A stretch of 43,241 nucleotides of DNA from Bacillota bacterium (GTDB lineage: Bacteria > Bacillota > Sulfobacillia > Sulfobacillales > Sulfobacillaceae), in contig JAJZZA010000026.1 in assembly GCA_021797825.1 (NCBI GenBank), positions 1-43,241 on the forward strand, given 5' to 3'. Under the pieces are notes generated by a model. The model was not told the origin of the DNA. It ran no database searches and was given only the letters and a program-made list of their open reading frames with translations. Shown here piece by piece: positions 1 to 43,241 of the stretch (the stretch's first letter is position 1; each line of letters starts with the position of its first letter). Position numbers and translations under genes: made by a program.

Positions 1-33
1 GATTCGGGTATGTGGGCACCAGTATGGAGGCGA

Positions 34-484
34 GTAGGTAGAACGCGGCCTTGAGGCTTGGCCGTCATGGCGAGTTTCTCTTGGGCCGCGAACCCCTTCA
101 GAACCGGACGTGCGCAATTAACGCATCCGGCTCCCCAAAACACTCACCCTTAATTTTCCTGTGCGTTGCGTCACCTGCGGCGATGGGAGGTGGAACCACG
201 GTGTCACGGCCCAATCTGTCCATGCTCGGGGGCTGCGCTGACTGCGTCGACGAAGCGATTGCCACCACGCACGATGAATCGCCTGGCGGACCCGCGTCAG
301 CACCGGTATCGCGGTGCCATACCCAAAATACTGGGATAACCCGCGAAGCCGTTGGGTCAGTTCCTGCTGCTAAAGCGCGGGTGGCGCGTGGCGATGGGCC
401 TGCATCCACTGTTTCGTCGCGACATAGAATTTCCGAACGCTCTTCGGTGTCGGGATTCGGACGAGCCGAAAATTTCCCTTAGAT
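34..484 (-). mobile_element. Group II intron, 3' remnant (domains V-VI plus RT tail)
   Basis: On the minus strand, positions 133-101 fold as a group II intron domain V. The lower stem GAGCCGGA pairs with UCCGGUUC, the AGC catalytic triad is present, and there is a CG bulge. Domain VI would follow, and a plausible 3' splice end is TACCTAC at about 40-34 (the AY rule). The apical loop is UUAAUUG rather than the usual GNRA tetraloop, so the element may be inactive. Only the 3' part is here: the 5' domains and most of the ORF are missing. The boundaries are estimates. Confidence 0.7.
118..484 (-). pseudogene. Group II intron reverse transcriptase/maturase, C-terminal fragment
   Basis: The minus strand translates as the C-terminal maturase part of an LtrA-type protein. 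One part contains KSVRKFYVATKQWMQ. After an in-frame TAG at 372-370, the same frame continues with LRGLSQYFGYGTAI and WWQSLRRRSQR, the usual end of intron RTs (short linker, aromatic Y-F-G-Y, basic W-L-x-R-R-S-Q-R). The catalytic RT domain (YADD) is absent, so this fragment cannot encode reverse transcriptase. It lies directly against domain V of the same intron, as expected for an ORF in domain IV. The left limit of homology, near 470-484, is approximate. Confidence 0.7.
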
Positions 485-550
485 GTTAGCCTATTCCATG
501 GACACCGTGAACTCGGGGATGATACGCGAATTCCCATCGAGGTGCACACG

Positions 551-838
551 ATGGCAACACAATATGATGCGGCGTTTAAAGCACAAGCGGTGCCATGGGT
601 CACAGAACGAACGAAGCCGATTGCTGAAGTGGCCCGCGATTGAGGCATTCCGGACACGACGTTGCACCAAGGGGTGACCCATGGGCGACAACATCCCGAC
701 CGCCCGTTTGTCGGGAGTGGCACACGCCGGCCGGGTGACCAGGAGGTTCGCGATTTACAGCGGCGGATACGGGATTGGGAAGAGGAAAATGCGATCGTAA
801 AAAAAGCGATGCGCCTCGTCGCTAACGATCGGAAGTAA
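551..838 (+). pseudogene. IS3-family transposase OrfA relic (in-frame stop)
   Basis: An ATG at 551 opens a frame of 96 codons ending in TAA at 838, interrupted once by TGA at 641-643. The product has the N-terminal helix-turn-helix of IS3-family OrfA (MATQYDAAFKAQAV, then PIAEVARD-stop-GIPDTTLH). It ends in the leucine-zipper-like segment VRDLQRRIRDWEEENAIVKK. The stop replaces a residue of the HTH, normally a leucine or similar, and not a cysteine, so recoding is unlikely. No orfB (DDE domain) follows. The relic lies between the group II intron tail and a truncated gene, and is probably the scar of an insertion. Confidence 0.75.
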
Positions 839-840
839 CA

Positions 841-1200
841 TAGGCGTTCATCCATGCACACCGCCATGGCGGCCCGAGCCGATAATCCGCATTGACTGGG
901 GACGATGACGTCGACTGCGGCGCCTAGGATGACTTCTTTGTGCCGCACGATTTTTCCGATGCCGACCCGCAGGCGGGCAACCGATCCATCCGGATTGAAA
1001 TCGTGACGCCACACGATATGGGGATCAAAATCCGAGATATCCTCAGGAGGCAACCATTTCACGCCGACCGCAAACGAGTGGTTGGGAGCCACCCGGGTGA
1101 CGACGGTGGGCCACAAGCACACAAAGGATGCATCGAGGAAGCGTTGCGCGTCGTCTCCCTCCAAAACGAGGGGCGTTTCAGGCTTGTGGAAAGATGCCAT
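841..1200 (-). pseudogene. Unrecognised protein, 3' truncated at the IS3 relic
   Basis: The start is ATG at 1200, chosen because AAGGAGG sits 9 bases upstream. The product begins MASFHKPETPLVLEGDDA and continues for about 120 residues. At about 840 the frame runs into the reverse strand of the IS3 relic, where it stops making sense. I do not recognise the family: it looks soluble, with no signal peptide or obvious motif. The likely history is an intact gene cut by an IS3-type insertion. It could also be a short intact orphan. Confidence 0.4.
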
Positions 1201-1232
1201 CGGAAGTGCCCTCCTTATCCATTTGCCACGAT

Positions 1233-1269
1233 CCCCCGGCATAGCCGCTCATCGCGGCTGTGCCGGGGG
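1233..1269 (-). terminator. Strong hairpin (terminator or leader stem)
   Basis: The arms CCCCCGGCA-T-AGCCGC and GCGGCT-G-TGCCGGGGG pair over 16 positions (one is T-G) around a 5-base loop TCATC. It sits 40 bases past the lipoprotein-like stop (1309) in the direction of the truncated gene at 1200. There is no U-tract on either strand, so intrinsic termination is possible but unproven. Confidence 0.5.
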
Positions 1270-1308
1270 GCGCATAGGGATGCCTGCGGCCCCGTGAGGC
1301 CCGGCGGG

Positions 1309-2604
1309 TTAGGATTCCCCGCCGGGCTCTAAGGGGGGCGAGCTAGTCAAAGACTGGCCGCATCGGGTGCAAAAGCGCGTGTGGGGTGGATTGGTCTGGC
1401 CACACGCGCAGGGGATCCGGGTGCGTTGCCGCTGCCGCCCTCTCAACACACCCCAAAGCGCCAGCGCCACGGCCGCGAGGCTGGCGCCGCCGACCTCCGC
1501 CACATGGACCCAGCGCAACGTGTGCCATGTGGCCGAACCGGTCCAGACGTAGGCCCTGAGGGCGCTCGTATGCTGATTCAGGCGGCCTAGGAGCGGCAGC
1601 GACCAGGGGGACGCCGCCAGCGTGACCGCGCCATTCCAGCCATGAGCCGTATGCAGGCCGACAGAGGACCATGCAGACGGCAAAAGCCAGCCGTGGGCCG
1701 GCAAAAAGGTCCAGATGGCGGTATGGCGTTGCCACCAAAACGTGGAGGACACCGCGGCGGTAAAAAGCCGCAGGGTCCCCCATGGTGCATGCAGGCCGGG
1801 TGTAAGGGTCAAAGCCGCGGACCAAGTGGGCGCCCCATGGCTGAGGTACTCGTGGGCCTGCGGATCGGTAACGTGCCACCAGGCGCGAATGGCGCGGCGC
1901 TGGGCCGCGGAAAAGCGCATCGTCCAGGTGCCGGTGAACCGCGGGTGGGGGCCCAAGTCCGGCTGGAGCGTCAGCCGATAGACCGGAGGAACCCACGTGA
2001 CGCCGAAGTCCGGCGCTTGGCCTAACTGGTTCGTGACAGCAGCATAGGACGGCTGGCCGGAAGGCACCGTCCACGGCACGATAAGCGTATCAGTGCTGGC
2101 GCTGCTTTGCCAGTCCCCGGCTTGGCTGTTGCCGGCATTTTGGAGCGCTTGGGTGACCCAGTGCCACTGGTAGCCTGAGCCGTTGTCCGGATCGTGGATG
2201 GTGTACGTGTAGGCCCACGGCACGCCGGAATCCTGCATGGTCACCGGCTGAAAATGGCGGGCGCCGGTGGCCGCTTGCAAGATCTGATTCAGCTGCCGAA
2301 TCGAGCGAAAATGATCCGTGATGGTCCAGACCTCTTGGCCGTTGTGGACCACAGGTCCGCTCACCGTGGCGCCAGGAGGCGCATGGTGTTGGAGCAACGC
2401 CGTCACTTGCGCGAGGCTCAGGCCGCCGTTGCTTTGGATGTCGCTGGCGGTATCCGAGCCGGTCCAGACGATCGTGCCAGACCCGTTCGGCGCAATGGTG
2501 GTCTGGACCGCGGTGGTGGCGCCGCACCCGGCAAGACCGAGTGCGAGCAAGCCGCCGCCTAGAAGCCAGGTCCAGCGATGACTCTCGGGACCGGAGAGGT
2601 CCAG
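1309..2604 (-). CDS. Lipoprotein-like membrane protein with C-terminal zinc ribbon
   Basis: The N-terminal part reads RWTWLLGGGLLALGLAGCG, a lipoprotein signal with lipobox LAGC. An outer domain of about 300 residues rich in Trp, Thr and Ser follows. Then comes one membrane segment (GGASLAAVALALWGVL), a basic stop-transfer stretch and a C-terminal zinc ribbon (CACGQ, then CTRCGQ). The layout recalls LppM/DUF3153-type lipoproteins (weak recognition). The start is uncertain. TTG at 2550 would leave only seven residues before the lipobox; CTG at 2604 has GGAG eight bases upstream and gives a full signal. No ATG or GTG is in frame, and the upstream DNA is a ParA relic, so the native 5' end may be lost. 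Confidence 0.6.
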   Translation of the reverse strand: MDLSGPESHRWTWLLGGGLLALGLAGCGATTAVQTTIAPNGSGTIVWTGSDTASDIQSNGGLSLAQVTALLQHHAPPGATVSGPVVHNGQEVWTITDHFRSIRQLNQILQAATGARHFQPVTMQDSGVPWAYTYTIHDPDNGSGYQWHWVTQALQNAGNSQAGDWQSSASTDTLIVPWTVPSGQPSYAAVTNQLGQAPDFGVTWVPPVYRLTLQPDLGPHPRFTGTWTMRFSAAQRRAIRAWWHVTDPQAHEYLSHGAPTWSAALTLTPGLHAPWGTLRLFTAAVSSTFWWQRHTAIWTFLPAHGWLLPSAWSSVGLHTAHGWNGAVTLAASPWSLPLLGRLNQHTSALRAYVWTGSATWHTLRWVHVAEVGGASLAAVALALWGVLRGRQRQRTRIPCACGQTNPPHTRFCTRCGQSLTSSPPLEPGGES

Positions 2605-2852
2605 CCCGTCAACTCCGCCAATTGCGGTTGCCGGTCCCGTTGTTGCGGATGGTCCGCCGGCAGCGGCAAGTCCCCATAAATCGTCCGCCGCGCCAAGGCA
2701 TCGGGGCCAAAGCCTAAACTGATGGTCAAGCTGCCTTGGTCAACGGCCAATCAGCAATTCCCTGCCATCGCCAGTCCCCATCCGAGGTAGGCCACGGTGG
2801 CCGTCTTCCCCACGCCGTCCTGCTGATTGATCAGCGCAAGGCCCCGCGGGCC
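2559..2852 (-). pseudogene. ParA/Soj-type ATPase fragment
   Basis: Minus-strand frame with LALINQQDGVGKTATVAYLG, a deviant Walker A of the ParA/MinD family (canonical KGGVGKTT). It then reads GLAMAGN, an in-frame TGA at 2753-2751, and SLTISLGFGPDALARRTIY, the stretch after the ParA switch region. It lacks a start codon and the last two thirds of the protein (about 250-290 residues in the family). Together with the internal stop this makes it a relic. It lies between release factor 3 and the lipoprotein-like gene and overlaps the latter's possible start. ParA relics usually come from plasmids or integrated elements. Confidence 0.65.
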
Positions 2853-2876
2853 TTAGCTTGACCCCGCCGATTTGCC

Positions 2877-4442
2877 CTAGCCCGCGGACTCGTCCGCCAA
2901 CTCGCGCAGAATCAACCCGGGCGTCTTTTCGAGAAGACGGTCCAAGGTCCGCAGGTCCTCTGCCAACACGACATGACGTCCATCTGCGTCGCGAATCAGG
3001 CGCGCACGGTCAAAGCGCCCGATCTCGGGATCCGGCCCGCTGGCGATACGGCGAGCCACCGTATACGGCAGCGTACGGAGCGTAATGTCCACCCCATATT
3101 CCTGCTGCATGCGATAGCTGAGAACGTCAAATTGCAAGGATCCGACAACGCCCAGGTACACCTCCGGTCCATCCTCAAGCGGAAGAAACCGCTGAATCAG
3201 CCCCTCCTCGGTCAATTCCCTGATCCCGCGCTGAAATTGTTTGTGCTTTAGCGTATACTTCAACTCCACCTCGGCAAAGATTTCCGGGGTGAACCGCGGG
3301 AATGCCGCAAATGTGATGCCAGGCCGAACCGTCAAAGTGTCGCCAATACGAAACAGCCCATTGTCGTGCAAGCCAATGATGTCGCCCGGGTAAGCCGTTT
3401 CCACAATCGTGCGGTCCTGAGCCAGAAATTGCTGGGGTTGATTCAGCCGGATGCTGCGTCCGCTTCGCGGATGCAGGACCGTCATGCCCCGTTCAAACAT
3501 TCCGGACACCACCCGCACGAATGCCACCCGGTCGCGATGGGCCGGATTCATGTTGGCTTGAATTTTAAAGACAAACCCGGAAAAATCGGCCTGCTCGGGA
3601 CGCACCTCCCCGTCGGCAGTTGCGCGCGGCATCGGCCCGGCGCTTAGCCCAAGAAATCCGCGCAAGAATGTCTCGACGCCAAAATTGGCCATCGCCGACC
3701 CAAAAAAGACGGGGCTCAGCAGTCCGGATTGCACCGCCTCGTCATCCCAGGGTTCGGCCGCGCCATTCAGCAACGCCTCGGCTTCCGCCAGCGTGGCGCG
3801 ATGATCGTCCGCCAACTCCGCTTCCCGGGCCGGAATCCGCCTACTGCTTCGCGTAGTGCGCTGAAATGTTTCAAATGAACCCTCGTCGCGGTGGTAGAGC
3901 CCTTGAAACTGCGCTCCGGAACCAATCGGCCAGTTTATCGGATAGGTCAGCAGGTCCAATTGCCGTTCAATGTCGGCCATCAATTCCCACGGATCTTTGC
4001 TTTCCCGGTCAAGCTTATTGACGAAAGTCACCACCGGCACAGCCCGCCGCCGGCAGACCTGATAGAGTTTGCGAGTCTGCGCTTGCACCCCTTTCGCCCC
4101 GTCGATCACCATCACGGCGCTATCGGCCGCCATCAACGTTCGATACGTGTCTTCCCCAAAGTCCTGGTGACCCGGAGTGTCCAACAAATTGACCCGATAC
4201 CCCTCGAAGGGGAACTGGAGCACTGTCGTCGTCACCGAAATCCCGCGTTGCCGCTCAATTTCCATCCAGTCTGAGCGCGCATGGGCTTGCGCCCGCCGGG
4301 CCTTCACCGCCCCGGCTTCCCGAATCGCGCCCCCGAATAGCAACAGTTTTTCGGTTAGGGTGGTCTTGCCGGCGTCTGGATGCGAAATGATGGCGAACGT
4401 GCGGCCGCGGGCCACCTCCGTCTGCCAATCGCTTGCTGCCAA
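2877..4442 (-). CDS. prfC: Peptide chain release factor 3 (RF3)
   Basis: 521 residues, the usual RF3 length. It is a ribosome-binding GTPase that recycles RF1/RF2 after termination. Visible GTPase motifs: G1 SHPDAGKT (20-27), switch I with ERQRGISV (63-70), G3 DTPGH (88-92), G4 NKLD (142-145). The stretch DSAVMVIDGAKGVQAQT and the C-terminal RF3 domain with FAEVELKYTLKHKQFQRG distinguish it from EF-G. Start TTG at 4442 follows AAAGAGGGG. It is transcribed away from aconitase; the two share an intergenic region of 158 bases. Confidence 0.93.
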   Translation of the reverse strand: MAASDWQTEVARGRTFAIISHPDAGKTTLTEKLLLFGGAIREAGAVKARRAQAHARSDWMEIERQRGISVTTTVLQFPFEGYRVNLLDTPGHQDFGEDTYRTLMAADSAVMVIDGAKGVQAQTRKLYQVCRRRAVPVVTFVNKLDRESKDPWELMADIERQLDLLTYPINWPIGSGAQFQGLYHRDEGSFETFQRTTRSSRRIPAREAELADDHRATLAEAEALLNGAAEPWDDEAVQSGLLSPVFFGSAMANFGVETFLRGFLGLSAGPMPRATADGEVRPEQADFSGFVFKIQANMNPAHRDRVAFVRVVSGMFERGMTVLHPRSGRSIRLNQPQQFLAQDRTIVETAYPGDIIGLHDNGLFRIGDTLTVRPGITFAAFPRFTPEIFAEVELKYTLKHKQFQRGIRELTEEGLIQRFLPLEDGPEVYLGVVGSLQFDVLSYRMQQEYGVDITLRTLPYTVARRIASGPDPEIGRFDRARLIRDADGRHVVLAEDLRTLDRLLEKTPGLILRELADESAG

Positions 4443-4481
4443 TGATGCCCCTCTTTCCGTCCTGAGATAGCCTTGCCTGTC

Positions 4482-4487
4482 ATTATA
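4482..4487 (-). promoter_or_regulatory. Putative -10 box of the prfC promoter
   Basis: A perfect TATAAT on the minus strand, 40 bases upstream of the prfC start. I see no good -35 at 16-18 bases, so the promoter call rests on the -10 alone. Confidence 0.45.
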
Positions 4488-4600
4488 TCACGGTCCCGAT
4501 CGGCACCCCGCCCGAATTGCGCTAGAATAAGGAACGGAAGACCGCTAGCCGACTCGGGGCGATGGCCCTGAGACGAGGCTCACGAACGAGGTGAAGGCAT

Positions 4601-7318
4601 TTGAACAATCACGATCCATTTTCCGCGCGCGTCGATACCATTTTTGAGGGCCGTCCCGTCACTTACTGGCAACTCGATGCGCTAGACTCCATCAACGGCG
4701 GCCGCACCCGCCGGTTGCCGTTTTCAATTAAGATCTTGCTCGAATCCCTCCTCCGTCAGCTCGACCACTATCAAATCACGGCGCAGGATGTCCAATCCTT
4801 GGCGGCCTGGTCGCCATCCCGCGAGACGTCCCGCGAGATCCCATTCAAGCCGGCCCGCGTCGTCCTGCAGGATTTCACCGGAGTCCCGGCGGTGGTCGAT
4901 TTGGCCGCCATGCGGGCGGTGATGGCGCGCCTGGGCGGCGATCCGGAACGGATTAACCCGGTCGTGCCAGTCGATTTGGTGATTGACCACAGCGTCCAGG
5001 TCGACGCCTTTGGCAATCCCGCCGCGCTTGAATTCAACATGGACCAAGAATTTTCCCGCAATCGGGAACGGTACCGGTTTTTGAACTGGGCGCAGACCTC
5101 CTTCTCCAATTTCCGGGTGGTGCCGCCCGACACCGGCATCGTCCACCAAGTCAATCTCGAATATCTAGCTTCCGTGGTCGCAACCCGAACCCAGGCCGAC
5201 GGCCGCACCATCCTCTTCCCAGACTCCGTGGTGGGCACCGACTCGCACACCACCATGGTTAACGGCCTCGGCGTCCTAGGCTGGGGCGTCGGCGGAATTG
5301 AGGCCGAAGCCAACATGCTGGGACAACCTTTGTCCTTTCTCACCCCGGAAGTCGTCGGCGTCAAGCTTACCGGTCAGCTTCGCGAGGGAGTCACCGCCAC
5401 CGATTTGGCGCTGACCGTCACGCAATTGCTGCGTCATCACGGCGTCGTCGGCAAGTTTGTCGAGTTTTTCGGACCCGGCGTCGGCGCCATGTCCCTGGCC
5501 GATCGGACGACGGTGGCTAACATGGCTCCCGAGTATGGGGCGACCATGGGCTTTTTCCCGGTGGACGCGGAGACTCTTCGCTACTTGGCGCAAACCGGTC
5601 GTAGCGCTGACCAGGTCCGTCTGGTCCACTGGTACTTAACCCAACAAGGGCTCTTTCGCCACGACGATACGCCCGACCCGGATTTTTCGACAGTCATCCC
5701 CTTGCCGTTGGAAACCATCGAACCCAGCCTGGCTGGTCCCAAGCGTCCTCAGGATCGGGTGCCGCTGGGCAAAATGCAAGAGACGTTTAACGCGGCGTTG
5801 ACCGCCCCGCTGGCTTCCCGGGGCTTTGGACTAGACCCCCGGACGGTGGCCCGGCAAGCGCCGGTCGTCTTCCCGGATGGCGGCCAAACCTCCATTGGCC
5901 ACGGCGCCGTCGTCATCGCCGCCATCACCAGTTGCACCAACACCTCCAACCCGTCCGTCATGATAGCGGCTGGACTCCTCGCCAAAAAGGCCGTGCAGCG
6001 CGGCCTCAGCACCCCGCGTTTCGTAAAAACCAGTTTGGCTCCGGGTTCGCGCGTCGTCACCGCCTACCTCGCGGCGGTCGGTTTGTTGCCCTATTTGGAG
6101 CAACTGGGGTTTGACGTGGTCGGATACGGCTGCACCACCTGTATCGGCAACAGTGGGCCTCTGCCCGACGCCGTCGCCGAGGCCATTTCCCAGAACGACC
6201 TCACCGTGGCCGCCGTCTTAAGCGGAAACCGCAACTTCGAGGGTCGCGTCCATGCGCTGGTCAAGGCCAACTACCTGGCATCTCCCCCCTTAGTGGTCGC
6301 CTACGCCCTGGCTGGCACTGTCGACATCGATCTGGCCACCCAGCCGATTGGCGTGGGGCGCGACGGTCAACCCGTCTACCTGCGCGATATTTGGCCCAGT
6401 TCCGCGGAAATCGGCCAGGCCCTGGCCGAAGCCGTGCGTCCGGAACTTTATCTGCACGAGTATTCCGCGGTCTTAACCGCCAATCCCCGCTGGAACCAGT
6501 TGTCCGCCCCCAACGGCCATCTCTACGCCTGGGACCCCGGTTCCACCTACATTCAAGAACCCCCGTTTTTTGCCGAGTGGACGCCCGGCCACGAACGCAT
6601 TGCATCCATTCGCAACGCCCGGGTACTGGCCATGTTCGGCGACTCGGTTACCACCGACCACATTTCTCCGGCTGGCAATATTCCGGTCAGCAGTCCTGCC
6701 GGCCAATATCTGGTCGCGCATGGCGTATCCCCCCAGGACTTTAACTCCTACGGCTCACGCCGCGGCAACCACGAGGTGATGATGCGCGGTACCTTTGCCA
6801 ATATTCGCATCCATAACCTCTTGCTGCCGGGCACCGAAGGGGGTATCACGCTCCATTGGCCCGACCGCCAGACGGGCTCCATCTACGATGTAGCCATGCG
6901 CTACCTAGCGGAGCAGGTGCCCTTGGTCATTCTCGCGGGCAAAGAATACGGCACCGGCAGTTCGCGCGATTGGGCGGCCAAGGGCACCACGTTGCTGGGG
7001 GTCAAAGCCGTAATTGCCGAGAGTTTCGAGCGCATTCACCGTAGCAATTTGGTGGGTATGGGCGTACTCCCGCTCGAGTTCCAGGCGGGCACCTCGGCAT
7101 CCAGCCTGGGCCTAACGGGTGAAGAAGTGATTGATATTCCTCTGGAAAACAATCTGCGCCCGCAACAGTCACTCACCGTCACCGCTCATCGTCCCGATGG
7201 GTCGCAGATTGCCTTTCAAGTTCTGGCGCGCATCGATACCCCGGTTGACCTTGATTATTTCCGGCAAGGGGGAATCCTCCCCACCGTGCTGGGCCACCTC
7301 CTGCAATCCGCCCGGTAA
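4601..7318 (+). CDS. acnA: Aconitate hydratase (AcnA/IRP type)
   Basis: 905 residues, typical for monomeric bacterial AcnA. It interconverts citrate and isocitrate in the TCA cycle. Iron-sulfur ligands are visible in SCTNTSNP (about residue 445) and [12 protein letters not shown] (about 511 and 514). Other family landmarks are [20 protein letters not shown], the C-terminal swivel domain [13 protein letters not shown], and [16 protein letters not shown] with the substrate-binding serine/arginine loop. Start TTG at 4601 follows GAGGTGAAGG. It stands alone, divergent from prfC and convergent with the Fur-family gene; a hairpin separates the two 3' ends. Confidence 0.96.
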
Positions 7319-7334
7319 CCGTGCCGCCGACACC

Positions 7335-7371
7335 CCGAAGGGACTCTGCCGGTCAGGCACAGTCCCTTCGG
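7335..7371 (+). terminator. Intrinsic-type hairpin between acnA and the Fur-family gene
   Basis: The perfect 11-base arms CCGAAGGGACT and AGTCCCTTCGG surround a 15-base loop, 17 bases past the acnA stop. There is no long U-tract. Its position between convergent genes suggests a bidirectional terminator. Confidence 0.65.
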
Positions 7372-7406
7372 CTGATGTGGCCCGAACCGCTCCGGGCCGG
7401 GGCCGA

Positions 7407-7865
7407 CTACACGCCATGATTGCCGTCGGAAGAGCACTCCGCGCAAACGCCGTGTAGTTCCACTTGGTGAAATTCCACCTGATACCCGCCGCCCCGACTC
7501 ATTGCGGCCAGTGCCGCATTGAGTCCGCACTCATAGATATCCACCACCTGTCCGCACACCGAGCAGACCAAATGGTCATGATGCGGACGGAACGGTTCGA
7601 CCAATTCATATCCAACCGTTTGGTGGCCGATCAGGGTGGGATGCGCCACGCTGAGCGCCACGAACGCCTCCATTACCCGATAGACGGTCGTCAGATTGAG
7701 CCCGTCTTCGGTTAATTCGTCGGCCAGCGTCTGAATCGTCACCGGGGCCGCATGGCTTTGCAGCGCGCGAAATACCCGCAACCGCCCCGGAGTGACTCGA
7801 AACTGGGCATCGCGCAGGCGCTGACGCAAGATGTCCTCTCCCGAAACCTCCGCCTGATGGGTCAT
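7407..7865 (-). CDS. Fur-family metalloregulator, probably nickel-responsive (Nur-like)
   Basis: 152 residues from ATG 7865 (AGGAGG upstream); a TTG 45 bases earlier is a less likely start. The N-terminal winged helix carries RVTPGRLRVFRAL and LNLTTVYRVMEAF (DNA recognition helix). The dimerisation domain has HHDHLVCSVCGQVVD and a second CAEC near the C terminus, forming the structural Cys4 zinc site. Fur, Zur, PerR and Nur cannot be told apart by motifs alone. The neighbouring gene is a NicO/UreH-like permease whose promoter has a TGCAA-N5-TTGCA site, the form described for Nur of Streptomyces. I therefore infer nickel sensing. It follows the permease gene by 45 bases, probably as an operon with autoregulation. 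Confidence 0.85.
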   Translation of the reverse strand: MTHQAEVSGEDILRQRLRDAQFRVTPGRLRVFRALQSHAAPVTIQTLADELTEDGLNLTTVYRVMEAFVALSVAHPTLIGHQTVGYELVEPFRPHHDHLVCSVCGQVVDIYECGLNAALAAMSRGGGYQVEFHQVELHGVCAECSSDGNHGV

Positions 7866-7910
7866 GAGGGTTGTTGACCTCCTGTTCCGCCCGCGCCGCA
7901 CACGGGACAA

Positions 7911-8786
7911 TTAGGTAAGCTGGCTGGTTTCCGTGCCGGGCGACCCCGGACCAAACAGGCGGAGCGCTTCGCGGCGGCTCTTGACAAACGCCCACCCGGC
8001 AATGCCGAACAGCGCCACCACGGCTAGGAAAAAGCCGGCGCCGATGGTGTGCAGATTATGCACATGCAGCGGGGTGGTTACCGCCAGTGAGGCCACCAGG
8101 CTGGGCCACGCCAGTCCCGCCGCCGCCACCGCCACAAAGGCAATCCCGCCGCCCGCCAGTGTGCGTCCGCTCACCGTCCGGGCCACATAGGCCCGCGCCT
8201 TGTCCGACAGGTGACGTCGTGCCATCCAGGCGCCGAACACGCCCCCCAGCACAATTTGCATCAACATAGTGCCCAACCCGAACAGGGCTCCAGGCAACCA
8301 TCCCAACCAGGGAGACGGCATCGCTGGCGAGAGCACCGTATAAATGATGGTGGCAAAGGCTCCCACGCCCCATCCCGCGATGAATCCGTGCAGGAGCGGC
8401 AGCCATCGCGTGGAATCTTTCGCTTTAGGCACCCGGCCGCCCAACTCCCAGCGGGCCGCTCGTCCGCGCCGCAGAATATAGACGCCCGATCCCACCATCA
8501 CGAGGCCAACCACCAAATAGACGCCAAACTGCCATCGCGGCTGCAGTTGAAAAGCCGTCAAGGCAAAATAGGCCAGCTCCGAAGCCAACGCCCGCTGCAC
8601 CGTGAACGCCAGCGAAAACAACAGGCCGACCCGTCGCCCGCCCCGACTGGAATAGCTCCCGATCGAATAGCTAAACGTAATCGGCCAGGTGTGTTCGTCC
8701 GGGGTAATGCCGTGAACCATGCCCAGCAATCCGGCCGTCGCCAAAGCGAGAAGCCAGGGAAGGTGGGCGGGATTCCAGAGATTCAT
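7911..8786 (-). CDS. NicO/UreH-like membrane metal transporter
   Basis: 291 residues with about seven hydrophobic segments. The first helix carries GMVHGITPDEHTWP, a His-x4-Asp-Glu-His arrangement like the metal-binding motif of the NicO/RcnA/UreH group of nickel-cobalt transporters. A middle loop is basic (RRGRAARWELGGRVPK), and a later helix has FIAGWGVGAFATIIY. Start ATG 8786 follows GAGGTGAGGAGTC. A homologous annotation would be TauE/SafE-like permease, and I cannot exclude that from sequence alone. Nickel is favoured because of the Nur-type operator in its promoter and the Fur-family gene just downstream. Confidence 0.6.
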   Translation of the reverse strand: MNLWNPAHLPWLLALATAGLLGMVHGITPDEHTWPITFSYSIGSYSSRGGRRVGLLFSLAFTVQRALASELAYFALTAFQLQPRWQFGVYLVVGLVMVGSGVYILRRGRAARWELGGRVPKAKDSTRWLPLLHGFIAGWGVGAFATIIYTVLSPAMPSPWLGWLPGALFGLGTMLMQIVLGGVFGAWMARRHLSDKARAYVARTVSGRTLAGGGIAFVAVAAAGLAWPSLVASLAVTTPLHVHNLHTIGAGFFLAVVALFGIAGWAFVKSRREALRLFGPGSPGTETSQLT

Positions 8787-8818
8787 GACTCCTCACCTCA
8801 CTTGCGTCATTTTGGTAC

Positions 8819-8835
8819 TTGCAATATCTTTGCAT
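8819..8835 (-). promoter_or_regulatory. Nur-box-like operator upstream of the metal transporter
   Basis: The plus strand reads TTGCAA-TATCT-TTGCAT, so both strands give TGCAA-N5-TTGCA. This agrees with the Streptomyces Nur motif tTGCaa-N5-ttGCAA. It lies 33-49 bases before the start codon, immediately downstream of a -10-like TATAGT (8843-8838), where binding would block transcription. Confidence 0.6.
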
Positions 8836-8837
8836 TA

Positions 8838-8865
8838 ACTATACCACACGGTGATAGGAATGCAA
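8838..8865 (-). promoter_or_regulatory. Putative promoter of the metal transporter operon
   Basis: Minus strand: -35-like TTGCAT (8865-8860), 16-base spacer, -10-like TATAGT (8843-8838). It is moderately close to the sigma-70/SigA consensus, and the Nur-type operator abuts its downstream edge. Confidence 0.45.
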
Positions 8866-8869
8866 GCGC

Positions 8870-9183
8870 TTCATCACAATTTCTGGCCCAGCCCGCTAAA
8901 ATTTCTTCGACTTCCGGTATCTGGGGGACTGCGCAACGCGGCGGGGTTCGCGCCGCCCGCTGACACTAACCGCCCGCACCCCACCAAGCGGGAGGACCGG
9001 GGTGCTCGCGCTGACCCCCGCGCCGGCTGGACCCTCCTCGCCCACAGCCGCCCAAACGGGAATATCGCACTCCTTATTTCCGATGGTGACGGAACAACCG
9101 GCAAGCCCGGCTCGCGCGGGAGATTCCCGGACGTCTGGGCCGCCAAACCATCCGCCAAAGGCCTCCCGCACGCCTAACCACGA
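8870..9183. other. Intergenic region, no gene recognised
   Basis: Between the metal-transporter promoter and the end of the sulfur operon. Short open frames exist on both strands, but none has a good ribosome binding site or a recognisable product. It is GC-rich and partly self-complementary. Confidence 0.5.
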
Positions 9184-9239
9184 GCAAGCCGGACGCGTCC
9201 TCCCTCCCCTCAGGAAAGAGGATCCCGCGCCCGGCTTGC
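9184..9239 (-). terminator. Long hairpin after the sulfur operon
   Basis: Arms GCAAGCCGG-A-CGCG-TCCTC and GAGGA-TCC-CGCG-C-CCGGCTTGC form about 18 base pairs with one mismatch, a 3-base bulge and a 16-base loop. It is 67 bases past the DUF1641 stop. No U-tract follows, so it may be a factor-dependent terminator, an mRNA-stabilising stem or a repeated extragenic palindrome. Confidence 0.5.
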
Positions 9240-9305
9240 GGGCGTATCAGACGTCGGCAACCAGCCCCCCGCTTGCCCGTCAGAGCGTTTATCCGCGGAC
9301 GGCGG

Positions 9306-10076
9306 TCACAGTTCTTCCAAAATCTTCGGCAAGCGGGTGAGAAGACCGAACAGGGTTTGCAAGCTTATCTGCACATCCGGATCTTTTAGCATGCGCAACA
9401 TGCTGCGGATGGTAACGCGTTGCGGATTCGTCCGGGTTTGCCCAAATGCGTCGGTGACGGCCGCTGCGAGCAGAGGAACGGCATCCAATAGTCCCGTGTT
9501 CAAAACCTTGACCAAGGCTCTGCCGGCGTCCTGGCCGGTATCGGCCAGACGCTCGATAATGGCCGCACTGACCGAGTCCCGCATCGCCCGGACCAACGTG
9601 GTCATTTCGACCAGCACTTGCCAGGTGCCATCTTGATACCACGCACCCAGCTGAGACAACATGGCCGAAAGCGCCGAGGCGTGATCCAGCGCGTCTTGCA
9701 TCACGGTTTTGGCGGCGGGATCGCTGGCCAACACCAAAAGCGGCGCCACCTCCGCCATGAGCGTGGCCACCCTCTCCGCCATCGGCGCGGTAACGGAGCT
9801 CTTAGTGGCGCTCAACAACGACAGGCCTTCCACCAGGACCTGCCAAGTGCCATCGTTCTGCCACGCGCGCAATTGCTCCCACGCCCCTTGGGCGATGCTC
9901 GGTGAAGCACCGGGTTCCGGGGGAGCGGCTTCACCGCCGCGCACGGAGCCCGGGTTCAATTGGCTTAACATGTCGGCAATCCGACCCGTGGTAGCGGGCT
10001 CGGCACTCGCGTGCAACTCCCGCAGCAGGTCGGTCCATTCCTGTAGGGTCTCCTCCGAAACCTGAATGGCAACCAT
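9306..10076 (-). CDS. DUF1641 family protein
   Basis: 256 residues, largely helical, without membrane segments or signal peptide. It contains a duplicated unit: WQNDGTWQVLVEGLSLLSAT and, about 80 residues later, WYQDGTWQVLVEMTTLVRAM. It ends in the DUF1641 signature region (SMLRMLKDPDVQISLQTLFG, then LLTRLPKILEEL). Members of this family often sit beside sulfide:quinone oxidoreductases or formate dehydrogenases; their biochemical role is unknown. Start ATG 10076 follows AAAGGAGG. It is the last gene of the sulfur operon, 28 bases after sqr, which suggests a role in the SQR complex or its membrane association (inference). Confidence 0.75.
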   Translation of the reverse strand: MVAIQVSEETLQEWTDLLRELHASAEPATTGRIADMLSQLNPGSVRGGEAAPPEPGASPSIAQGAWEQLRAWQNDGTWQVLVEGLSLLSATKSSVTAPMAERVATLMAEVAPLLVLASDPAAKTVMQDALDHASALSAMLSQLGAWYQDGTWQVLVEMTTLVRAMRDSVSAAIIERLADTGQDAGRALVKVLNTGLLDAVPLLAAAVTDAFGQTRTNPQRVTIRSMLRMLKDPDVQISLQTLFGLLTRLPKILEEL

Positions 10077-10104
10077 GGTCCGGCCTCCTTTGCCTAGCCT
10101 GAGA

Positions 10105-11244
10105 TTACAGCAATCCCGCAGGGGTCAACCAGTACAGGCGGTTATAGGCCAGCTTGTACAGATGAATCATTTCGGTCGCTTCAACCGGTGTGGGCGGGTT
10201 GGCATAGTCAAAGGTAATGAAGGTGGCTTTTTTCAACCCGGTTTCGATAAAACAAAATACTTTGCCATCGTAGCGCACCGACCCCAACCCTCCACGCAGC
10301 AGGTTGACCAGGTTCGATGCCACCACGTCCGCTTCAAAGTGCGCGGTGGAGCCGGCTTTGCTAATGGGCAGGTTGGTTGCGTCGCCCAACACAAACACGT
10401 TGTCGCTGCCCTGCAGCCGGAGCGATGCGCGGTCGGTGGCCAGCCAGCCGCCCGAGTCGCCCAAGCCTGACCGGCCGATAACCGCTTGGCCGGTGTGGGG
10501 CGGCACGGCTACCAAGAGATCGTAGCGCAGGGTCTCCCCTTCGAGACTGGTAATCGTCTGCGCTTGCGGGTCAACCGTCTCCGGATTGAAAAAAATGTGG
10601 GTCTCAATGCCGCGCCCATCAAGAATGGGCTCCACCCACTCGGCAACGGTTGCGATGGAATGGACCCGGCCGATCGGATAGGTGTAGACCACCTCCGTCT
10701 TCTCACGAATGCCGCGCGCTTTGGCCCAATCGTCAACCATCAGGACAAATTCCAACGGGGCTACCGGACACTTGTGCGGCACCCCCACCGTGACGACGAT
10801 TCGTCCCCCCTGAAAATCGTGCAAGGCCTGGCGAAGCCGCAGCGCCGCCTCTTCCGTGTAAAAATGGTAGCCGCCATCCGTGAGGCCCGGCACTTGCTCG
10901 GGATCGGGGCGGCTGCCGGTGGCAATCACCAGATAATCGTAGGCAATTCTGGTCCCGTCGGCCATCCACACCGCATTGCCGGCGGCGTCAATCCGTTCGG
11001 CCGCGCCGACCACCAAATTGATCCGGCGATCAAGCAGCTCCCGTTCGGGTTTTTTGGCATCGGCGGGAACCACCTGGTCAAAGGCCATGTATAAAAACAT
11101 CGGTTGGTAGACATGCTGCGCGGATTCGGTAATGACAGTAATGCTCAGATCTCCGTTCTTCAGCTCGTTCCGCATCTGCCGGGCGACTTGGTTGGCAACA
11201 ATCGTGCCGCCCACGCCCCCGCCCAAAATCACGATGTTTGGCAT
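10105..11244 (-). CDS. sqr: Sulfide:quinone oxidoreductase
   Basis: 379 residues. Membrane-associated flavoprotein that oxidises sulfide to polysulfide or sulfur and passes electrons to quinone. The N-terminal FAD-binding motif is VILGGGVGGTIVANQV (5-20), with YLVIATGSRPDP at 105-114 and a second FAD contact VFVLGDATNLP at 284-293. Two cysteines lie where SQRs carry their redox pair: Cys159 in VPHKCPVAPLE and Cys331 in KVFCFIETG. The third N-terminal cysteine seen in some SQRs is missing. The C-terminal amphipathic stretch would anchor it. It follows tusA by 50 bases. The type II NADH dehydrogenase alternative is unlikely given the cysteines. Confidence 0.88.
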   Translation of the reverse strand: MPNIVILGGGVGGTIVANQVARQMRNELKNGDLSITVITESAQHVYQPMFLYMAFDQVVPADAKKPERELLDRRINLVVGAAERIDAAGNAVWMADGTRIAYDYLVIATGSRPDPEQVPGLTDGGYHFYTEEAALRLRQALHDFQGGRIVVTVGVPHKCPVAPLEFVLMVDDWAKARGIREKTEVVYTYPIGRVHSIATVAEWVEPILDGRGIETHIFFNPETVDPQAQTITSLEGETLRYDLLVAVPPHTGQAVIGRSGLGDSGGWLATDRASLRLQGSDNVFVLGDATNLPISKAGSTAHFEADVVASNLVNLLRGGLGSVRYDGKVFCFIETGLKKATFITFDYANPPTPVEATEMIHLYKLAYNRLYWLTPAGLL

Positions 11245-11294
11245 CGCGCCTCGCCCCTTCTTCCGTTGGAGTTCGATACCGCGAAAAGGTCCTC

Positions 11295-11528
11295 TTACCG
11301 CAACTTCTTGACCCGGATCTTAAAAATCCCATCTTCCGCCACACTCGCCAGCAATTCGTGCCCCGCCCGCCGGATCCACTCCGGTATATCTTTGGCCGAA
11401 CCGGCATCCGACGACCACACCTCCATGACCGCGCCCACCTGCTCCTGCCGGATCTCTTTGATTAACTCCATCAACGGGCCCGGGCAAAACGAGTTGCGCG
11501 CATCGATGACCTTAAGTCCCTCCGTCAT
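11295..11528 (-). CDS. tusA: TusA-like sulfur carrier protein
   Basis: 77 residues. The single catalytic cysteine lies in FCPGPLMELIKEI (Cys15), the CPxP motif that defines TusA/SirA/YeeD proteins. The family carries persulfide sulfur; in sulfur oxidisers it exchanges sulfane sulfur with DsrE-type proteins and rhodaneses. Here it lies between dsrE and sqr, so it probably accepts sulfur originating from sulfide oxidation rather than serving tRNA thiolation. The start is ATG at 11528 with GAGGGGAGAAG upstream. Confidence 0.88.
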   Translation of the reverse strand: MTEGLKVIDARNSFCPGPLMELIKEIRQEQVGAVMEVWSSDAGSAKDIPEWIRRAGHELLASVAEDGIFKIRVKKLR

Positions 11529-11559
11529 CTTCTCCCCTCCTCCCTAATCCCGGCGAGTC

Positions 11560-11958
11560 CTACATCGTATAGGTCGGCTCACCTTCCACGGCACTCAGAA
11601 ATCCGGCAATTCCCAGCGTCGTATCAACAATATCAACCAAATCGTCCGTTTGCCAGTGATAAAGGTCCATTACCAGGCTACACGCATAAATTGTCACCTG
11701 CCCAAATTCTTTGGCCTGACGGAAGAGGTCAATAAACGAATCCGCGCCGGATTCCACAATCTTTTGGGCCACCGGGCCCTGGCTGATGGTGCCGGCAATC
11801 GCCGGGTCTTTATGAAAAGCCGGCAACGCCTCCATACTGACAAAAATCTTGACCGGCTTGTCGTAGCTGGCTCCCATTACCGTGAGCATCGCCGCCGCCT
11901 GAATCTTGCTGTAGTCTCCAGAAAGCAACATGATATTGAGGGCTTCCGGGTTTGCCAT
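11560..11958 (-). CDS. DsrE-family sulfurtransferase
   Basis: 132 residues from ATG 11958, which has AAAGGAG eight bases upstream; longer in-frame starts lack such a site. The fold signature is IMLLSGDYSKIQAAAMLTVMG at the start, VKIFVSMEALPAF in the middle and VTIYACSLVMDLYHW toward the end. The cysteine in YACSLVMD is the likely sulfur-binding residue, as in DsrE2-type proteins (canonical CxMSMDLM). First gene of the operon dsrE-tusA-sqr-DUF1641, with a gap of 31 bases to tusA. Role: cytoplasmic trafficking of sulfane sulfur. The exact subclass needs a phylogeny. Confidence 0.82.
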   Translation of the reverse strand: MANPEALNIMLLSGDYSKIQAAAMLTVMGASYDKPVKIFVSMEALPAFHKDPAIAGTISQGPVAQKIVESGADSFIDLFRQAKEFGQVTIYACSLVMDLYHWQTDDLVDIVDTTLGIAGFLSAVEGEPTYTM

Positions 11959-12049
11959 CGGAATTCTCCTTTCGTACACCCTTACCTGCGCGCCGCCACG
12001 GCCGTCCTGCGCGGCGAGTGGTCGCGACCGGTTCTCACCCACCGGCCGC

Positions 12050-12058
12050 ATCATAGCA
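12050..12058 (-). promoter_or_regulatory. Extended -10 of the sulfur operon promoter (putative)
   Basis: Minus strand TGCTATGAT: an extended -10 (TGn plus TATGAT), 92-100 bases before the dsrE start. There is no clear -35, which extended -10 promoters can lack. Confidence 0.4.
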
Positions 12059-12117
12059 TGCGCCTTGCATTTCCCATACGGCCGATCGGACCCCGCCAAA
12101 TCGCCTATAGGACCTCT

Positions 12118-12687
12118 CCACCGTAACATTCGCCGGTGGTTTGCGCTAGGCCGAAGTGCTGAGCGCCATGCCAGGCCCGCGCGCCCCTCCACGGCAGGGC
12201 ATCGGAAGCGGTCCATCCCCGCCCGGCGACATCGTGCGGCGGCACCCAGGGCACCCTCTATAGGCCGCTGTCAGCCGGCGTGCAACCAGCGCGGCCTATT
12301 CGCTGTTGTCCCCAAAACCCCCAGGCGGCATTCCGCGCCGAGACACCGGACTCTTTGTCGGTTGGGCATCCGCCCCCCAACTCCTGACCCCACCGTCCGC
12401 CGACCCCTGGCGCCGGACTCCGGGCGGGCACTTCCCTCCCCCCATCATTGCGCAATGGTTCTTTGCTTGCGCTCCTGGCCCACTGCCCCCGCTGCGTTTT
12501 TCCCGGTCGTGCGATCACCCCCGCCGTGGCCAGGACGTCGGCTTGATTCGACTATCGCGTGCCGGCCGAAACAGCCACCGATGAACCTGGGGGTGAGGCA
12601 TGCGACCCGGTGGGGCTTGAGCGGGATCCTGCAGAACACGTGTGGGGATGTATCCCCCAGTTAATGGACGCGCCCCATCACCCCGCT
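12118..12687. other. Intergenic region with inverted repeats, no gene recognised
   Basis: No convincing coding frame on either strand. It holds a 6-bp hairpin (12118-12139, CCACCG/CGGTGG), a 9-bp perfect inverted repeat ATAGGCCGC/GCGGCCTAT (12260-12299), and a 12-bp perfect palindrome CATTGCGCAATG (12446-12457). Any of these could be an operator or part of a lost mobile element; none can be assigned. Confidence 0.45.
12260..12299. repeat. Inverted repeat, 9-bp perfect arms
   Basis: ATAGGCCGC at 12260-12268 and GCGGCCTAT at 12291-12299, with a 22-base interior. On the minus strand the interior adds GCTGG/CCGGC pairing, giving a longer bulged hairpin. Function unknown. Confidence 0.55.
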
Positions 12688-12713
12688 CAAAATCGGCACC
12701 CCCGCCGATTTTG
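12688..12713 (-). terminator. Intrinsic terminator of the catabolic operon
   Basis: The perfect 10-bp stem CAAAATCGGC / GCCGATTTTG has a 6-base C-rich (G-rich on the RNA) loop. It lies 72 bases past the deaminase stop, and the A/T half of the stem supplies the U-tract in both directions. Confidence 0.75.
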
Positions 12714-12784
12714 CAGCCAACCCGACAGTGTTCGTCACTCCCCGGACCCCCAACGGACCCGCGCCGGCAACCGACGTCCCCGTA

Positions 12785-14128
12785 TCATTGCCATAACCAG
12801 GTCGCGCCAGCGAGATCCAGACCGGCTCGGCGGGCGACCCGTTGCACGGCCTGTTCGGCGTCTTGGACCACAGCGGCGCGGTCCATGCTCTTTATCCGGC
12901 CCTCCGCATACAGCACCCGTCCCGCCACCATGGTCAGCATCACGTCGCGACTGTGGGTCTGATACACCAGTTGGCTGTACGGATCGGAAAAGACCGCTGG
13001 CCGGTGAGGAACGCCCTGCCAATCCAACACAATCACATCGGCCTCTTTACCCACCTCCAAACTCCCGATCCGGTCCTCTAACCCGAGCACCCGTGCTCCT
13101 CCCATCGTGGCGGCATGCACAACCGCTTGCGCGCTCACTGCGGCCGCGCCGAAAGCCGGTTTGGGCAGGAGACCCGCCAAGCGCATCTCCCAAAATCCGT
13201 CTAACCCGTTGTTGCACGGCGCGCCATCCGCCCCAATCCCAAATGCGATACCCCGGCGCTGCCACTCGGCCACCGGCGCAATCCCCGAACCCAATTTCAG
13301 ATTGGACGAGGGACAATGCACCAACCCCACCCCACGTCGCGCGGCCAGCGCCTGCTCGGCGGCGGTCAGCCACACCCCGTGAGCGGCCACTAGTCGGCCG
13401 TCGGTCAGGCCCATCTGATCAAGATGATGAAGGGGCGTCGCGCCGCGCCGCGCCGTGATCTCCTCCACCTCGCGACGGTTCTCGGCGACATGGGTGTGCA
13501 CGAGGGTTCCGGTGCGAAGCGCCTCTGCCGCCAGTTGGCGCCACAGCCGGTCGGTCACCGACAACGCGAAGCGGGGCGCAAACGCGTACTGCAATCGCCC
13601 CCCGTCATAGCCGTGCCAGCGCTCCCGCAAATCCTGGCTCTCCCTTAGGGCGGTGTCCATCGGTTCGGACAGCAGGGGGTGCGGCTCATCCATCAGGCAT
13701 TTGCCAGCGACCGCCCGGATACCACTTTCCGCCAGCGCCAGAAACGCGGACTCCGTGTGATGCACCGTTTCCATATCCAAAATCGTGGTGGTTCCGCCGG
13801 CCAACAATTCGGCCACTCCGAGGCGCGCGGACGCATACAGCGAGTCCGCGTCGTGCGCCGCTTCAAGAGGCCAAATGCGGAGCCTAAGCCAATCCAGCAG
13901 CTCCAAATCGTCTGCCAGCCCGCGAAACAGGCTTTGACACAAGTGAATGTGGGGCTGCACCAAACCCGGCATCACCATCCGCCCTTTCGCGGAGATTACC
14001 GTGTCCGCCGCCCGATCCCATGGACCCATATGCACAATTCGGCTTCCGTCAATCCACAGGTCGGTCGCTGCCAGCACGCGCGAGTCCGCGTCCATGGTGA
14101 TTAATGTGCCATCTGCAACACGGATCAT
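12785..14128 (-). CDS. Amidohydrolase, AtzA/TrzA/SsnA-type deaminase
   Basis: 447 residues. A metal-dependent TIM-barrel hydrolase of the cytosine/MTA/8-oxoguanine/triazine deaminase group. Metal ligands: PGLVQPHIHLCQSLFRG (H-x-H of strand 1), VHTHVAENRREVEE, VAAHGVWL, and GIGADGAPCNN (the Asp). LVHCPSSNLKLGSGIAP is the usual substrate-loop region. Substrate cannot be read from motifs. In this operon a cytosine, isocytosine or methylcytosine deaminase feeding uracil or thymine to the downstream oxidase is the attractive guess; guanine or triazine substrates are alternatives. Start ATG 14128 follows GGAGGGG and overlaps the stop of a small ORF (TGATG). Last gene of the operon, followed by a terminator. 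Confidence 0.85.
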   Translation of the reverse strand: MIRVADGTLITMDADSRVLAATDLWIDGSRIVHMGPWDRAADTVISAKGRMVMPGLVQPHIHLCQSLFRGLADDLELLDWLRLRIWPLEAAHDADSLYASARLGVAELLAGGTTTILDMETVHHTESAFLALAESGIRAVAGKCLMDEPHPLLSEPMDTALRESQDLRERWHGYDGGRLQYAFAPRFALSVTDRLWRQLAAEALRTGTLVHTHVAENRREVEEITARRGATPLHHLDQMGLTDGRLVAAHGVWLTAAEQALAARRGVGLVHCPSSNLKLGSGIAPVAEWQRRGIAFGIGADGAPCNNGLDGFWEMRLAGLLPKPAFGAAAVSAQAVVHAATMGGARVLGLEDRIGSLEVGKEADVIVLDWQGVPHRPAVFSDPYSQLVYQTHSRDVMLTMVAGRVLYAEGRIKSMDRAAVVQDAEQAVQRVARRAGLDLAGATWLWQ

Positions 14129-14295
14129 CAGCTATTCCCCTCCGTAAATACCGCGACGCCCCCCACCGCCCCCACCAGCGGACGCGGGTGCTCACCGCAG
14201 GGGAGCTGACCGGCGTGATCTACGGGCGGCTGAGCTGCGGTCCCCTTGATAAGGAAAGGAGATTCGGTTCGCAACACCATCGCTCCGCAGGTCAC
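14128..14295 (-). CDS. Unannotated small protein (55 aa) within the catabolic operon
   Basis: GTG start at 14295 with AGGAACTGGGA just upstream. The frame ends in TGA at 14128-14130, overlapping the ATG of the deaminase by two bases, a typical translational-coupling arrangement. The product contains CGAMVLRTESPFLIKG, DHAGQLPCGEHPRP and LVGAVGGVAVF. The D-H...C-x-x-H spacing could bind a metal. No family recognised. The frame is closed upstream by a TAG, so this is not merely the tail of a large frame. It could instead be a remnant of a longer gene that once filled the gap between the amidase and the deaminase. Confidence 0.45.
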   Translation of the reverse strand: MTCGAMVLRTESPFLIKGTAAQPPVDHAGQLPCGEHPRPLVGAVGGVAVFTEGNS

Positions 14296-14415
14296 TCCCA
14301 GTTCCTCCCCGCCATTACCTGGTTGTTGGAAATCAGTCTAGTTGGTGAGGCTGTGTTCGCTCGCAGGTAGCTTGACTTTTTCCCGCAGCTCTTTTCCGCT
14401 CAGTGTCCTCAGCAC

Positions 14416-15588
14416 TTACCGGGCAAGTGCTGCCGCCGTGTCCAGCAGCGCCTCGTCGGTGCCGGGTGCGCCGACCAGCGAGACCCCCACCGGAATGCCT
14501 TCCCATTCCGCCAGCGGGATGGTGACCTGCGGCGAGCCGGTCAAGCCGCTAATCGCGGTCAAGCGGAGAACGCGGTCGCGAAAGGCATTGAGCACCGCCG
14601 TGGGTGTGTTGCGCACGGGCGCCACCCCGGGGGCGGTGGGCATAATCACCACGGTGTCGGATGCTAGCCGCTCCCGGAACTCAGCGGTCCAGCCTTGTTG
14701 CAAACGGAAAGCCCGCAGGCGGTCTTCGGGGGAAATGGTGCCGGTCCACTGGAAACGCTCGCGCACCCCCGGACCAAATCGGGGCTGCACCGCCGTAATC
14801 CACTCCCCAAAATTTTGCCAGATTTCATACCCCTGCAGGATCCGAAACGACTCCATCCACGCGTCCAAGCCGCCCGACGCCACCGGGTGCTCTTGCACTA
14901 CCGCAAACCGCGCCGCCAACCGCCGAATCGCGTGCTCGACCGGGCGCCGGAGATACTCTTCGAGTAAGTCGACCGCATCGCTGGCAATCACCGCCCGGGT
15001 AAAGCGCGATGCGGTCGGTCGACCCCTTAGCACCACCTGGCCGACTGTCCGCAAGAGTTCCGGCGACCGGGCAAACCAGCCCACCGTGTCGAAACTCTGC
15101 GCCAGCGGAATCACTCCATCCAAGTCGGTCCGGCCGTGGCTGGGACGAAATCCGTAAATTCCGCAGTAGCTGGCGGGGATCCGCACCGACCCGCCGGTAT
15201 CGGTGCCGATGGCAAAATCAACCAGGCCACCTGCCACGGCGGCTGCCGAACCGCTTGACGATCCCCCTGGAATGCGACCGGGCGCGCGGGGGTTGATCGG
15301 CGTGCCATAATGGACGTTTTCCCCGTTTAAGCCGTACATCAACTCATCGGTATGGGTCTTTCCGGTCATGGTCGCCCCGGCTTGGCAAAGGCGATCGATG
15401 ACCGTCGCCGTCCGCACGGCGGGAGCGTGGGTGCCTAGCCAGTCGGGATTGCCTGCGCCGGTAATTTGCCCCCGCACGGCAAAGGCCTCCTTGGCTGCGA
15501 AACGAAGACCGGCCAAGGGACCCCGTTCCAATCCGGGCAGGGTAATTTCCGTATTAAAAAAGGCTTGCAATGTGTCCTTGACAACCAT
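14416..15588 (-). CDS. Amidase-signature family hydrolase
   Basis: 390 residues. The catalytic Ser-cisSer-Lys triad is visible: Lys33 in RFAAKEAFAVRG, cis-Ser about 110 in IPGGSSSGSAAAVAGG, and nucleophile Ser134 in GTDTGGSVRIPAS. Family members cut amide bonds of varied small substrates; the shorter-than-average length (usually about 450-480) is compatible with allophanate-hydrolase-N-terminal or AtzE/ureidomalonase-like roles. Placed in the operon after the ring-opening enzyme, it is a natural candidate to hydrolyse ureidomalonate or a related ureido acid (inference). Start ATG 15588 follows AGAGAGGCAGG. A 153-base gap without a clear gene separates it from the FAH-family gene. Confidence 0.85.
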   Translation of the reverse strand: MVVKDTLQAFFNTEITLPGLERGPLAGLRFAAKEAFAVRGQITGAGNPDWLGTHAPAVRTATVIDRLCQAGATMTGKTHTDELMYGLNGENVHYGTPINPRAPGRIPGGSSSGSAAAVAGGLVDFAIGTDTGGSVRIPASYCGIYGFRPSHGRTDLDGVIPLAQSFDTVGWFARSPELLRTVGQVVLRGRPTASRFTRAVIASDAVDLLEEYLRRPVEHAIRRLAARFAVVQEHPVASGGLDAWMESFRILQGYEIWQNFGEWITAVQPRFGPGVRERFQWTGTISPEDRLRAFRLQQGWTAEFRERLASDTVVIMPTAPGVAPVRNTPTAVLNAFRDRVLRLTAISGLTGSPQVTIPLAEWEGIPVGVSLVGAPGTDEALLDTAAALAR

Positions 15589-15741
15589 CTAACATCCTGC
15601 CTCTCTTAACATGATGAACTCGCGCGACCGCACCGCGCCCCCGGACGATGTTCTGACCAGGCCGACCGGCAAGTCCCGCAACGCGCCATTAAACCGACCG
15701 CTCCCGGGTTCGCGCCCGTTTCGGCGGCCCCCTCCAAGAAT

Positions 15742-16605
15742 TCAGCCCTCGCCGGCCTTGCACACCGGATTGCGCAGGATGCCGAGCCCGCCGCCGTCAA
15801 CCTGACAGATGTCTCCCGGGCGAAGAAATCGCGGGGGCTGGCGCGTAAACCCCACTCCCCCCGGGGTTCCGGTCAAAATCACGTCGCCGGGGGCGAGGGG
15901 CATCACCGCACTGACGTCGGCCAGCAAATCCGCCACCCCAAACAGCAAGTCACGGGTGTGCCCGGCTTGCACCTTTTCCCCATTGACCCAGGTGGTCAGC
16001 GCGATCCCTTCGGCCGGCATCGCGTCGGCGGTCAAGAGCCAGGGACCACAAGCCCCGGTTCCCGGAAAATTTTTCCCGAGGGTCCACTGGGGTCCGCGGA
16101 ACTGATAGTCGCGGACCGAGGCATCGTTAAACAAAGTATAGCCTACGACATATTGCTCGACATCCTCCGCGCGGACTCGGTAGGCTTCGGCGCCTACGAC
16201 CACGGCCACCTCACCTTCCCAGTCGAGCTGTTGGGAGTTGGCGGGTTCGGTCAGGGGTTCGCCGTGGGCGACCAAGGTGTGCGGCCCCCGCATGAACCAG
16301 ACCGGGTGGTCCGGACGCCCCAGCGGTGTGGCTTCGGCGTGGCGCAGATAGTTAAGGCCCACACCCAAAATCTTTCCGGGACGGATGGGAGGAGCCCAGC
16401 GCAGGGCGCCCGCCTCTCGCAGCCCCGCGGACGGGGGGTGTGCGGCCAATACCGCCACGGCTTGGCGACGGGCTCCATCGGCCGCAATCCCCCAGGCCCC
16501 GCGGACATCGGCCAACCCCAGCCACGACAGATCCAGCACCTGCCCTGACTCCGTCAAGACCCCGGTGTGACGGGAGGCATCCTCCCAAAATTCGACAAGC
16601 CGCAT
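15742..16605 (-). CDS. Fumarylacetoacetate hydrolase (FAH) family protein
   Basis: 287 residues from ATG 16605, one base after the stop of the preceding gene, with GGGAGG 12 bases upstream. FAH-fold signatures: GKILGVGLNYLRHAEAT, the metal-binding Glu pair in DWEGEVAVVVG, FNDASVRDYQ, GKNFPGTGACGPWL and GDVILTGTPGGVG. The family includes fumarylpyruvate and acylpyruvate hydrolases, oxaloacetate decarboxylases and proteins annotated as ureidoglycolate lyase. Here, between a barbiturase-like enzyme and an amidase, it may act on a dicarboxylic or ureido-dicarboxylic intermediate. Substrate unknown. Confidence 0.85.
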   Translation of the reverse strand: MRLVEFWEDASRHTGVLTESGQVLDLSWLGLADVRGAWGIAADGARRQAVAVLAAHPPSAGLREAGALRWAPPIRPGKILGVGLNYLRHAEATPLGRPDHPVWFMRGPHTLVAHGEPLTEPANSQQLDWEGEVAVVVGAEAYRVRAEDVEQYVVGYTLFNDASVRDYQFRGPQWTLGKNFPGTGACGPWLLTADAMPAEGIALTTWVNGEKVQAGHTRDLLFGVADLLADVSAVMPLAPGDVILTGTPGGVGFTRQPPRFLRPGDICQVDGGGLGILRNPVCKAGEG

Positions 16606-16606
16606 G

Positions 16607-17683
16607 CTATCGGGTCGCCTCCCCCACGCGCGCAATCGCGACCACCGGACCGCCGCCCAGCGGTCCATGATGCTCGGCGCGGGTTGACACATAGCAGGCC
16701 GGATCGCCGGTGGCGGCGGCCAGTACCGCTCCCACCACGCAGCGGGCGTAGCGCATATCTTGCACGTCATCGTCGGTCAGCATGGTATGGCGCCGCCCGC
16801 GCAGCAGCATGCGCGGATCCGCCTCGGCTTTGGCGAACACCGCCGCCAGGCGGTCGCTGGCGGCCTGGGGCAGCGGCAACCGGTCACCCAATCCCAGGCT
16901 GCTCAACAGGCGACCCACCGCCGCCAGGTCCACCATGTCGTCCATCACTTCATGAGCCGCCAGCAAATCCCCTTCCCAGTACGGCGAGTTCCCGAAGAGG
17001 ATGATTTCTGAGCGCAGCAAACCCGGTTTGGCCGACGTGCTGGCCACCCGCGAAAACAGCGAAAAGTCACGGGCCACCGTCTCGTCCGACAGATCCCCGG
17101 TGTCAAATTCTCCCAGCGCCACCCCGACCCCCAACGCCGAGGCCGCCCGCGAATACACCATATTGTTGCGACCGTCATGCTCGCCTCCCGGCAAAATGGC
17201 GCCCTTAATCTGCACCATATGCACGTCCGCGGGCGCCACCCGGGCCGCGGCCATCAACTGCCTGACGACCCGCGCGGTCTCCTCGATCATGGGGCGGCGG
17301 CCCACCTCCGGGACCATAAAGGGACGCGTGCGCCCCGCCGCCACTGCCAAACGTTTGGGCCCGACCGGACGGGACGGGCGAATCCCGGTCCTCCACACCA
17401 CCAGGTAGTGCGGAGACACCACCCCCTCGGTCCCCCCTGAAAAGGAGAAAATCACCCGGTCCAAAACGGCGTCCCGGGAAAGACCCAAGGGTTCCGCCAA
17501 CTCGTCCGCCAGGGCGCGCACCGCCAACTCGCGGCTAAAGTCGTTGCGGCCGCCGTTACCTTCCGTCTTGCCGATGATGGCAATGATATCGCCGGCCGCG
17601 AAGCGGCCCTCCGCGAGGGCTCCGCGCAAGCCGTCCGTATCCCCCGGACCATTTGCAAAAAATCGGTCGATATGGGCGCGCAC
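16607..17683 (-). CDS. Ring-opening amidohydrolase (barbiturase / cyanuric acid hydrolase family)
   Basis: 358 residues, the length of this small family with its three-repeat (Toblerone) fold. Each repeat supplies a Lys-Ser pair. Lys39 lies in GKTEGNGGRNDF with Ser82 in FSGGTEGVVSPH. Lys160 lies in VQIKGAILPGG with Ser215 or Ser217 in VASTSAKPG. Lys285 lies in FAKAEADP with Ser333 in VSTRAEHHGPLGGGP. The third site normally reads SGGAEH; STRAEH here is a deviation near the active centre. The family hydrolyses barbituric or cyanuric acid. Neighbouring Mo-hydroxylase subunits and an NCS1 permease favour barbiturase over triazine breakdown. GTG start at 17683 immediately follows the TAG of the AllA-like gene. 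Confidence 0.9.
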   Translation of the reverse strand: MRAHIDRFFANGPGDTDGLRGALAEGRFAAGDIIAIIGKTEGNGGRNDFSRELAVRALADELAEPLGLSRDAVLDRVIFSFSGGTEGVVSPHYLVVWRTGIRPSRPVGPKRLAVAAGRTRPFMVPEVGRRPMIEETARVVRQLMAAARVAPADVHMVQIKGAILPGGEHDGRNNMVYSRAASALGVGVALGEFDTGDLSDETVARDFSLFSRVASTSAKPGLLRSEIILFGNSPYWEGDLLAAHEVMDDMVDLAAVGRLLSSLGLGDRLPLPQAASDRLAAVFAKAEADPRMLLRGRRHTMLTDDDVQDMRYARCVVGAVLAAATGDPACYVSTRAEHHGPLGGGPVVAIARVGEATR

Positions 17684-18247
17684 CTACATCAACACCTTGA
17701 GTTTTTTTCCGGTTCGGGACAAGACAGCCACCTTGTAAACATCCCCGCGATCCATTTCCGCAGGCAGCGCTTGGCTAGCCAAAGCCGCCACCACTTCCTC
17801 CGAGTTGATGGTAAAGACGGTTACCGGCTCGCCGTCCGCCATCGGGAAATCATGCCATACGCGTTGATGCAGCATCACGCCGTGCCCCGGCCGAAAGCGA
17901 AAGGCTTCGACCTGATCGAGGTCGGGCACGGTTGCCTCCGGCGATGGCCGACCCAGCACCATCACAAACGAATGGCCGCCCAATCCGATAAAGACTTGGG
18001 TCAGCACACGGTGAAACTCCAGCCAATCAACGTCCGGCGAACGCTTAGAGATGCGCGCGGTGCGGATGACCGGTCGGCCCCGGCAGACAAAATCCAGATT
18101 ATCCCCTTCTTCCACGCTTCCCTGGTAAAACGGAATGCTCAGACCCGGTCGCTGAACCTGGCCGTCCAGCAACACCCCATACGGCTGCAACCGCTGCGCG
18201 GTGGCCTCTTGAACCGGAATCTGCACCGTTGTCAGACTGGTTGCCAT
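17684..18247 (-). CDS. AllA-like ureidoglycolate lyase family protein
   Basis: 187 residues, cupin-type fold of the ureidoglycolate lyase (AllA) family. Visible: LTTVQIPVQEATAQRLQPYG at the N terminus (AllA proteins start with a similar ...LT.EAFAPFG), LGGHSFVMVLGRP, and FRPGHGVMLHQRVWHDFP (canonical GVWHHPL with metal-facing His). AllA releases urea from ureidoglycolate. With no allantoinase or allantoicase nearby, the substrate may be a related ureido acid such as ureidomalonate. Start ATG 18247; AGGGAGGCATG precedes it. It is directly contiguous with the ring-opening enzyme downstream. Confidence 0.78.
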   Translation of the reverse strand: MATSLTTVQIPVQEATAQRLQPYGVLLDGQVQRPGLSIPFYQGSVEEGDNLDFVCRGRPVIRTARISKRSPDVDWLEFHRVLTQVFIGLGGHSFVMVLGRPSPEATVPDLDQVEAFRFRPGHGVMLHQRVWHDFPMADGEPVTVFTINSEEVVAALASQALPAEMDRGDVYKVAVLSRTGKKLKVLM

Positions 18248-18303
18248 AAGACATGCCTCCCTGTTTTTGGTTATCGCCCAGCCGGACGACGTGTGACTAT
18301 GCG

Positions 18304-20460
18304 CTATGGCTGCTGAACGGCTGCCGGCGGCATGGACCCGGCGAGCGCCGCCAGCACGCGATCCGCCGTCATCGGCAGACGGTCGAGGCGGACGCCCACG
18401 GCATCGCGCACGGCATTGGCGATCGCCGGCGCCACCGGCGCCACCGCCACCTCACCCGCCGACTTCGCACCCCACGGTCCCGCCGGTTCCCGCGATTTGG
18501 CCACTAAGACCGTCAGCGGGGGCATCTCGGTCGCACTGAACCACGGATAGTCGCCCAGACTACGGATTAGCACCCGGCCCGCCCGGTCGAGCGGCATGTC
18601 TTCGCATAAGGCGTAGCCCAACCCCTGCGCCACCGCTCCTTCGACCTGACCGCGCAAGCCAGCCGGATTGATGACCCGTCCCACCTCGACGCCAGCCACC
18701 AGATGACGGACCGCAATCTGACCGGTCCGTCGGTCTACCCGCACCCGCGCCACCACGACCGCCACCGGCGCCGGGGATGCCGTCGGCGCCGCCACCCCCC
18801 ATCCCACGAGGGGTCCCCGCAGCGGCCCGTAGCAACTGGCCTGGGCCAGTTCGACGAAGGACCGGCCCGCCGCCCAGCCTGTTGACACGCTTGACGCCGG
18901 CGGGAGCCGCTTGGCCAAACGGCGCAGTTGCCGTTTGAGGTCACGTGCCGCCGCTACCGCGGCGGAACCGGTTACAAAAGTGGTCGACGAAGCGTAGGAC
19001 CCGTAATCGAACGCGTCGTGATCCGTGTCGGGCGCCAAGACCCGCACCCCCGATTCGTCGATCCCGAGCGTGCGCGCCACCAGTAAAGCCAACACCTCGC
19101 GGGCTCCTTGACCCATATCCACCGCGCCGGTCGCGACCCGCACCCGTCCATCCTCTTGCAGCGCCACCCGCACCGCCGCCACTTCCGTGTGCGGCACTCC
19201 GCTGGCCTGCATGCCCAACGCCAGCCCCAATCCCTCGTCGGGTGCCGGCGCCCGCCCCCAGCCGGCCGCGGCCAGGCAGGCGTCCAACAGCCCCGTCAGC
19301 CCAAGCCCGCGAAACCGTCGCCCGGGGGCGTCCCCTTCCCCATCGAACACATCGAGCGGGTCCCCGTCTGCCAGCAAAATCCGTCGCCGCAGCGCGGCGG
19401 GGTCCTCCCCCCGTTGTCGGGCGGCCTCGTCCAAATGGGTCTCCACCGCCATGCCGCCCTGCGGCCCGCCATACCCGCGAAAGGCGCCGGCCACCGGGCC
19501 CGGGCCATAGTGCACCCGTCCGGAAAAACGGTAGGCTTGGGCCCGGTACAACGGCAGCGTCTTAAGCGCCATGTTTTTCGCCACCGTCAACCCGTGCCCC
19601 CCGTAAGGCCCGGTTGCCACCTCCGCGTCCAGCTCAATGGCGCTCAGCCGCTGACCGTTCCACTGGGTTTTCACCGTGAGCGTGGCCGCGTGGCGGGTTC
19701 GCGCCAGCAAGAATTCCTGGCGCCGCGTCAGCATCATTTTGACCGGCTGGCCAGTGGCGCGGGCCAACAGGGCCACCCAAGGCTCCACAATCACTTCCTG
19801 CTTGCCGCCGAACCCGCCGCCGACATCGGTTCCGATGACGCGTACGGATGACACCGCCATCCCCAGCGCCCTGGCCACGAGGCGGCGGACATGAAACGGC
19901 ACTTGCGTGGTAGTCACCACCGTCAACACGCCGTGGGGCGCCGGATATGCCAAGGCGGCATGGGGTTCGATTTGAATATGGCTCACCCGCTGCACATCGA
20001 CTTGGGTCACCAGACTCCAACCCGATGATGGCGCCTGCCCGGCCGTCTGCAGCCATCTCGCCACCACCCCATCCGGACAATCCGCATGCAGCGGACCAGT
20101 CCAGGGTTGATAAGTCACCCGTGCCGCGGCCAGACCGGCAGCCAGACTGGTTGCATCGTCCGCGGCGACCAGCGCCACCGGCTCACCGGGATAGCGGACC
20201 ACCGGATTGATAATGAGGGTGTCATAGGGAGACGGCTCCGGCTCGGGTTGACCAGCCGTGGTATAGGGCCAGCCAGGCGCGTCGTGCGCCGTCAACACCG
20301 CACGCACCCCGGGCAGTGCCCGCATTTCGGCCAGGTTGACCAGTTCCGCCCGAGCCGGGGCCGTTTCCGCCTCCACGACCCCTGCCACCAAAGCCGGAGT
20401 CTTATCCAACCAGTCCGGCGCATAGCGCGGTTCGGCACTTAAACTCCAACGGCGCACCAT
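18304..20460 (-). CDS. Molybdenum hydroxylase large subunit (xanthine dehydrogenase family)
   Basis: 718 residues from ATG 20460, which has AAGGAGG nine bases upstream; longer in-frame starts would overlap the FAD-subunit gene. Binds molybdopterin cytosine dinucleotide. Motifs: IEPHAALA (164-171), GGGFGGK (214-220), GAFRGYGGPQGG (325-336) and, near the end, WGAKSAGEVAVAPVAPAIANAV with the catalytic Glu. The family hydroxylates N-heterocycles (xanthine, nicotinate, quinoline, uracil) or oxidises CO or aldehydes. The CO dehydrogenase loop (AYRCSFR) is not present. In the context of a barbiturase-type gene, uracil/thymine dehydrogenase activity is proposed (inference). It lies 4 bases from the FAD subunit gene. 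Confidence 0.9.
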   Translation of the reverse strand: MVRRWSLSAEPRYAPDWLDKTPALVAGVVEAETAPARAELVNLAEMRALPGVRAVLTAHDAPGWPYTTAGQPEPEPSPYDTLIINPVVRYPGEPVALVAADDATSLAAGLAAARVTYQPWTGPLHADCPDGVVARWLQTAGQAPSSGWSLVTQVDVQRVSHIQIEPHAALAYPAPHGVLTVVTTTQVPFHVRRLVARALGMAVSSVRVIGTDVGGGFGGKQEVIVEPWVALLARATGQPVKMMLTRRQEFLLARTRHAATLTVKTQWNGQRLSAIELDAEVATGPYGGHGLTVAKNMALKTLPLYRAQAYRFSGRVHYGPGPVAGAFRGYGGPQGGMAVETHLDEAARQRGEDPAALRRRILLADGDPLDVFDGEGDAPGRRFRGLGLTGLLDACLAAAGWGRAPAPDEGLGLALGMQASGVPHTEVAAVRVALQEDGRVRVATGAVDMGQGAREVLALLVARTLGIDESGVRVLAPDTDHDAFDYGSYASSTTFVTGSAAVAAARDLKRQLRRLAKRLPPASSVSTGWAAGRSFVELAQASCYGPLRGPLVGWGVAAPTASPAPVAVVVARVRVDRRTGQIAVRHLVAGVEVGRVINPAGLRGQVEGAVAQGLGYALCEDMPLDRAGRVLIRSLGDYPWFSATEMPPLTVLVAKSREPAGPWGAKSAGEVAVAPVAPAIANAVRDAVGVRLDRLPMTADRVLAALAGSMPPAAVQQP

Positions 20461-20464
20461 ATCA

Positions 20465-21274
20465 TCACGCCTCCTTGGCCTGCCGTTTAGACGGGGCCGG
20501 CACCGCCGCCGCCAACTGCTCCCACAGCACCCGCCCCAGCGCCTCCCGGTAGGCCGGCGCGGCCCGGAAATCCTCAATCCGGGGGCCGTCCACCGTCAGG
20601 TACTCTCGCCAGCGGGCAGCCAGATTGGCCAGCGCGGTTTGCGGGTTTCCCGCGCAATCCCCCTCCCAGGGTTCGGGACCGACCCCGGACAGGACCGCCT
20701 TAACGCCGTCGTCCGCAATCAACACGCCCCCATTGACGATGGCGCCATTGAGGCGGGTGCGGGCCATCTTGACAAATCGCATGAGAAGAAAGGACGGGGG
20801 CGGAATCACCAGCGCCAGCCAGGCCCGATGCGGACCATAAATCCGTCCTTGGTAACTCAGCGGGTGCCAGGCGGGACCGCCCGCAGGGTCGATAACCAAC
20901 ACCCGAGCCCCCGCCAACCGCATTGGCGGGTACAGATCCGATACCGGCTCCCGATTGGCCAACCTCCCCAGGACCGTGGCCAGATTGCGGAACACGGGAG
21001 ACCCCATCAACCGCACCGCTTCCGCGATTGCGGGGAAAGTGGACCGCACGGCCCGTTCGAGCCTCGTCAAAGACACCGCCGAACCGACCCATAACGAGCC
21101 GTCAGCGCCACTGCTCAAATCACTTGCCCCTGGCAACCGCCGCAAATCCAACAGCACGGGCGGCGACTGCCCATCCGCCAAGAGACGGGTTCCTCCCCCT
21201 AACACCACGGCGCCGTCCGCCAGCGCCCGCCGCACCGCGTCCAGCGTGGCGGCTTCAATCAACCGCATCGGCAC
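20465..21274 (-). CDS. Molybdenum hydroxylase FAD-binding subunit
   Basis: 269 residues (CoxM/XdhB type). FAD-binding PCMH domain: ADGAVVLGGGTRLLADGQ near the N terminus and FRNLATVLGRLANREPVSDLYPP, where classical members read ATxGGNLA...P.SD. The glycine pair of TIGGN is replaced by LGR, so FAD contact may differ. The C-terminal CO-deh-flav domain follows (RLNGAIVNGGVLI, AVLSGVGPEPW). The start is GTG at 21274, or ATG at 21268 with GGTGG upstream. It overlaps the iron-sulfur subunit gene by 20 bases, showing translational coupling of the three subunits. Confidence 0.87.
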   Translation of the reverse strand: MPMRLIEAATLDAVRRALADGAVVLGGGTRLLADGQSPPVLLDLRRLPGASDLSSGADGSLWVGSAVSLTRLERAVRSTFPAIAEAVRLMGSPVFRNLATVLGRLANREPVSDLYPPMRLAGARVLVIDPAGGPAWHPLSYQGRIYGPHRAWLALVIPPPSFLLMRFVKMARTRLNGAIVNGGVLIADDGVKAVLSGVGPEPWEGDCAGNPQTALANLAARWREYLTVDGPRIEDFRAAPAYREALGRVLWEQLAAAVPAPSKRQAKEA

Positions 21275-21791
21275 CCACCACCTTCATCACGGCCCGCACC
21301 GGCGCATAGTACCCGGTACATCGGCAGATATGACTGAGCAATGCCGTGCGCACCACGTCTTCCGTAACCCGGGCTTCCTTTTCCAGCAGCAGGCGAAGAC
21401 TGACTAACATGCCCGGGGTGCAATATCCGCATTGCGCCGCACCTTCCTCGGCAAACGCGTCCATCAGCGACTTCAACCGCCTATCCTGCTGATACCCTTC
21501 GTAAGTGGTCACGCGCTGGCCGTCAAGGCGGGCGGTCAGCACCAGGCAACTGGGCACGGTCTCCTCGTCGTTGCGCACCACCACACACGCGCCGCAATGG
21601 CCGGTGCCGCAGCCGTAGCGAGCGCCGTATAAGCCCAAACGCGTGCGCAGGGTGTCAAGCAGACGCTCGTCAACGGAAACCTCGAGCGGGTAGAGGCGCC
21701 CGTTAACCGTCACCACCACATGACGGGGCTCATCCACGGGCATCGCCTGCGCAGCGGGAGCCCTCCCCACCCCCAGGGGCGTTGTCCGCAT
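21255..21791 (-). CDS. Molybdenum hydroxylase [2Fe-2S] subunit
   Basis: Up to 178 residues. The plant-type ferredoxin cluster is held by Cys61, 66, 69 (YGCGTGHCGACVVV) and Cys82. The second cluster is held by Cys121, 124 (CGYCTPGM) and Cys156, 158 (ICRCTGYY). It passes electrons from the Mo centre to FAD. The start is uncertain: ATG 21791 lacks a nearby ribosome site, while ATG 21743 or GTG 21737 would begin just before the conserved VVVTVNG. The strong AAAGGGAGG upstream serves a different frame, a 26-codon ORF at 21810-21730 that ends on GTGGATGAG. This hints that CoxS-type translation is coupled to a leader peptide. Confidence 0.88.
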   Translation of the reverse strand: MRTTPLGVGRAPAAQAMPVDEPRHVVVTVNGRLYPLEVSVDERLLDTLRTRLGLYGARYGCGTGHCGACVVVRNDEETVPSCLVLTARLDGQRVTTYEGYQQDRRLKSLMDAFAEEGAAQCGYCTPGMLVSLRLLLEKEARVTEDVVRTALLSHICRCTGYYAPVRAVMKVVGADAVD

Positions 21792-21810
21792 GACCAGAAC
21801 CGGGATCCAT
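21730..21810 (-). CDS. Possible leader peptide ahead of the hydroxylase genes
   Basis: 26-codon frame from ATG 21810, with AAAGGGAGG 10 bases upstream, the best ribosome binding site in the region. Gly-rich product (MDPGSGHADNAPGGGEG). Its TGA (21732-21730) overlaps the probable GTG start of the [2Fe-2S] subunit. It could be a coupling ORF, or the footprint of a frameshift at the start of the subunit gene. Confidence 0.3.
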   Translation of the reverse strand: MDPGSGHADNAPGGGEGSRCAGDARG

Positions 21811-21875
21811 TTTCGCTTCGCCTCCCTTTGACATGTATTAGGCCGTCACCCGTCGCGGCGGGTCTCGCGCAACAA

Positions 21876-21902
21876 AGCGGCGGGTGGTCTTACCCCGCCG
21901 CT
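21876..21902 (-). terminator. Intrinsic terminator after the NCS1 permease gene
   Basis: On the minus strand AGCGGCGGG and CCCGCCGCT form a perfect 9-bp stem with a 9-base loop, followed by TTTGTT. It lies 18 bases past the permease stop and before the hydroxylase genes, so read-through or a separate promoter must supply the latter. Confidence 0.72.
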
Positions 21903-21920
21903 CATCGGGACAGGTGCCGG

Positions 21921-23390
21921 CTAGTTGCTGGTCGGGTCGAGCTCCAATCCCAACGGGCGCGCGCTCGGAACCAGAACCTTTTTGTAGTAGAGCGCGTAGA
22001 GCAGCCCGGCGATAATCGGTCCGCTGAATGAACTCAAATCCATGCCGCCGAACAGGGTTTTCGACAGGGGACTGACCCAAAGCGTCGAATTGACCGTCCA
22101 TAAGGCGAGAAACGCCGAGGCCAGGAAAATGCCGAGGGCGGACCAGTTCCATCCGTTTTGGTACCAATAAGCACTTTTGGGCGACATCAAGACCAGGCTA
22201 TGCGAGTCGTAACGGCCGCGGCTAAGCCAATAGTGCACGATAAACATCGCCGTCCAGGGTCCGATCACCAGCACCGACAGGCTCAGGAAGTTGATAAAGA
22301 AACTGAGGAATTGGGGGGCAAAAAACAGTGCGTACAGCGCCACCAGAATCGCCACGGTAGCATCTAAAATCGCCGACTGATACCGCTTGATGCGAAATCC
22401 CATGGCCAAAAAGCTCATGGCTGAGCTGTAGGCGTTGAGGTAGTTGGCGGTTACCTGCCCCAAGATGGTCACTGCCAGAAAGGGCAACACGTACCAGTGC
22501 GGCAACACCGCCATAATGGCGCCGACGGGGTTGGAGGCGTACATCTTCGGATTGGTGATGGTTCCCAACATCACCCCGAGCGCCAAGACCACAAACGCGG
22601 CCAACCCGGAACCCAGCCAGGTGTACATGACAATCTGTTTCCCGTTGCTGTCTTTGGGCAAATAGCGGGTATAGTCCGACGCATAGTTGGTCCACGACAA
22701 AACCGTGGACATGAGTCCGATGGACAACGCGAAAATCATCGTGGTGGTCAGGCCGGAGGTCCACATCGCGGACGCCGCCGGCGCGTAATTCCAATGCACG
22801 TGCGGGGCGATGACGAAGAACAGCACGACGGACAGCACACCCACCCCGTAGGCCAAAATCCGTTGCATCACGACGACGGTGGCGTGACCGAGAATCGGGA
22901 TACTGAAGGTCAAAACGATGCTCAAAATGATGGCGGCAACCAAAGGCCCCGTCCCGTTCGCCGGCAAGCCCACGACGCCAAATACGCTTAAGAAGGCGTA
23001 GACCGTCAAGACCGTGGTCACAGCCTCCCATCCCACCATGTTGAGCCAGCTGAACAACGAGGGGACAACGTTGCCTTTAACCCCGAAAATCGCCCGGGTA
23101 ATCGTCAAGGTCGCAGTTCCGGCTTTCGATCCGGGCAGGCTGGCCCACCCCAAAATGACGAACGACAAGGCGCACAACGCCGACACGGCCAGGGACTCCC
23201 ACAAGCTTAATCCCATTTGGGTAAACAACTGACCGATGATAAATCCGCTAAACGTCAATTGCCCCGCCAACCACACCCAAAACAGTTCTTTGGGTTTGCC
23301 GTGACGCGCTTTGGCGTCAATCACATCAATGCCATGTGTTTCCACATGGAACACCGCGTCACCCGTGGCCACCGCATTGTGGTTGACCAT
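21921..23390 (-). CDS. NCS1-family nucleobase permease
   Basis: 489 residues with about twelve membrane helices. NCS1 landmarks: VWLAGQLTFSGFIIGQLF in helix 1, SLPGSKAGTATLTITRAIFG, FSWLNMVGWEAVTTVLTVY, TNYASDYTRYLPKDSNGK and GPWTAMFIVHYWLSRGRY. The family imports cytosine, uracil, allantoin, hydantoins or thiamine precursors with H+ or Na+. Here it heads the catabolic cluster, so it probably brings in the heterocycle degraded by the enzymes that follow. Start ATG 23390 follows GGAGGAAAGG. A promoter with two flanking dyads lies about 100 bases upstream, and a terminator follows. Confidence 0.9.
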   Translation of the reverse strand: MVNHNAVATGDAVFHVETHGIDVIDAKARHGKPKELFWVWLAGQLTFSGFIIGQLFTQMGLSLWESLAVSALCALSFVILGWASLPGSKAGTATLTITRAIFGVKGNVVPSLFSWLNMVGWEAVTTVLTVYAFLSVFGVVGLPANGTGPLVAAIILSIVLTFSIPILGHATVVVMQRILAYGVGVLSVVLFFVIAPHVHWNYAPAASAMWTSGLTTTMIFALSIGLMSTVLSWTNYASDYTRYLPKDSNGKQIVMYTWLGSGLAAFVVLALGVMLGTITNPKMYASNPVGAIMAVLPHWYVLPFLAVTILGQVTANYLNAYSSAMSFLAMGFRIKRYQSAILDATVAILVALYALFFAPQFLSFFINFLSLSVLVIGPWTAMFIVHYWLSRGRYDSHSLVLMSPKSAYWYQNGWNWSALGIFLASAFLALWTVNSTLWVSPLSKTLFGGMDLSSFSGPIIAGLLYALYYKKVLVPSARPLGLELDPTSN

Positions 23391-23462
23391 ACGCCTTTCC
23401 TCCGTTCGCTTTGTTAATTGTTAGCCCAATCCGCTGAACATACCTCCCAACCCGGCAAGACC

Positions 23463-23483
23463 TTTTGTTAGGTCCTAAGCAAA
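23463..23483. promoter_or_regulatory. Palindromic operator candidate at the NCS1 promoter
   Basis: TTTTGTTAGG-T-CCTAAGCAAA: a 21-bp near-palindrome (8 of 10 pairs, including perfect TTAGG-T-CCTAA). It touches the -10 box and covers the likely transcription start of the permease gene. Expected for a repressor site; the regulator is not in the window. Confidence 0.5.
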
Positions 23484-23511
23484 TCCTATCGCATTTTTGT
23501 AACGCGTTCAA
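23483..23511 (-). promoter_or_regulatory. Promoter of the NCS1 permease gene (putative)
   Basis: Minus strand: -35 TTGAAC (23511-23506), a 17-base spacer, -10 TAGGAT (23488-23483). It has four of six matches in each box and ideal spacing, and lies 93 bases upstream of the ATG. Confidence 0.5.
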
Positions 23512-23520
23512 CTTTGAACG
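23505..23520. promoter_or_regulatory. Perfect 7-2-7 inverted repeat at the NCS1 -35 region
   Basis: CGTTCAA-CT-TTGAACG, a perfect dyad overlapping the -35 box. Together with the dyad at 23463-23483 it brackets the promoter. Confidence 0.5.
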
Positions 23521-23976
23521 AACATGTTTATGCCAAAGCACAACCAGGTTTTTCTATTTTTTGCAGAAACCCAACCATTTCCCCCACCCTTGTCCGGACT
23601 TGCCCGACGGCGGGCACCCAAAGCCACCCAAGGGTTATCTGCACCGCTGGCCAGGCGGTCACCACCGCCGGGCCGGGCAAGACGAACTGCCGCGAGTTGC
23701 CCTCTGCCGCCCGCGATGGCGCCAGCGCCCCAGGGTGCTCCGGAATCGCTCATGTCAACGGAGAACGCCGCTCCCCCATCTGGCCGTCGTTGGTTGGTTG
23801 TTTCCCACCGGTGACTCGCATGCGCCATCGGCCCCGTTATCGCGTCGGAGACGGGCCAAGACCAACCCGATACCGCCCCGGACACCAAATCGTGACAACC
23901 GCAACGAGGGCGATGGCAAAATGAATGGGCGAAAACACCCCGGTGCAGCGATCTCTCCGTATAATGACGATGACGT
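23521..23976. other. Intergenic region, no gene recognised
   Basis: Upstream of the NCS1 promoter. Open frames are present on both strands but have no supporting ribosome sites or recognisable products. An AT-rich patch at 23540-23580 adjoins the promoter. Confidence 0.5.
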
Positions 23977-24000
23977 CCCCCGTCCCCGGGGAGGCGGGGG
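23977..24000 (-). terminator. GC hairpin after the formamidase-like gene
   Basis: CCCCCG and CGGGGG arms with an inner CCCC/GGGG pairing, 65 bases past the formamidase stop. No U-tract; a weak terminator candidate. Confidence 0.35.
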
Positions 24001-24064
24001 TCCTGGGTAAGACAAAGGGCGATGGCTACGTTCGGTGCGGGTGGTGATGGTTTTCGGTTTGCGC

Positions 24065-25093
24065 TTAAACCGGTGCGGACTTGGGAATAAGCACGTGTGC
24101 CCCTTTGGTCCCGTTAACCACTTGCGTCACCCGAAAATCCCCGGCCGCCGATAGCCAACTATAGGCATCCCGTGGTGGAATGTGCCAGCGGTGGTCCATA
24201 AACCGGATCGCGTTTATAGCCGCATCGGCCATCGCTTCGTCGAGCGTGCCGCCAAATCCATGCACCATCCAACCATCGGCGGTTTCCAACACCGGTGACG
24301 GCAATGGCATGCCTTTGTGCACGAGCAGTTGCACCACCACATTAAGATGGCCTTCAATCGCGGTGCCGGAAATCTCCCCGTCGCCTTCGGCAAAATGGGT
24401 GTCGCCTGCCCACCACCATCCGCCGGAGACTTGGACAGGGTAAAACATGGCTGTGCCCGGCACAAAACTCCGATTGTCCACATTGCCGCCGAACTTGCCC
24501 GGAGGGATGGTGCTGATTGGCCCGGGGTCGGCGGAGGCCAACCCTGAAATCCCCATATGCGGACGCAACCGCACGCGCAAGGCGCTGACGGGTTGCCGAA
24601 AGACCGATTCGGGGGCAATCCAAGCGCCCTTGCGGCTCATTTGGCCTTCTGGATAGACGTACTGAAACTGGGCCACCGCAACGCCGTCACCCACAATCCG
24701 ATACGCAGTCACATGCTCATGGCCCTGGAGAGGATTGTCCGGTCGATCGGGATTATATAAGAGTCCCCACCGCGCGTGCAGATTGGATCCGTATGGCAGC
24801 CGGGCATCGGCGGCCAGCAGACGGACTTCGAGCGCGTCGCCCGGCTCCGCGCCCCGCACCACCACCGGCCCCGTCACGATATGCCCCCCCGGACCCCGAG
24901 CATCCAGGGAGAAGGCTTCATACACCCGCCGCACGCCGTCGTCCATCATCAAATCCGGGATGTCTCCCGCACGGTGGCTTAAGCACTCCACCCGCACGAT
25001 ATCGCCGCTGGCCACCGTTAAGACCGACGGTGCCGCATTGTCAAACGATCCCCATCGGCAGGTTTCCGGGGTCGCCCACAATTCGTGGTACAA
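24065..25093 (-). CDS. Acetamidase/formamidase family protein
   Basis: 342 residues of the FmdA_AmdA family, cytoplasmic zinc-containing amidases acting on formamide, acetamide or related small amides. Visible: DARGPGGHIVTGPVVVRGAEPGD (the usual HxxxGP..V.GAEPGD), MSRKGAWIAPESVFRQPV, HMGISGLASADPGPISTIPPG with the family's GGN(V)D segment following, and GWWWAGDTHFAEGDGEISGTAIE with the conserved D-x-H-x-x-x-G-D-G-E. Start TTG 25093 has GAGGAGG upstream. Between the beta-glucosidase and the NCS1 gene, in the same direction. Its amide substrate may be a by-product of the heterocycle pathway (inference). Confidence 0.85.
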   Translation of the reverse strand: MYHELWATPETCRWGSFDNAAPSVLTVASGDIVRVECLSHRAGDIPDLMMDDGVRRVYEAFSLDARGPGGHIVTGPVVVRGAEPGDALEVRLLAADARLPYGSNLHARWGLLYNPDRPDNPLQGHEHVTAYRIVGDGVAVAQFQYVYPEGQMSRKGAWIAPESVFRQPVSALRVRLRPHMGISGLASADPGPISTIPPGKFGGNVDNRSFVPGTAMFYPVQVSGGWWWAGDTHFAEGDGEISGTAIEGHLNVVVQLLVHKGMPLPSPVLETADGWMVHGFGGTLDEAMADAAINAIRFMDHRWHIPPRDAYSWLSAAGDFRVTQVVNGTKGAHVLIPKSAPV

Positions 25094-25200
25094 ATCGCCA
25101 CACCTCCTCGGTTGCAGTTAGCATGCCACCATCCCGCCGGAGCCCGGGGCGGGATCCCACGCCCCATCACCCGCCCGGCCCAACTCTGTCCACTCAGGCG

Positions 25201-26571
25201 TTAGCCACGCTCGGCGGGCACCGCCCAGCGCCGGCCGCGAATCCACTCGGCATACCACTCGGCGCTCTGCTTGGGAATGCGCTGCTGGGTCGCATAGTCG
25301 ACGTAGACGATGCCAAAGCGCTTGCTGTAGCCCATCTCCCACTCAAAGTTATCCAGCAGCGACCATAGATAATATCCCCGCACATCAACTCCTTGACTCA
25401 CGGCATCTGCCATGGCTCGCATATGATCCTTTAGATATCGAATCCGTTCGGCATCATCCACGTGGCCATTTATCACCCGGTCGCGATAGGCGGCCCCGTT
25501 TTCAGTAATGTAGAGCGGGAGCCCGGGATACTCGCGCCCCAACCGCAGCAACAGGTCGGTCAAACCCTGCGGCACCACCGGCCACCCCATGTCCGTCACG
25601 CGGGTCGTGGGGGTAACGGGTCGCGCCCGGGTAAGTTCTTTCCCCGGGTCATACTGGACAACGTCCGTCGAATAGTAGTTCACCCCCAGGAAGTCGATGG
25701 GTGCCGCCATCCGGTCCAGATCCTCCGGCCGCACGGCGTGCGGCGCTGGGCCGAGCAAATCGTCCAAGTCCGCCGGATAGACACCCTTTAACACGGGGTC
25801 GAGAAACCACCGGTTTTGAAACACGTCGGCATACCGCGCGGCCCGGACATCCTGCCCACTATCCGGGTCAGCCGGGTAAGGGTGATTCAGGTTGAGGGTG
25901 ATTCCCAGCGACAGGTCGGCGCGCTCCGCGCGCATCGCGTCCACCGCCAGACCATGTGACAACAGCACGTGGTGGGCGGCAACCCGGGCGGCCACCGGAT
26001 CTTTTTTGCCAGGCGCATGCTTCCCCAGGTAGTGACCCAGCACGGCGGTGCACCACGGCTCATTATGGGTAATCCACATCTTGACCCGGTCGCCCAGCCT
26101 CGCGGCCATCATCGCCGAGTAGTCCCGAAACCAGGCAACCGTGTCGCGTTGGGTCCACCCGCCCAAAGACTGCAACCGGCTCGGCAAATCCCAATGGTAG
26201 AGAGTGACCGCCGGTTCGACGCCGTTGGCCAACAGCGTGTCAACCAGACGCTCATAGTAATCCATCCCGGCAGGATTGACTGGCCCCTTGCCGTCGGCCA
26301 ACACCCGCGGCCAGGCTACCGAAAACCGATAGTGCCGAATGTTCAGACGGGCCATTAGCGCCACATCCTGGGCGTACCGGTGGTAGTGGTCGCAAGCCGT
26401 ATCCCCGGTGTCCCCATTAAAGACCCGACCCGGGGTATGGCTAAAGTCATCCCAGATGCTGGCTCCGCGGCCATCCTCCCGCGTGGCTCCTTCAATTTGA
26501 TACGCGGCGGTGGCGACCCCCCATTTGAAATCCGGAGGGAAAACCCCCACAAGCTCATCTTCCATGGCCAT
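25201..26571 (-). CDS. Beta-glucosidase, glycoside hydrolase family 1
   Basis: 456 residues, full-length GH1. Retaining glycosidase with acid/base Glu171 in THNEPWC and nucleophile Glu357 in YITENGAAY. N-terminal family signature: FKWGVATAAYQIEGAT (15-30). Other substrate contacts are AVTLYHWDLP and SLLDNFEWEMGYSKRFGIVYVD. No signal peptide, so it acts on imported disaccharides or aryl-glycosides, or could be a 6-phospho type. ATG 26571 is preceded by AAAGGATCACC. It follows nrdJ after a terminator and shares direction with the formamidase-like gene 107 bases on; a functional link is not evident. Confidence 0.92.
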   Translation of the reverse strand: MAMEDELVGVFPPDFKWGVATAAYQIEGATREDGRGASIWDDFSHTPGRVFNGDTGDTACDHYHRYAQDVALMARLNIRHYRFSVAWPRVLADGKGPVNPAGMDYYERLVDTLLANGVEPAVTLYHWDLPSRLQSLGGWTQRDTVAWFRDYSAMMAARLGDRVKMWITHNEPWCTAVLGHYLGKHAPGKKDPVAARVAAHHVLLSHGLAVDAMRAERADLSLGITLNLNHPYPADPDSGQDVRAARYADVFQNRWFLDPVLKGVYPADLDDLLGPAPHAVRPEDLDRMAAPIDFLGVNYYSTDVVQYDPGKELTRARPVTPTTRVTDMGWPVVPQGLTDLLLRLGREYPGLPLYITENGAAYRDRVINGHVDDAERIRYLKDHMRAMADAVSQGVDVRGYYLWSLLDNFEWEMGYSKRFGIVYVDYATQQRIPKQSAEWYAEWIRGRRWAVPAERG

Positions 26572-26909
26572 CGTGGTGATCCTTTCTAAAGATGTGCAGT
26601 CAATGGGTTGCTTAAGGCGGGCACGCCCTGCCGCCTACACAAGGCCACTGGCTACCCAGAGGAAACGGAACAGCCAGAGCCCCCTGCCGGTACCGCTGGC
26701 GACTCGGCGTGCCGCCAAGCCGCACGCTCGGCAAAGTGCCGATTCCGCAGATGCGAGTTCGGGCTTCCTCGCGGTCCGGCTACCTGACGATCCCCCAGGT
26801 TCTCGCCTGCGGAGGCGATGCGTGCGCGCATTTTAGCGCGCCCGCAGTCGCAGGCGCGCCGCAAAAATTCCCTCCCGGGGTCAAGTCGTGCCCCAGGCCT
26901 TTAAACCCC
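26572..26909. other. Leader/intergenic region upstream of the beta-glucosidase
   Basis: No convincing gene. It holds a perfect 6-bp hairpin GCGCGC-ATTTTA-GCGCGC (26824-26841) and other GC-rich stems. No known riboswitch consensus was recognised. Confidence 0.45.
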
Positions 26910-26949
26910 AAAAGGGATCCCACACTCCGAGTGTCATATCGGGATCCCT
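26910..26949 (-). terminator. Intrinsic terminator of nrdJ
   Basis: Minus strand: AGGGATCCC / GGGATCCCT stem (9 bp) with an inner ACACTC/GAGTGT hairpin, followed by TTTT. It lies 52 bases past the nrdJ stop. A classic rho-independent structure. Confidence 0.85.
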
Positions 26950-27000
26950 GGAGTAATCAGACATTTGGCACGACCTCTGCAACAATCCGGTAGAGGTCCC

Positions 27001-29517
27001 CTAACACTTGGAATAGCCGCAGGCTGGACAATGCTGGCATCCTTCCTCGTACACCAGGGTGGGCGCGTCGCATGCGGGACAAAGGTCGAGCATGCGAGAG
27101 CCCAACCGGGGTGCGCCGGTCTCCCATCCGGCCAGCGAGGCGGCACTCTCTACGCGACCGGCAATCCCCTGGCCAAGATGATGTTCCAGCAATTGTCCGA
27201 TGCCATCGACCACCGACAACACCCGGCCGGAGCCAAAACCCATCTGGTTGGCGCCGCCGATGCCCTTTAATTGTTCAGCCACCAGTTCCAGCCGGCGCCG
27301 GGCCGTCAGGTCCCCGTTGGACCGAAGGTAAAGACTAATAATCCGGCCCAGCGCCTCCATAAAGGATTGCACCTCCGAGCCCGCCCGGCCCAGCAGCATA
27401 AACACCTCGAACGGATTGCCGTCCACCTCGTTAATCACCACGCGCGCGGTGCCGGCCGGCGTCTCCTTGCGATAGGTGCGCCCATTGACCTGTGCGGGAA
27501 CCGGATAGACTTCCACCTCCGGCCCGGTGTAAATCGGGGCCGCCGCCGGCGTATCGCCAGCCCCGGTCGCCCGCTCTTGATCTTGGGCCAGATGGAGCAC
27601 CTGTTCCTGGCGGCTTTGATCGCGATAAATGGTTACCCCTTTGCATCCCAGATCATAGGCCAGTTCATAGAGTCTGGCGGTGTCCTCAACGGTATAGCTG
27701 CTGGGTGCGTTGGCCGTCTTGGAAATGCTGGAGTCGGTCCACCGTTGGATGGCGGCTTGAACGCGCACATGCTGCTCCGGAGTCAAATCCATCGCGCCCA
27801 CAAACGCCTCCGGCAATTTTTCACCGGGGTGGGCGTCTTTCCACTCCTGCGCGACCGCCACGTATTGTTCGTCAAATCCCAGCCGTGACTGCCGATAGTA
27901 GGTCAGGGCGTAAAAGGGTTCAATACCCGTGCTCGTGCCCACCATGGTTCCCACCGTGCCGGTTGGGGCCTGGGTTAAAATGGTGACATTGCGCACGCCA
28001 TGTTGGCGAATGGATTCTCTCACGCCCTCCGGCATGCGCTGCATAAATCCGCTGGCTAGGTACTTTTCGGCGTCAAACCGCGGAAACGCGCCTTTTTCTT
28101 TGGCGAGTTCCACGTCGTACAAATAGGCTTCGGTGGCAATAAACTCATACAACCGCTCAATAAAGGCCAGCGACTCCGGGGATCCGTAGCGAAGGTTCAA
28201 GCGGATGAGCAGTTCCCCCAATCCCATGGTGCCAAGCCCGATGCGCCGCTCATTTTGTTGATTCGCCCGGTTCTGTTCGAAAAAGTACGGGGTGGCATCG
28301 ATGATGTCGTCCAAAAAGCGCGTTCCCATACGCACCGTGACGCGAAGCGCATCCCAGGCGACGTCGTTCCGCGAGGCATCATAAAACGCCGCCAGATTGA
28401 TGTGCCCCAGCGTGCAGACCCCCCACGCCGGCAGCGGTTGTTCGGCGCACGGGTTGGTGCTAATCAGCGGATTAAAGTACCAGCTGTTGGAATCGATCTC
28501 GTGACGTTGATCAAACACCACCCCGGGTTCGGCTGCCTCCCAGGCGCCTTTGATGATGCCTTGCCATAACTGGCGCGCCTTGACCGTCTCGTACACGGCA
28601 ACGGGCTTGCCCAAACCGCGCCACGTCTCCAGGTTCCCGTCCCAAAGCGCGTCGTACTCCGGATCGGTGGTATCCGGAAACACCAGCTCCCAATTTCCGT
28701 CGGCTTTGACCGCCGCCATAAAATCATCCGACACACGAATGCTGATATTGGCATTTTCCACCATGCCGGGCGTCTTTTTGACCTCAATAAATCGCCACAG
28801 ATCCGGATGCCAATCTTCGATTTGCAGCATCAACGCCCCGCGCCGCGATCCCCCCTGTTCGACCAGCCCCGTGGCGCGGGAATACAAGTCCATCCACGAC
28901 ACCGCCCCGGACGATCGCCCGTTGACTCCCCGCACCGCCGCCCGGTGGGGGCGCAGCGAAGAAATGTTGATGCCCACCCCGCCTCCCCGGCTCATAATCT
29001 CGATCATCTGCCCGAGCGTTTCGACAATCCCGTCGCGGCTGTCGCGGGGCGAAGGAATCACGTAACAGTTAAAATACGTCAGCCGTTGATCGGTTCCGGC
29101 TCCAGCCCAGATGCGTCCTCCCGGCACGAAATGCAAAGCCGCGATTTCGCGGGCAAAACTGTCCTCCACGTCTTGGCGCACATGGTCACTTTCGACCGCC
29201 GCCACCCCGCGGGCAATCCGCCTCCCCACTTCGCCGATGGTCTTCTCCAGCGGCCGGTCGCAGTCGTTGACCCGGCGCTCAATGACTTCGCCCTTTTGGG
29301 GACCGGTGATGAGCTCAAGCGACAGGCGGTTGTCCGGCATTAAGCGGCGCACCACTCCCACGTCTTTTTTCGGCCAGCGCGGATGGGGCTCGACCAGGGC
29401 GATGGCGACGTCGCCGACCTGGAACCGGCGCGCCGGATCTTTAACCGTATAGCGGTCCAAAAAAATCTTCCAGCTTAATTCCGAAGAAAATCCCGTCTCC
29501 AGTTCCATGATGCCCAT
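27001..29517 (-). CDS. nrdJ: Class II (B12-dependent) ribonucleoside-diphosphate reductase
   Basis: 838 residues. Makes deoxyribonucleotides with adenosylcobalamin, with no oxygen requirement. Landmarks: the first redox Cys151 in TYFNCYVIPSPRDSRDG, SRGGGVGINISSLRP, NPCAEQPLPAWGVCTLGHIN with the radical-site cysteine, RRIGLGTMGLGELL, and APTGTVGTMVGTSTGIEP. The C-terminal extension has a dithiol and zinc-finger tail (CPACDAPTLVY, then CQHCPACGYSKC), typical of NrdJ. ATG 29517, with an alternative at 29508 (MELETGF). It follows nrdR by 93 bases and is probably under NrdR control; an intrinsic terminator follows. Confidence 0.95.
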   Translation of the reverse strand: MGIMELETGFSSELSWKIFLDRYTVKDPARRFQVGDVAIALVEPHPRWPKKDVGVVRRLMPDNRLSLELITGPQKGEVIERRVNDCDRPLEKTIGEVGRRIARGVAAVESDHVRQDVEDSFAREIAALHFVPGGRIWAGAGTDQRLTYFNCYVIPSPRDSRDGIVETLGQMIEIMSRGGGVGINISSLRPHRAAVRGVNGRSSGAVSWMDLYSRATGLVEQGGSRRGALMLQIEDWHPDLWRFIEVKKTPGMVENANISIRVSDDFMAAVKADGNWELVFPDTTDPEYDALWDGNLETWRGLGKPVAVYETVKARQLWQGIIKGAWEAAEPGVVFDQRHEIDSNSWYFNPLISTNPCAEQPLPAWGVCTLGHINLAAFYDASRNDVAWDALRVTVRMGTRFLDDIIDATPYFFEQNRANQQNERRIGLGTMGLGELLIRLNLRYGSPESLAFIERLYEFIATEAYLYDVELAKEKGAFPRFDAEKYLASGFMQRMPEGVRESIRQHGVRNVTILTQAPTGTVGTMVGTSTGIEPFYALTYYRQSRLGFDEQYVAVAQEWKDAHPGEKLPEAFVGAMDLTPEQHVRVQAAIQRWTDSSISKTANAPSSYTVEDTARLYELAYDLGCKGVTIYRDQSRQEQVLHLAQDQERATGAGDTPAAAPIYTGPEVEVYPVPAQVNGRTYRKETPAGTARVVINEVDGNPFEVFMLLGRAGSEVQSFMEALGRIISLYLRSNGDLTARRRLELVAEQLKGIGGANQMGFGSGRVLSVVDGIGQLLEHHLGQGIAGRVESAASLAGWETGAPRLGSRMLDLCPACDAPTLVYEEGCQHCPACGYSKC

Positions 29518-29610
29518 TCCTCCCTGCTATCCCTGCTGGAACATTTTGCGGCCTCGCCGCCGGTCGGGCCCGCACCGGCGGATGGCGCGGGAACACCTTC
29601 TCTCGCCGGC

Positions 29611-30084
29611 CTACGGTTGGCCATCCGCTCGCTGCGATTGCAATAACCGTTCGAGTTCCTGCCGGAATCCCTGGATGTCCGTAAATTGCCGGTAGACGGA
29701 CGCAAACCGGACATACGCCACTTCATCGATTTGCCGGAGCCGGGCAATAACCCCTTCCCCGATAACCCGGGTCGACACCTCACCCGGATGCCGATCGCGA
29801 ACCTCGCGTTCCACCGCGTCCACCATCTGCTCCAGCGTCTCCAGAGGAATCGGGCGTTTTTCACAGGCCGTCAACACCCCATGCAGGATCTTGCCCCGTT
29901 CAAAAGCTTCCCGGCGCCCGTCTTTCTTGACCACCCACAACGGCGATTCTTCAACCCGTTCGTAAGACGTAAAGCGTTGACGACACGACAGGCACTCCCG
30001 CCGACGGCGGATCTCCCTGCCGTCATGCGCCGGGCGGGAATCCAGCACCTTGCTGTCGTGAAAATGGCAGACCGGACATCGCAC
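29611..30084 (-). CDS. nrdR: Transcriptional repressor NrdR
   Basis: 157 residues from GTG 30084, the usual start directly before RCPVCHFHDSKVLDSR; upstream in-frame codons are not conserved. The N-terminal zinc ribbon (CPVC...CLSC) binds DNA, and the ATP-cone domain (VVKKDGRREAFERGKILHGVL onward) senses dATP/ATP. NrdR represses ribonucleotide reductase genes when dATP is plentiful. It sits directly upstream of nrdJ, and its own promoter contains an NrdR-box-like site, so autoregulation is likely. Confidence 0.95.
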   Translation of the reverse strand: MRCPVCHFHDSKVLDSRPAHDGREIRRRRECLSCRQRFTSYERVEESPLWVVKKDGRREAFERGKILHGVLTACEKRPIPLETLEQMVDAVEREVRDRHPGEVSTRVIGEGVIARLRQIDEVAYVRFASVYRQFTDIQGFRQELERLLQSQRADGQP

Positions 30085-30115
30085 CCCGATCACCCCTTTA
30101 TGTAGTACCACCGCA

Positions 30116-30144
30116 ATTATACGGCACAATATCTAGGGGTCCAA
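30116..30144 (-). promoter_or_regulatory. Promoter of nrdR(-nrdJ)
   Basis: Minus strand: -35 TTGGAC (30144-30139), 17-base spacer, perfect -10 TATAAT (30121-30116). It lies 32 bases before the nrdR start codon. Confidence 0.65.
30125..30140. promoter_or_regulatory. NrdR-box-like operator
   Basis: CACAATATCTAGGGGT in the promoter spacer resembles the NrdR consensus acaCwAtATATwGtgt: the left half CACAATAT fits and the right half is degenerate. Its position between -35 and -10 of nrdR suits autorepression. Confidence 0.5.
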
Positions 30145-30151
30145 GCGCAAC

Positions 30152-30173
30152 AAAACCCGCCTAAGCGGGTTTT
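30152..30173. terminator. Bidirectional intrinsic terminator
   Basis: AAAACCCGC-CTAA-GCGGGTTTT: a perfect 9-bp stem with tetraloop and built-in A/U ends, downstream of the small membrane protein (stop 30248) and just upstream of the nrdR promoter. It insulates nrdR. Confidence 0.8.
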
Positions 30174-30247
30174 GGCGGCCTATGCCATCATTTTCTTCAC
30201 TTTCCCACCGTTCCCGACCCGGAACAGATTTCATCCCGAAGCGGATG

Positions 30248-30430
30248 CTACCGATTCAACACCCGGTATCCCCAGAAACCAAACCCCGCCATGATCAAAA
30301 GCCCCAACAGCCAGCTTCCGATTCCAACCGCTCCCGCCACCGTGAGAACCAATCCGGTCAACGTCCCCCACTTAACCAGTTTCAGTTGAGGACGTTGTCT
30401 CTCCATGTTCTGCCATTTGCGAGGCAACAT
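30248..30430 (-). CDS. Small membrane protein (60 aa), unknown
   Basis: ATG 30430 with GAAGGTGG upstream. The product has a basic N terminus (MLPRKWQNMERQRPQ, then KLVKWG) followed by about 40 hydrophobic residues (LTGLVLTVAGAVGIG, then LLGLLIMAGFGFWGY) that could form two short membrane helices with an R at the end. No family recognised. It ends 75 bases before a terminator. The 288 bases upstream, back to the mannosyltransferase stop, hold no gene I can support. Confidence 0.5.
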   Translation of the reverse strand: MLPRKWQNMERQRPQLKLVKWGTLTGLVLTVAGAVGIGSWLLGLLIMAGFGFWGYRVLNR

Positions 30431-30718
30431 GGTCCCACCTTCTTTCGCGGCCTGCCGCCAAGATTCTGTCCCCATTATACGCCATCTCCCCAACCCCTCG
30501 TATTCCGTCATTCTGCGGCCTTTGCCGTCTTGGTGCGTAAGATGTTCAGCCCAGCCAACCCGCCCGCCATGCGGGCTAAAATGGCTTGCCGGGGAGGATC
30601 CCCGGCCGGCTTGGCAACGTATCAAGCCAGGCGGCGCGGACTTCACCGCGGACCCCGCTCGGCTGCCCTGCTTATGGCCAACCAGGGCGCCCGCACTTTC
30701 CCCACCCGCGGCGGCCCG

Positions 30719-33334
30719 TTACCCGCTCCGTCCGAACACCAACGGCTGGGCAAAGAACCAGCCGTTCACCGTCCCGCCCAAGATCCGGGTGCCCGCCAAA
30801 ACCAAGTGGGCCGAAATTCCACCCAGCCCGGGATGAACGGCGGAGACCGAACCGCCGGTGGCAGCATCCAACCAGGTCATTTGGCCCGAACTATCGCCGA
30901 CCAGCAAATAACCACCCGCCCACACCGGCGTGCCAAATACCCGCCCCGGCAGCTTTCTGGTCCACTTCCGGGTGCCGTGCAACGACCAGGCGGCAATCGT
31001 TCGGGTCGCCGGGTCGGCCAGGTAGATGTCCCCACCCGCCACCAGCGGACTGGTCACTTCAGTGTGCGCTAGCGCCATCGTGCCGGTTCCCAACGACCGT
31101 TGCCAGGCCACTTGGCCGGTCGTTTGGCTGAGGGCAAACAGTCCCACCGTCAGGCGGTCGCCGGCTTGCACCCGGGTTACGCCGGGAATCATTACCCACT
31201 GTCCGTTCTCGGCCAGGCTGGCGTCAGACAGACCGCTCACCACCGGCAAGGCGCGCTGCCACACAATCTGGCGGGTCTGCCAATTCACCGCCGTGACCCA
31301 TGACTGGGCAGCGGGAAACGACGCCCGGTACCGGTTGGTGGCCACATAGACTGTCGATCCCACCACCAACACACTCGAACGGCTGTCGAAACCGCCGATG
31401 GGCAGCGACCAAGCCAAATGGCCGGTGGCCGCCTTTACCGCGACGAGCCGGCCATCCCCGGTGGTCTCGAACACATAACCGCCCGCCACCACCGGCGACG
31501 CCATGTCTTCCCCGCGGGTGGAAAAAAACCACTGCTCGCGGCCGGTGGTCAGGTTAAACGCCATCAGCCCGCTGGTGCCTTGCCCCCGCTCCCAACCGTT
31601 TTGGGTAGAAAGGGTCCGAAATCCGGGGTTGCCGAGACCGACCACCGCCAGCGACCCGGTAAGCGCCGGCGCGCCCCACACTTGATTCGGCACGCCCTCC
31701 GACCAGGCCACCTGTCCCGTGTTAAGCCACACCGCATCCACCTGTCCCGCCGTGGTGCCAAACACGGCCAGCCCATTGCCCACCGCCACCCGGCCCTGCA
31801 CCGACCCCGGAAAGCGCAGGGCAAAACCGCTCCGGCCCGTCCCCTGGTACCACGCATTGCGCCCCGAGGTGAGCGCCGCCGGGCCGCCGGTGCCCGCCGG
31901 TGCCGCCGGCAGCAGCCAGTCCGCCACCGAAATTCGCAGCGGATGCAAGGTGGCCGAGGCGGGAGCGGAAGGAGCCGGAGTCCGTTGCCGCGGATTCCAA
32001 CTCGGGGGCCAAAGCGCATTGTAAAAGGCCGCCGGCATCGGGGTGGCGGTAAATAGCGGCATCAGGTAGGCGTCGGACAAGGCCACCGCCGCGGCCATAC
32101 CGCCCGCTCCCCAGCGCCGCCAACTCGCGGGACTCCGCAACTGGCGCGCCAGGACTCCGGCGAACGCGAGGATCAAGCCCATTTCGGCCGAAGCGAAATA
32201 GTAGGTGAACTTGGACCGCGGAGTGGCAAGCCAGGTACCGTAAAACATGGCCAGCCAAAGTGCGAGGAAGATCGCCACCCGTACCTCGCGGCGCGTTCGC
32301 CAAGCCCACACCCCCCAGCCCAGCAGGCTCGCCACGCCCGCCCACACCAAGAGCGGATCGGAGACCGCAAACAGGCGGGAGACGGTGTTGTGCCCATAAA
32401 GAATCAAGAACGCCGTCGGCCGCGGCAGGCCCAACCAGCTATACGCGTTGGACGTCCAGGGGTGAAAGAACCGGAGCGTCCACATATTTTTGAGCATCAT
32501 CCACTGCAATACGAAAAACGCCACCACCGGATTGGCCGGAAGCCAGGATTGATGGAACCCGGAGGGAAAAGCATAGGCATAGGTCGAGAAGTAGGCCGCC
32601 AACGGAATCACCGTCACCGCCGCCAGCCACCATCCCGGCCGTGATCGCCGCACATCGCGCCAGCACACGCCCAGCCAAATCCACGCCATTAAAATGGTCT
32701 GCGCCCCAATCCATTTGGCGGAGAACCCGAGGCCCAGCAGCACGCCCCAGCCGAACAAAGCGGAGCGGGATACGGTTCGGCCCTGATGCGCCCGTTCGCT
32801 CAATATCCACAGCAACCACGCGTTGAGCGCCACCAAGGGAACCGCTACGCCATCCGGTAGCGCCACGCGGGAGAGGCTGATCAGCAACCCATCGACCGCT
32901 CCGGCGGACGCGGCCACCAGTCCGGCCAAGCGCGAACGGAAGATGGCCGCCGCCAGCAGGTATAAGAGGGGCGGAACCATAAGGCCGAACACGGCGGATG
33001 GCAGCCGCCAAGCCCAGGGATGATTGCCGAATAGCAAGATGGCGCCCGCGATCAGTTCCTTGGCAAAGGGCGGATGGGACAACAAGTTGGGATCGATGCC
33101 GGGGACGGCATGCCCCAGATGCACCGGACTTTTTCGTCCCAGCAGGGTATCCGCCGCCGGCACATAATAATATTCATCGTAAATCAGGCCATGATACCGG
33201 CCCAGTCCCCAAAGGCGCGCCGCCCCCGCCCCGAGTTCAATAACCGCCAGCGCGACCCACACCCACAAACCGGCAATTCGGCTCGGCACGGGACGCCGAC
33301 CGAGCTGAGGCTGTCCCAGCGCCACATGTTTCAC
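30719..33334 (-). CDS. GT39 protein mannosyltransferase fused to a PQQ-type beta-propeller
   Basis: 871 residues. The first ~410 form a multi-spanning GT39/PMT enzyme: the essential acidic pair is Asp53-Glu54 in LIYDEYYYVPAAD, SHPPFAKELIAGAILLFG follows, then WRLPSAVFGLMVPPLLYLLA and GFSAKWIGAQTI. Such enzymes transfer mannose from a polyprenyl phosphate to exported proteins or lipids. A Pro/Ala-rich linker (about 440-460) leads to about 390 residues of propeller repeats, each with a W and a G/Q-x-W-like tail (TTGREQWFFSTRGE, ATGHLAWSLPIGG, TTGQVAWQRSLGTG). The propeller would face outside and may recruit the acceptor. RBS: the ATG follows AAAGGGG. I do not know this fusion as a standard architecture. 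Confidence 0.8.
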   Translation of the reverse strand: MKHVALGQPQLGRRPVPSRIAGLWVWVALAVIELGAGAARLWGLGRYHGLIYDEYYYVPAADTLLGRKSPVHLGHAVPGIDPNLLSHPPFAKELIAGAILLFGNHPWAWRLPSAVFGLMVPPLLYLLAAAIFRSRLAGLVAASAGAVDGLLISLSRVALPDGVAVPLVALNAWLLWILSERAHQGRTVSRSALFGWGVLLGLGFSAKWIGAQTILMAWIWLGVCWRDVRRSRPGWWLAAVTVIPLAAYFSTYAYAFPSGFHQSWLPANPVVAFFVLQWMMLKNMWTLRFFHPWTSNAYSWLGLPRPTAFLILYGHNTVSRLFAVSDPLLVWAGVASLLGWGVWAWRTRREVRVAIFLALWLAMFYGTWLATPRSKFTYYFASAEMGLILAFAGVLARQLRSPASWRRWGAGGMAAAVALSDAYLMPLFTATPMPAAFYNALWPPSWNPRQRTPAPSAPASATLHPLRISVADWLLPAAPAGTGGPAALTSGRNAWYQGTGRSGFALRFPGSVQGRVAVGNGLAVFGTTAGQVDAVWLNTGQVAWSEGVPNQVWGAPALTGSLAVVGLGNPGFRTLSTQNGWERGQGTSGLMAFNLTTGREQWFFSTRGEDMASPVVAGGYVFETTGDGRLVAVKAATGHLAWSLPIGGFDSRSSVLVVGSTVYVATNRYRASFPAAQSWVTAVNWQTRQIVWQRALPVVSGLSDASLAENGQWVMIPGVTRVQAGDRLTVGLFALSQTTGQVAWQRSLGTGTMALAHTEVTSPLVAGGDIYLADPATRTIAAWSLHGTRKWTRKLPGRVFGTPVWAGGYLLVGDSSGQMTWLDAATGGSVSAVHPGLGGISAHLVLAGTRILGGTVNGWFFAQPLVFGRSG

Positions 33335-33357
33335 CCCTTTAATTGGTCGGACCGGTT

Positions 33358-33855
33358 TCAGCGCAAGTTCACAAAAGCCAGGTCAATCCCAAAATCTTGC
33401 GCTCTTAAGCCTTGCATGACCGCCTGCAGGTCATCCTTGCTTTTTCCGCTAACCCGAATGGCATCGCCTTGAATTTGGGCGTCGACTTTAAGTCCCATAG
33501 CCCGGATCGCCTTTTGCAGATTCTTGGCCTGGCTCGTCTCGATGCCTTTTTTTACCGTCACCACCACCGTCGCCCGGTCCATCCCGTGCGGTTCAGGCTC
33601 GCCGAATTCGAGAAATCGCAAGGATACCCCGCGTCGCGCCATGCGTTCCCCCAACACGTTCTGCAGGGAGTCCAGCACCATGCCGGCCGGAGAATCCAGC
33701 CGAATCTTATACTGAGCGGCGTCCCACTCAATCACAATGTCGTGTCCGCGAAAGTCATAGCGGGTTGCGGTTTCCCGCCGGGTCTGATCAAGCGCGTTGA
33801 TGAGCTCCGCCAAATCCGGTTCGGAAACGACATCAAACGAACTCTCTTTAGCCAT
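33358..33855 (-). CDS. yajQ: YajQ-family nucleotide-binding protein
   Basis: 165 residues, full length. Start ESSFDVVSEPDLAELINAL, middle RYDFRGHDIVIEWD, and end DAIRVSGKSKDDLQAVMQGL with final DFGIDLAFVNLR are the constant stretches of the UPF0234/YajQ family. Members bind cyclic di-GMP or nucleotides and act with transcription factors in some bacteria. The ATG overlaps the stop of the CoA-binding gene (ATGGCTAA), indicating translational coupling. Confidence 0.93.
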   Translation of the reverse strand: MAKESSFDVVSEPDLAELINALDQTRRETATRYDFRGHDIVIEWDAAQYKIRLDSPAGMVLDSLQNVLGERMARRGVSLRFLEFGEPEPHGMDRATVVVTVKKGIETSQAKNLQKAIRAMGLKVDAQIQGDAIRVSGKSKDDLQAVMQGLRAQDFGIDLAFVNLR

Positions 33856-34291
33856 GGGGTTGTTCCATCTCCTTTTGCCGTTGCCATCGCTCGTGCTCTT
33901 GTTTCATACAGCGGTTCATCACCACCGCGAGCCCAGCCGCTTCGGCCAGCGCTGCCGCCGTCACATTGCTGATCCCAAGTTGCAGCCACAATGTCCGCGC
34001 CCCGATGCTAATCGCTGCCTCGGCCACCGCCGGCGTATCCTCCGCGCGGCGGAACACATCCACCACGTCCACGGGGCAGGGAATGTCCTGCAGCCGGCGA
34101 TAAACGGTCTCTCCTAAGATCTGCTGCGCTTGGGGATGAACCGGAACAATCCGGTAACCCTGCGTCTGTAAATATGCCGCCACGCGATAACTGTCGCGAT
34201 CCGGTTTGGGCGACAGACCAACCACCGCTACGGTGCGCGTTTGACGCAGAATCTCCGCAATCCGGTCGTCCTCGCTGTCTGTTGCTTGCAA
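33848..34291 (-). CDS. CoA-binding domain protein
   Basis: 147 residues from TTG 34291, chosen because AGGGAGGG lies seven bases upstream; longer ATG/GTG starts lack a ribosome site. Rossmann-type CoA_binding_2 domain: TVAVVGLSPKPDRDSYRVA, YLQTQGYRIVPVHPQ, DVVDVFRRAEDTP, and LWLQLGISN. The family (YccU-like) resembles the CoA-binding part of succinyl-CoA synthetase. Function unproven. The C terminus adds a charged tail (MKQEHERWQRQKEMEQ). Overlaps yajQ by eight bases. Confidence 0.88.
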   Translation of the reverse strand: MQATDSEDDRIAEILRQTRTVAVVGLSPKPDRDSYRVAAYLQTQGYRIVPVHPQAQQILGETVYRRLQDIPCPVDVVDVFRRAEDTPAVAEAAISIGARTLWLQLGISNVTAAALAEAAGLAVVMNRCMKQEHERWQRQKEMEQPHG

Positions 34292-34404
34292 TGGCAGTCC
34301 CTCCCTTGACACTCCGCATCTGTTCATCACGCCCCATTGTACCAAGATGCGCCAGGACCTGCGACCGCGTCACCTCCATTAACCCCAAACCCGTCGCCTG
34401 GGGG

Positions 34405-34410
34405 TATAAT
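34405..34410 (+). promoter_or_regulatory. -10 box upstream of the membrane protein gene
   Basis: A perfect TATAAT 40 bases before the GTG at 34450. The -35 is unclear. Confidence 0.45.
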
Positions 34411-34449
34411 GAAACCATAGCGATTACCCGGAAAGGACGGTCTTGCCAA

Positions 34450-35064
34450 GTGGAAAAGAAGCCGATTTCGCTGCGCGACAAGCGGCGTCAAAAGACCGCC
34501 CGTCGACGGACGGTGACACGCCCGGCCGTCCACCGCCAAGCCTTGCGCTCGCCAGGCGATTTCGACGAGGTCTTGGTCTACTGGCAGCGATGGCTGCACA
34601 ATCCCTTTCAAACCGCGGGGACATTACCCTGGACCGAACGCATGCTGTGGGGCAACGCGTTGTTGGCCGGGATCCTGCGGGCCGTGATCTTGCTGTTCGA
34701 ACAGAATTTCAACATTATGCTGTTGGTCAGCGCGGTATTGAACACCTTGTTCGTGTTTTTCTTGGTGTACTACGCGATGACCTTTGTCGTGGGCTGGGTC
34801 CTCGCACGAACCGGTACCCGCTTCAAAAATATGGACGGCCTGCGCACCGAAACCGTCGTCCTGTCCGGTTGGTTGGCGCTGGTGGCGATTGCTGCCGTCA
34901 TTCCGGTTGCTTATGTGCTTGATGTCGCGTTGCTGGTATTTGTGGGATTGTTCACCCGCGCGGTGATGCGGGCCACTCGCGCCCCCTGGTGGCGGTCGGC
35001 GCTGGCGACACTGACCGGAAGCGTCTTAGTCCTCGCGGTGCTGTCGTTGCTCGCCCATTTGTAG
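34450..35064 (+). CDS. Membrane protein of unknown function
   Basis: 204 residues from GTG 34450, preceded by GAAAGGA. The cytosolic N terminus is very basic (KPISLRDKRRQKTARRR). A possible amphipathic stretch follows (EVLVYWQRWLHNPF), then about five hydrophobic helices (LLAGILRAVILLF; MLLVSAVLNTLFVFFLVYYA; VLSGWLALVAIAAVIPVAYV; VALLVFVGLF; LTGSVLVLAVLSLLAHL). A Yip1-like arrangement is conceivable but not established. It is 22 bases upstream of the glutaredoxin-like gene, in the same direction, so the two are likely cotranscribed. Confidence 0.7.
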   Translation: MEKKPISLRDKRRQKTARRRTVTRPAVHRQALRSPGDFDEVLVYWQRWLHNPFQTAGTLPWTERMLWGNALLAGILRAVILLFEQNFNIMLLVSAVLNTLFVFFLVYYAMTFVVGWVLARTGTRFKNMDGLRTETVVLSGWLALVAIAAVIPVAYVLDVALLVFVGLFTRAVMRATRAPWWRSALATLTGSVLVLAVLSLLAHL

Positions 35065-35086
35065 TCATAAGGAGGTGGCAACTGCC

Positions 35087-35341
35087 TTGGAGCGCTCCGT
35101 GGTGGTCTATACGCAACCCGGCTGAAGCGCCTGCCGAGCCGAGATGGCGTGGCTGTCTCAAGTCGGACAAGCGGCCGAGGAACGCAATGTCATGAACAAT
35201 TCCGCCTACATTGACGATCTTTTGCGATGGGGTTCCCGGTCGACCCCCACCACGGTTGTACAACGGGGAACGCAGCAGGAGATCATCATCGGATTCGACC
35301 GGTTCCAACTCGCACACCTGCTTGGGCTCACCGCGCCCTAA
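35087..35341 (+). CDS. Glutaredoxin-like protein with UGA at the catalytic Cys position
   Basis: TTG 35087 with a perfect TAAGGAGGTGG upstream opens 85 codons to TAA 35341, broken only by TGA at 35123-35125. The product begins MERSVVVYTQPG, then UGA, then SACRAEMAWLSQ. Glutaredoxin/NrdH-like proteins read ..YTQPGC-x-x-C.., so UGA falls exactly on the first active-site cysteine and the second is retained (U-x-x-C). The rest is intact, including the cis-Pro segment RSTPTTVVQRG and the glycine-Asp region IIIGFDRFQLAHLL. It may be a selenoprotein (a SECIS-shaped hairpin follows) or a recent nonsense mutant (TGC/TGT to TGA). No selenocysteine machinery is visible in this window. Confidence 0.65.
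35133..35153 (+). other. Bacterial-SECIS-like hairpin after the UGA
   Basis: GCCGAGCC (35133-35140) and GGCGTGGC (35146-35153) form eight positions: six Watson-Crick pairs, one G-U and one A-G mismatch. The loop GAGAU begins with G and starts 16 bases after the UGA. The published bacterial SECIS model wants a loop about 16-37 bases from UGA with a G in its first two positions; this fits at the near edge. GC-rich DNA makes chance hairpins common. Confidence 0.4.
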
Positions 35342-35427
35342 GACGGTGTCTCCGAGCCGATGCCTGAATGGATCATCCAACCCGTGCGCGGAGCAATGGA
35401 CAGCTTCCGTCCGGCTCATCATTACCC

Positions 35428-35501
35428 GGCGGGCTCATACGCCCCGCCCGCGCTCGGGGCTCGCGCCCGTGGGAGCGCCCAGCGGAATGAGCCGGCCCGC
35501 C
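35428..35501 (+). repeat. Long nested hairpin downstream of the glutaredoxin-like gene
   Basis: Outer arms GGCGGG-CTCAT (35428-35438) and ATGAG-CCGG-CCCGCC (35487-35501), with inner CGCTC/GAGCG pairing. It could terminate the membrane protein-glutaredoxin unit. No U-tract. Confidence 0.4.
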
Positions 35502-35642
35502 TTAACTCCGCGTGCATCGGCCAATCACACGATAGGATCCCATTGGATAGATCGAGTCGTGGGCCAACCCTCAAAAATTGACTTTCCTGCCTACGGGAGG
35601 TAAGGCGTATCATGAACAACTGCGACTTTTTGCGGTCTGGCT
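35502..35642. other. Non-coding stretch, nothing recognised
   Basis: Between the hairpin and the response regulator relic. It holds a GGGAGG site followed closely by a short ATG frame (35612) that stops soon after. No gene supported. Confidence 0.4.
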
Positions 35643-35828
35643 TCAACACCCGAGTCCATTTTCTCCCGGGAGCATCACATCGAACACCGACAGGGCCGAC
35701 CCCCGACTATTAGGCCGTATAGGGCGGTTCCGGTTTGGAGAAGCAACCACACGATAGCTATCCCTAAGATACAACCGCAACCGCGCCAACACGGTCGGAT
35801 CATCGTCGGCAACGATTATTGTCGTCAC
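35643..35828 (-). pseudogene. Response regulator receiver fragment
   Basis: GTG 35828, with GGGGGAAT upstream, gives TTIIVADDDPTVLARLRLYL, the first strand and acidic pocket of a CheY-like receiver. A non-homologous stretch (ASPNRNRPIRPNS) follows. VFDVMLPGENGL with the phosphorylation-site Asp comes next, and then a stop after about 61 residues. The middle looks frameshifted and the second half of the receiver and the output domain are missing. Non-functional relic of a two-component system. Confidence 0.6.
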
Positions 35829-35994
35829 GGCGCATTCCCCCACTGCCATAAACCATCTCTTGTGCCGTAGTGTAGCCAAGACCAAGACCAGTCCCCCACC
35901 CCAACGACCCATGCCGGCCGGGGGACACCCGGCAACCAGCACCGCCCACAAACCGGCGGTAAAGTGCAGGCCAACAAGCAGACGCTTTACTCAC
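35800..35994 (-). pseudogene. Possible histidine kinase C-terminal relic
   Basis: A minus frame contains GWGTGLGLGYTTAQEMVYG, which resembles the G2 ATP-lid box (GTGLGL...) of sensor kinases. It ends overlapping the response regulator relic, as in kinase-regulator operons. Flanking residues do not match a kinase, so confidence is low. 35995-36255 has no recognisable gene. Confidence 0.3.
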
Positions 35995-36255
35995 CGAAGG
36001 TTCACGCTTGATCGCGCCCGGACCACCGTCACCAGCCGCTGGCGCGCTCGGCCAGGCTGCAACCGGCTATGGCCCGTGCCAGCTCCAGCAAGCGTCCAAC
36101 CGGGGCGCGCGATGGGCTCTCCCGGGTCCGCCGGAGCCGGGTCGCTGGGCCTATCTGATCCCAACCGATATTCGCCTGGCCAGGCCAAGCGCCCCCACTC
36201 AACACCCGGGGGCGCTTCGCTCAATGCCGTAAAAGGGGAATCCCTTCGCTTGAGA

Positions 36256-37407
36256 TCAGGTTTGACTTTCCCGGTGCTGCAGACCGCCCAGGGCCGGCGC
36301 CAAACCCGGGCGGCGCTGTCGCATCGCCAGCGCCGCCCGGCCGATCACATAAGGACTGAACGGGGTGCGGGCGATAAGCGCAATAACCAGCGCGCTCCCC
36401 GGGATCAGCATGGCCACCGTAAGCCCATCGAGCCAAAACGACCCGGAGGGGATGTGCGCCTTTCCCAAAATCCACATCCACCAATTCAGCAGCATCGGGT
36501 GAAACAGATAAATCCCAAAGCTCAAGTCCGCAATCCGTTTGATGGACTGCCAATGCCGGGGAACCGCGCGCCGCCGCTCCTCATAACCAATCCCCCACAC
36601 GGTCAGCAGGGCAATGCTCAGCACCGACCAGGGCACCATGGCTGGCTGCAGCACGCTATAAGCCCACATTTGCTGGTGGCTCACGCTCAGCTGGATGAAA
36701 TAGGCCGCCAGCATAAGAGCGGCCGAGGCCACCGCCAACGCGGTCACCAACCGCCGGTGGCCGCTTAACCAGGCACGCACCGTCGGCCAGTGCACCGCCG
36801 CCACCCCGCCCATCACCAGATAAAGCGCGTAGGTCCACACTTCAATGGTGGTATAGGCGTTAATTCCGTGCACCGGACCGCGGATGCCATATTGGTCGTA
36901 GGCCATCAGCGCCACCTCGAACAGCCCGGCGCCGCCCAACACGCGCCACGGGTGTTTTTTGGCCCATCCCACGACGACCATGAAAAGCGGCATCAACAGA
37001 TAGAACTGCATCGTAATCAACAGGAAGTACATGTGAAACCAGGCCTGTCCGGTCAGCAGATCCCATCCAAACGTCTTGAAAAATGCCCCCACCGAGGCAA
37101 ACGGCTGGAAGACAAACGGGTACAAAAAGCTCCACACCACGTACGGAAAGAACACCAGCTGATAGCGCCGTCTCCAAAAATCCATCCATTTGACCTTGCG
37201 CTGCCAGACCGAATAGGTCAGCACAAACCCGGTCAGCGCCATAAACGACTCCCGGGTGTAATGCAAGAGCGTGCTGACCGCTCCCGCCGCCACCGAGGTC
37301 GCGCCATTAGCCGTGAACCAGGTGCTGTGAACCGCAATCACCGAGCAAATCGTCAATGCCCGGACAAAATCCAGTGCCTCGACATAGGGGCGTTTGGCGG
37401 GTGTCAT
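36256..37407 (-). CDS. Acyltransferase 3 family membrane protein
   Basis: 383 residues with about ten membrane helices. Family marks: ALDFVRALTICSVIAVHSTW at the N terminus (the R-A-x-x-x-x-x-x-H pattern), FMALTGFVLTYS, WFHMYFLLITMQFYLLMPLF and, near the end, LSFGIYLFHPMLLNWWMW. Such proteins O-acylate cell-surface polysaccharides, lipids or small molecules using acyl-CoA. The ATG overlaps the stop of the acyl-CoA synthetase gene (ATGA), so the two are translationally coupled; the synthetase may supply its acyl donor (inference). The third gene of the MFS-synthetase-acyltransferase operon. Confidence 0.88.
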   Translation of the reverse strand: MTPAKRPYVEALDFVRALTICSVIAVHSTWFTANGATSVAAGAVSTLLHYTRESFMALTGFVLTYSVWQRKVKWMDFWRRRYQLVFFPYVVWSFLYPFVFQPFASVGAFFKTFGWDLLTGQAWFHMYFLLITMQFYLLMPLFMVVVGWAKKHPWRVLGGAGLFEVALMAYDQYGIRGPVHGINAYTTIEVWTYALYLVMGGVAAVHWPTVRAWLSGHRRLVTALAVASAALMLAAYFIQLSVSHQQMWAYSVLQPAMVPWSVLSIALLTVWGIGYEERRRAVPRHWQSIKRIADLSFGIYLFHPMLLNWWMWILGKAHIPSGSFWLDGLTVAMLIPGSALVIALIARTPFSPYVIGRAALAMRQRRPGLAPALGGLQHRESQT

Positions 37408-38894
37408 TGGGCCTCACTCCCCCAGTCGGCCACGCGCATGCGAAGCTCCCGCCGTGAAATTTTTCCGGTCGCTCCCTTGGGCAGCGTGGTCACCACGAAA
37501 TACTGGGCTGGGCATTTGTAGCGGCTAAGATGTTCCGGCACCCAGTTCTGCAGCTGCTCCGGCACTTCCGCCGCCCCATGCCGGGCCACCACAAACGCCA
37601 CCGGCTCCTCCCCCAGCAAGGGATGGGGGCGACCCACCACCGCACAGTCGACCACGTCGGCGTGCGTCAGAATCGCCTCCTCGACTTCCCGCGGAAAAAT
37701 CTTTTCACCGCCCCGATTAATCAGTTCCCGCAGCCGCCCTTCCAAGTACAAGTATCCTTCCCGGTCGAACCGCCCTAAATCCCCGGTCTGATACCAACCT
37801 CCCCGCATCTTGGCCAGGGCCCACCGATTGGGTCCCCAACGGGGATCGACCACCGCCGGCCCCCTGATCTCCACTTGCCCCACGGTTCCCTGCGGACACG
37901 GGATGCCGTTGTCGTCCACCACCCGGATGTCCGTGCCGGTGGGCTTGCCGACCGACCCCGCACGCCGTTGCACAAGCGGGTTCGACGCCACTTGGCTGGC
38001 GGCCTCGGACAACCCGTAGGTCTCGATCACCGGAATCTGCCAGCGGGCTTCCACCCGGCTCAACGTGGTCAGCGGCAAGGGCGCGGAGGCCGACCGGATA
38101 AACCGGATCCGGTCCGGATGGCGTGGCGCCCCCTCGCGATTGACCATCACCGTCAGTATCGACGGCACCGCGTTAATCCAGGTGATGGGATAGCGGTTCA
38201 CAATCTCCCAAAACCGGCTGGCGTGGAACTGCCCGGCCACCACCACGGCCGCCCCCGCGACCAAGGGGGCCAGCACGGCGACCACCTCGGCATTAATGTG
38301 AAACAGGGGAAGCGGAGAAAACCCCATATCATCCGCCGTCAGGCGATGGCCTTCGGCCACCTGCCGGGCCGTGGCCAAAAGCGCCGCAAGCGGCAATCCC
38401 ACCGGCTTGGGATCACCGGTGGTGCCGGAGGTCAAAAGGATTATGCCCGCACCGGTGCGGGGCGACGCCGAGCGCGGCTCCGGCATCTGCCGCAGCGCCA
38501 CCTTCCCATCCGGAGCCAGTTCCATCCATCCCCCCAGCGCGGGCGCCAGCCCGCCGGTCGGCGCAATCAGCCAGCGCGACCCGGCAATATCCAGGGTTCG
38601 ATCGCGATCCACCCGGGGAGCGCGGGGATTGACCGGCACGGCCACGGCGTCGATCACCAAAAGCGCCAGCCAGGTCACGATAAATTGGCCCGGATGCGCC
38701 ATCATGACGCCAACCCGGTCGCCCCGCCGGACGCCGGCATCCTGCAACGACTGCGCCCGTTGCGCTACCTCGTCCGCCAGGCGGCGGTACGTCCATGATT
38801 CCGTGCCTTCGGCCGTTTCCACGCGCAGGTACAGGCGTGCTCCCTGTTCCCTGGCCTGAGCTTCCACCAATCGCGCTAAAACATTAGGCGTCAT
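37404..38894 (-). CDS. AMP-forming acyl-CoA synthetase/ligase
   Basis: 496 residues, ANL superfamily. ATP-binding P-loop ILLTSGTTGDPKPVGLP (the canonical second Lys-Gly pattern is present as KPVG), A4/A5 region IETYGLSEAASQVASNP, WYQTGDLGRFDREGYLYLEGR with the ribose-binding Asp, hinge RLRELINRGGEKIFPREVE, and the C-terminal catalytic lysine in LPKGATGKISRREL. It activates a carboxylate to an acyl-AMP and then acyl-CoA. No substrate is evident; oxalate-, benzoate- and medium-chain-type ligases share this form. Start ATG 38894 follows GGAGGGG. Confidence 0.92.
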   Translation of the reverse strand: MTPNVLARLVEAQAREQGARLYLRVETAEGTESWTYRRLADEVAQRAQSLQDAGVRRGDRVGVMMAHPGQFIVTWLALLVIDAVAVPVNPRAPRVDRDRTLDIAGSRWLIAPTGGLAPALGGWMELAPDGKVALRQMPEPRSASPRTGAGIILLTSGTTGDPKPVGLPLAALLATARQVAEGHRLTADDMGFSPLPLFHINAEVVAVLAPLVAGAAVVVAGQFHASRFWEIVNRYPITWINAVPSILTVMVNREGAPRHPDRIRFIRSASAPLPLTTLSRVEARWQIPVIETYGLSEAASQVASNPLVQRRAGSVGKPTGTDIRVVDDNGIPCPQGTVGQVEIRGPAVVDPRWGPNRWALAKMRGGWYQTGDLGRFDREGYLYLEGRLRELINRGGEKIFPREVEEAILTHADVVDCAVVGRPHPLLGEEPVAFVVARHGAAEVPEQLQNWVPEHLSRYKCPAQYFVVTTLPKGATGKISRRELRMRVADWGSEAQ

Positions 38895-38920
38895 GGGTTC
38901 CCCTCCAGTCCGCTCTGAAG

Positions 38921-40300
38921 TCAGGCCGCCGGCTCAGGTTCGGCCTCAGCCTCGACCACGCGCTCTTCTAGTCCTTGGCCACGGGTTTCTCTTCCCAGCC
39001 AGGCTACCGAGCCCGCCCCGCACGCGGCCACCGCCGCCACAAACAGAAAACTTCCGCGAATGCCCGCAGCCGCCAGCATCAACGCCATGATGTATGGCGC
39101 CAACGCTCCCCCTAATAACCGCCCGATTCCTTCCGTCATCCCCACCCCCGTAGCGCGGATGTCGGTCGGATATTGCTCAGCGGTAAAAATCTTCATAGCC
39201 GGGTCGACGGAAATCCCGAAAAAGGCCATGACCATCGCCACCCCGACGATCCAGGCGGCGTCATGCACCCACGGAAAAACCGCGGCCGCAATCGCGGCAA
39301 TGGCGGTAAATCCGACAATGACCGGCTTGCGTCCAATCCGTTCCACCAGCCAGGCTTCCACCAGCTTGCCCGGGATGGACGCCGCCATGATCAGCGCGGT
39401 CAAATCCAAAACCCAAGGGCCGGGCAAATGCTCAAGATGGAGCACCAGCGGCATATAGCTCATAATCGCATAAAATACGAAAAATACCGAGGGAAAAGCG
39501 ATCCACAGCATAATCGTGCGGCGGCGGTACGCCTTCGACCATACTGCCCGCACCGGACGCGACGGGCTTCTCGGTTGATCGGCATCCTCCCCCGCCCGCT
39601 CCGCCAACGGCCAGTCCTGGGCGTGCGCGATAACCTCCAGCCGCCGAACCACCCGGTCGGCCTCTCCGCCGCGGCCATGCGCCTCCAGCCAACGGGGGGA
39701 TTCCGGCATCGCCAGCATCAGCAGGACGGCATAACCTATTCCCAGACCGGCCGCCGCGAACAGAACCCTCCAGCCCACCGCCGGCCCGAATTGGGCAAAC
39801 GCCCAGGCCCCCATCAGAGGCGCCGCAAAGTAGCCAACGGACAAAAAGGCGTCCAGCACCCCGGCCACCGCCCCGCGCATCCGCCGCGGACTCAGTTCGG
39901 CCAGCAAGGTGTAAGGCAGCGGAAACATGGCGCCAAGCCCCAGTCCCGCCACAAACCGCATCCCGACCAGGGCCTGCCAGCCCGACACCAGCCCAGTCAT
40001 GGCGGTTATCAGCGAATAAAACAGCAAGGAGGCGACCAAGACCCGCTTGCGGCCAAAGCGATCCGCCAAATAGCCGGCGGGCACCACCCCCAACACAATG
40101 CCGACCGTGGCCGACGCCACCAACAGCCCGGTCTCCGACGGCGTCATCCGCCAGAGGCTCTTAAACGGGACCAGCACCACCCCGACCAGGCCAATGTCAT
40201 AGGATTCCAACAGCCAGGCCAGAGCCGCCATGAAGAGCCAAAACCAGTGGCGGCGGGTCATGGGCAGGCGGTCTATGCGCTCTGCCAATTGATAAGCCAT
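38921..40300 (-). CDS. MFS transporter, metabolite:H+ symporter type
   Basis: 459 residues from ATG 40300 with GGGAGGGATGG upstream. Twelve membrane helices. Motif A appears as GYLADRFGRKRV and in the second half as WLVERIGRKPV. PESPRWLEAHGR ends the first half, as in the sugar/aromatic-acid porter branch (SP or AAHS). The N terminus MTRRHWFWLFMAALAWLLESYDIGLVGVVL fits that branch. The acidic C-terminal tail (VVEAEAEPEPAA) is unusual. First gene of an operon with the ligase 27 bases on, so it may import the carboxylate the ligase activates. Confidence 0.88.
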   Translation of the reverse strand: MAYQLAERIDRLPMTRRHWFWLFMAALAWLLESYDIGLVGVVLVPFKSLWRMTPSETGLLVASATVGIVLGVVPAGYLADRFGRKRVLVASLLFYSLITAMTGLVSGWQALVGMRFVAGLGLGAMFPLPYTLLAELSPRRMRGAVAGVLDAFLSVGYFAAPLMGAWAFAQFGPAVGWRVLFAAAGLGIGYAVLLMLAMPESPRWLEAHGRGGEADRVVRRLEVIAHAQDWPLAERAGEDADQPRSPSRPVRAVWSKAYRRRTIMLWIAFPSVFFVFYAIMSYMPLVLHLEHLPGPWVLDLTALIMAASIPGKLVEAWLVERIGRKPVIVGFTAIAAIAAAVFPWVHDAAWIVGVAMVMAFFGISVDPAMKIFTAEQYPTDIRATGVGMTEGIGRLLGGALAPYIMALMLAAAGIRGSFLFVAAVAACGAGSVAWLGRETRGQGLEERVVEAEAEPEPAA

Positions 40301-40438
40301 GCCGCCATCCCTCCCATCGTCCCGCGCCCATCGGCGCAAGACGTACAAAATAATTGTAATGCCGTCCTAAGACTAACAGGTTCACCCCGATTTGATCTGA
40401 ATGCGGACTGAACTTTGGCTAAAAAATTCCTGTAACCG

Positions 40439-40454
40439 GTTCGCCGATGCGAAC
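40439..40454. promoter_or_regulatory. Dyad in the divergent MFS-GT4 intergenic region
   Basis: A perfect GTTCGC-CGAT-GCGAAC inverted repeat between the two divergent genes, about 110 bases upstream of the GT4 start. Operator candidate; the binding protein is unknown. Confidence 0.35.
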
Positions 40455-40565
40455 GCTTAAGGGCGCCATCCGCTATGCTAGAGCGAGGCGGATGGCACCG
40501 TCCGTGCGGGGTTGCAACGCTCCCGCGCCGGCGCCGCGCCCCCGAATGGAGGATGCATCCACCCC

Positions 40566-41681
40566 ATGCGTCTCGCTGTCGTTACCCGCCGCCTGTCCGG
40601 TCGCGGCGGAATGGAAACCGCGATCCGGACGCTGGTCCGCGAAGCCGCCCGGCAAGGCGTCAGCGTGGAGGTGTGGATGATGGGCCGCCCTCGCCAAGCC
40701 GACTGGCTGCACGGGCTGACGGCCCGAATCTGGGCGATCGATCAGGGCACCGGCCGCCGGCTGCAGTTAAAAAGCAAGCTCCCGCTCTATGCCTGGGCGC
40801 TGTGGCGCGGCTTGCGCCGCTATCCCGTGGACGCGGTGCTGGCCACCGACCCGGTCTTCGTCGCGGCCTCGCTTTACGCGCGCCGCTTTGCCAGCCATCC
40901 CCCCGCCGTCCTCTCCTGGCTGCACTTCTCTTTAGCCGCACTGGCCAATACCCCATACCTAAGGCTAGCAGACGGCCATTTGGCGATTAGCCAGGGGATT
41001 GCCGGGGAAATTGCCGCGCTCGATCCCAAGGCGGCTCCCGAAATCGTTTACAATCCGTTGCCCGACCAACCCTATCCGCTGCTGCCCGCCTCCCCTACCA
41101 CCCAGTTTCTGTATATCGGCCGCTTGGCCAACCGTCAAAAACGGGTGGATCTGCTCCTCGCCAGCCTCTCCCGCCTGGCGCCCGCCTGGCACCTGACGGT
41201 GGTCGGCGAAGGGCCGGACCGGGCTATGCTGCAGCACGTGGCTCAAACCTTGGGCATCGCCGAGCGTGTCACCTGGACAGGCTGGCAGACCAACCCCTGG
41301 GCCCTGACCGCATCTTTGAGCGCCCTCGTGCTGACCTCCGACTACGAGGGTTTTCCGATGGTCCTGCTCGAAGCGCTGGCGCGCGGAGTCCCGGTCGTCG
41401 CCACCGATTGCGCCACCGGCCCGCGGGATATCGTACGGCCCGGGGAAAACGGCTGGCTAGTCCCGCCCGGCCACGCCGAGCCACTCACCGCCGCCCTGCA
41501 GCTCGCCGCCAGCGGTCGCACCACGTGGGACCGCACCAAAATCCAAGAAGACGCATGTTGCCGGTTTGGAGCGCGGCCGGTGGTGACCCGCATCTTGCAA
41601 ACGGTGGCGGCCAGTCTCGCCCCGCTATCCCCCGCGAACGCCCAAGCCGAGGCCAATCAGCGCCCCGACGGTGGCCGATAG
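40566..41681 (+). CDS. Family 4 glycosyltransferase
   Basis: 371 residues from ATG 40566 (GGAGG 17 bases upstream; a longer frame exists but RLAVVTRRLSGRGGMET is the usual GT4 N terminus). GT-B fold: the C-terminal half has FLYIGRLANRQKRVDLLL, WHLTVVGEGPDRAML, and the nucleotide-sugar site SDYEGFPMVLLEALARGVPVVATDC with the E-x7-E motif. Retaining enzyme, likely building a cell-surface glycan or glycolipid; the acceptor is unknown. The tail (after AASLAPLSPAN) overlaps the 3' end of the convergent VIT gene by 57 bases. Confidence 0.9.
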   Translation: MRLAVVTRRLSGRGGMETAIRTLVREAARQGVSVEVWMMGRPRQADWLHGLTARIWAIDQGTGRRLQLKSKLPLYAWALWRGLRRYPVDAVLATDPVFVAASLYARRFASHPPAVLSWLHFSLAALANTPYLRLADGHLAISQGIAGEIAALDPKAAPEIVYNPLPDQPYPLLPASPTTQFLYIGRLANRQKRVDLLLASLSRLAPAWHLTVVGEGPDRAMLQHVAQTLGIAERVTWTGWQTNPWALTASLSALVLTSDYEGFPMVLLEALARGVPVVATDCATGPRDIVRPGENGWLVPPGHAEPLTAALQLAASGRTTWDRTKIQEDACCRFGARPVVTRILQTVAASLAPLSPANAQAEANQRPDGGR

Positions 41682-42392
41682 GCCGGTCAACACCGCGAAC
41701 GACCACGCGCTTTTAAGGGCCGAACTGCCGGTAATGCGGCCTTTTAGGGCCCCTATCGCCAGCGCCGTGCCCAATGACAGACCCCAACTCCAATTTCTCG
41801 CCGCCAGCAGGGATCCCCCCCACAGATAGGGCACAATCGGGGGCACTGAGCCGACCAGCACGGCGGCTCCCATCACCGCCGCGTTGGCCAGCGGCCCTTC
41901 CATCCGCGCCTCGTGAATGCCCCAGGCCTCTCGCATCATAAACCGCAGCCACCGCGGCCGGGAGGCCACAATATTTCGCTCCACCGCAGCCAGTTCCGGG
42001 AACGGAACCCCAATCTCCCTTAACAACTGCCGCACTTCACCGCGTTCGTGATCCGGGTGGCGCAGAATTTCGGTCTGTTGGTCCTCCGTTTGCTTGCGCA
42101 TAAAGTCGTTTTGCGAGTGTGTCGCCAGATACGAACCAACCGCCATCGAAACCATCGCCGCGCCCACCGCCGATAGCCCCGCAATCACGATGGCGCGATG
42201 CGGCTGATGGCCGAGCGACTCGCCGGACAGCAAGCCAACGGTGGCCACCAATCCGTCATTCACCCCAAAAATGGCTTCCCGCACAAGTCCGGCGCCGGTT
42301 CTGATTTTCGGGTCGCCAGCCGGCTGCGCCGGGGGCGCAGGCGCGGTGTTTTGACCACCCAAACCATTTTGTGCTCGTCTGCGGGCCATCAT
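41625..42392 (-). CDS. VIT1/CCC1 family transporter
   Basis: 255 residues. Two N-terminal helices with REAIFGVNDGLVATVGLLSG and AGLSAVGAAMVSMAVGSYLATHSQ are the VIT signature. A cytoplasmic helical segment rich in Glu/His follows (DHERGEVRQLLREIG), then three further helices (LANAAVMGAAVLVGSVPPIVPYLW; SLGTALAIGALKG; FAVLTGLSATVGALIGLGLG). VIT/CCC1 proteins move Fe2+ or Mn2+ out of the cytosol, useful for an organism exposed to metals. Starts ATG ATG at 42392; AAGGGG precedes. Its 3' end overlaps the convergent glycosyltransferase gene. Confidence 0.88.
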   Translation of the reverse strand: MMARRRAQNGLGGQNTAPAPPAQPAGDPKIRTGAGLVREAIFGVNDGLVATVGLLSGESLGHQPHRAIVIAGLSAVGAAMVSMAVGSYLATHSQNDFMRKQTEDQQTEILRHPDHERGEVRQLLREIGVPFPELAAVERNIVASRPRWLRFMMREAWGIHEARMEGPLANAAVMGAAVLVGSVPPIVPYLWGGSLLAARNWSWGLSLGTALAIGALKGRITGSSALKSAWSFAVLTGLSATVGALIGLGLGVRGG

Positions 42393-42441
42393 GACACCCC
42401 TTCAATGCGATGGTGTCAGTCTCCCCCGATGCCAGCCCATT

Positions 42442-42915
42442 TTATAACCGCACCGCAGCCAAGACATCCCGTTCGTCGGCTCCCATATCCGGGGGCAGCC
42501 GGTTGACCGGCCAAAATTGCAGGGCGGTAATCTCCGCCAATTCCACAGCCATCTCCCCGCCAATTCGGTGCACCCGGTAGAAAAACCGCAAGGAATGATA
42601 GGGACGCGAAAAAAAGGCGAAAAAACTGTCGCGAAATGCCAGCAGCGGGCCGGCCTTCACTTGCAGTCCGGTCTCTTCCTGAAACTCCCGCTGCAGTCCC
42701 TCATCCAGCGTTTCCCAAGGTTCAATTCCGCCCCCCGGGAAGTCCCACAGGCCGGTAAACCGCGAACGGCTCAACAGCACCTGATTGCCGTCCAGCAGAA
42801 TGCCGTAGACGGCGGGACGAAACCGCACATCCGCGGCTAAAACCCTCCGCGTGGTGCCGTCGATACCCCGGCAGCTGATAAGTTTTCCGGTTGCGGACGG
42901 CGGTTTGGCCATCAT
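42442..42915 (-). CDS. NUDIX hydrolase
   Basis: 157 residues. The Nudix box is complete: GGGIEPWETLDEGLQREF then QEETGL (Gx5Ex7REUxEExGU). It hydrolyses a nucleoside diphosphate linked to another moiety; the substrate is unknown. The N-terminal segment (RRVLAADVRFRPAVYGILLDG) forms the first strands of the fold. ATG 42915 with AAAGGGGAC upstream. In the same direction as, and 49 bases ahead of, the VIT gene, so cotranscription is possible. Confidence 0.93.
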   Translation of the reverse strand: MMAKPPSATGKLISCRGIDGTTRRVLAADVRFRPAVYGILLDGNQVLLSRSRFTGLWDFPGGGIEPWETLDEGLQREFQEETGLQVKAGPLLAFRDSFFAFFSRPYHSLRFFYRVHRIGGEMAVELAEITALQFWPVNRLPPDMGADERDVLAAVRL

Positions 42916-43061
42916 CGTCCCCTTTGTTTGCCGTTATGGGTTAGGTGGCTGAGGCCATCCCGCACGCTCCCGCCGCCTTTGCTGTCCCCTGCGGCCATGT
43001 TACCATGAAATCCAGCAGTCAGTGCGGTCGCGGATGCAATCTGCGCAGGAGGAGCCCATAG

Positions 43062-43241
43062 ATGACCTCATTAACCGGCGTAATACCCATTGCCCTTACC
43101 CCATTTGACCCCGACGGCGCGGTCGATCACGCCTCGATTGCCCAACTGACGGCGTTTTATCGGCGATCGGGGGCGTCCGCCATCACCATCTTGGGCATTA
43201 TGGGCGAGGCTGCCAAACTGTCGGATCGCGAGCGGGAAGCG
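43062..43241 (+). CDS. Dihydrodipicolinate synthase/NAL family protein, 5' part
   Basis: ATG 43062, with AGGAGGAGCC upstream, gives 60 codons before the window ends. GVIPIALTPFDPDGAVD and ITILGIMGEAAKLSDRERE are the N-terminal barrel strands of the DapA superfamily (class I Schiff-base lyases). The usual GTTGE motif reads GIMGE here, which points to a family member other than true DapA. It is divergent from the NUDIX gene; the 146 bases between them would hold both promoters. Confidence 0.82.
   Translation, partial: MTSLTGVIPIALTPFDPDGAVDHASIAQLTAFYRRSGASAITILGIMGEAAKLSDREREA

Follow-up and report, generated by a model that had tools for sequence, protein, structure and literature searches.

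A glutaredoxin-fold gene with a conserved in-frame UGA and a covarying hairpin as a probable selenoprotein gene of a Bacillota bacterium

The analysed stretch of DNA (43,241 nucleotides; hereafter, the window) contains a gene that very probably encodes a selenocysteine (Sec)-containing thiol-disulfide oxidoreductase of the glutaredoxin fold, its in-frame UGA being recoded via a hairpin, a reading to which we assign a probability of about 0.94. Computation yields the gene itself, the Sec machinery of its genome, a UGA conserved among relatives, a hairpin under selection and a predicted fold, from which we infer Sec insertion and redox activity. The gene was originally picked out in a first-pass annotation made by reading the sequence without tools; standard annotation could well truncate such a recoded gene at the UGA.

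The 85-codon frame constitutes an intact glutaredoxin-fold gene in which TGA is the sole internal stop: the translation runs through LERSVVVYTQPG, reaches the internal TGA at codon 13 and continues with SACRAEMAWLSQVGQAAEERNVMNNSAYIDDLLRWGSRSTPTTVVQRGTQQEIIIGFDRFQLAHLLGLTAP up to the terminal TAA (Table 1). This is in line with the first-pass annotation, which had located the lone internal stop at the first catalytic Cys and had described a ribosome site along with retention of the second Cys, the cis-Pro and a proper stop. For family scoring, the TGA read as Sec was entered as Cys in the programs. With the UGA thus read through, the protein exceeded the gathering cut-off of the Pfam Glutaredoxin family PF00462 (30.1 versus 22.9 bits), bearing out the glutaredoxin-like identity originally proposed.

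A fold model derived from a 34-row alignment (pLDDT 95.8, pTM 0.86) indicated the protein to adopt a strand-helix-strand-helix-strand-strand-helix topology, and its best PDB matches were cGrx1 of Clostridium oremlandii (7C10, 7C12) and also BC3987. Eight positions are invariant in all 34 rows (G12, U/C13, C16, L23, G49, T53, P54 and G69), which means that neither the resolving Cys nor the cis-Pro is ever lost. Model, PDB matches and invariant residues alike identify a glutaredoxin fold with a C/UxxC active site and the cis-Pro TP motif. The position of the glutathione (GSH)-binding GGxD motif of classical glutaredoxins is occupied by GFD, and the reductant therefore need not be glutathione; as far as sequence can tell, this replacement points to an NrdH/YruB-like protein rather than a classical GSH-dependent glutaredoxin.

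Table 1 Coordinates of the gene, its signals and related features (window positions unless a locus is named)
Feature	Location	Strand	Remarks
Predicted Sec-glutaredoxin CDS	35087..35341	+	TTG start, TAA stop, 84 residues, Sec at residue 13
Shine-Dalgarno-like AAGGAGG	35069..35075	+	11 nt 5' of the TTG start; read directly
UGA, predicted to be read as Sec	35123..35125	+	In-frame, first active-site Cys position of UxxC; here U-S-A-C
Resolving Cys16 codon TGC	35132..35134	+	Invariant across the 34-row alignment
SECIS hairpin	35141..35159	+	8-bp stem GAGAUGGC/GCUGUCUC, loop GUG at 35149-35151
Upstream hydrophobic protein gene	34450..35064	+	~204 residues, no Pfam family; GTG start chosen by us
YruB-like glutaredoxin, TPT-U-PHC	L001 (G000 contig C31)	minus	UxxC gene; 91.5 bits, above the TIGR02196 cut-off
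Protein disulfide oxidoreductase, TPT-U-PYC	L001 (G000 contig C31)	minus	UxxC gene; TIGR02187, 174 bits versus a cut-off of 185
Second tRNA-Sec-like genes in relatives	L065 2052-2142; L066 1869-1959; L044, L045 1858-1950; also L073, L074, L075, L077		

The genome to which the window belongs (3.59 Mb in 156 contigs, 97.5% complete) encodes SelA (544 bits), SelB (345 bits), SelD (351 bits) and a tRNA-Sec (74.8 bits) with, according to ARAGORN, the anticodon UCA. Absence of the Sec machinery, which the first-pass annotation had named as a refutation of its claim, is ruled out by the finding of selA, selB, selC and selD. At least four further genes of this genome carry UGA at expected Sec positions. 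Among them is selD itself, with an in-frame TGA at SKSG-U-ACK, as well as the gene for the formate dehydrogenase alpha subunit (659.9 bits, slightly below the cut-off of 666), whose TGA lies in SCNRT-U-HAPSVAGL, the canonical Sec site of this enzyme. The other two encode a YruB-like glutaredoxin and a protein disulfide oxidoreductase; these UxxC genes are found near each other, at 1501-1680 and ~2480-3117 on the minus strand of L001. A Sec-containing formate dehydrogenase and a Sec-containing peroxiredoxin have been reported for Sulfobacillus, which may, at a guess, be close to the order of the window's genome.

Homologues were matched in 40 of 42 searched genomes of the order. As the first-pass annotation had proposed to check, relatives carry either UGA or Cys at exactly the codon in question: 35 distinct close sequences, the window's included, have TGA, and six have TGT or TGC. 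Given that so many distinct sequences share the TGA codon, chance is excluded, and its recurrence across many genomes makes a misread base at this position very unlikely. The nearest relative of the window gene is only 55% identical, so the comparison is one between species. In a broader sample of 398 Bacillota genomes, UGA-bearing relatives proved widespread; matches outside the order scored at most 76 bits, compared to 95 and 108 bits for the two members that this search found within it. On the protein tree, many forks of which are weak, a label test found the Cys forms scattered, with five changes, at least two of them forced by well-supported branches. Both genomes of genus g3 carry a Cys form (L021, L022), and in each of them SelB and tRNA-Sec both failed to reach the cut-offs. 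A point against the Sec reading is the TGA copy (L059, on contig C120 of G012) that one of these two draft genomes additionally holds; it may represent a misplaced contig, missing machinery or a dead copy.

The SECIS hairpin begins 15 nt after the UGA. Across 34 UGA sequences its stem pairs in 91.2% of cells, one pair varying between A-U, C-G, U-G, G-C and U-A, and pairing drops to 35-64% in slid versions of the stem. Double compensatory changes occurred in 19 cells compared to 4.8 in shuffles, none of 500 shuffles being as high. Because the stem sits inside coding sequence, synonymous recoding was used as a null, with every sequence recoded and 2000 draws taken. UGA forms average 7.29 of 8 pairs, as opposed to 5.00 ± 0.14 under synonymous recoding (maximum 5.54 in 2000) and 6.72 ± 0.08 under within-column codon shuffling, although the probabilities attached to the hairpin should not be read literally because the counts ignore shared ancestry. 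The Cys forms average 5.0 pairs (null, 4.31 ± 0.22), the outer stem being mostly lost. The window gene has the hairpin fully paired, and its synonymous null attains 8 pairs in 1.3% of draws. At the apex, the Ala codon is GCG in 28 of 28 UGA forms versus 35% elsewhere in the same genes.

With its GUG loop, 8 bp, 23 nt and -8.1 kcal/mol (hairpin alone), the element falls within the published constraints of the bacterial SECIS (bSECIS) model (PMC13188914). Thus, a covarying SECIS, which the first-pass annotation had suggested looking for, exists within published geometry, but it is not the hairpin with a GAGAU loop that had been put forward. Folding a 40-nt piece does give the latter as the structure of minimum energy, below the conserved hairpin, which counts against the main reading; as a conserved element, however, this fold (stem GCC/GGC) was rejected, with 58% of cells pairing across relatives and one double change. 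Rfam gave no gathering-level match anywhere in the window.

In analogy to established selenoprotein biology, the hairpin would recruit SelB carrying Sec-tRNA-Sec, which would decode the UGA such that Sec is placed at residue 13 and translation continues to the TAA. In the resulting protein, Sec13 would attack substrate disulfides and Cys16 would resolve the bond.

Could the gene instead be dead or misread, its TGA having replaced a Cys codon through mutation or misreading, so that no full-length product arises? The fairly long end branch of the window gene (0.5) and the lack of a recognisable intact gene just after it would fit such a scenario, yet 34 other distinct sequences share the TGA at this codon, the frame beyond the UGA retains every invariant residue as well as a stop of its own, and the hairpin is fully paired, so we consider a pseudogene or sequencing error very unlikely. 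Slightly less credible still is SelB-dependent readthrough in which the tRNA delivers Cys or another amino acid. A title cited in PMC8762117 offers a non-canonical tRNA-Cys as precedent for such readthrough, and relatives do possess Sec-like tRNAs called as tRNA-Cys; their anticodon, however, is GCA and not UCA, while in the window's genome a UCA-bearing tRNA-Sec is accompanied by SelA and SelD, which make Sec. An altered genetic code, with UGA as a sense codon throughout the organism, we regard as the least plausible of these alternatives: no support for it was found, TGA otherwise serves as an ordinary stop that terminates 9 of the 33 long ORFs in the window, and in the recoded genes examined UGA falls on Cys/Sec positions. 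The Sec-glutaredoxin interpretation of the first-pass annotation, in contrast, is supported by the machinery, the UGA and Cys homologues and the covarying hairpin.

In genus g5, four loci likewise have a gene of the type encoding the upstream hydrophobic protein 5' of the glutaredoxin gene, and the linkage is thereby seen in two genera. This hints at a function shared by the two proteins, perhaps in membrane redox upkeep. Three other relics with in-frame stops had been described in the first-pass annotation; one weak response-regulator remnant (35646-35951, minus strand) was seen, within the ~900 bases 3' of the gene (35342-36255), which are devoid of a recognisable intact gene. A DNA search with this stretch returned no meaningful copies in relatives. 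Relatives also possess a second tRNA-Sec-like gene of ~90 nt, called by ARAGORN as tRNA-Cys(GCA), which in genus g8 is located directly downstream of the glutaredoxin gene. These tRNAs, reminiscent of the published selC-like tRNA-Cys of Firmicutes (PMC7609411), were rejected as UGA decoders, since they carry the anticodon GCA and one of them is a tRNA-Ser.

Sec-glutaredoxins are an established and experimentally verified class (PMC7642778; PMC13188914), and the window gene therefore belongs to an already known kind. Its closest structural counterpart is cGrx1, whose native form is a selenoprotein bearing a U(C)PxC motif (PMC7642778); it shares the fold and leads the PDB matches both in structure and in sequence. 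The two are ~30% identical, the window motif is U-S-A-C instead of UPxC, and cGrx1 is described as GSH-reduced. NrdH redoxin (TIGR02194; PDB 4HS1) is alike in fold and active-site position, but the window protein reaches 27.7 bits where the cut-off is 85.75 and has Sec where NrdH has Cys. The UXX-star (seleno)protein families NF041212, NF041211 and NF041114 are likewise small and glutaredoxin-like and place Sec at the first position of the active site; however, the window protein stays below the NF041212 cut-off (34.8 versus 66 bits; tested homologues at most 55.1), and UXX-star family 1 is listed as UxxT, whereas the resolving Cys is invariant here. Among NCBIfam models, YruB (TIGR02196) scores highest for every tested member, yet membership was rejected at 41.1 bits (tested homologues at most 70.7; cut-off 88.55), in contrast to the YruB-like L001 gene of the same genome, which passes. 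Since every tested member falls below the YruB and UXX-star cut-offs, the order-level subfamily seems uncatalogued. We lean, with little more than even confidence, towards an uncatalogued, order-wide Sec-glutaredoxin subfamily that has a distinct type of SECIS (apex GCGUGGCU, invariant) and more than one Sec/Cys exchange with hairpin decay, tied in some lineages to a functionally uncharacterised membrane protein or to a Sec-like tRNA-Cys gene. With relatives that differ at one codon and a hairpin that decays where Cys replaces Sec, the subfamily lends itself well to the study of Sec/Cys exchange as a natural experiment.
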